This document shows, in pieces, positions 1 through 36,187 of a DNA stretch of 36,187 nt. The position numbers and the translations under genes were made by a program. Where the stretch lies: the NCBI GenBank assembly GCA_028700655.1, contig JAQVSG010000015.1, positions 1-36,187 on the forward strand, written 5' to 3'. The notes beneath the pieces are model-generated. The model did no database searches. It was given only the letters and a program-made list of their open reading frames with translations, and was not told where the DNA came from. This DNA comes from Caldisericia bacterium. Its GTDB lineage: Bacteria; Caldisericota; Caldisericia; UBA6126. Each line of letters opens with the position of its first letter. Position 1 is the first letter of the stretch.

Positions 1-601
1 ATAGCTGTTGAATGGCATTGGAAATCATAGGTCCTCGCCAAACAATAGGTTCGTTGTTTCCCTGTGTGAGGAATCCAATGGAGATAATTTTGACACCATA
101 TTGTTCTACGGGCTGCATTGAAGTATCATTGCCAATGGGGTGTTTCTGGGTATTGAACATGACGGGAATATTGGGTCCTAAAACGTCAGCATCCAATACA
201 CCTACCTTTTTCCCTTGTTTTACTAGTGCAATGGCCAAATTGGTAACAACCGTCGACTTTCCTACCCCGCCTTTTCCAGATCCAATGGCGATAATTCTTC
301 GGATTTTGCCCTTGGGAAGGATATGAGGACCTCCCATTCCAATCGCTTCTTTTTCTTTTTGCGTCAATTCAGCAAAACGAATGGTTACATTCTTAAAACC
401 GATGGATTGAAGAACTTTTTTTGCATCGTCTGCCATTTGTTGTTTTAGAGGACACTTGATGGTCGTCAAGTGAAGTTCAAAAGAAACATCATCATGATCC
501 ATTTCAATGTTTTTTACCATGCCTAAATCAACGATGTTTTTGTGAAGTTCGGGATCCATTACATTTTGAAGAGCTTTTAGAATTTCTTCTTTTGTTGTCA
601 T
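1..601 (-). CDS. mrp: Mrp/ApbC (NBP35-type) Fe-S cluster carrier ATPase, C-terminus cut by window edge
   Basis: Read on the minus strand from an ATG at 601, the first about 90 residues resemble the MIP18/DUF59 domain (EEILKALQNVMDPEL at the start). A deviant Walker A, GSGKGGVGKST, follows at about residue 107 with a ParA/MinD-like fold. This order is that of bacterial Mrp/ApbC proteins, cytosolic ATPases that bind and hand over [4Fe-4S] clusters. About 200 residues are present; the usual length is about 350, so the C-terminal part, including the expected CxxC that binds the bridging cluster, lies outside the window. AGGAG lies upstream with rather long spacing of about 15 nt; no better in-frame start was seen. 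It lies downstream of lpdA but has a promoter-like sequence of its own in the 87-bp gap. Family assignment is secure; the client proteins cannot be read from sequence. Confidence 0.9.
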   Translation of the reverse strand, partial: MTTKEEILKALQNVMDPELHKNIVDLGMVKNIEMDHDDVSFELHLTTIKCPLKQQMADDAKKVLQSIGFKNVTIRFAELTQKEKEAIGMGGPHILPKGKIRRIIAIGSGKGGVGKSTVVTNLAIALVKQGKKVGVLDADVLGPNIPVMFNTQKHPIGNDTSMQPVEQYGVKIISIGFLTQGNNEPIVWRGPMISNAIQQL

Positions 602-639
602 AAGATATCATTCATCTCCTAACGTTCTTTGATTTCTTT

Positions 640-667
640 AGTCTAGAATAAAAAAAGATAGTTTCAA
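640..667 (-). promoter_or_regulatory. Putative sigma-A-type promoter of mrp
   Basis: On the minus strand TTGAAA (667-662) is followed after 16 nt by TAGACT (645-640). The match is 5/6 at -35 and 4/6 at -10. It sits in the lpdA-mrp gap, about 40 nt before the mrp start, so mrp may be transcribed separately as well as by read-through from lpdA. Pattern match only. Confidence 0.4.
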
Positions 668-688
668 CACAAAAAGGAAACAATTTGA

Positions 689-2038
689 TCACATATGTAT
701 AGCCATGTTTTCTGCCAGCTCAATGGATTCCCCAAAGACTTCCGAAAAGGTAGGATGAGGATAGGTGATAAAGCTCAATTCAGAGAGAGAAATTTTATTT
801 TGAATAGCCATGGTAGCAAGACTAATCATGTCCGATGCATGATCCCCAAAAAAAGTACATCCGACCAATTGGTTATCCTCAATAAATACTTTCACAAAAC
901 CATCTCGTATTCCGCTAGCTCTTGCTTTACCATTTGCGCTGTAAGGGTAGGTGAATGTTTTGTCGGCGATCCTTTTTCCGACCCCCACTAATTCTGGATG
1001 GGTGAATACAACACTGGGTTGTAAGCCGTACTGAATGGGGGGAGTTTCTTTTTGAAAAATCCGAGCGGCTGCAATCATACCTTCTCTGCTAGCAGTGTGA
1101 GCTAGCATCCATTTGCCATTCAAATCTCCAATACAGTAAACATCAGGATGATTGGTTTCTAAATAAGGACTCGTTAAAACTCCTTTATGGGAATATTGAA
1201 TTCCCAAAGGGTCCAATAGAGAGGGAAGTATATTGGGACGTCTACCAATCGCCATTAATACGATATCCGTGTCCAGGGAGTTGGATTGTTGATTTTGAGT
1301 CCACACAACACGTACGGATTCTTTTTCTCGAATGACGGACGAAACAATACTGTGGCAATGGATTTTTATTCCACTTGATTGTAAACTTTTTTGCAATGCA
1401 TGGGCAGCGTCTGTATCTTCGCACGGCAAAATTTGGCTTTGTCCTTCTAAAATTGTAACATTTGTGCCCAATTGGTTATAAATGGTGGCCATTTCACATC
1501 CAATAACGCCACCACCTATAATTACCATGTTTGTAGGGATTTCAGTAAGTTCAAGGGCTTTATCACTAAAAATTATTTTTTCTTGATCCACTTCTATGCC
1601 AGGTATAGAGCTGGATAATGACCCAGTGGCAACGATCAATTTATCAAATTCAATCGAAGTTTCTTTATCCCCTTCGCGGATGTAGATTGTATGGTTTTTT
1701 ATTGCATATGCTTTTCCGTGAATCAGGGAAACTGAATTTTTCTTTAGTAAATATTCGATGCCTTGCCGAGACATTTGTATGGCTTTGTTGGAATGCTTTA
1801 AAAGTTTTCCGACATGCATGGAGGGCTTTGGGCCTTCCAGGCCTAATTTCTCGAAATGAGACCATTGGGCAAGAGGCTCAATCCCCTTAAGAAGTGCTTT
1901 GGTAGGAATACAACCAACATTAACACAAGTTCCACCTAGGGGGCCTTCTTCAATTAGTGTTACGTCTCCGCCATATTGTGCGCATCGAATTGCAGCCACA
2001 TAGCCTCCCGGTCCACCACCAATGACAGCTATCTTCAT
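689..2038 (-). CDS. lpdA: Dihydrolipoyl dehydrogenase (E3), FAD-dependent
   Basis: This 449-residue flavoprotein disulfide reductase oxidises dihydrolipoyl groups with NAD+ in 2-oxo-acid dehydrogenase or glycine-cleavage complexes. Visible features are the N-terminal FAD-binding GGGPGG (residues 7-12), the redox-active disulfide in GGTCVNVGC (Cys38 and Cys43), a second Rossmann motif GGGVIG for NAD, a C-terminal FAD motif ending in GDLNG, and the catalytic His428/Glu433 pair in HPTFSEVFGE. Length is slightly under the usual 460-470. The ATG at 2038 has an excellent AAGGAG seven bases upstream. No E1, E2 or gcv gene lies beside it, so the partner complex is unknown; the next gene in the same direction is mrp. 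An alternative within the family (mercuric reductase, glutathione reductase) is less likely because the lipoamide-type C-terminus is present. Confidence 0.93.
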   Translation of the reverse strand: MKIAVIGGGPGGYVAAIRCAQYGGDVTLIEEGPLGGTCVNVGCIPTKALLKGIEPLAQWSHFEKLGLEGPKPSMHVGKLLKHSNKAIQMSRQGIEYLLKKNSVSLIHGKAYAIKNHTIYIREGDKETSIEFDKLIVATGSLSSSIPGIEVDQEKIIFSDKALELTEIPTNMVIIGGGVIGCEMATIYNQLGTNVTILEGQSQILPCEDTDAAHALQKSLQSSGIKIHCHSIVSSVIREKESVRVVWTQNQQSNSLDTDIVLMAIGRRPNILPSLLDPLGIQYSHKGVLTSPYLETNHPDVYCIGDLNGKWMLAHTASREGMIAAARIFQKETPPIQYGLQPSVVFTHPELVGVGKRIADKTFTYPYSANGKARASGIRDGFVKVFIEDNQLVGCTFFGDHASDMISLATMAIQNKISLSELSFITYPHPTFSEVFGESIELAENMAIHM

Positions 2039-2084
2039 ACAGTAACTCCTTGTGTAAAATACTTTTTAAAAACAATATCTTCAC

Positions 2085-2093
2085 ATTATAACA
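2085..2093 (-). promoter_or_regulatory. Extended -10 promoter of lpdA
   Basis: The minus strand reads TGTTATAAT here, a perfect TATAAT with the TGn extension, about 47 nt ahead of the lpdA start. TTGAAC lies 19 nt further upstream (2115-2110), a suboptimal -35. The extended -10 makes this a credible promoter. Confidence 0.5.
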
Positions 2094-2154
2094 AGGAAAA
2101 AGGGAATGAGTTCAAAAATTATGGGAGTATCGAGGGAAAGTTGAAAATGGAATT

Positions 2155-2182
2155 GTAGCATGGGAATTACATATCATGCTAC
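2155..2182. repeat. Inverted repeat 1 upstream of nfo
   Basis: GTAGCATG at 2155-2162 is matched exactly by CATGCTAC at 2175-2182 with a 12-nt loop. There is no T-run after it, so it is not a typical terminator. It lies in the 187-bp gap between the divergent lpdA and nfo genes and may be an operator or an mRNA leader stem. Confidence 0.6.
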
Positions 2183-2191
2183 GGTTTTATG

Positions 2192-2218
2192 TATGGAAGA
2201 AATTGCATTTCTTCCATA
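2192..2218. repeat. Inverted repeat 2, perfect 11-bp arms, just before nfo
   Basis: TATGGAAGAAA (2192-2202) and TTTCTTCCATA (2208-2218) are exact reverse complements around the 5-nt loop TTGCA. The stem ends 22 nt before the preferred nfo ATG (7 nt before the alternative one). It contains the only GGAAG-like ribosome-binding sequence in the leader, so folding could hide it. No T-run follows. Role not established. Confidence 0.65.
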
Positions 2219-2240
2219 GTTCCATATGATCATCTTTATG

Positions 2241-3110
2241 ATTGGAATACACCTTCGTTTAACAAATGACATGGAATCGATTCGTAAATGTATAGATGAA
2301 CTACAAATTGATTGTTTTCAGTTGTTTTTAGAGCCTCATCACGGCTTGTCCATGAAACGTAAACTTCATTATCGGGCTATATTTTCTCGATTGAAAAAAG
2401 AAAAACTGGTGCAGAAAATTTTTGTTCATTCTCCCGATAGCACTGCTTTAAGGGTGTCCAAGAATGGATCCACCATTCCGTCCTGGAAAAAAATACGATA
2501 TCGGCTGCAAGAGGCGGATGATTTGGGAGCGGATGGGTTGGTTGTTCATGTGAACATTGACAGAACTTTTCCCATACACGCAGTTGCTGAAGAAATGAGC
2601 GAGATATTGTACGACATTGATGTCCATTGTGATCTGCTTTTAGAAAATACCGTTTTAAAAAAAAGTATAAGTGCTGACCTATACCAATTTAACCTGTTTA
2701 TAAAGCGTTTGCATGAAAAATATCCTGTGTATGTTTGTCTTGATACGGCGCATCTTTTTGCTGTTGGGTACTCTTGTTCTTCAAAAGACGAAATGAAGGA
2801 GTTGAAAAGCAAATTTCCTTCCATTTTTCAACATACAAAACTAGTTCATATGAATGATTCTGCTGTTGAATGCGGATCTTATACAGACCACCATTCCCAC
2901 TTAGGGAAAGGGTTTTTAGGACGGGGATCTTTGGGTGCGATTGTTTCTGTTTTTTCTCAAAACATTCCCTTTATTACAGAAACTCCAAAATGTGACTTTG
3001 ATATGCAAAAGGAAAATGTGGAAACTTTGAATCAAATCATGACAGGCAATAAATTAGATCTTGATGAATTAGGATCACACGCTAAAATAGAGAGAGTATT
3101 TTATTTCTAA
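2241..3110 (+). CDS. nfo: Deoxyribonuclease IV (AP endonuclease IV, Nfo family)
   Basis: This TIM-barrel protein of 289 residues would incise DNA 5' of abasic sites in base-excision repair. All nine trinuclear zinc ligands of endonuclease IV can be placed (numbered from the ATG at 2241): His63 (FVHSP), His103 (VVHV), Glu135 (LLENT), Asp168 and His171 (CLDTAHLFAVGY), His203 (LVHMNDS), Asp216 and His218 (DHHSHLG) and Glu247 (ITETP). The first two are 40 residues apart, as in the E. coli enzyme. The N-terminal IGIH matches the family's IGAH, which favours 2241; an in-frame ATG at 2226 is possible. Neither start has a convincing ribosome site. Two perfect hairpins precede the gene. A uracil-DNA glycosylase about 2.5 kb downstream would generate its substrate. 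Confidence 0.88.
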   Translation: MGIHLRLTNDMESIRKCIDELQIDCFQLFLEPHHGLSMKRKLHYRAIFSRLKKEKLVQKIFVHSPDSTALRVSKNGSTIPSWKKIRYRLQEADDLGADGLVVHVNIDRTFPIHAVAEEMSEILYDIDVHCDLLLENTVLKKSISADLYQFNLFIKRLHEKYPVYVCLDTAHLFAVGYSCSSKDEMKELKSKFPSIFQHTKLVHMNDSAVECGSYTDHHSHLGKGFLGRGSLGAIVSVFSQNIPFITETPKCDFDMQKENVETLNQIMTGNKLDLDELGSHAKIERVFYF

Positions 3111-3120
3111 AAAACGAGAC

Positions 3121-3145
3121 ATAAAATATATGTATGTTTTATTTA
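3121..3145 (+). terminator. Weak AT-only hairpin after nfo
   Basis: ATAAAA at 3121-3126 pairs with TTTTAT at 3137-3142 across a short AT-rich middle, followed by T-rich sequence. It could end the nfo transcript before rpsO, but there is no GC pair in the outer stem, so this is a weak call. The rest of the gap up to the rpsO ribosome site (about 60 bp) shows nothing I can support. Confidence 0.22.
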
Positions 3146-3216
3146 ATTTAACACCCTTTTACGTGGGCTTTTGTTCTCCTCAACGAAGTTCTATGTAAGA
3201 GGAATTGGAGGATATT

Positions 3217-3483
3217 ATGCTTACTAAAGAGGACAAAGCGGCTATTATTGAAGGGTATAAAACCCATGACGGTGACAACGGTTCACCAGAAGTTCAAATT
3301 GCTATTTTAACAAAAAAGATTCAAGTTTTATCGGAGCATTTGCGCGAACATAAACATGATCATAGTTCCCGTAGAGGGCTCTTAAAAATGGTAGGACAAC
3401 GACGTAGACTGCAAAAATATTTAAAAAAGACAGATGTTGAACGCTATGTATCGTTGATTCAACGTTTGGGAATTAGAGGATAG
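3217..3483 (+). CDS. rpsO: Small ribosomal subunit protein uS15
   Basis: The 88-residue product matches S15 along its whole length: GSPEVQIA, the four-helix architecture, [10 protein letters not shown] (the 16S rRNA contact segment) and the ending [14 protein letters not shown]15 binds the central domain of 16S rRNA early in 30S assembly. The ATG at 3217 is preceded by TTGGAGGATATT, an ideal ribosome site; an upstream in-frame start at 3205 would put the Shine-Dalgarno inside the coding region and is rejected. It is followed nine bases later by pnp, the common rpsO-pnp pairing. No canonical S15 autoregulatory leader was identified in the roughly 100-nt leader. Confidence 0.97.
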
Positions 3484-3492
3484 TAAAATTTC

Positions 3493-5622
3493 ATGAAAGA
3501 ACAAAAATCAATGTTGTTTGAACGCACCTTAAACGGTGTCCATTATAGTTTTGAATTTGGAAAATTGGCAAAACAGGCTGGGGCTTCTATTCTGTGTACA
3601 GCTGGAGAAACCAAAGTTTTAGTGCTGGTTACAATGACCAAAGAACCCAATGAAGAAATTGATTTTTTCCCACTTACCGTCGATTATTCTGAAAAACTTT
3701 ATTCTGCAGGCAAAATACCCGGAGGCTTTTTTAAAAGAGGTGGTCGACCCTCAGACAAAGAGATTTTGCGATCTAGATTGATGGATCGCCCTTTGCGTCC
3801 ATTGTTCCCAAAATATATGCGCTATGGTGTTCAAATCATTGCTTATGTTCTTTCATTTGACGGTGTTAATGCTCCGGATATGTTGGCGATTAACGGGGCT
3901 TCTATCGCAACATGCATATCCAATGTACCTTTTAGCGGACCCATTGCTGCTACGAGATGCAGCATGGTACATGGAGAATTTGTTGCAAATACTGCCAGCG
4001 AGGATTCTGATACCAATCTTCTAGATTTGGTTGTTGCCGAAACTGAACAGTCAATTATGATGGTAGAAGCCGGTGCCTCTGTTTTAACAGAAGATGTTGT
4101 CATGCAAGCTTTTCAGTTCATCCATACGTGCAATATGGAAATGCTATCCTGGCAAAAAGAAATTATTGACGCCATGCCACGAGAAGAGAAATTGGTGGTT
4201 GAAAAACCAGTTGCCTCTCCGGAAGCCATACAATCTGTGACAGAATTTTTAGATCCAAGAATTGAAGATGCTCTCTTTAATCCTGACAAATCTCAAAGAG
4301 AAGCTGCCGAATATGAACTCCGCAGTGAGATGCATAAGGCTTGCGATCCTTCCTTTGAAGACCGAGAAAAAGAACTAGATTTGGCTTTTGACGATTATGT
4401 TTCCACCTATGTACGAGGAAAGATTATTCACGACAATCGAAGACCAGATGGTAGAAAAGAACATGAAATTCGTCAGCTATCTATGGAAGTTGGATTTCTT
4501 CCAAGAACCCATGGAAGCGCTGTTTTTACACGAGGTCAAACACAAGTTCTTTCCGTGGTCACCTTGGGCGGAAAAGGGGAGGGTCAGTTAATCGAAAGTA
4601 TAGAAGAGGAAATGACCAAGCATTTTATGCATTACTACAATTTCCCCCCTTTCAGTGTAGGCGAGGTAAGACCACTTCGTGGCGCGGGACGACGAGAAGT
4701 GGGACATGGCGCACTAGCAGAAAGAGCCATTCTTCCTGTCATTCCTCCTGAAGAAAAATTTGCATACACTATTCATGTTGTCTCGGAAGTATTAGAATCG
4801 AATGGTTCTAGCTCCCAAGCCTCTATTTGTGGTAGCATCCTAGCACTTATGGATGCAGGTGTCCCCATATCAGAACCAGTGGCAGGAATTGCCATGGGCT
4901 TAATATCGAGTGGTTCTGAGTATAGAATTTTAACGGATATTCAAGGGGTTGAGGATTTTTCGGGCGATATGGATTTCAAAGTTGCTGGATCTCGAAATGG
5001 CATTACAGCTATTCAAATGGATGTTAAAAAACAAATTGTGACCATGAAGATCATAGAAGAAGGCTTAGAAAGAGCCCGAGTTGCTCGTATAGATATTTTG
5101 GATCAAATGTTTGAAACAATACAAACCTATCGACCGGACCTTTCAAAATACGCCCCCCGATTAGAAATCGTTCAGATTAGTACGGATCGCATAGGAGATT
5201 TAATTGGACCGGGTGGAAAAAATATCAAGAGAATTATCGAAGAAACCGGTGTGAAAATTGATATTGAACCAGATGGACGTGTTTTTATATCCTCGGATGA
5301 TGAAAATGGATTAAAGGCTGCACTAAAAGAAATTGAAGATATCACGCGAGAAATTGAACCCGGACAAGAGTATTTCGGGAAAGTTGTGCGAATCTGTGAT
5401 TTCGGCGCGTTTATTGAATTAAAAAAAGGAGTCGATGGACTTCTTCATATTTCACAAATATCTCCCAAACGTGTAAATCATGAAAATGGGAAATTGAAAG
5501 TGGGAGATGAAGTTTTAGTGCAGATGGGACAGAAACTTACAGTGAAAGTGGCTTCTGTGGATCCAGAAAACGGCAGGGTAAGTCTTACCTTGAAAGGTGT
5601 TGAACAACAGGAAAATGAGTAA
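3493..5622 (+). CDS. pnp: Polynucleotide phosphorylase (PNPase)
   Basis: At 709 residues this is a normal-length PNPase, the phosphorolytic 3'-5' exoribonuclease of bacterial mRNA turnover. Visible in order are the first RNase PH domain (GGFFKRGGRPSDKE, then LMDRPLRPLFP), the helical linker, the second and catalytic RNase PH domain (RTHGSAVFTRGQTQ; SNGSSSQAS; the acidic GDMDFK), a KH domain around residues 560-600 (GDLIGPGGKNIKRI) and an S1 domain around 625-695 (GKVVRICDFGAFIEL, LLHISQIS). Catalytic-core motifs look intact, in contrast to several other genes here. GAGG lies about 13 nt before the ATG at 3493; an internal ATG at 3511 is less likely. Co-transcribed with rpsO and, after only 5 nt, with a DNA-repair glycosylase and RNase J. 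Confidence 0.97.
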   Translation: MKEQKSMLFERTLNGVHYSFEFGKLAKQAGASILCTAGETKVLVLVTMTKEPNEEIDFFPLTVDYSEKLYSAGKIPGGFFKRGGRPSDKEILRSRLMDRPLRPLFPKYMRYGVQIIAYVLSFDGVNAPDMLAINGASIATCISNVPFSGPIAATRCSMVHGEFVANTASEDSDTNLLDLVVAETEQSIMMVEAGASVLTEDVVMQAFQFIHTCNMEMLSWQKEIIDAMPREEKLVVEKPVASPEAIQSVTEFLDPRIEDALFNPDKSQREAAEYELRSEMHKACDPSFEDREKELDLAFDDYVSTYVRGKIIHDNRRPDGRKEHEIRQLSMEVGFLPRTHGSAVFTRGQTQVLSVVTLGGKGEGQLIESIEEEMTKHFMHYYNFPPFSVGEVRPLRGAGRREVGHGALAERAILPVIPPEEKFAYTIHVVSEVLESNGSSSQASICGSILALMDAGVPISEPVAGIAMGLISSGSEYRILTDIQGVEDFSGDMDFKVAGSRNGITAIQMDVKKQIVTMKIIEEGLERARVARIDILDQMFETIQTYRPDLSKYAPRLEIVQISTDRIGDLIGPGGKNIKRIIEETGVKIDIEPDGRVFISSDDENGLKAALKEIEDITREIEPGQEYFGKVVRICDFGAFIELKKGVDGLLHISQISPKRVNHENGKLKVGDEVLVQMGQKLTVKVASVDPENGRVSLTLKGVEQQENE

Positions 5623-5627
5623 GTTTC

Positions 5628-6227
5628 ATGGATCGAACAACCCTATCTGTTAACTGGAAACAAGAAATTGCAGACAAATTAAGAAACCAGATTGAAACCT
5701 GTCAAAAATGTGATTTACATCGAACGCGTACGAACCCAGTTCCAGGAGAAGGCAGTCTAGATGCCGACCTAGTGTTTGTTGGAGAAGGTCCTGGGAAAAA
5801 CGAGGATCTACAAGGTGTTCCTTTTGTTGGTCAGGCAGGGAAAGTGCTTGACCAGTTACTAGAAAGCATTGGATTGCATCGATCGATGATATTCATAGGA
5901 AATACGGTGAAATGCCGGCCTCCTGGAAATCGAACCCCTACTTCTTTTGAAATTGAAACCTGCAAACCATTTCTGGTATCTCAAATTGAATTGATTCAAC
6001 CCCAGCTGATTGTTATCATGGGAAGCGCAGCACTTCATTCTTTACTAGGTTCTGGTCGGTCTATCTCAAAAGATCGTGGGAAGCCTATAGAAAAAGATGG
6101 AATCCTTTACTTTCCCACCTATCATCCAGCAGCAGCATTATATCGAAGAACAACCTTAGAATACATACAAAACGATTTTTATCAAATAGGAGACATCCTA
6201 CAAAAACGAAAGAAAGAGAATATATGA
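5628..6227 (+). CDS. Uracil-DNA glycosylase, family 4 (Fe-S type)
   Basis: This 199-residue protein removes uracil from DNA. Family-4 hallmarks are all visible: cysteines at 25, 28, 96 and 112 spaced as for the [4Fe-4S] cluster, motif A GEGPGKNED at 52-60, the uracil-pocket segment VPFVGQAGK, and motif B HPAAALYR at 166-173. Length is typical (about 190-220). It begins 5 nt after pnp and its end overlaps the RNase J start by 4 nt (ATGA), so it is translationally coupled in an RNA-decay operon. Together with the endonuclease IV upstream, it supplies the first two steps of base-excision repair. Alternative names (UdgA, UdgB, phage SPO1 polymerase-related) refer to the same superfamily; the GEGPG form points to family 4. 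Confidence 0.92.
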   Translation: MDRTTLSVNWKQEIADKLRNQIETCQKCDLHRTRTNPVPGEGSLDADLVFVGEGPGKNEDLQGVPFVGQAGKVLDQLLESIGLHRSMIFIGNTVKCRPPGNRTPTSFEIETCKPFLVSQIELIQPQLIVIMGSAALHSLLGSGRSISKDRGKPIEKDGILYFPTYHPAAALYRRTTLEYIQNDFYQIGDILQKRKKENI

Positions 6228-7870
6228 GAATTAAAGTAAGCTTCCTTGGGGGGCTAAATGAAATAGGCAAAAACATGACCCTGTTTGAGTTTGATAATGA
6301 AATGATAATCCTTGATGTAGGGTTTGAATTTCCAAGTGCGGATTTATTGGGGATAGACAGAGTCATTCCTGACATTACGTATGCTTTAGAGAACAAAAAG
6401 AAAATCAAAGCTATCATTTTGTCTCATGGCCATGCAGACCATATTGGGGGATTGCGATATTTTAGTAAAGATCTGGGATACCCACCCATTTATGCAACAG
6501 CATTAACCATTGGAATTGTAAAATCAGAATTGCCTTCCTATGTATCCAAGAATTTACAATTCAATGAGGTAACTCTTCCCTCCTCTGTCAAAATCGGAAG
6601 AATGAAAATTGATTTTATCCGTGTAACCCATAGTATACCTGATGGTATGGCAACAGTTTTTCATACACCTTACGGCAATATTTTTCATTCTGGAGACTTT
6701 AAAGTTGACCTTACACCCATTGATGGAAAACCTATTGATTTACAGGGGATTGCTCATGCCGGAAAAGAAGGAACTCTGCTTTACTTGGGCGATAGTACGA
6801 ATGCCGACGAACCAGGCTTTACTGCCTCAGAAAAAACAGTAGGTTTAAAATTAGAAGACTTAATACGTGCCTGGAGTGGAAGAATTATTGTTGCTACTTT
6901 TTCAACAAATCTACATAGAGTCCAACAGGTTTTTGACATCGCCGAAAAGGTAAATCGAAAAGTTTTAGTGGATGGCCGATCCATGATGAACACGATACAA
7001 GTTGCAAAAGAGTTAGGATACTCTTCGATTCCAAATCATTTGTTAGTCAAACAACAAGAATCTCAGTCAATCCCTGACAAAAAGCTTATTGTATTAACAA
7101 CCGGTACCCAAGGAGAACCCTTTTCTGGTTTAACAAAAATGGCTCATAATCAACACGATGTTTTAAAATTGAAAAAAGGTGACAAAGTTATCATTTCGGC
7201 AGATCCAATCCCTGGTAACGAAGCATCTGTAACAAAAAACATCAATAGTTTGATACGTTTAGGAGCTGACGTTGTATATCGAACCGAGGGTATACATGCT
7301 TCTGGACACGGTTCAAGAGAAGATTTACGGCTGATGATGTCTTTGATAAAACCTACATTTTTTATTCCCGTACATGGAGAATATCGACAAATGTTTGCTC
7401 ATTGTAAGATTGCACACGAAGTGGGTGTACCCGAAGAAAACACCAAAATTTGTGACAATGGAGCTAGTATTGAACTGACAAAAACAACCATGAAACAAGT
7501 TGGGCGAGTTCCAGCGTCTCCGGTGTATATTGATGGGCGAAACATTGGCGATATCGGACAATCGGTTATCAACGAACGAAAAGTATTATCTCGAGAAGGT
7601 GTTTTAAATGTCGTTGTGATTGCTGATATCAAAAAACGCGTTATGACAACGTCCCCTCTCATTGAAACAAAAGGATTGATATCCTCTGATTTTTCAAGCG
7701 ATCTGTATGAAAAAGTGACCAAGGGTATTCAAGAAATCGTTAAAAAGTGGTCGACTCAAAACGGAAAAGGATCTGATCTAGAAATAATGATCAAAGGGTA
7801 TTTGTCGGGATTTTTCTCGTCCGAAGTCCATCGAAGACCTGTCATCTTTGTTTCTGTCATTGAGAGTTAG
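6224..7870 (+). CDS. rnj: Ribonuclease J (metallo-beta-lactamase/beta-CASP)
   Basis: The 548-residue product is an RNase J, the 5'-3' exonuclease and endonuclease of RNA maturation and decay in Gram-positive bacteria. The zinc-binding motif SHGHADHIGG gives His68, His70, Asp72 and His73; further ligand motifs are RVTHSIPDG and HSGDFKVD, and GDSTNADEPG begins the beta-CASP insertion. ATFSTNLHRVQQ, GRSMMN and SGHGSRED followed by PVHGEYR complete the pattern. The C-terminal about 100 residues match the RNase J tail that mediates dimerisation. It overlaps the glycosylase gene by four bases and precedes queT by 2 nt. PNPase and RNase J in one transcript would give coordinated supply of 3' and 5' exonucleases. 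Only one copy is in this window, so J1 versus J2 cannot be decided. Confidence 0.95.
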   Translation: MRIKVSFLGGLNEIGKNMTLFEFDNEMIILDVGFEFPSADLLGIDRVIPDITYALENKKKIKAIILSHGHADHIGGLRYFSKDLGYPPIYATALTIGIVKSELPSYVSKNLQFNEVTLPSSVKIGRMKIDFIRVTHSIPDGMATVFHTPYGNIFHSGDFKVDLTPIDGKPIDLQGIAHAGKEGTLLYLGDSTNADEPGFTASEKTVGLKLEDLIRAWSGRIIVATFSTNLHRVQQVFDIAEKVNRKVLVDGRSMMNTIQVAKELGYSSIPNHLLVKQQESQSIPDKKLIVLTTGTQGEPFSGLTKMAHNQHDVLKLKKGDKVIISADPIPGNEASVTKNINSLIRLGADVVYRTEGIHASGHGSREDLRLMMSLIKPTFFIPVHGEYRQMFAHCKIAHEVGVPEENTKICDNGASIELTKTTMKQVGRVPASPVYIDGRNIGDIGQSVINERKVLSREGVLNVVVIADIKKRVMTTSPLIETKGLISSDFSSDLYEKVTKGIQEIVKKWSTQNGKGSDLEIMIKGYLSGFFSSEVHRRPVIFVSVIES

Positions 7871-7872
7871 GG

Positions 7873-8424
7873 ATGTATAAAGCAAATCAAGTCCGAACAA
7901 TCCAATTGATTCGGGGAGCTGTAATTGGGTCCTTATATTTTGTCTTGACGACAGTTTTTCAGGCTATATCTTTTGGGCAAGTCCAAATCCGAGTAGCTGA
8001 AATTCTTACCGTACTTCCTTTTTTCTTTCCTGAAGCAATATGGGGATTAACGGTTGGCTGCTTGATCGCCAATTTCTTTTCTCCTTTTGGACCGATTGAT
8101 ATCATTTTTGGTACTTTGTGCACCTTTGTTGCTGCCGTTGTAACGTATCTGTTTCGATGGGTACCCAACAAGCGTTTGGGTGCCTATTTAGGAGTTTTAC
8201 CACCCATTCTTATCAACGGATTTGGGGTTGGGTTTTATGTATCTTGTATTTCAACGAATGGGATTTGTTCCCTCCGACATTTTTCTTTTCCTGTTTACCT
8301 TGCCGTAGCAGGTTCTATTGCATTGGGAGAATTGGCTTCAGCAGGATTGGGAGGGAGTGTATTAATTACGTATTTATTAACAAAAGGCAAGCATTTGTAT
8401 TCACTTCCCAGAACCAATACATAA
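7873..8424 (+). CDS. queT: QueT-family transporter (queuosine precursor uptake)
   Basis: This 183-residue hydrophobic protein has about five to six predicted membrane segments. It matches the QueT family (formerly DUF988), the substrate-binding S component of energy-coupling-factor transporters thought to import preQ1 or a related queuosine precursor. Characteristic stretches are GAVIGSLYFVLT, QVRVAEILTVLPFFFP-like (here QIRVAEILTVLPFFFPEAIWG) and SPFGPIDIIFGT. Such S components need the ECF energising module encoded elsewhere. There is no preQ1 riboswitch in front of it, as only 2 nt separate it from rnj, so it depends on the upstream promoter. Queuosine is a tRNA wobble base, which fits loosely with the RNA-metabolism neighbours. 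The substrate is inferred from the family only. Confidence 0.82.
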   Translation: MYKANQVRTIQLIRGAVIGSLYFVLTTVFQAISFGQVQIRVAEILTVLPFFFPEAIWGLTVGCLIANFFSPFGPIDIIFGTLCTFVAAVVTYLFRWVPNKRLGAYLGVLPPILINGFGVGFYVSCISTNGICSLRHFSFPVYLAVAGSIALGELASAGLGGSVLITYLLTKGKHLYSLPRTNT

Positions 8425-8434
8425 GGAGGGTGAT

Positions 8435-9265
8435 TTGAAAGTAGCATTGGCGCAAATTGAGCCTATATTTGGGAATTGGGAGGCCACGTTTCTAAAACAC
8501 AAAGACTATGTTCAAAAAGCAATCGAACAAAAAGCATCGGTCATTGTTTTTCCTGAAATGTCCATGACCGGGTACAATTTGAAAGATCGAACCCCCGAAA
8601 TGTGTGTCAATGCACATTCAGACAAATTGCGGGAAGTGGCTAGACAATCCATGCAAATTGATCTCATTTTCGGATTTCCAGAAGTTGATGAAAACTACCG
8701 GCAATATATTTCTTCTGCGTACTGTTCAAAAGGTGAGATTGTACATATACATCGAAAAATATTCCTACCCATTAACGGCATGTTTAACGATTCGAAGGAT
8801 TTTTCTCACGGCAGTGATCTAAAAACCTTTGAAACAGACAATTTTCGTATGGGATTGCTAATCTGTCGTGACATGTGGCACGATGAAGCCATTGTTTCGT
8901 ATGTGAAGAAAAATGTTCAATGCATCGTTATACCTTCCAACATCCCACTGCGGAATGTTGACGAAACAGGTCCAGCTATTCATGGATTTGTGGAACGAAT
9001 GATTCGGGGATATGCCGAAAGAAATTCTCTTTTTATTGTCTACGTAAACAGGGTAGGGTTTGAAGAGGGAACCTGTTTTTATGGGGGGAGTATGGTGGCT
9101 GATCCCTTTGGCAACGTTCTTGTCCAATCTCCATTTTTAGAAGAGTCTCTTTTGTGTGCAGATATTGATATGAAAGTCCTTCAAAGAAAGCTTACCACCA
9201 TTCATCTGCATCATGATCGAAGAGACTCCATTGTTCGCGATGCGTTTGGAGGAGATGAACGATGA
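8435..9265 (+). CDS. Nitrilase-superfamily amidase, probable glutaminase partner of NadE
   Basis: A carbon-nitrogen hydrolase of 276 residues. The Glu-Lys-Cys catalytic triad is clear: Glu41 in FPEMSMTGY, Lys108 in HRKIFLP and Cys144 in LICRDMWH. Its stop overlaps the nadE start by four bases (ATGA), so the two are translationally coupled. In glutamine-dependent NAD+ synthetases this type of domain is normally the N-terminal half of a single chain of about 540 residues or more; here it is a separate gene. I infer that it releases ammonia from glutamine for NadE, but it could be an independent amidase. The start is TTG at 8435, chosen because AAGGAGGGTGA, almost a perfect ribosome site, lies immediately upstream and no ATG fits. 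The ribosome site overlaps the end of queT. Confidence 0.8.
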   Translation: MKVALAQIEPIFGNWEATFLKHKDYVQKAIEQKASVIVFPEMSMTGYNLKDRTPEMCVNAHSDKLREVARQSMQIDLIFGFPEVDENYRQYISSAYCSKGEIVHIHRKIFLPINGMFNDSKDFSHGSDLKTFETDNFRMGLLICRDMWHDEAIVSYVKKNVQCIVIPSNIPLRNVDETGPAIHGFVERMIRGYAERNSLFIVYVNRVGFEEGTCFYGGSMVADPFGNVLVQSPFLEESLLCADIDMKVLQRKLTTIHLHHDRRDSIVRDAFGGDER

Positions 9266-10131
9266 ACGATGTAAAAACAGCCATTGAATTGCAACCTTTT
9301 GACACACCCTTTTTCCGTCAAGATATTTCTTTTCTTGAAAAAGTCTTTGTTCAGTTTATTCAAACGGAAATAGAGAAATATCAATTCACAAATGCAGTCA
9401 TTGCTTTATCCGGAGGATTGGATTCAACCGTTGTCACATATTTAGCAGTACGCGCCCTAGGAAAAGATCGAGTGAAACTTTTGTATATGCCCTATGGCAA
9501 AAATGTTTCGAATCAAGATCACATTCGACTTATTGAAACAGATTTAGGCATAGAAGTTGAATTCTACGATATTGCGGAGATTGCTGATTTACTATTCCTA
9601 GAACGAGCTATACAGAATCCACTTCGACGAGGAAATGTATTGGCACGGTTACGTATGGTGAATATTTTTGATATGAGCGCAAGAGAAAAAGCGTTGGTCA
9701 TTGGAACCTCCAATAAAACAGAACTCCTCATTGGTTATAGTACTTGGTATGGAGACGGTGCAGCCGGTATTATGCCCATTGGCGATATCTACAAAACTCA
9801 AGTGCGATCTTTGGGAAAATATATGGGGATCCCCAAGGAAATATTAAAAAAGCCACCCTCTGCCGAATTATGGCCCGGGCAAACTGACGAATTAGAAATC
9901 GGAATTCCTTATGAAGTGTTGGATCGAATATTGTACTATTGGGTAGACCAACGGTTTTCTAAAGAAGCTCTTTTAGAAAAAGGCTTTACTGAAGAAGTAG
10001 TGTCAAGAGTCATGAAAATGTGCTATCGATGTTTGTATAAACAGAAACTTCCGGTAATTCCAAAAGTATCCGCTCGAACGGTAGGTCTTGATTATCGATT
10101 GATGAAAGAAACAGGCAATGTTGAGCCGTAA
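9262..10131 (+). CDS. nadE: NAD+ synthase (adenylating, N-type ATP pyrophosphatase)
   Basis: The 289-residue protein makes NAD+ from nicotinate adenine dinucleotide. The PP-loop SGGLDS is at residues 50-55. The NadE signature is seen as SNKTELLIGYSTWYGDG followed by IMPIGDIYKTQV, and KPPSAELWPGQTDE matches the family's substrate loop. Length equals that of stand-alone ammonia-dependent NadE, without the N-terminal nitrilase domain; that function seems to be supplied by the overlapping upstream gene. GGAGATGAACG before the ATG serves as ribosome site inside the upstream gene. The last about 40 residues (CLYKQKLPVIPKVSARTVG) resemble the usual C-terminal tail. Cytosolic, last step of NAD biosynthesis. 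Confidence 0.93.
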   Translation: MNDVKTAIELQPFDTPFFRQDISFLEKVFVQFIQTEIEKYQFTNAVIALSGGLDSTVVTYLAVRALGKDRVKLLYMPYGKNVSNQDHIRLIETDLGIEVEFYDIAEIADLLFLERAIQNPLRRGNVLARLRMVNIFDMSAREKALVIGTSNKTELLIGYSTWYGDGAAGIMPIGDIYKTQVRSLGKYMGIPKEILKKPPSAELWPGQTDELEIGIPYEVLDRILYYWVDQRFSKEALLEKGFTEEVVSRVMKMCYRCLYKQKLPVIPKVSARTVGLDYRLMKETGNVEP

Positions 10132-10171
10132 CCTTTTTCCCTTCATACCCCGATAAGGACTGATATAAGCA

Positions 10172-11377
10172 ATGAGCTATTACTCCATTAGCCGACTCCA
10201 AATGTACAATTCTTGTCCACAGAAATATAAATATAGGTACATTGACAAAATCATTCCCCCCAAAGGAGAAGTGCATTTAAATGCATTGGTAGGCATTTGT
10301 GTTCATAAAACCTTAGAAACAATCTATCGGGAGTACATGAGTACAAATAAGTGGCTAACGTTTGAAGAAATAGAAACTATTTTTTTGGAGATATGGCAAT
10401 CCCAAAATGAAGAAAATATCGTTATTGTACATATATCACAAGATCCCGAAGAGTTTAAAAAAGAAGGATTGCAAATTTTAAAAGAGTATCATGAGAAAGA
10501 AAAGGAAGAAGGAAAAAAAGATCAAACAATCGCCGTTGAACGACCTTTTTTTGTCACATTGGGAGAATATCGTTTGAAGGCGATTATTGATCGAATTGAT
10601 TACCGGAAAAAAGACATATTTATTATTCACGACTACAAAACAACGTCGCATTTTCCAGAACGTAAAAATCTCGAAGAGGATTTTCAGTTGCCTCTTTATC
10701 AGATGGCTGTCGAAGAAACATACCCCGATTGCAAAGAAATACATTTAACATGGCATTTCCTCCGATTTAACAAATCCATCACCATCACAAAATCGGAACG
10801 TGCGATTGAAGATATAAAAACAAGCATTGAAGACAATATTCGTACCATTGAACTGGATCGAGATTATCTCCCTCAACAAACACCTCTTTGTGACTATTGC
10901 CCATATCAAGATATTTGTTCTGCCCATCGTCATCGTTTTCTTCTTGAATCCATGGAAGAGTATTCTCAAGAGGAAGGATTTCAAATAGTACAAAAACTAG
11001 AAAACCTAGCCTATCAAATAAAAAAGCACAATTATGAAGCCAAAAAGTTAGAGGATGAAAAAAAAGAATGGGAACAAGTTGCCCAAGACTTTGCATTGAA
11101 AAACGATTTTTCAGCTCTGACCGGAGAGAACCATGTGTTGACTATTGAAAGGAAAAATGAGATTTCATTTCCAGATTCGAAAGATATGGCAAGAAGTGCA
11201 TTGGAATCCTTTTTAAAAGAAAACAATCTGTGGGAGAGAGTTTCTAATTTATATGGCCCAAAAGTAAAAGGTTTGTTGGCAGATTCTTCTCTGGATAAAA
11301 AAATTCTTGATGAACTGATGGGCTTTTCCTATATCAAAGAAAAAGTGACTCTTCGATTAAAACAAAAAAAAATCTAG
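10172..11377 (+). CDS. PD-(D/E)XK nuclease with AddB/Cas4-type Fe-S cluster motif
   Basis: This 401-residue protein carries a RecB-like nuclease domain (PDDEXK_1). Motifs are Cys15 in YNSCPQKYKYRYI, His45 in GICVHKTLE, Asp140 in IIDRID, the catalytic DYKTT at 154-158 and QLPLYQ (motif QxxxY) at 172-177. CDYCPYQDIC gives Cys240, Cys243 and Cys249, which with Cys15 form the one-plus-three pattern of the [4Fe-4S] staple in AddB and Cas4. After the cluster comes an about 150-residue charged, partly coiled-coil tail (residues 260-310 especially) that I do not recognise. There is no helicase gene or cas gene nearby, so it is neither a clear AddB nor a CRISPR adaptation gene. It lies 40 nt after nadE; ribosome site AAGGA is weak and 14 nt away. 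DNA-processing nuclease is the safest call. Confidence 0.78.
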   Translation: MSYYSISRLQMYNSCPQKYKYRYIDKIIPPKGEVHLNALVGICVHKTLETIYREYMSTNKWLTFEEIETIFLEIWQSQNEENIVIVHISQDPEEFKKEGLQILKEYHEKEKEEGKKDQTIAVERPFFVTLGEYRLKAIIDRIDYRKKDIFIIHDYKTTSHFPERKNLEEDFQLPLYQMAVEETYPDCKEIHLTWHFLRFNKSITITKSERAIEDIKTSIEDNIRTIELDRDYLPQQTPLCDYCPYQDICSAHRHRFLLESMEEYSQEEGFQIVQKLENLAYQIKKHNYEAKKLEDEKKEWEQVAQDFALKNDFSALTGENHVLTIERKNEISFPDSKDMARSALESFLKENNLWERVSNLYGPKVKGLLADSSLDKKILDELMGFSYIKEKVTLRLKQKKI

Positions 11378-11438
11378 CATAGGGAATATTTGTGTTACAC
11401 TAATAGGAAGAAAATTTACGTTGGGAGATGATGTATCT

Positions 11439-12638
11439 ATGAAACATAATTATATTGCTTTGTTTGTGGTTCTCGTTGTTTTGGCGGCGGGAATATTTTT
11501 TATTATCCGTTACGAAGGCATTTCTGTAAACACACCCGATTCAAAAACTCAACAAAACGAAGCATCGCAAAATGAAAATAATACGAACAAGGATACCCAA
11601 AACTATTCTGCTGACGACGTGAGCGATCCAGAAACAATCGTTTGCACTATTGGTGACAACTTGTATAGCTTCACTATGAACGATTTCATTGGAGAAATGT
11701 ATCGGATTATGCCGCAGGATTTTGAACAAACGATGAGTCAGTTGTCTGCTCCGGATCAGAAAATTCAAAGAAAGCAACTGGAAGATGATGTGATGAACTT
11801 CCTTATCGAGACTGGGTACGTAACTTTGTACTTTAAGGATAGCGGACTCGAAATTTCGGACGATGAAATTCGTGTTGAAATTGAAAAAACGAAAACCAGT
11901 ATTCAGCAACAAAGTGGTCAACCCGATTTCGATGTCGATGCTTATTTAGGAGAACTGGGCGTAACAGAAGAAATGTTACGAAAAGATATGCACAATCAAC
12001 TTATGTTCCAAAAAGTCTTTTCTCCCATTATGGATCCTGTTACTGTAACAGACCAAGAAGTTCGTTCCTATTACGATGAAAATATCTCCAATTTTGCTTT
12101 ACCCGATCAACTAGATATTGATGTTATTCTTACATACGACCAAGACGAAATGCATACCATTATCCAAAAATACAAAAATGGACAAGATTTCAATGATTTA
12201 GCCGCAGAGTATGTAAAAGATCCTCAGGTTAAGAAAAACCGAGGGGTAGTCGGCTGGGTTTCAGAAAAAGATCTTCCTCAGGAAATGGCTCTCCATATCT
12301 TCAATGAAGAAGAGTATGGAGAAGGTGATATTGTCTTTTTTACGATTGAAACCGTTCATTATATTGTTCGAAAAAAAGATTTCCGAGAAGCTCATACTCA
12401 GCCTTTTGATGAGATAAAAGAACAAATTGAAAAGATTTCCTTGGATACGAAAAAAGAAGCCTTGTACAAGGCTTTTATTGATGAACAAAAGAAAAAGTAT
12501 GGAGAACCTGTGATCAATCCTTCATTGGTTTTGCCATCGGATGTTGTTGTGTCCGATGTTCCTCCCAATACCCTTCCGGGAATGGAAGGTATGGTGGATC
12601 AATTTATGGATCAACAACAGAAGAATCAAGAACCCTAA
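11439..12638 (+). CDS. Membrane-anchored PrsA/SurA-like foldase with parvulin-type domain
   Basis: The product (399 residues from ATG 11439) starts with a short positive stretch and one transmembrane helix (about residues 5-24). There is no lipobox cysteine, so it is probably an uncleaved signal anchor. A Asn/Gln/Thr-rich linker follows (about 30-60), then a SurA_N-like helical region (about 70-190), a parvulin-type peptidyl-prolyl isomerase region (about 220-320, containing FNDLAAEYVKDP and NRGVVGWVSEKDL) and a C-terminal helical tail rich in Asp, Pro and Met. The parvulin His motif near the domain start is not obvious (DVILTY instead), so isomerase activity is uncertain; a chaperone role outside the membrane is likely. 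GGGAGATG supports the ATG at 11439 over a TTG at 11421. It ends at a strong hairpin terminator and is probably last in the rpsO operon. Confidence 0.75.
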   Translation: MKHNYIALFVVLVVLAAGIFFIIRYEGISVNTPDSKTQQNEASQNENNTNKDTQNYSADDVSDPETIVCTIGDNLYSFTMNDFIGEMYRIMPQDFEQTMSQLSAPDQKIQRKQLEDDVMNFLIETGYVTLYFKDSGLEISDDEIRVEIEKTKTSIQQQSGQPDFDVDAYLGELGVTEEMLRKDMHNQLMFQKVFSPIMDPVTVTDQEVRSYYDENISNFALPDQLDIDVILTYDQDEMHTIIQKYKNGQDFNDLAAEYVKDPQVKKNRGVVGWVSEKDLPQEMALHIFNEEEYGEGDIVFFTIETVHYIVRKKDFREAHTQPFDEIKEQIEKISLDTKKEALYKAFIDEQKKKYGEPVINPSLVLPSDVVVSDVPPNTLPGMEGMVDQFMDQQQKNQEP

Positions 12639-12661
12639 AATAGAGAGTTTTTGTGGCTGAC

Positions 12662-12699
12662 AAAGAAGTATTATTTCTTAAGAAAGAAACTTCTTTTTT
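12662..12699 (+). terminator. Rho-independent terminator of the foldase gene
   Basis: AAAGAAGT (12662-12669) pairs with ACTTCTTT (12689-12696) and an inner palindrome TTTCTTAAGAAA sits in the middle; the 3' arm runs into a T-tract. It lies 24 nt after the foldase stop and overlaps the last codons of the convergent dehydrogenase gene. Confidence 0.6.
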
Positions 12700-13498
12700 C
12701 GGCCCACCATTTTTTATGCAGTGCATAAATCATACGATCCGGAATACATAGTCCTATCAGGTTTAATAGTTTTGTCTGAAAACCAGGTAGGACTATTGTT
12801 TTATTCTTCTGCAATCCCTCAATAGACTTTCGGGCAACGAAGTTGGGAGAAACATAGAATCGACGTAAAGAACAAGGAACAGGCAGTGCCGAATGAATAT
12901 CAAAACAAGTATTTGTTGCTCCTGGAAGGGAACAGGTAACAGTTATGTTTCTTTTTTTCAGTTCACAATGTAGGAGCTTTGAATATTGGAGAATGTAACG
13001 TTTAACAGCACTGTACGTAAGCGTTGAAGCAGCGGGAGTGCGAGCGCATATGGAAGAGATATTCAGAATATAACCTTCCCCATTGTTCATCATATCTCGG
13101 GAAAAGAGACTTGATAAAACTGTCACCGTGGTGGTTTGTAGAGTAATCATTTGTTCCAGAGTTACGGGGTCTGAAAATTCACGTTCTGTTGCCATACCAA
13201 AGCCAGCATTATTAACCAGGATATCTACCTGTAGATGATGGGTTTTGCAAAACTCATACACTTGTATAGCTGCCTTTGTTTTGGACAAATCAATAGGCAA
13301 TACATGCACTGGAATCGCATAGAGAAGGGTAAGATCATTTTGAAGTTGATGCAATGCATTTTCATTGCGACTCACCAAAATAATAGAAGACCCCTGTTTG
13401 GCAAGTTCGATGGCAAGTTCTTTTCCAATACCACTAGAGGCGCCTGTAATCAGAGAAGTTTTACCCATAAAAAGTGTTGTTTTTAAATGTTTACGCAT
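12671..13498 (-). CDS. Short-chain dehydrogenase/reductase (classical SDR)
   Basis: A 275-residue NAD(P)-dependent oxidoreductase. The Rossmann motif TGASSGIG is at 18-25, NNAG at 96-99, and the catalytic Ser149, Tyr162 and Lys166 are in ISSICARTP and TYSAVKRY. SR after the second strand (LVSRNE) suggests NADPH. It resembles the cluster of SDRs annotated as YqjQ or DltE-like, with a C-terminal hydrophobic helix region (LLNLIGLCIPDRMIYAL), which often act on lipids; the substrate cannot be told. ATG at 13498 has AGG about 8 nt upstream; an internal ATG at 13465 would still keep the Rossmann fold. It is read after a terminator that closes the solute-binding protein gene, so it needs its own promoter or read-through; none is obvious in the 30-bp gap. 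Confidence 0.88.
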   Translation of the reverse strand: MRKHLKTTLFMGKTSLITGASSGIGKELAIELAKQGSSIILVSRNENALHQLQNDLTLLYAIPVHVLPIDLSKTKAAIQVYEFCKTHHLQVDILVNNAGFGMATEREFSDPVTLEQMITLQTTTVTVLSSLFSRDMMNNGEGYILNISSICARTPAASTLTYSAVKRYILQYSKLLHCELKKRNITVTCSLPGATNTCFDIHSALPVPCSLRRFYVSPNFVARKSIEGLQKNKTIVLPGFQTKLLNLIGLCIPDRMIYALHKKWWAEKRSFFLKK

Positions 13499-13522
13499 GG
13501 ATGAACCTACTTTTTAGTACGA

Positions 13523-13560
13523 ATAAAAAAAAGACCAGGCTATAAAAACCTGGTCTTTTT
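13523..13560 (-). terminator. Strong, potentially bidirectional terminator after the solute-binding protein gene
   Basis: AAAAAGACCAGG (13528-13539) and CCTGGTCTTTTT (13549-13560) are exact complements with a 9-nt loop. Both flanks are A- or T-rich, so it can terminate either way; for the minus-strand solute-binding gene the T-run lies at 13530-13523. It ends 37 nt after that gene's stop. Confidence 0.85.
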
Positions 13561-13597
13561 CAGAGCGATGCTTTTGAATTTTACTTCGTAGTAAAAT

Positions 13598-16030
13598 TTA
13601 CTTTTTCCAGTACCACCAAGCAGAATTCCAAGTAATGGGGGAGCTAGTGCCGGTAGGCTGGTAGTTGGCAATGTTTTTATGTTTGGAACTAATGTCTACT
13701 CTGTAGAACAATGGCAAGGAAGGGATGTCTTTTGTAAGTTCTGCTTGAGCTAGGCGAAGGTTGTTGTAGATTTCTTGTTTGTCTAACATTTTCAAAATAT
13801 TCGATGTAAGTTCGTCCACGAGTTCATTTTTGTAGGCTGTGTAATTTTGACCACTGTATCCATTTAATTCGGTGGGGATTTGCTCAGAGTTGACGATGGA
13901 GTACAGATTGGAAGTGGGTCCCATGACCCAAGCAAACATAGCAGCAGAAGGACCATTAAATTTTCTTTCTTTTAATGTTGCTGTAAAAAAGCTTGTTGCT
14001 TGTTCATTTTTAAGGTTGACTTTAATCTTTAGATTTTCTTCCCAACCAGAACTGATAACGGCTTGTACTTGTTCTCTAGATTTATTGCCAGAGGTGGTCA
14101 TGTAGGTAATGGTAAATTGTTCGCCAGAGGCATTTACCATTTTGGCATCTTTGCCCTCTCCTTCAATGTTCCAACCAGCTTCAGAGAACAATGCAATGGC
14201 TTTGTCTAGATCATAATCCCATTTTGTAATACTATCTTCGTCAAAAGCGGGATGTTTGGGAGGCAACCAAGCATGAGCTAAGGGTTGTTGACCTTCAAAG
14301 AATTTGTCAGTAATCAATTGTCTGTCAATGCTCGACAGCAATGCTTGTCGAACCTTAGGATCCGATAGATATTCATTGTCGCAATTCAAGTCACAATGTT
14401 CCCAAGTCAAAGAAGGAGTGAAAACGGGAATCTGATCTTTGGCTTGTTTTTCCAATTGTTTTGCTTGATCAAAGGTAAGACCTGTTAGAGTCATGTCTAC
14501 TTGACCAGCAATAGCCGCGGCAAGAAGAGTATCTGTATTTTCAATGGTTCGGAAGATGATGTTGTCAACTAAAGGTTTTCCATAAAGATAGTATTCATTG
14601 GGTTCTAAAATGATAGTTTGTCCACGTTCCCAACTTTTGACCTTATAGCAACCAGCATGAATGGGATTTTTTCCGTAGGCAATATCCGAATCGGCTTTTG
14701 TTGCTTCAACGATGAAATTAGCATCGTCTTTACACTTTTGCGAAACATAGGCTTCGTTGCCTTGTGTATCTGGATTGTCTTGTTCATAATCGTAGTAGCT
14801 TTTGTCATTGATATTGTAGGGTTCCAGAACATAGTCAAAGTTTTCTTCAAACCAATGGGCAGGCATAAGTCCAATACCTGAATTGGCATACAAATAAGGA
14901 GTGTTCCAGGTGACTTGGATGGTATAATCATCCAGAGAAACCATATCGTCGATCCAGAAATCCATTTCATTATGAATAACAGGAGCAGCAGGGTGATTAT
15001 AGAAAAAGAAGGAGAAAAGAGCGTCTTTGGCTGTAATTTCAACGCCATCAGACCATTTTAATCCTTCATGAAGATGATACGTAACGATCATTTTTTCCAC
15101 TTCGCCGTCTGCATCGTAAAGAATTTCCCAATCTCCATTTTCTTGCGTCGGCATTTTTTTAATCATTACAGGGAAACGACCCCAAAATTCATCAAAACCA
15201 CCCGTGGAACTTTCATATATTAAGGAAGTAACTTGGGTCATTGCACTCATCTGGTCAAGACCGCTAAACAAAGTGGTGGGTTCTTGGGATTGACCAATGG
15301 TTAAATTGCCACCGCGGACAGGTGGATTCAAAAGCATGTAAATGCTGAAGCAAGCTTCCGAAAGAAGCAGGGAGGAATCAGGTCGAATATACCGGAAATC
15401 GTCTCCAATTAACCAACGGTAATACATAAGTTGATAGTCGGGAAGGATACAAACCGTTAAAGCTTTTGCAACTTCAGGGCCCATAGCCTTTGTTTCATCC
15501 CATCCGTCTTGTGCAGGAATGAGAGGTTCTACAATAGAGGCTGCTTTTGCTTTGGCTTCTTCGCCTTTGGCATTAACGAGCCAAACAGAGGCTTCTCCAC
15601 GAAGAAGTTCTTCATCGGGCATGAATTCATCTGTTTTTTCGATAATGTCATTTTGTGCAGCTGTACAAATTGCATCATAATACGGGTGGTCTTCGGTAAC
15701 ATCACCGAAAGTGTATCCCGTATCTGTTTCTAATTCTAAACTTTTTACAATCCAATTGACAAATTGTCCTCTTGTAATTGGCTTGGCAGGATCTTCAAGT
15801 TCGTCACTACTCACGACACCAATGGTTTGTAATTGTGTCATTGGTTCTTCGGTATAACCGTAGTACTCGACTTTCTGATTTTCTGGCAAAGAGCTCCAAT
15901 CGTAGGATGAAACAACCGTATGGTCTGTTTGACCCCCACCGTTATTGGATGACTTTTCACCGCAACCAATTAAAATTGAAGAGGAAAGAGTTACAACTAG
16001 CAAAGAAATAAGAGCTATATGTTTTCTCAC
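13598..16030 (-). CDS. Lipoprotein peptide-binding protein (SBP_bac_5) with N-terminal SLH-like repeats
   Basis: This 810-residue protein has a signal peptide with lipobox LIGC (Cys23), then a Ser/Asn/Gly linker. Residues about 83-156 look like SLH repeats (PITRGQFVNWIVKSLEL; FGDVTEDHPYYDAI; FMPDEELLRGEAS), and 171-234 like a further, more divergent one (RYIRPDSSLLLSEACFSIYML). From about 238 (RGGNLTIGQSQEPTTLF) to the end it is a family-5 extracellular solute-binding domain of the OppA/DppA kind, with LHEGLKWSDGVEITAKD and the typical C-terminal tail. It would capture oligopeptides or similar solutes for an ABC importer; the extra SLH part suggests binding to secondary cell-wall polymer or another surface partner. 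The start is GTG at 16030, chosen for AGGGGG nine bases upstream. Own promoter and own strong terminator indicate a separately and perhaps highly expressed gene. The SLH call is by motif only. Confidence 0.82.
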   Translation of the reverse strand: MRKHIALISLLVVTLSSSILIGCGEKSSNNGGGQTDHTVVSSYDWSSLPENQKVEYYGYTEEPMTQLQTIGVVSSDELEDPAKPITRGQFVNWIVKSLELETDTGYTFGDVTEDHPYYDAICTAAQNDIIEKTDEFMPDEELLRGEASVWLVNAKGEEAKAKAASIVEPLIPAQDGWDETKAMGPEVAKALTVCILPDYQLMYYRWLIGDDFRYIRPDSSLLLSEACFSIYMLLNPPVRGGNLTIGQSQEPTTLFSGLDQMSAMTQVTSLIYESSTGGFDEFWGRFPVMIKKMPTQENGDWEILYDADGEVEKMIVTYHLHEGLKWSDGVEITAKDALFSFFFYNHPAAPVIHNEMDFWIDDMVSLDDYTIQVTWNTPYLYANSGIGLMPAHWFEENFDYVLEPYNINDKSYYDYEQDNPDTQGNEAYVSQKCKDDANFIVEATKADSDIAYGKNPIHAGCYKVKSWERGQTIILEPNEYYLYGKPLVDNIIFRTIENTDTLLAAAIAGQVDMTLTGLTFDQAKQLEKQAKDQIPVFTPSLTWEHCDLNCDNEYLSDPKVRQALLSSIDRQLITDKFFEGQQPLAHAWLPPKHPAFDEDSITKWDYDLDKAIALFSEAGWNIEGEGKDAKMVNASGEQFTITYMTTSGNKSREQVQAVISSGWEENLKIKVNLKNEQATSFFTATLKERKFNGPSAAMFAWVMGPTSNLYSIVNSEQIPTELNGYSGQNYTAYKNELVDELTSNILKMLDKQEIYNNLRLAQAELTKDIPSLPLFYRVDISSKHKNIANYQPTGTSSPITWNSAWWYWKK

Positions 16031-16065
16031 TTCTACCCCCTGGGAATAATAGATTTTCTTGTTCT

Positions 16066-16093
16066 ATTATACGACAAAAAAGAGATTAATGAA
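16066..16093 (-). promoter_or_regulatory. Putative promoter of the solute-binding protein gene
   Basis: Minus strand TATAAT at 16071-16066, with TTCATT 16 nt upstream (16093-16088) as a weak -35. Expected start of transcription is about 30 nt before the GTG codon. The region also lies just past the end of the lipoprotein gene 16118-18280; no clear terminator separates the two. Confidence 0.5.
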
Positions 16094-16117
16094 GGAAACC
16101 AGAATGGAACTTAGGCA

Positions 16118-18280
16118 TTATTTTTCCTTTTGAATGGAACTAATTTTCCACTGGGTGCCAATTTGATCGAAATAAAAACAAAATTCATTGCCCTGTGTGG
16201 TAGCAATTTGTATTTGGTATCGCAAATCACTATAAGAATCGTGTTGAACAATGCTCCATTCTTGTTTTAAAGGGTTTTGTATCAATTGCGAAAGATCCAG
16301 TTCAGAAATGATCTGGCTATCTGTAAGAAGTGGAAGTGCTTTTTCTGTCTGATTGGTACTTACCTGAAAAATAAAATCGACCAATGTGCTATAGGGAGTT
16401 GGATTGATTTTGTGCTCAATGCATTGAAATGTATGGGAAGCAGAGTCGTATACCCAAGTGTCCTTAAACGTCCGATATAATGAGTTCATACTCTCAATAA
16501 ACAAGCAATTCGCTATATCATCGTTGTCTAATGATGAACCCATTGTCTCAAATTGGTTTTGTGAAGAGTGTATCTGTACAATACCATTCTTTCCTCTCCA
16601 TTCCTGCTCCTTTGGATGCCACAGAACGGTCCATTGGTTTTTGTCTGGGTTGAATTGGGTTAAAAGGATCATCGGGTTGTCCTTGTAAAGGAATACATAT
16701 AAGTCTTGAGGACTATTTTGTACAAGTATTTGGTCAATTCGGCTATTTTCGTTGAGTGGCCATAGCGATTGAGGGGGTTGAAATAGGACTTGCAAAGTTT
16801 CTTTGGTGTCATTTTCCCACAGAATTGCATGGTGCAATAAGCCATTGTCGATGCCATTCATAAAGTAAAATTCGGGTTGAATATCGCTAAAATCGACCAC
16901 TTTGAAGGGGGGGTTCGATCCATGATGAAATGTTTTCATTTGAGCGTGCAATTCACAGCTCTGATTCGGGTATATACTGCTTGTAACACGAATGATATTA
17001 TGACCATCTAGCAATGTCGGAAGGTGTTCCTGTAAATACTGGTATGAGAAATGAGTCTGAACCATTGACTGTATTCTCTGATAATCAACGCGAGAAACAA
17101 AAACATCCAAAGGTATTTTTGAAATTCTTTTGGATTGTGACTGGGACTGAAATACCGACTCCAGATATTTCTGAGTCTTTAACAAGAATTGAAACGCGCC
17201 TTCGATATCCTCTTCTTGAAGGGCGATTTCGGAAAGGCATAATTCTGCTTGAGATAGGGCATTGGCCTCTTCAATAGAAATTGTTTTTTTGGTAGCAAAG
17301 TAGCTTTGAATAGTATGAAATTGTTTTTTGGCAAAGTCGAAACTTTGCAATTTCATCAGAATTTTCCCATGAAGATACATATAATCATAGGAGTAAGGAA
17401 AAGAAGTGCTGTGTTTGTTCAGTGCTATTCCATGTAAGCAAGCTTGAAGGGCTTTTTCAAAGTGCTGAGAATAAAACAACGCAAGACTGTAATAATACCA
17501 ATAAATTGTTTGATCTGGATATTTTTCTAGGAGAGGTTCATAATAACTAACGACGGATTTGAAATAGGAAGGGTAGTATTCATTCAATGGGATGGGTTCA
17601 AGGGTAGATTGTGTTATCGTCATTCGGTCTGAAAACTGCAAAATGTCTATTGAGTAAGCATTTTCAAATTCTTTTTTCCAAATGATAACTTCTACCTTAT
17701 CGTTCATATTTTGTTTTTCATGGGTTCCTAGAAGATTCACAATTTCAAAAGTAGAATAGGTTGTTGAAAAACTTCTTGAAGTTTCAAAGGATATCGTATC
17801 AATAAAGTAGTAAATATCCAAACCTTTTTCTAACCCTGTACCGCTAGCCCATCCAATAATGATTTCTGGTATTTGATCATTGGTAAGGTCTTTTAATTCT
17901 AGGTGGTCTACTCCTGATGCAAAACTTTTACATTCCCAAAGCATTTTCCAACCCTTCGGAAATTTTTTTAATATGGAAACCTGAATTGTATTTTGTTCTG
18001 CACCTCCCTGCGAAAATTGACTAGCAAAAAGGATTTCGTATTGGTGATTGCCATCAATGTCATATTTTTGATAAAAAGAAGAGATGGATTGGTTTTCAAA
18101 ACATAGGATTGAAGCATCTTTGGGGAGAAACGATTGAACGATTTCCAAAATGGGATCGTTTACAGAGGGGCTCATAATCATTTCTGAAGGAGGAGGAAAC
18201 AAAGTGCACCCATGGCATATACATGAAACCAATAAGACCACGCATAGCATTTTTTTAGGGTTTCGAAAACTAGTATGCAT
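16118..18280 (-). CDS. Large lipoprotein with FG-GAP-like and TPR-like segments; function unknown
   Basis: I do not recognise a named family. The 720-residue protein (from ATG 18280) has a signal peptide ending in a lipobox LVSC (Cys20). At about 73-145 it has two beta-propeller-like calcium loop motifs (YDIDGNHQYEILFASQ and DLTNDQIPEIIIGW) typical of FG-GAP/VCBS repeats. At about 255-370 helical segments resemble tetratricopeptide repeats (YYYSLALFYSQHFEKALQACL). The last 300 residues are beta-rich with many aromatic residues, containing further calibration-like repeats such as KWTVLW-type strands. ATG 18280 is chosen because GAAGGGCAGTG is directly upstream; it overlaps the kinase gene by 11 nt, so it is co-expressed with the two-component system. 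It is probably anchored outside the membrane and could be a sensor accessory or a target of the kinase. That is inference from position. Confidence 0.72.
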   Translation of the reverse strand: MHTSFRNPKKMLCVVLLVSCICHGCTLFPPPSEMIMSPSVNDPILEIVQSFLPKDASILCFENQSISSFYQKYDIDGNHQYEILFASQFSQGGAEQNTIQVSILKKFPKGWKMLWECKSFASGVDHLELKDLTNDQIPEIIIGWASGTGLEKGLDIYYFIDTISFETSRSFSTTYSTFEIVNLLGTHEKQNMNDKVEVIIWKKEFENAYSIDILQFSDRMTITQSTLEPIPLNEYYPSYFKSVVSYYEPLLEKYPDQTIYWYYYSLALFYSQHFEKALQACLHGIALNKHSTSFPYSYDYMYLHGKILMKLQSFDFAKKQFHTIQSYFATKKTISIEEANALSQAELCLSEIALQEEDIEGAFQFLLKTQKYLESVFQSQSQSKRISKIPLDVFVSRVDYQRIQSMVQTHFSYQYLQEHLPTLLDGHNIIRVTSSIYPNQSCELHAQMKTFHHGSNPPFKVVDFSDIQPEFYFMNGIDNGLLHHAILWENDTKETLQVLFQPPQSLWPLNENSRIDQILVQNSPQDLYVFLYKDNPMILLTQFNPDKNQWTVLWHPKEQEWRGKNGIVQIHSSQNQFETMGSSLDNDDIANCLFIESMNSLYRTFKDTWVYDSASHTFQCIEHKINPTPYSTLVDFIFQVSTNQTEKALPLLTDSQIISELDLSQLIQNPLKQEWSIVQHDSYSDLRYQIQIATTQGNEFCFYFDQIGTQWKISSIQKEK

Positions 18281-19685
18281 CACTGCCCTTCCGTGGAAAT
18301 TCAAGACAAATTTTGGCTCCTTTGGTGGGAAGATTCTCGACTGTTAATCGACCGTGATGCAATTCCATAATACTATCGCATATGGCTAGGCCCATACCAG
18401 AACCCTTTTTTTTGTTGGAACCTTGATAAAATTTCAATTTTACAAAAGGAAGATCTTTGGTGGGGAACCCCTGCCCAGAATCTGTGATACAAACAGAAAG
18501 AGAACCTTTACTAACACTCATTTGAATAGAAATCTCGGTTCCTTCTCCAGAATACTTGATAGCATTGTCTAAAATGTTGTCAAAGGCTCGTTTGATATAA
18601 AAAGGATCCACAGAAACAATGACTGGATGAGACGGAAGAGTCTTTTGTATTTTCATATGGCAACGTTTTATGGAAGGTTTCACAAACGATATGGAATCTT
18701 CAAGAATACTCCGTATATCGGTTGGTACAAGCGTAAGATTGCTGGTTTTTGGATTGAGTTTTGAAAAGTCCAAGAGTCGATTCACCATTTCAGAAAGTCG
18801 GTCACATTCTTTTTCAATAATATCGATACCTTCTTCCAATTCACTTGGTTTTACACTTTCTGTTGACTTTAAAGTAATGGCCCACCCCTTGATGGAGGTT
18901 AATGGAGTTCGCAAGTCGTGTGAAATAGAGGAAATAAAGTTGTTTTTAATGTCTTCTCGATCTTGAATCTCTTTCGCCATAAGATTAAAAGTTGTTCCGA
19001 GTTGTCCAATTTCGTCTCGACGATGCTCTTTAATGCGGACAGAATAGTCACCATTGCTCATTTTTCTTGATGCATGGGTAATTTTACTAATGGGTTCGGA
19101 GAAGCTTTTCGAGATTTGAAAACCCACGCCTATGCTTAAAAAAATGGTAAATATCCCCAGTAAAATTAGGAACAAGGATATTTGAAAAATACTCTGGTTT
19201 GTTTTTTGTAAAGATGTAATAAACCGTGCATAACCAATAAATTCTTCGTTGGAATACAGCGGAATTGTAACTCCTAAAATGGGCTCATTCTCTTGGTTTG
19301 TACGGGATTGCCATATAATGTATTGTTGAGAGCGGATGGATTCAATATTGTTGATATAAAGTGGAACTACGTTGGGCGTAGACAATGTATCTGCTAAAAT
19401 ATTACCGTTGGATTCGAATAGCTGGACTTGCGCATTTGAATTGGCGGAAAAACTGTGCAATATGGTTTGTCTTTGTGTAAAAATATTAGGGTTTTCAATA
19501 TACTCATGGAAAAACATGGATGACAGCAGTGCCTGGTTTTTCATGATATTGGTGACACTATTTTTGTAGTAGTAATGAATGGTTACAATTAGGGTAATTA
19601 AAAAAAATAAAATGCTCAAACACACTACAACCGTATAGCCGAAAATCAATCGAGCACGAATACTTCGAAATTGAAAATTGTGCAT
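18270..19685 (-). CDS. Sensor histidine kinase (HAMP-HisKA-HATPase)
   Basis: A 471-residue membrane kinase. Transmembrane helix 1 is at about 13-37 and helix 2 at about 166-189, with an extracytoplasmic sensor domain of about 125 residues between them. A HAMP linker follows (about 190-240), then the phospho-acceptor His256 in SHDLRTPLTSIKG, the N box DNILDNAIKYS near 370, G1 DSGQGF near 402 and G2 KGSGMGLAI near 427. The architecture is that of PhoR/ResE/WalK-like kinases without a PAS domain. The chosen ATG at 19685 forms a TAATG junction with the response regulator stop, so translation is coupled; an upstream TTG at 19715 is possible. The gene overlaps the following lipoprotein gene by 11 nt. 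The signal is unknown. Confidence 0.93.
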   Translation of the reverse strand: MHNFQFRSIRARLIFGYTVVVCLSILFFLITLIVTIHYYYKNSVTNIMKNQALLSSMFFHEYIENPNIFTQRQTILHSFSANSNAQVQLFESNGNILADTLSTPNVVPLYINNIESIRSQQYIIWQSRTNQENEPILGVTIPLYSNEEFIGYARFITSLQKTNQSIFQISLFLILLGIFTIFLSIGVGFQISKSFSEPISKITHASRKMSNGDYSVRIKEHRRDEIGQLGTTFNLMAKEIQDREDIKNNFISSISHDLRTPLTSIKGWAITLKSTESVKPSELEEGIDIIEKECDRLSEMVNRLLDFSKLNPKTSNLTLVPTDIRSILEDSISFVKPSIKRCHMKIQKTLPSHPVIVSVDPFYIKRAFDNILDNAIKYSGEGTEISIQMSVSKGSLSVCITDSGQGFPTKDLPFVKLKFYQGSNKKKGSGMGLAICDSIMELHHGRLTVENLPTKGAKICLEFPRKGSDAY

Positions 19686-20368
19686 TATTTTCGCCAGCGG
19701 TATCCTATACCCCAAACGGTTTCAATACGTTCTGGTTTGGCTGGGTTTTCTTCAATCTTTCCTCGTAGCCTACGAATGTACACATCAATTGTTTTTGGTT
19801 CAGTTACGACATCGTGCCATACTCGATCCATAATTTCATCGCGAGAAATAGCGATTCCTGCATTGTCAATAAGAAGACTCAGTAGCCGAAATTCTCTTTG
19901 TGTTAAATCGATGGCAACACCATTTTTAAATGCTTCTCTTGTTCGCAGATTGATAGAATAGCCATGAGATTGAATGTATCCAGCATGGTAGGCATCTCCA
20001 TCTACAAAGCGCTTTAAAATGGCATTAATACGGGCGACCAATTCAATAGGGTTAAATGGTTTTACTACGTAATCATCGCCACCACTTTGAAATCCATGAA
20101 TTTTGTCTTGATCTTGTCCTTTTGCAGTAAGCATAATGATGGGAACTTTTGGGTTGATCTTACGAATAGCTTCGCACGTTTCAAAACCATTCATTCCTGG
20201 CAGCATAACATCGAGAAGAATAAGGTCGACGAATTCGTTATTCAAAATATCCAATCCTTCTTCTCCTGAACCAGCCTCAAGGACTTCATAGTTATTTCTT
20301 ACAAGGTTGATCGATGTAAATTTTCGAATAGGTACTTCGTCTTCAATAATCAAAATTTTTTTGTTCAT
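19685..20368 (-). CDS. OmpR/PhoB-family response regulator
   Basis: A 227-residue regulator. The receiver domain has the acidic pair EDE near the start (IIEDEVPIRKF), phospho-acceptor Asp53 in LILLDVMLPG, Thr in IIMLTAKGQ and Lys in VVKPFNP. The winged-helix DNA-binding domain (about 130-227) shows DLTQREFRLLSLL, ISRDEIMDRVWHD and VDVYIRRLRGKIE-like DVYIRRLRGKIEENP, ending in ETVWGIGYRWRK. ATG 20368 is preferred over 20374 because AGAGG then sits 6-8 nt upstream. It is the first gene of a regulator-kinase-lipoprotein operon and is divergent from rnc across a 64-bp gap with back-to-back promoters. Targets are unknown; the adjacent lipoprotein and peptide-binding genes are natural candidates. 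Confidence 0.94.
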   Translation of the reverse strand: MNKKILIIEDEVPIRKFTSINLVRNNYEVLEAGSGEEGLDILNNEFVDLILLDVMLPGMNGFETCEAIRKINPKVPIIMLTAKGQDQDKIHGFQSGGDDYVVKPFNPIELVARINAILKRFVDGDAYHAGYIQSHGYSINLRTREAFKNGVAIDLTQREFRLLSLLIDNAGIAISRDEIMDRVWHDVVTEPKTIDVYIRRLRGKIEENPAKPERIETVWGIGYRWRK

Positions 20369-20393
20369 TTTCATCCTCTGTTACAAAATTCGA

Positions 20394-20421
20394 TTGAACC
20401 AGTTTTCGTTTTTATTATACT
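20394..20421 (+). promoter_or_regulatory. Putative rnc promoter
   Basis: TTGAAC (20394-20399), 16-nt spacer, TATACT (20416-20421). The predicted transcription start near 20428 lies only about 5 nt before the ATG at 20433. Confidence 0.5.
20413..20418 (-). promoter_or_regulatory. -10 element for the response-regulator operon
   Basis: The minus strand reads TATAAT at 20418-20413, about 45 nt before the regulator start. No good -35 is found at the expected distance. It overlaps the -10 of the oppositely directed rnc promoter. Confidence 0.4.
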
Positions 20422-20432
20422 ACTTCACGAAT

Positions 20433-21209
20433 ATGAATAAGACAATACCGAGCTCAATTTTAAAAAATATGGAAATATCGCATCGAGATAGAATTCTCGA
20501 AGTATTGCCATTAATTGGCATCCAGCCTAAATGTTTACGGTACTACCATGAGGCTTTTACTCACCGGTCTTTTAAGATCGAAAACGACTGGCCCTATCAA
20601 GATAACGAACGGTTAGAATTCATTGGTGACTCCATTCTGCAAAGTACCGTATCCTTGTTCTTAATGGAGCAATATTTTTACGCTCCCCAAGGCGATCTCA
20701 CCATATTACGAGCCATGTTTGTACGAACAGAAACTCTTACCGCTATCACCATGAAGTATAATCTACATAAAGCTTTTTTGATGTCAAAAGGAGAACAACC
20801 TATAGCGGAAAAATTCTGTGGGTTGTATAAAAAAGCAAAACCCTATAAGCTCCGATACGAGCCGTATTGCGGCTTGTTTGAAGCGTTGGTTGCGGCCCAT
20901 TATTATGATTGTGGCAGTACGTGTACAACAAAATGGGTACGCCAACTTTTTTCAGATGTTTTTCAAGAACTAGAGAAAGAAAAATACGTAAAAGATCCAA
21001 AAACACGTCTTCAAGAATTGACCAGAAAACTATATGGTAGTGAACCAAAATACACAACTCGTCTTACGCCCGAAAGCCCCAAATATGGTTTTTTTTCAAA
21101 AGTTTTCGTAAATGATAAATATCTGGGCTGCGGGTATGGAAAATCCAAAAAAGAATCTCAGAAATGTGCAGCCCAGAGTGTTCTTCAAAAAGGTGAAAAT
21201 CTTATTTAG
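20433..21209 (+). CDS. rnc: Ribonuclease III with an atypical active site
   Basis: The 258-residue protein has the RNase III fold. The signature NERLEFIGDSIL supplies Glu59, Glu62 and Asp66. GDLTILRAMFVRTETL and the second active-site helix CGLFEALVAAHYYD follow. A linker and a C-terminal double-stranded-RNA-binding domain (DPKTRLQELTRKLYG, then GCGYGKSKKESQKCAAQ) complete it. In the second helix the family normally has D-x-x-E; here the Glu (150) is kept but the Asp position is Gly147, which may weaken metal binding. The enzyme would process rRNA precursors and double-stranded RNA. ATG 20433 is used; Met13 (20469) is an alternative. Neither has a Shine-Dalgarno sequence, and the promoter suggests an almost leaderless message. 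The last 8 bp overlap the end of the convergent SPFH gene. Confidence 0.88.
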   Translation: MNKTIPSSILKNMEISHRDRILEVLPLIGIQPKCLRYYHEAFTHRSFKIENDWPYQDNERLEFIGDSILQSTVSLFLMEQYFYAPQGDLTILRAMFVRTETLTAITMKYNLHKAFLMSKGEQPIAEKFCGLYKKAKPYKLRYEPYCGLFEALVAAHYYDCGSTCTTKWVRQLFSDVFQELEKEKYVKDPKTRLQELTRKLYGSEPKYTTRLTPESPKYGFFSKVFVNDKYLGCGYGKSKKESQKCAAQSVLQKGENLI

Positions 21210-22071
21210 CTTCCAAAAGTGTATTGGGATCAAGAATAAAATTCTGCCCCGATGGCAAAATGATGATTTTAATGTCATCCGCAAGTTTTTCAATCATCGT
21301 GTATTGAAGAATTTCAGGGCTTAACGATTCAGAAATCAACCGATTCGATTCGGCTTCCCCTTGTGCTCGAGTAATTTGTTGTTCTGCTTTGTACTGTTCT
21401 TGCTTTACAATTTCTTGTTCTTCCAGTGCTTTTTGGGTGGCAATTTGTTTCAGTTCGATCGCATTTTCAAATTCACTGCTAAAAGTGATGTTTTCTAATA
21501 GTACATCCACGACTTCAATAGAGTATTTTTCCAAGTCTTTTTGAAGGCGTTCCCGTATGGATATTCGAAGAGCTTCTCTGTTGGGTGCAACATCAATGGC
21601 CTTGTACTGAACAGTTTCATCTTTGACAATTTGGGGAATTTGGGGAAAAATGATGACTTCAAAATACCGAGGACCAATGTTTCTGTAAAGATCTTGGATA
21701 ATAGTTGGAGAAACCTTGAAATTCAATGTTAAACTCATAGTAATATTTTGGGTTTCTATAGAAAAACACTCCAAATCGGTGAATGTGTATTTTTGAATTC
21801 GTACATCTGCCAACTTCATGTCGTTCCAGGGAGGGATCATTTGAAGACCTTCGGACTTCTGATCAACAATGCCACCAAATTGGTAAATAATGCCTACATT
21901 TCCTGTAGGTACGATTTTCATTGATGACCACAATGTTACAATGATGAATAGTAAAAGAACAACCCAAGGTGTTGATTTTTGGTATGAACTCACAATTCTA
22001 CTTTTCTGGTTATACACAAGAGACCCTACAAAAACTAGCAATAAGACTAAGCCAAATCCTAGATACGTCAT
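21202..22071 (-). CDS. SPFH/prohibitin (band 7)-family membrane protein
   Basis: A 289-residue protein with two hydrophobic segments (about 3-19 and 36-50), followed by an SPFH domain (about 52-215, starting IVPTGNVGIIYQFGGI) and a helical, Glu/Gln-rich coiled coil (about 215-265, KQIATQKALEEQEIVKQEQ). This matches prohibitin/HflC-like scaffolds that form large ring assemblies on membranes and often modulate FtsH-type proteases; no protease gene is adjacent. AAAGGAG with 5-nt spacing precedes the ATG at 22071. It follows the M42 peptidase gene after 28 bp and is probably in the same transcript. Its stop overlaps that of rnc on the other strand. Role inferred from the family only. Confidence 0.87.
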   Translation of the reverse strand: MTYLGFGLVLLLVFVGSLVYNQKSRIVSSYQKSTPWVVLLLFIIVTLWSSMKIVPTGNVGIIYQFGGIVDQKSEGLQMIPPWNDMKLADVRIQKYTFTDLECFSIETQNITMSLTLNFKVSPTIIQDLYRNIGPRYFEVIIFPQIPQIVKDETVQYKAIDVAPNREALRISIRERLQKDLEKYSIEVVDVLLENITFSSEFENAIELKQIATQKALEEQEIVKQEQYKAEQQITRAQGEAESNRLISESLSPEILQYTMIEKLADDIKIIILPSGQNFILDPNTLLEAK

Positions 22072-22080
22072 GCTTTCTCC

Positions 22081-22110
22081 TTTGTTATTGAATACTTTGT
22101 TATTGAATAT
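22081..22110. repeat. Tandem 15-bp duplication at the M42/SPFH junction
   Basis: TTTGTTATTGAATAC (22081-22095) is followed by TTTGTTATTGAATAT (22096-22110), differing only in the last base. The second copy includes the M42 stop codon (22100-22102); the first lies between the stop and the SPFH ribosome site. It looks like a recent small slippage duplication. Confidence 0.8.
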
Positions 22111-23131
22111 AGTGTAGCAATAATAGCAGGGTATTTAACATTCCTTCTTGATGGGTTCTTTCGTACCCATGGGAAGAAGAAACCCCAGGACCAATAAGCC
22201 CATGTTTTATAAGATAGCCAGCTCTTAATGAAGCTTCTACGTCAGAACCATAGTATGGAAAAACATCCGAAGCATACGGAATATGGTTGGCTTTGGCAAT
22301 GTAGATGAGCTTGGATGTAACGTCATAATCGTACGGACCTCCACTATCTTTTACACAAATAGACACTTTCTCTTCACTACCTGTCAAATCATTACCAATA
22401 GCACCCATGTCGACCGATATCATTTCTTGGGTTTCGCTAGGAACACCCGAAGATCCTCCGTGGCCGACTTCTTCGTAGGTTGTAAAATAAAGATGGATTC
22501 TTCGTTGCACTTTGGAGGGATTTTCTTGTATCCATTTTGCTACTGCTAGAAGAATGACGGAACCTGCTTTGTCGTCCAAATGTCTACTTTTGATATAGCC
22601 TGTATTGGTTACTGTGAAACGTGGATCAAAGGAAACAAAGTTTCCTACTTCAATTCCTTTTTTCAAGGTATCTTCTTTACAGAAAACCTTTTCATCGATG
22701 ACCACTTCTATTTCTTCTTCTTTTTTCTCATTGGATACAGATCTGGACGTGTGCACAGAGGATTCTACATACTGTATTGTACCTGTAATGCTGGTGTTAT
22801 TGTAGGTATGGATTGTGCAATTTTCTCCTGAAACGGTGTTTTCAGCCCATCCACCAATCTTACTAATACGAAGCCTTCCAGTGGATTTAACGGAGCGTAC
22901 GATTCCTCCAAGAGTGTCGAGGTGTGCTGCTAGTGTTAGTACGTTGTCATTTGTGCCCATAGAACACAATACTCCATTTTTACAGTTTTTCTCTGGAGAC
23001 AATCCAAGTTCTGTAAGAATGTCACATACACTCTTCGATATGTGGTCTGTGAAACCAGATGGACTAGGAGTATCACAGAGTTTTTTTAATACAGTGGACA
23101 TCCATTGGGTATATTGTTCTGAATGTAACAT
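22100..23131 (-). CDS. M42-family metallo-aminopeptidase (FrvX/YsdC/PepA-like)
   Basis: The 343-residue product has the co-catalytic metal ligands of M42 peptidases: His70 (AAHLDTLGG), Asp187 region (SRHLDDKAG), the catalytic Glu pair 220-221 (TTYEEVGHGGS), Asp241 (SVDMGA) and His321 (SSHGYERTH). The insert between the first and second ligand (about 85-175) corresponds to the PDZ-like dimerisation domain of these self-compartmentalising peptidases. It would trim peptides in the cytosol and fits with two peptide-transport genes elsewhere in the window. ATG 23131 is chosen because GGGAGG is 5 nt upstream; a TTG 12 nt earlier lies inside that site. It heads a two-gene transcript with the SPFH gene. 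Confidence 0.92.
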   Translation of the reverse strand: MLHSEQYTQWMSTVLKKLCDTPSPSGFTDHISKSVCDILTELGLSPEKNCKNGVLCSMGTNDNVLTLAAHLDTLGGIVRSVKSTGRLRISKIGGWAENTVSGENCTIHTYNNTSITGTIQYVESSVHTSRSVSNEKKEEEIEVVIDEKVFCKEDTLKKGIEVGNFVSFDPRFTVTNTGYIKSRHLDDKAGSVILLAVAKWIQENPSKVQRRIHLYFTTYEEVGHGGSSGVPSETQEMISVDMGAIGNDLTGSEEKVSICVKDSGGPYDYDVTSKLIYIAKANHIPYASDVFPYYGSDVEASLRAGYLIKHGLIGPGVSSSHGYERTHQEGMLNTLLLLLHYIQ

Positions 23132-23158
23132 GAAACCTCCCAAAAATGGTATAGGTGT

Positions 23159-23167
23159 ATCATAACA
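23159..23167 (-). promoter_or_regulatory. Extended -10 promoter of the M42 peptidase gene
   Basis: The minus strand reads TGTTATGAT, a TGn-extended -10 (5/6), about 28 nt before the start codon. TTTAAT at 23187-23182 is a poor -35 at 17-nt spacing. It is divergent from the rnpB promoter about 60 bp away. Confidence 0.5.
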
Positions 23168-23224
23168 GAAAAATGGAGGATATTAAATGATCCCATGAGA
23201 AACTTCTGAAAAAAAAACGGAATA

Positions 23225-23233
23225 TGGTATACT
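23225..23233 (+). promoter_or_regulatory. Extended -10 promoter of rnpB
   Basis: TGGTATACT is a TGn-extended -10 ending 7 nt before the first base of the RNase P RNA helix P1, exactly where transcription should start. The -35 region (TTCTGA at about 23204) is weak. Confidence 0.65.
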
Positions 23234-23240
23234 AAATAGC

Positions 23241-23560
23241 ACCTCGAGTAGGAAAGGCAATCGCTGACAATGTCAGAGGAAAGTCCGGGCTCCATAGAGC
23301 AGGGTGCTAACTAACGGTTAGTGGGGGTGACCCTAAGGAAAGTGCAACAGAAAATACACAGCCTGTTTACAGGTAACGTTGAAATGGCGAGGTAAGAGCT
23401 CACCAGCAACCGGGTGACCGGTTGGCTATGTAAACCCCACCTGGAGCAAGACCAATAACAAACGTTTGTAGGCTGCTCGCTGAGTTTGTAGGTGTGTCGC
23501 TTAGATAGATGATTGCTGTCCGTTTTGGATACAGAACCTGGCTTAATGATTACTCGAGGT
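23241..23560 (+). ncRNA. rnpB: RNase P RNA, class-A-like, with reduced P15 region
   Basis: The roughly 320-nt catalytic RNA matures tRNA 5' ends. Helix P1 pairs ACCTCGAGTA (23241-23250) with TACTCGAGGT (23551-23560). Universal conserved segments are GAGGAAAGTCCGGGCTCC (P4 5' side), GTGCAACAGAAAATACA, the specificity-domain sequence GAGGTAAGAGCTCACCAG, CCTGGAGCAAGACCAA, GTAGGCTGC and the final ACAGAACCTGGCTTA. P3 is a short stem (CTGACAATGTCAG). In place of the usual P15-P16-P17 with its GGU loop there is only ACAAACGTTTGT (23458-23469). No terminator follows: rsmH begins 22 nt later, so the RNA is probably released by processing or ends within a longer transcript. Confidence 0.95.
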
Positions 23561-23582
23561 GGATATTCAAGCAAGGAAGAAG

Positions 23583-24476
23583 ATGAACCACCATATACCT
23601 GTTTTTGGAAATGATATTGTACAGTTGTTACAGTTGAATCCTGACTCCATTGTTATGGATTGTACTTGTGGCGAGGGCGGACATGCGACAATGATTCTCC
23701 CTCACATTCCCCAAGGTCATTATTATGGTTTTGACAGGGATCCTCAAGTTTTGCCTGTGGCTCATGAACGAATGTCAAAAATAGCAAACAACTTCACATT
23801 GTATCCATCCAACTATACGGAATCAATCCACCGAATTCAACGAAAAGAAATACCACAACCCAATGCCTTCTTAGCAGATCTAGGCATTTCTATGTTTCAA
23901 CTAAAATCTTCCCAAAGAGGGTTTAGTTTTTTATCTGACGATCTTCTATGTATGAGGTTTGATTCAGATGAACAAGAAATGCAAGCATACGATATCGTAA
24001 ACCGGTATCCAGAAAAGAAATTGGCAGATCTACTCTACGAGTATGGAGAAGAAAGGGCTTCTCGGAAGATTGCTGCCTATATTGTTAGAAGCCGTCAAAA
24101 AAAGCATATTGAGACTTGTTCGGAGTTAGCATCCATTGTCGTTAAGGCAAAAGGGTACCCCAATCGCCATCGTTTCATTCATCCTGCAACTCAAACCTTT
24201 CAGGCTCTTCGTATTGAAACCAATCAAGAAATGAATCATTTGGACACATTGTTGCAAAGTTTACAGGGAGTTGTACGTTCCCAAGGAGTGGCAGCATTTA
24301 TTTCGTACCACTCCATTGAAGATCGAAAAATCAAATACTTTTTTCGGGATTCTCCTTTTTTCCAACGATGGAATAAAAAAGTTATCAAACCATCGGACGA
24401 AGAAATTCACGAAAACCCCGCTGCCAGAAGTGCAAAGTTACGCATAGGAATTCGCAATGAATCAAGCTCTTCGTAG
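23583..24476 (+). CDS. rsmH: 16S rRNA (cytosine-1402-N4)-methyltransferase RsmH
   Basis: The 297-residue protein (old name MraW) methylates C1402 in the decoding centre with S-adenosylmethionine. The SAM-binding motif is VMDCTCGEGGHATMIL, with further family blocks FLADLGISMFQL, SSQRGFSF, DIVNRYPEKKLADLLYEYGEE, HPATQTFQALRI and YHSIEDRKIKYFF. ATG 23583 is selected because AAGGA lies 5 nt upstream and HHIPVF is the family's N-terminus; an upstream in-frame GTG would lie inside the RNase P RNA. It opens the division/cell-wall cluster, where mraZ would normally precede it; here rnpB does. It overlaps ftsL by 20 nt. Confidence 0.96.
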   Translation: MNHHIPVFGNDIVQLLQLNPDSIVMDCTCGEGGHATMILPHIPQGHYYGFDRDPQVLPVAHERMSKIANNFTLYPSNYTESIHRIQRKEIPQPNAFLADLGISMFQLKSSQRGFSFLSDDLLCMRFDSDEQEMQAYDIVNRYPEKKLADLLYEYGEERASRKIAAYIVRSRQKKHIETCSELASIVVKAKGYPNRHRFIHPATQTFQALRIETNQEMNHLDTLLQSLQGVVRSQGVAAFISYHSIEDRKIKYFFRDSPFFQRWNKKVIKPSDEEIHENPAARSAKLRIGIRNESSSS

Positions 24477-24735
24477 TCTTATTGTATTAATGGTATGCTT
24501 AATGTTTGTTGGAATTACCCAAACATTACTATGGATGGTGGATACAAAAATTGAGAATACGCAAAACCTGAACCAAGAGCTGCGTATTCAAATTAGCGAT
24601 TTACAAAAAGAGTACGAAAATTATGTAAATGTCAACTACGTATTAGAAGAAGCTATGAACCGAGAAACCCTGCACATGATTAAGTTACCAGAAGACCGAC
24701 AAGGGGAGGTATTGACTATTGAGCTTCCTGAGTAA
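24457..24735 (+). CDS. ftsL: FtsL-like division protein
   Basis: A 92-residue single-pass protein: a short cytoplasmic N-terminus, one membrane helix (about 6-27), then a leucine/asparagine-rich coiled coil (about 32-62). FtsL proteins are too variable for a sequence motif, but size, topology and position between rsmH and the class B penicillin-binding protein are diagnostic. It would form the FtsL-FtsB/DivIC-FtsQ complex that activates FtsW and its partner transpeptidase at the septum. AGGAA upstream supports the ATG at 24457. It overlaps rsmH by 20 nt and the next gene by 17 nt, indicating tight translational coupling. Confidence 0.85.
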   Translation: MNQALRSLIVLMVCLMFVGITQTLLWMVDTKIENTQNLNQELRIQISDLQKEYENYVNVNYVLEEAMNRETLHMIKLPEDRQGEVLTIELPE

Positions 24736-26446
24736 AAGAAAAAAACATCGAATTGCTAGTATCCAATTTGTAGGATTTGGCATGTTTATTCTTTTGATAT
24801 TTGTATCCGTGTGTCTTTTTTGGAGAGGTTTTTTTGATGAAAGAGTCGCGGAACTAAAGGATTATCGATCCAGTACCCCCGATATTATATTGCCAATGAG
24901 AGGGAAAATACTCGATCGCAATGGAAAGATACTGGCAGAAAGCAAAGAAGCATTCAACCTTCAATGCAACCGAAATCAAATGGAGAATCCAGAATTGTTC
25001 ATGAATCAAATTGGACCTATAGTAAACATCGACGAACAAACACTTATGGATGATTACAAGAAAAACACCCAAGATCCAAAGACGGTTTGTGTCGTGGTTG
25101 CAAGAAAACTAACTGAGAATCAAGTGGAGAGGATTAAGAAGTTGGTGAAAGATTCTCCCATCTGTAACTATGAGTTTGTCCCGGATCAAAAAAGAACCTA
25201 TCCAAAAAGAACGACAGCGGCCTCATTGGTTGGTTTTGTAGGGTTGGACAACACCGGCTTAAGTGGTATTGAACATGCCTATAACAATTTGTTATCGGGG
25301 ATACCGGGCAATAAAATTTACAATCGAACTTTTAGTGGGAACAAGGTACCCGGATCCGAAGAAATTCTACATATGCCCAATCATGGGAAAAACTTAGTCC
25401 TTACCTTGGATGAGAAAATTCAATCCAAAGTGGAATCAATACTCGAACTTCACGTTGAGAAATCCAATGCCAAAGGAGGCGTAGCTATTGTTGTCAATCC
25501 TCGCAATGGAGAGTTAATTGCAATGGCCTCGTATCCAACCTTTGATTTGAATATGGGACAGGATTATATTGGGAATGTTCAATATTCCAACAAAGCTCTG
25601 GCTATGAATTATGAACCGGGGTCTGTTTTTAAATCTGTTACTGCTTCAGCAGCTCTAGATTTGGGATTTATTACCCCCGAAGATGCTTACACTTGTGAAG
25701 GACAAATTTGGGTGGAGAATAAACCAATCCAATGCATTATTCCGCACGGAACTCAAAAACTAGCTGACTATATACGAAATTCTTGCAATGTTGTGTTTGC
25801 TCAGATTGGTCAAAAAATGGGTGTTCATTTACTCGATTTTGTAGAAAGGTTTTATTTTGGATCTCATTTACCCATTCAGCTTTCTGAACAAGAAGCAGGG
25901 ATTCTACCTGATCGAGATTGGTATTCTGACCTTGAGGCAGCCAATATTTCCTTCGGTACTTCCATTTCTGTCACTCCCTTGCAGATGATTTATGCATATG
26001 CTGCCATTATTAACGGGGGAGACTACTTGAAACCCTTACTAATAAAAGAGATACAAGATTCTACTGGCAAAGTGATAGAAAAGTTCGAGAAACAAATTCT
26101 GAAAAAAGTAATATCACAGGAAACATCTGCTGAAATGGTTACTGTGTTACAAAATGTTGTCCAAGACCCCAATGGGTGTACACAAGCTAAGATTCCTGGG
26201 GTCCCCATTGGAGGGAAAACAGGAACATCGTACAAAAGTATTGATGGTCAATATCAAAACGATAAAGTAGTGTGTTCCTTTGTAGGTTTTTTCCCCACCG
26301 ATGCACCTGAATATCTTATTCTTGTATCCATTGATGAACCTTATCCAAGCTACAATGCGTATGGTTCTACAATCGCCGCTCCTGTTTTTAAAGATATTGC
26401 CCAATGGATTTTACGAATAGAGGATCAGTCAAATGCTTTTGAGTGA
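24719..26446 (+). CDS. Class B penicillin-binding protein (FtsI/PBP2B/SpoVD type)
   Basis: The 575-residue septal transpeptidase cross-links peptidoglycan together with FtsW. One N-terminal membrane helix (about 15-37) is followed by the dimerisation domain (MRGKILDRNGKILAES) and the penicillin-binding domain with Ser-x-x-Lys in EPGSVFKSV, Ser-x-Asn in NSCN and KTG in GGKTGTS. All catalytic motifs are intact. No C-terminal PASTA domain is present, unlike many Gram-positive SpoVD/PBP2x proteins. The start is TTG at 24719, chosen because GGGGAGG lies 9 nt upstream inside ftsL. It overlaps murE by 14 nt. Vegetative FtsI versus sporulation SpoVD cannot be distinguished here. Confidence 0.93.
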   Translation: MSFLSKRKKHRIASIQFVGFGMFILLIFVSVCLFWRGFFDERVAELKDYRSSTPDIILPMRGKILDRNGKILAESKEAFNLQCNRNQMENPELFMNQIGPIVNIDEQTLMDDYKKNTQDPKTVCVVVARKLTENQVERIKKLVKDSPICNYEFVPDQKRTYPKRTTAASLVGFVGLDNTGLSGIEHAYNNLLSGIPGNKIYNRTFSGNKVPGSEEILHMPNHGKNLVLTLDEKIQSKVESILELHVEKSNAKGGVAIVVNPRNGELIAMASYPTFDLNMGQDYIGNVQYSNKALAMNYEPGSVFKSVTASAALDLGFITPEDAYTCEGQIWVENKPIQCIIPHGTQKLADYIRNSCNVVFAQIGQKMGVHLLDFVERFYFGSHLPIQLSEQEAGILPDRDWYSDLEAANISFGTSISVTPLQMIYAYAAIINGGDYLKPLLIKEIQDSTGKVIEKFEKQILKKVISQETSAEMVTVLQNVVQDPNGCTQAKIPGVPIGGKTGTSYKSIDGQYQNDKVVCSFVGFFPTDAPEYLILVSIDEPYPSYNAYGSTIAAPVFKDIAQWILRIEDQSNAFE

Positions 26447-27953
26447 TATTTCAGCCCACCTACCTTGTAAAAAAAAAAGACTCTATAAAGACTGTACAAT
26501 CCACGATATACAAAGAGATTCTCGACACATAGAAGAGGGGGATGTCTTTGTATCGATTCCTGGGACTCAAACTGATGGACATCGGTATATTGATAATGCG
26601 ATTCAAAGGGGTGCTGTTGGAATCGTTGTTTCGGAGAATTACGACTGTTCTTTATTGCCAAACTCCATATCCTATTGGGTTGTTTCTTCTTCAGCACAAG
26701 CTTGGAGTTTATTATCACAAGCTTGGTTTCAATATCCTGCATCTCGTTTAAAAATGATTGCTATAACGGGGACATCAGGAAAGACATCTTCTGCTCACAT
26801 TGTTTATCAAATGCTACAATCGATGGGTGAAAAAGCAGTATTAATAGGAACGGGTGGTATTTTCCTTCATGGACATTCTGTTGACTACACCATGAAAGGC
26901 GCGGTTACGACTCCCGACCCAAAAGAACTACACTATATTTTGTCCAAGGCTGTTGAAGAAGGATGTAGCTTCGGAATTGTAGAAGCTAGCTCTCATGGGT
27001 TGGCACAAGAACGTCTTTTTGGGGTAGCTTTGGATGCTGTTTTTTTTGTTTCTCTTTCCCCTTGTCATCATATAGAATACCACCAATCTGAAGAACGTTA
27101 TATTCGCGCAAAGGAAAGGATTTTTTCCGCTGTAAAAAAACAAGGTCTCATTATTATTAATAAGGATGCAGAGCTTTATTCACAAATGCATATTCCCTCT
27201 TTTCCATTCTGTGTTACTATCTCTCTTTTTGACAACGCCGATTACAGATTGTTCCCAAGTTGTTCTATCAAAGAGAATGCACAACGATCAGAACATCGAT
27301 TTACTCTGCAGGGACACAATCAGAGTTTTCATCTTTCTACAAAACTGCCTGGAGAATTCCAAATGTATAACATTGGGGCTGCTTTTTTAATTGGAAAACA
27401 CTTTGGACTTCCTTTAGATCTGTTGAGCACTGCTTTAGAAAACATTGATCATATTCCGGGACGATGGCATCTGATTCCCACCACACTACCATTGACCGTG
27501 GTAGTGGATAAAGCCAATGTACTCTTAGCTCTTCGATATTTTCGTAAAGAGATTGAGTCTCGTTCGTATACAAGGCGTATTCTAGTCTTTGGGAATGTGG
27601 GCGGAGGGCTGAAATCATCTAGAGCGAATATTGGAACGTTTTTTTGTTCTTTTTTTGACGATATTTTTTTGACTCTGGATGACCCCGAAACAGAAGATCC
27701 TACTTTCGGTTTTCAGCATTTTATGTCCATTCTCTCCATAAAAGAAGCAAAAAAAGTGATGATCATTGAGGATCGAAAGAAAGCCATTCAAAAAGCCATT
27801 GATTCTGCTCCAAAAGGGGCTATTGTTGCAATTTTAGGAAGAGGGAATCAAAAAGAATACTTAGTACAGGGTGGTGTGCAAATGTTTGATGATGTTGAGG
27901 TAACAAAACAAGTCATTCGTGATAAGGAAAATCATGTTTCTTGTAACCAATAG
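26433..27953 (+). CDS. murE: MurE-like UDP-MurNAc-tripeptide synthetase with divergent motifs
   Basis: At 506 residues and directly after the division penicillin-binding protein, this is positionally MurE, which adds the third amino acid of the stem peptide. The N-terminal domain (DSRHIEEGDVFVSIPGTQTDGH), P-loop GTSGKTS (113-119), VEASSHGL and the carbamylated-Lys motif YIRAK (Lys227) are recognisable. Other motifs are altered: canonical DHLDYH reads HHIEYH (212-217), VDYAHTPDAL reads VDKANVLLAL (358-367), DNPR-E-DP reads DDPETEDP (416-423) and GKGHE reads GRGNQ. Glu replaces the Arg that binds the diaminopimelate carboxylate, which hints at a basic side chain such as L-lysine or L-ornithine. 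The C-terminal segment is closest to L-lysine-type MurE in my memory. ATG 26433 has GAGG 9 nt upstream. Confidence 0.85.
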   Translation: MLLSDISAHLPCKKKRLYKDCTIHDIQRDSRHIEEGDVFVSIPGTQTDGHRYIDNAIQRGAVGIVVSENYDCSLLPNSISYWVVSSSAQAWSLLSQAWFQYPASRLKMIAITGTSGKTSSAHIVYQMLQSMGEKAVLIGTGGIFLHGHSVDYTMKGAVTTPDPKELHYILSKAVEEGCSFGIVEASSHGLAQERLFGVALDAVFFVSLSPCHHIEYHQSEERYIRAKERIFSAVKKQGLIIINKDAELYSQMHIPSFPFCVTISLFDNADYRLFPSCSIKENAQRSEHRFTLQGHNQSFHLSTKLPGEFQMYNIGAAFLIGKHFGLPLDLLSTALENIDHIPGRWHLIPTTLPLTVVVDKANVLLALRYFRKEIESRSYTRRILVFGNVGGGLKSSRANIGTFFCSFFDDIFLTLDDPETEDPTFGFQHFMSILSIKEAKKVMIIEDRKKAIQKAIDSAPKGAIVAILGRGNQKEYLVQGGVQMFDDVEVTKQVIRDKENHVSCNQ

Positions 27954-29313
27954 TACGCTCACAAAGATTGTTGATGGGATATGGCTACAAGAGGGTGAAA
28001 ACTTAAACAAGGAGTATCCTTTGCATCTTGAAATAGATTCGAGGAAAGTTCGCCCAGGAGATGTTTTTGTTTGTTTACAAGGAGAACGAGTGGATGGACA
28101 TAACTATGTAGATCAAGCTCTACAAAAAGGAGCGAGAGGATTTATTGTTGAGAAGCCTCTATCCACTATGGAAAAGCAAGAATCCTTTTTTGTACTTCGT
28201 GTGAAGAAAACATCCCAAGCTCTTTTAGATATTGCTACTGAAATCGCAAAACAATATTCTTCCATTCTCATTACTGGTTCTGCCGGTAAAACAACTACAA
28301 AGCAGATTCTTGAAACGATTTTGCCATCATCCCATGCTACTTTTGGAAATTACAATACCCCCATTGGACTTCCTGTTGCATTTTCGAATATCCCCGCCAA
28401 TACAAAATGGATCCTCTCAGAATTAAGCGCTTCTTATCCTGGTGAAATCGAAACTATTTTGCCTCTTTTTTCTTCTTCAGAGGGTGCTATTTTAACGGGA
28501 ATTGGAAATTCTCATACAGAATTTTTTTCTTCCACAAAAGAAATACTGAATTCGAAAGCATTGATATTTGAAAATGTGTCAAATTCACATACATGTTTTG
28601 CAAATGGACATTTAGAAGGTCTTGAAAAAGACTTAAAAAGGATGCACCCATGTGTACAATTGTATGGATTTGATGCTTCTATGGATATTCCAATTGTTCT
28701 TTTAGGAATGGACAAACAAGGAACTACCTTTTCTTTCTCTACAGGTGGATCATCGTATACCTTTACATTGCCTTGTTTTGGGAAACACTATGTATTAAAT
28801 GCCGTTGCTTGTATTGCTTTAACCATGCAACTATGTCCATCCCTGAAAGTGGCAGAGATACAAGAAAGACTACAAACATTCACCCCTGGTAAGGGTAGGG
28901 GGAGATGGCTACATCTTTTTCATGGTTGCGTTTGTATTGATGAATCCTACAACGCAAATCCTTTATCCATGAAAATGTCCTTAGAGGCTTTCTTCTCGTT
29001 TCCAGCTTCTTCCAAGATTCTAGTATTGGGAGACATGCTAGAACTCGGCTCGATGGCTGAACAAGAACACAAAAAGATAGGAACATTGGTGAAACAATGT
29101 CATGCAAAGAGGATTTTTTATATTGGTCAGTATGGGAAATCTTTTCAAGATGGATACGGGACGTCAGAAGACGTTGAATACTACACCACGATAGAGGAAC
29201 TGTATGACCATTTGCAAAAATGGGTTCGAAAAGATACTGCGATGTTTGTAAAAGCATCGAATGGTGTTGGTTTGCATACGCTTGTAAACAAACTTGAATC
29301 AATGGTAAAGTAA
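27934..29313 (+). CDS. murF: UDP-MurNAc-tripeptide:D-Ala-D-Ala ligase MurF
   Basis: A 459-residue Mur ligase adding D-Ala-D-Ala to the stem peptide. Domain 1 has EIDSRKVRPGDVFVCLQGERVDGH, the P-loop is GSAGKTTTK (115-123), then ELSASYPGEI, ILTGIGNSHTEFF and, in domain 3, GRGRWLHL with DESYNANPLSM and LVLGDMLELG. Apart from the P-loop, where Ala stands for the usual Asn, the motifs are close to canonical. ATG 27934 is preferred (AAGGA 5-6 nt upstream); an in-frame GTG at 27919 is possible. The start overlaps the murE end by 20 nt, and mraY follows 11 nt later. Confidence 0.94.
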   Translation: MFLVTNSTLTKIVDGIWLQEGENLNKEYPLHLEIDSRKVRPGDVFVCLQGERVDGHNYVDQALQKGARGFIVEKPLSTMEKQESFFVLRVKKTSQALLDIATEIAKQYSSILITGSAGKTTTKQILETILPSSHATFGNYNTPIGLPVAFSNIPANTKWILSELSASYPGEIETILPLFSSSEGAILTGIGNSHTEFFSSTKEILNSKALIFENVSNSHTCFANGHLEGLEKDLKRMHPCVQLYGFDASMDIPIVLLGMDKQGTTFSFSTGGSSYTFTLPCFGKHYVLNAVACIALTMQLCPSLKVAEIQERLQTFTPGKGRGRWLHLFHGCVCIDESYNANPLSMKMSLEAFFSFPASSKILVLGDMLELGSMAEQEHKKIGTLVKQCHAKRIFYIGQYGKSFQDGYGTSEDVEYYTTIEELYDHLQKWVRKDTAMFVKASNGVGLHTLVNKLESMVK

Positions 29314-29324
29314 AGGAAAATTGT

Positions 29325-30275
29325 ATGGTAGTACAGACATTTATTTTTTTTTGGGGAAGTTTTCTTCTTGTTCTCATTACTATGCCCTTTGTCATTAGAC
29401 ATTTAAGAAAACAACAAATCGGACAATATGTTCGCGAAGAAGGGCCTAAGGATCATCTAGTTAAAGCTGGCACACCCACTATGGGTGGAATGGTGTTTAT
29501 CGTAGTCGCTGTTTTGCTATACGGACTGTATATGTGGGGTTCATCTCGTCTTTTTCTTGACTTTCTTCCCATATATCTTCTTCTTTCCTATGCATGTATT
29601 GGTTTTTTAGATGATTATCGCAAAACCGTTCTTCGATCTCCCTATGGATTGAAAGCCAGAGAAGATATTACCTTACAAATTCTGGCTTCTATCCCTGTTA
29701 TTTTTGGGATGTACTCATTTTCAAGTTGTACATTCTTTACTGTAGGTTGTGTTATTTTTGAGATCATTTTTATTCTATCGGTTGTGAATTCTGTCAACTT
29801 AACAGATGGCATAGATGGTTTATTGAGTAGTGTTTCGGTGCCAATTTTCTTTTTTTATGCAATTGTACTCTATTCGCAAGGACAGTATTCTGGTGTTGTA
29901 TTTGCCCTTGTTATGGCCGGGACTCTACTTGGATTCGTAATCTTTAATGCCTATCCTGCAAAGGTTTTTATGGGCAATGTTGGATCTTTTGCAATCGGAG
30001 GTGCCATGGTCGCATTGGCCATCCGTTCTCAAACTGAATTCTACCTCCTCCTCATCGGTCTTCTTTTTGTTTGGGAAGCGTTGTCTGTCATAATACAGGT
30101 AAGTTGGTTTAAGATTACGAAAAGAAAGTATGGGGATGGAAGACGAATTTTCTTAATGTCTCCGTTTCATCACCACTTGGAGTTAAAAGGGTATTCAGAG
30201 ACTCATATTGTTGTTTTGTTCACAAGCTTGGAGATCATCTTGTGCACCTTTGCTGGTGCAATTTATTTTTTGTAA
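29325..30275 (+). CDS. mraY: MraY-type phospho-MurNAc-pentapeptide transferase with two atypical active-site residues
   Basis: The 316-residue, about ten-helix membrane enzyme transfers phospho-MurNAc-pentapeptide to undecaprenyl phosphate, forming lipid I. Matches include GPKDHLVKAGTPTMGG, FLDDYRK (Asp96-Asp97), NLTDGIDGL (158-166) and MSPFHHHLELKGYSE (His282-284). Two normally invariant residues differ. The third catalytic Asp (GDxGS in the family) is Asn218 in MGNVGSFAIGG, and the conserved Lys after the GL-x-AR segment is Asp114 in GLKAREDI. AAGGAAAATTGT precedes the ATG at 29325. Family membership is certain from length, topology, remaining motifs and position between murF and murD; activity is open. 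Confidence 0.92.
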   Translation: MVVQTFIFFWGSFLLVLITMPFVIRHLRKQQIGQYVREEGPKDHLVKAGTPTMGGMVFIVVAVLLYGLYMWGSSRLFLDFLPIYLLLSYACIGFLDDYRKTVLRSPYGLKAREDITLQILASIPVIFGMYSFSSCTFFTVGCVIFEIIFILSVVNSVNLTDGIDGLLSSVSVPIFFFYAIVLYSQGQYSGVVFALVMAGTLLGFVIFNAYPAKVFMGNVGSFAIGGAMVALAIRSQTEFYLLLIGLLFVWEALSVIIQVSWFKITKRKYGDGRRIFLMSPFHHHLELKGYSETHIVVLFTSLEIILCTFAGAIYFL

Positions 30276-30287
30276 CTTTTTCGTAAA

Positions 30288-31682
30288 ATGAAGGCAATGA
30301 AAAAATCACTTGACCTGAAAAACAAAAAGATCACAGTTTTTGGACTTATGAAAAGTGGTAAAGCCGCTATTGAGTTGCTGCTATCTAAAGGTGCGGACGT
30401 GTTTGCTACGGAGGCATCGGCAAGCATTGATCCCAAGACGATCATATGGTTAGAATCTATGGGTGTTGATTTTGAGCTTGGTTTTCACTCGGAACGAACC
30501 TTTGAAGGAAAAGATCTGATTGTTATTTCACCAGCAGTTCCCAAACGGATTCCTATCTTGCAAAAAGCCGAGGAACACCATGTACCCATTATTGGTGAAA
30601 TTGAATTGGCATATCAGTTCACCGAGTCCCATTTTATAGCTATTACGGGAACGTCTGGAAAGAGCACCTCTGTGGAGCTTACAGGGCATATTTTACGGTA
30701 TCATATTGCTCCTGTCTATGTTTGCGGTAATATTGGGATCCCTATCTCGGAAATTGTACATAAAACCAAGGCAGCCACTTTGGTTGTCGAAGTTAGTTCT
30801 TTCCAATTAGAAACGATCCAAGAATTTTCTCCTCACATAGCAGTCTTCTTAAACTTTTCCGAAGACCATTTAAATCGGTATAAAACGATGGATGAGTATT
30901 TTGCGGCAAAACTTCGAATCTTCGAAAATCAAAGAGAAAATGATTACTCCATTTTAAATGGAGACCAAGAATGCCTTTACAACATCAATGTGAACAATGC
31001 AAAGAAATACCTTTTCTCTATGAAGAAAAAAGTCAATCCAGGATGTTGGTATGATCATGATACAGATGAGGCAGTCATTGCCGATGATCCAAGGGAAATA
31101 AGAATTTCTTTAGCAAATATGAGGATTAAAGGGTATCATAACAAGCAAAACGCAATTGTTAGCATTTTATCTTCTTACTTGTATTTACAAAAAGCCTTCT
31201 CCGCAGACCTTTGCAAAAAAGCACTGTTAACTTTTCAAGGACTTCCTCATCGATTTGAATGGGTAGGTCGATTTAATGGTATTGGCTTCATCAATGATTC
31301 AAAATCAACAAAGCCTTCCACAACTATTGTTGCGATTCAGTGTATGACAGAACCCTTTGTTCTAATGATGGGAGGCAGCGATAAGGAAAGCGATTTTCAT
31401 GAAGTTGCCAAACGAATTGCATCGCATCCCTTCGTGAAAAGTGTGATTTTGTACGGAAAAACAAGGAAAAAAATCCGTAACGCTTTGGATGAAAATGGAT
31501 TTCGAAATTATAAAATGACCCCGACTTTTAAAAGCGCTTTTTTTGAAGCTACAAAAAGAGCAAGAGCAAATGATTTTATACTTTTATCACCCGGATGTGC
31601 CAGTTTTGACGAATTTAGCAATTTTGAAGAACGAGGCAATACTTTTAAAAAAATGATTTGGCGCACCTTTAACCAACCATGA
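30288..31682 (+). CDS. murD: UDP-MurNAc-L-alanine:D-glutamate ligase MurD
   Basis: A 464-residue Mur ligase adding D-glutamate. The N-terminal Rossmann-like domain (ITVFGLMKSGKAAIELL), P-loop GTSGKST (121-127), VCGNIGIPI, VEVSSFQLE, FLNFSEDHLNRYKTMDEYFAAK (carbamylated Lys) and the domain-3 blocks FINDSKSTKPSTT, MMGGSDKESDF and LLSPGCASFDEFSNFEERG are present. These are near canonical. ATG 30288 is taken; a second ATG at 30297 is equally possible and neither has a good ribosome site. mraY ends 12 nt before; ftsW starts inside the stop (ATGA overlap). Confidence 0.95.
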   Translation: MKAMKKSLDLKNKKITVFGLMKSGKAAIELLLSKGADVFATEASASIDPKTIIWLESMGVDFELGFHSERTFEGKDLIVISPAVPKRIPILQKAEEHHVPIIGEIELAYQFTESHFIAITGTSGKSTSVELTGHILRYHIAPVYVCGNIGIPISEIVHKTKAATLVVEVSSFQLETIQEFSPHIAVFLNFSEDHLNRYKTMDEYFAAKLRIFENQRENDYSILNGDQECLYNINVNNAKKYLFSMKKKVNPGCWYDHDTDEAVIADDPREIRISLANMRIKGYHNKQNAIVSILSSYLYLQKAFSADLCKKALLTFQGLPHRFEWVGRFNGIGFINDSKSTKPSTTIVAIQCMTEPFVLMMGGSDKESDFHEVAKRIASHPFVKSVILYGKTRKKIRNALDENGFRNYKMTPTFKSAFFEATKRARANDFILLSPGCASFDEFSNFEERGNTFKKMIWRTFNQP

Positions 31683-32818
31683 TTTCTCCCAATAAGCTGC
31701 ATGCAAATATTATGACTCTTACGATACTACTATGTTTGATAGGCTTACTCATGGCATTTTCTACGACCTCCACCTATTATTTTAATGATGGAGGACAAGG
31801 AAATCCTTTTGTAGGTTTGTTTCAACAATTTGTATTTTTGATGGTAGGTTTTTTGGTTTTGTTCTTGTTTCGGAAAATGCCCCAAAAATTTTTGAAACAG
31901 TATGCATTATTGTTTTATTACATTTCTCTTGTTTTACTATTTGTTGTTTTAGTTTTCCATACCTCGATAACAAATGAAGTGGGGGAAGAAGCCAGAAGAT
32001 GGATATTTATACCCGGAGGATTGACAATACAACCTTCTGAAATTGCGAAAGTGTCTATCATTTTTTATATTGCAGCCTATTATTCAGCATATAAAAAGAA
32101 AATGATGCTGAAAGACCATCTTCAGCCCATTATCATGATTGCTATTGGTGCAGGCCTTATTGCAGTGGAGCCCAATGTGTCGGCAGCCGTTGTGTTTGGT
32201 GCTATTGGACTTGTGACAATGGTATTAGGAGGATTTCCTCTTATGTTGGGTGTTTTGGGTTCCTCTTCGATATCTGTTCTTTTTTATCTTGTGATGTCTA
32301 AGATTCCTCGTCTTCAAAGACGCTTAAGTATTGTTCAAGAAGTGTTTGTAAGTCCTGATGCATATCAATTGCGCCAAGGATTGAGAGCTATTGTAAGGGG
32401 TGGACTTGTTGGTCAGGGGTATATGAAAAGTTCTCAAAAGTTCATTAACTTGGCATTTTCATCCACAGATTTTATATTTGCCATCATTTGCGAAGAATTC
32501 GGTTTAATATTTGGATGTCTTCTCCTTTTCCTCTATTTTCTATTATTTTATTACATATTGCAGGTAGCGAGGCTTGTGAAGAGTCATTTTTATTCTATTC
32601 TTGTCGCAGGCATAGCTTTTCACTTGCTATTCCAAGCTCTTCTTCATGTTGCCGTTACCCTGGCTATATTCCTTCCAACAGGAATACCACTGCCTTTCAT
32701 CAGCAAAGGAGGAAGCGCTTTGATTCTCAATTTGTTTGAAATTGGAATTGTGCTTAACATTGCTGCGCGACTTCCTATTAAAAAAGACCGTTCCGAGGAA
32801 TTCTCAATTGTTGCCTGA
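31679..32818 (+). CDS. ftsW: FtsW-type SEDS peptidoglycan glycosyltransferase
   Basis: The 379-residue protein has about ten membrane helices. SEDS signatures: ARRWIFIPGGLTIQPSEIAKV, EPNVSAAVV, the catalytic Asp region SSTDFIFAIICEEFG and PFISKGGSALILNL. It polymerises lipid II at the septum with the class B penicillin-binding protein encoded four genes upstream. FtsW rather than RodA is inferred from its place in the cluster between murD and murC. Start ATG overlaps the murD stop by 4 nt; the end overlaps the likely murC start by 11 nt. No gene for MurG, usually next to ftsW, follows. Confidence 0.93.
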   Translation: MISPNKLHANIMTLTILLCLIGLLMAFSTTSTYYFNDGGQGNPFVGLFQQFVFLMVGFLVLFLFRKMPQKFLKQYALLFYYISLVLLFVVLVFHTSITNEVGEEARRWIFIPGGLTIQPSEIAKVSIIFYIAAYYSAYKKKMMLKDHLQPIIMIAIGAGLIAVEPNVSAAVVFGAIGLVTMVLGGFPLMLGVLGSSSISVLFYLVMSKIPRLQRRLSIVQEVFVSPDAYQLRQGLRAIVRGGLVGQGYMKSSQKFINLAFSSTDFIFAIICEEFGLIFGCLLLFLYFLLFYYILQVARLVKSHFYSILVAGIAFHLLFQALLHVAVTLAIFLPTGIPLPFISKGGSALILNLFEIGIVLNIAARLPIKKDRSEEFSIVA

Positions 32819-34169
32819 TCAGAAGCATGTATATATGACAGGCATTGGTGGAGTCGGCATGACCCCTTTGGCTCTTTATTATAGAGCGATGGGTTATCAC
32901 GTCGAAGGATCGGATCTGCAGTCATTTCGAATGGAATCTATTTTACAGAACCAAGGTATATCTATTCACTATAAACAAAGCAAAGAGAATATTCACCCTG
33001 GGATCACCTCCTTGATTTATTCAGCAGCGATTCCTTCTACCAATCCTGAATTGGTAGAAGCACGTGCGTGCAATATACCCTGTGTCCATCGAATAGATGT
33101 TTTAAAAGAAATTGTACAACCAAAAACATTGCTCTCTGTAACAGGTAGTTATGGGAAAAGCACAACCTCAACATTTTTATCAAGCATGGCAGAACAATGC
33201 GGGTTACAACCCTCTTGGCTGATAGGGGCGGACATGTTGCATTATCCGTGTGCTCGATTTACAAATAGCAATTACTTTGTTTTAGAGACCGATGAATCTC
33301 AACCCAGTTTTCTAGACTTTCATCCTTCGTATTTAATCCTAACGAACATTGGCGTAGACCATTTAACAAACTACGAAAACAACCCGGAAAAATTAAAGCA
33401 AGCAATGGTTCACATTGTTGACAACACCAAGAAAAAAATTGTTACTCCTTATGCTGTAAAAGAATCCCTAGAAAATCAAGCTGTTCAAAACTCGTGGATA
33501 ACATGTGGTTTTGAAAATGGGGATTACAGAATTACTCACCACCATACTTATTTTGATGGATCTGGGCTACGGACATCTTTCCATGTAGATGGAAAATACT
33601 CCTCTTTTCATGCTGAGATTCCGATGCCTTCGATACGAAATGTTATGGATGCACTGCTATCTTTTGCTCTTGTGGAGGATATTGTTGGACCTATTGCTAC
33701 ACCCTCTGACTATTTTTCTTCACTCCCCGTTGTAGAAAGAAGATTCCAGTTCATTCCCACCGAGTCTCGTGCTCTTTTCATTGATGACGAAGGTGACAGT
33801 CCAGATGTTATCAAACAAGTTCTGGAGGATGCAAAACTTTATTTTCCCCATCGTCATCTCATCGTTTTTCTTCAACCTCACCGATATTCAAGACTTCACA
33901 ATCTGTTTACGGAATATGTCCAAGCTATGCAGTGGGCCGATGAAGTATTTATTTTGCCCGTATATGCAGCGGGTGAAGAGCAAGAAAATCGAAAAAATAG
34001 CATGGATTTGTTCGAAGCTCTTAAAAAATGCCATACTGGTTCTGTTCATTATGTTCATTCTTTAGCCGAAGGTTCTTTACTCCTTTCTTCTCTCCTGCGT
34101 CCATCCAACGCAATTATTACGTTGGGGCCTGGCGACGTATGGAAGCTTTATCAGGATATTTGTGAATGA
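32808..34169 (+). CDS. murC: MurC-like UDP-MurNAc:L-alanine ligase with divergent motifs
   Basis: Position between ftsW and murB and the N-terminal block MTGIGGVGMTPLALYYRAMGY identify MurC, which adds the first L-alanine. Also matching are YSAAIPSTNPELVEA, the P-loop GSYGKST (113-119; canonical GTHGKTT), ETDESQPSFLDFHP, TNIGVDHLTNY, PVVERRFQFI and FLQPHRYSRL. The DDYAHHPTE motif of domain 3 reads DDEGDSPDV (326-334), and the HNV-x-N segment reads RNVMD. The start is taken as TTG 32808 because GAGGAA lies 7 nt upstream, giving 453 residues, a normal length. A longer reading frame open from 32736 overlaps ftsW heavily and is unlikely. The murB start overlaps the stop by 4 nt. Confidence 0.86.
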   Translation: MLPDQKHVYMTGIGGVGMTPLALYYRAMGYHVEGSDLQSFRMESILQNQGISIHYKQSKENIHPGITSLIYSAAIPSTNPELVEARACNIPCVHRIDVLKEIVQPKTLLSVTGSYGKSTTSTFLSSMAEQCGLQPSWLIGADMLHYPCARFTNSNYFVLETDESQPSFLDFHPSYLILTNIGVDHLTNYENNPEKLKQAMVHIVDNTKKKIVTPYAVKESLENQAVQNSWITCGFENGDYRITHHHTYFDGSGLRTSFHVDGKYSSFHAEIPMPSIRNVMDALLSFALVEDIVGPIATPSDYFSSLPVVERRFQFIPTESRALFIDDEGDSPDVIKQVLEDAKLYFPHRHLIVFLQPHRYSRLHNLFTEYVQAMQWADEVFILPVYAAGEEQENRKNSMDLFEALKKCHTGSVHYVHSLAEGSLLLSSLLRPSNAIITLGPGDVWKLYQDICE

Positions 34170-35080
34170 AAAGACAGACTATGGACTTTTCTTTTTTTTC
34201 AGGAAACGTTCTTCGCGATGAATCATTAAAACCTTACAACACATTTGGTATTGGGGGAAAAGCTAATTATTTAGTACAACCAAAAACCCCCGAAGATGTT
34301 GTTCAAACTATTCGTGAGTGTGATTCTATGGAAGCTCCTTATTGTATTGTTGGTTGTGGGTCGAATATTCTTTTTTCGGATGAAGACTACCCTGGGGTTG
34401 TCATTGACATGAAAGACCATCTAACAGCAATCCATATTTTCCAAGGCAATTTGGTGTTTGTTCAAGCAGGAGTACTCATGCAGAGTGCAATACAATGGTT
34501 TCTTCAAAATTATTTTACCGGATATACCTATTTAGCTGGTATTCCTGGTACTATTGGTGGTTGTATTGCTATGAACGCAGGAACCAATCGAGGACGAATA
34601 CACCAAATTGTTCACACCATCACCTATTTTGATGGGACTCACTTGCAAGAAATGACAGGTAAAAAAATTCAAGATTCTCTATTTTACCGAAATAGTGTCT
34701 TTTTGGAAAAGAAGTGGTGCATTCTATCTGCTCTACTTAAATTGGAGAAGGGGGATATTGCAAAAGAGAAAAAACAATTACAAAGTTATTTGCAAAAACG
34801 TAACATTACTCAACCTCTTCACTCCAAAAGCGCAGGTTGTTTTTGGAAAAACCCCCCTCATCATACCGCTGGTAAAATTCTAGAAGAATTAGGTTTGAAG
34901 GGATTTCAGATGGGAAATGTGAAAATTTCTGAAAGGCATGCAAATTTCATTTTAAATATGGGAGAAGGTACATGTAGAGAGGTATTGGCTTTAGCTGAAA
35001 AAGTGGAAGATATTGTGTACCAAAAAACAGGAATTGTACTAGACAGGGAAGTACAACAAGTATCTGGAATGTTGCATTGA
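34166..35080 (+). CDS. murB: UDP-N-acetylenolpyruvoylglucosamine reductase MurB
   Basis: The 304-residue FAD enzyme reduces UDP-GlcNAc-enolpyruvate to UDP-MurNAc. Motifs: NTFGIGGKA, IVGCGSNILFSD, LAGIPGTIGGCIAMNAG, FYRNSVF (Tyr174-Arg175 region) and ISERHANFI, with Glu295 in LDREVQQVSG. The short form without the E. coli Tyr loop is the type II class of Gram-positives. The conserved SAGS-x-FKNP, whose Ser is the proton donor, reads SAGCFWKNP, so Cys225 takes the Ser place. ATG 34166 has AGGA 9 nt upstream; Met6 is an alternative. It closes the cell-wall cluster; no clear terminator was seen in the following 134 bp, only a small ATCTTT-GTT-AAAGAT hairpin at 35106-35120. Confidence 0.93.
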   Translation: MKRQTMDFSFFSGNVLRDESLKPYNTFGIGGKANYLVQPKTPEDVVQTIRECDSMEAPYCIVGCGSNILFSDEDYPGVVIDMKDHLTAIHIFQGNLVFVQAGVLMQSAIQWFLQNYFTGYTYLAGIPGTIGGCIAMNAGTNRGRIHQIVHTITYFDGTHLQEMTGKKIQDSLFYRNSVFLEKKWCILSALLKLEKGDIAKEKKQLQSYLQKRNITQPLHSKSAGCFWKNPPHHTAGKILEELGLKGFQMGNVKISERHANFILNMGEGTCREVLALAEKVEDIVYQKTGIVLDREVQQVSGMLH

Positions 35081-35214
35081 AAATATTGTTTTATATAGTT
35101 GTAGTATCTTTGTTAAAGATGTTGTATAGGTATGGAATCAACGATGCCCTAGGGGTGTCTCGATATAGGTATTGGCTTGCAAAAATGTATATGTGTCATG
35201 GAAGGCGGTAGACT

Positions 35215-36187
35215 ATGTGGCAATATGTAGTAAGACAAATGATACAAAGGTTTTTTATCTTGCTGATTATATCGTTTTTGGCTTTTATTTTGTTGAATGC
35301 AATGAGCGATCCTGTGGAGATTCTCAAATCTATGGATCCGCATATTACACAACAACAAATCGATATTTATAAACGTCAACAGGGCTTGGACAAACCCTCT
35401 GTTATACGGTATGTTTATTGGTTTAAAAATGCATGGAAGGGCGATTTTGGGATTTCAAGAGCCTACAAAGAGAACGTTTTTCCTCTCCTCATGGGAAGAA
35501 TCCCAAATACAATGTACATGCAAGCGATTGTACTTTTAATCATTGTCTTCACGGCCATTCCATTAGGCATTTTTTCTGCTGTTCGCCAGTACTCAACATG
35601 GGATTATATCCTTACATTTTTTGCCTTTACAGGGGTTTCACTACCCATGTTTTGGGTTGGTTTAATGGTAATCCTATGGCTAGGAATTGGGGCAGGACTT
35701 CCTTTTACGGGCATGTACTCAGATATTGTTACGTATGGGGGGCAAACCATGCCCTATGCGCAGGCTCCTTGGTTCGTCCAACTGGGAGATCGCCTGATGC
35801 ACCTTGTTTTACCTGTCCTTACAATATCCATGATATCTCTTGCAGGCTTAATGAGGTATACTCGATCTGCTTTATTGGAAGTAATACGACAAGACTATGT
35901 TCGTACTGCCCGAGCAAAAGGAGTTTCTGAGAAAGAAGTTATCTATAATCATGCTCTTAGGAATGCGATGATTCCTATTGCTACTATTTTGATTCAAACC
36001 ATTCCTGGTCTTTTTGCTGGATCTCTTATTGTAGAACAAATCTTTGGATGGCCTGGTGTTGGTAAAATGGTGTTTGATGCCGTTATGCAAAAAGACTACA
36101 ATCTTGCCATGATGGATTTAATGTTTTTATCGTTCCTTACTGTCACATTTACACTAATTGCAGATATTTCGTATGCTTTCCTTGATC
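35215..36187 (+). CDS. OppB/DppB-type peptide ABC transporter permease, truncated at the window end
   Basis: From ATG 35215 the frame stays open to the last base (324 residues so far), so the C-terminus is missing. The N-terminal membrane helix (MWQYVVRQMIQRFFILLIIS) begins in the standard way for OppB/DppB/GsiC; GLDKPSVIRYVYWFKNAWKGDFGIS and GRIPNTMYMQAI are family blocks. The EAA loop that docks on the ATPase is DYVRTARAKGVSEKEVIYNH followed by ALRNAMIP, and IVEQIFGWPGVGKMV follows. GGAAGGCGG eight bases upstream is a good ribosome site. It would import peptides; the rest of the transporter presumably lies beyond the window. The SLH-linked solute-binding protein at 13598-16030 is a possible partner, although 19 kb away. 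Confidence 0.93.
   Translation, partial: MWQYVVRQMIQRFFILLIISFLAFILLNAMSDPVEILKSMDPHITQQQIDIYKRQQGLDKPSVIRYVYWFKNAWKGDFGISRAYKENVFPLLMGRIPNTMYMQAIVLLIIVFTAIPLGIFSAVRQYSTWDYILTFFAFTGVSLPMFWVGLMVILWLGIGAGLPFTGMYSDIVTYGGQTMPYAQAPWFVQLGDRLMHLVLPVLTISMISLAGLMRYTRSALLEVIRQDYVRTARAKGVSEKEVIYNHALRNAMIPIATILIQTIPGLFAGSLIVEQIFGWPGVGKMVFDAVMQKDYNLAMMDLMFLSFLTVTFTLIADISYAFLD

Follow-up and report, generated by a model that had tools for sequence, protein, structure and literature searches.

Can a phospho-MurNAc-pentapeptide transferase (MraY) do its work when two residues of its active site are missing? Three aspartates and a lysine of this enzyme are treated as indispensable, and their roles as metal ligand, base or guide of the lipid phosphate are disputed between studies of MraY and of DPAGT1. 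The question is raised by a contig of a Caldisericia bacterium, of which a stretch of 36,187 nucleotides (hereafter the window) was analysed. Its mraY gene (29325-30275, forward strand like all genes and residues of the window given below; 316 amino acids) encodes a protein with a non-canonical active site. The original prediction left open whether MraY chemistry proceeds here in a rearranged site or whether this copy has another role while a second mraY exists elsewhere.

The two altered positions

Direct reading of the codons and alignment both bear out the two substitutions that had been noticed. Codon 29976-29978 is AAT (Asn218, in the context FMGNVGS) and takes the place of the Mg2+-binding aspartate, i.e. 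D265 in Aquifex aeolicus, D231 in Bacillus subtilis and D252 in DPAGT1; the equivalence with B. subtilis D231 and Escherichia coli D267, as given in the original prediction, is correct (PMC5039524, PMC6606608). Codon 29664-29666 is GAT (Asp114, in the context GLKARED) and replaces the invariant lysine (A. aeolicus K133, B. subtilis K116, DPAGT1 K125). Among MraYs of diverse bacteria fetched by homology the former position is Asp and the latter Lys in 79 of 79 sequences; an 80th match (L038) belongs to a relative with the altered site and stands outside these references. The flanking MG-x-x-GS and GL-x-AR segments are in register and gap-free between the window protein and the other MraYs, and neither the Asp nor the Lys is found at a shifted position.

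The other catalytic residues are kept. Asp96-Asp97 (29610-29615) are the first two aspartates of the DDD motif, the segment Asn158-Leu-Thr-Asp161-Gly-Ile-Asp164 (29796-29816) includes Asn158, the counterpart of the other Mg2+ ligand (Asn185 in DPAGT1), and His282-His283-His284 (30168-30176) form the MraY-specific HHH motif. In an alignment of ten MraYs with Asn at position 218 (N-type) and 48 with Asp (D-type), the D-types share 46 positions with a conservation of at least 90%, and only at 114 and 218 is the D-type consensus missing from every N-type. At the other 44 it is not lost in all N-types; K47, N155, N158, D161, D164, the aspartate pair 96-97 and the histidines 282-284 are all retained. 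A further position separates the two groups, namely 222 (Phe222, 29988-29990), four residues beyond the lost aspartate, where N-types have Phe or Asn and canonical MraYs mostly Leu. By residue offset it corresponds to Tyr256 of DPAGT1, which together with Lys125 hydrogen-bonds Asp115 (PMC6218659), so that the differences at 114, 218 and 222 appear to cluster round one microsite.

Distribution and origin of the N-type

A screen for the MGN pattern covered 54 genomes of the phylum, and MraY proteins were read from most of them. The motif MGNxGS occurs in all eleven genomes of two related groups, the order of the window (six genomes, G000-G005, families f1 and f2) and the family f6 (five genomes, G009, G013, G017, G021 and G025). 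One of the latter (G009) escapes the pattern at the DNA level, its MraY protein reading MGNLGS. The carriers are probably a group of uncultured bacteria related to Caldisericum, and the window would belong to an uncultured order of the phylum Caldisericota; a search of its own genome for 16S rRNA gave no match. At the lysine site their enzymes have Asp in five genomes, Ser in G005 and Thr in f6. MraYs read from families f3, f4 and f5 and from f7, which belongs to another class, show MGD together with Lys, apart from a single Arg at the lysine site. Loss of the aspartate and loss of the lysine thus coincide perfectly among the MraYs read from this phylum.

Since both sites are substituted in every one of the 11 genomes from the window's order and f6, Asp114 and Asn218 are beyond chance or error. 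The window does come from a draft metagenome-assembled genome, in which a sequencing or assembly error or a misalignment might be suspected; such an explanation has a negligible probability and is refuted by the relatives, as the altered residues are found in eleven assemblies of different species, whose N-type MraYs are 40-57% identical to the window protein, and one of these assemblies (G003) was also recovered from a second collection as L038.

Two trees bear on how often the N-type arose. A tree of PNPase separates the window's order and f6 from f3, f4 and f5 with support of 96/92. In the MraY tree f4 falls into one group with the order and f6 (support 92/97), and two changes of state are needed; a single N-type clade is not rejected on the MraY data (AU p = 0.43). 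Most simply, the N-type would have arisen once, in an ancestor shared by the window's order and f6; it may instead have arisen twice, or f4 may have reverted.

Orthology, copy number and selection

The window protein scores 233.7 bits against the equivalog profile TIGR00445 (curated cut-off 192.05) and 20.7 bits against PF10555, the MraY signature 1 (cut-off 20.1), and it also exceeds the cut-off of PF00953. It reaches 44 bits with the WecA/TagO profile TIGR02380 (cut-off 326) and hence is not closer to that family. An AF2 model, computed for the protein alone without ligand or metal, has a mean pLDDT of 92.5, and its best 24 matches in the PDB are all MraY (TM up to 0.86). Profile, fold, gene context and descent all identify the gene as an MraY orthologue; it departs from the family at two catalytic residues. 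Its dN/dS ratio is 0.17 for the pair G003/G004 and 0.017-0.083 within f6. N-type mraY is under purifying selection and is neither an error nor a dying gene.

The search for a second mraY, proposed as a check together with the prediction, gave exactly one MraY-type and one WecA/TagO-type gene per genome, both in the organism's own genome and in its relatives of the order and of f6; no second MraY-type gene was found in any of them. That a canonical second copy hides in the 11% missing from the assembly might be argued from its completeness of 88.6% and its 145 contigs. It is very improbable, given that the relatives with a single mraY include genomes of the window's family that are 93, 94 and 97% complete and genomes of f6 that are 90-95% complete. 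The genomes searched also hold one strong match to murG each and, when a second set of Mur ligases was sought, only one MurC/D/E/F set plus FolC. The suggestion that this copy serves another role beside a second mraY is therefore not supported.

The WecA/TagO-type paralogue deserves separate consideration. In the own genome it lies at C44 beside a gene for UDP-GlcNAc 2-epimerase. Both Asp and Lys are kept in the paralogues of the window's order and f6. Only MraY is thus affected, and a superfamily-wide adaptation to the metal supply of the cell does not account for the change. The retention of both residues in the paralogue, seen in all genomes checked, would suit a scenario in which the N-type MraY, lacking two residues called essential, is dead or weak and the paralogue has taken over the synthesis of lipid I. 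We consider this improbable: the paralogue has no HHH motif, its neighbour is the epimerase gene and it is present in canonical relatives too, whereas the MraY itself is under purifying selection, retains the other catalytic residues and occupies a position in the dcw cluster.

The dcw cluster and its other Mur enzymes

In the window the gene order is rsmH-ftsI-murE-murF-mraY-murD-ftsW-murC-murB, and it is common to the relatives in the order; the cluster is intact, as originally described. The neighbours are murE (26433-27953), murF (27940-29313, by profile match), murD (30288-31682, by profile match), an ftsW-family gene (31679-32818; below the cut-off of TIGR02614, above that of PF01098), murC (32736-34169), the true start of which is probably downstream of the ftsW stop, and murB (34166-35080, by profile match). 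The location of mraY between murF and murD is seen in the window and in G001-G003 and G005 but not in f6. There mraY is separated from the dcw genes (L128-L131), murE-murF and murD-ftsW-murC-murB being found elsewhere, and the distance from mraY to the WecA/TagO-type gene is about 9 kb in G013 and about 12 kb in G009. Within the genus, identity along the cluster (24719-35080) is uneven when the window is compared with G001: 78% for MurD, 72% for FtsW and 57% for MraY, then 49% for MurF and MurC, 46% for MurE and 42% for MurB.

Two of the neighbouring ligases are atypical as well. MurE of the window's order, f6 and f4, but not of f3 and f5, has a DKANTP-like motif for DYAHTP; the window MurE moreover shows CHH where DH is usual (both its DKAN and its CHH motif being common to f6 and f4) and DDPETEDP in place of the DNPR specificity loop, and DNPR is also missing in f6 and f4. 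From these motifs the third residue of the stem peptide may be unusual. Throughout the window's order, and only there, MurC carries the P-loop GSYGKST (usually GTHGKTT) and DDEGDSP for DDYGHHP, while it is near canonical in f6 and the other families. Taken together, the peculiarities of MurE and MurC suggest an unusual precursor. A MurT-like ligase, judged by eye, is found in G020 (L265:599-1972) of the window's class, and a protein of this kind was reported for Caldisericum exile (PMC11915815).

Because MurC and MurE are odd too, a paralogous dcw cluster was suspected; the single set of Mur ligases plus FolC in the genomes searched rules it out. A single event that altered MraY, MurE and MurC together is ruled out likewise, the three changes being distributed differently, and for this reason the changes in MurE and MurC are treated here as separate from that in MraY.

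They matter for the question whether the N-type enzyme is an active transferase with changed chemistry, which might use another metal (e.g. Mn2+), catalyse independently of metal, or act on a different nucleotide-sugar or lipid-phosphate substrate in the making of an unusual precursor. In homologues, the two residues that are missing here touch metal, phosphate or lipid phosphate, and the N-type genomes share a MurE with DKANTP and without the DNPR loop, to which the atypical MurC is added in the window's order. Against this, the uridine pocket and the HHH motif retain their residues, and since the MurE change occurs also in f4 with its canonical MraY and MurC is near canonical in f6, these enzymes did not change together. 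Altered chemistry of this kind seems unlikely, though it is the least unlikely of the rival explanations.

Comparison with known enzymes and a possible mechanism

Compared with well-studied bacterial MraYs (A. aeolicus, 5CKR and 6OYH; E. coli, 8G01), the window protein is alike in TIGR00445 score, fold, dcw context, single copy and the retained DD, NxxNLTDGxDG and HHH motifs. It differs in having Asn for the third aspartate (D265/D267/D231), in the replacement of the lysine (K133/K116) by Asp, or by Ser or Thr in its relatives, and in the altered residue four positions after the aspartate. In A. aeolicus D265 is a Mg2+ ligand called essential, and both K133 and D265 touch tunicamycin (PMC6606608).

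A precedent for the loss of the aspartate comes from human DPAGT1 (GPT), a member of the same superfamily. Its Mg2+ ligands are D252 and N185; K125, located next to the phosphates, directs the lipid phosphate (PMC6218659). Activity falls to 7% in D252A, to 1.2% in N185A and below 2.2% in K125A, K125E and K125Q, whereas the D252N mutant, i.e. the same Asp-to-Asn exchange at the Mg2+ ligand, is 5-fold more active, for which the authors invoke a more electropositive Mg2+ (PMC6218659). Asn218 by itself is thus no sign of inactivity. The loss of the lysine is the harder fact and a real puzzle in view of those Lys125 mutants: DPAGT1 needs the residue that N-type enzymes do without. DPAGT1 differs in its sugar and lipid substrates and is a distant homologue, which limits its value as a precedent for the window MraY.

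An Asn occurs naturally at the third aspartate in other members of the superfamily. The MGN pattern, whose Asp version matches 77 of 79 D-type references, was searched in 398 Bacillota genomes; MGN-bearing MraYs were not among the matches, which comprised five proteins in five genomes (L232-L236), all of the WecA/TagO type with MGNSG. Unlike the window MraY they have no HHH motif (FMGNSGAYFLGY) and they keep the Lys (GIKLVVQ). The Asp-to-Asn step has, to judge from these sequences, happened elsewhere in the superfamily. Loss of the lysine appears confined to the window's order and f6 among the 79 references, the phylum and the Bacillota sample, and further cases may exist.

On balance we favour, with a probability of roughly two in three, the view that the N-type protein is the only MraY of this lineage and that its active site, with the charges compensated, produces lipid I (undecaprenyl-PP-MurNAc-pentapeptide). 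The clade-wide change, the single copy, the dcw context and purifying selection speak for that half of the original prediction in which a rearranged site carries out MraY chemistry. In such a site Mg2+ would still be held, by Asn218, Asn158 and the pyrophosphate of UDP. The positive charge of the lost lysine near the lipid phosphate would be made up for, and the net charge of the site would be roughly kept. In DPAGT1 that lysine engages the counterpart of Asp96, which might here be set free to act as general base or as ligand of the lipid phosphate. The report that K116 of B. subtilis MraY is catalytically important counts against a charge-compensated site (PMC5039524), as do the weak Lys125 mutants of DPAGT1 and the description of D265 as essential in MraY itself. 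The idea that Asp114 itself stands in as metal ligand does not hold in general, since Ser (G005) or Thr (f6) is found at this position; as a universal replacement ligand it is ruled out.

Implications

The N-type MraYs are natural double mutants in which a Mg2+-ligand aspartate and a lysine have gone together and essentially all else is kept. Synthesis of lipid I that relies on neither an acidic Mg2+ ligand nor the superfamily-invariant lysine could, as a tentative proposal that we hold at clearly less than even odds, represent a second catalytic solution among the polyprenyl-phosphate hexosamine-1-phosphate transferases. If this is true, the use of metal and the response to those nucleoside inhibitors that touch K133 and D265 may be altered. 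The family also allows the disputed roles of these residues to be probed with enzymes that are presumably active instead of dead. MraY is an essential target of antibiotics, and nature has apparently found another way to run it.
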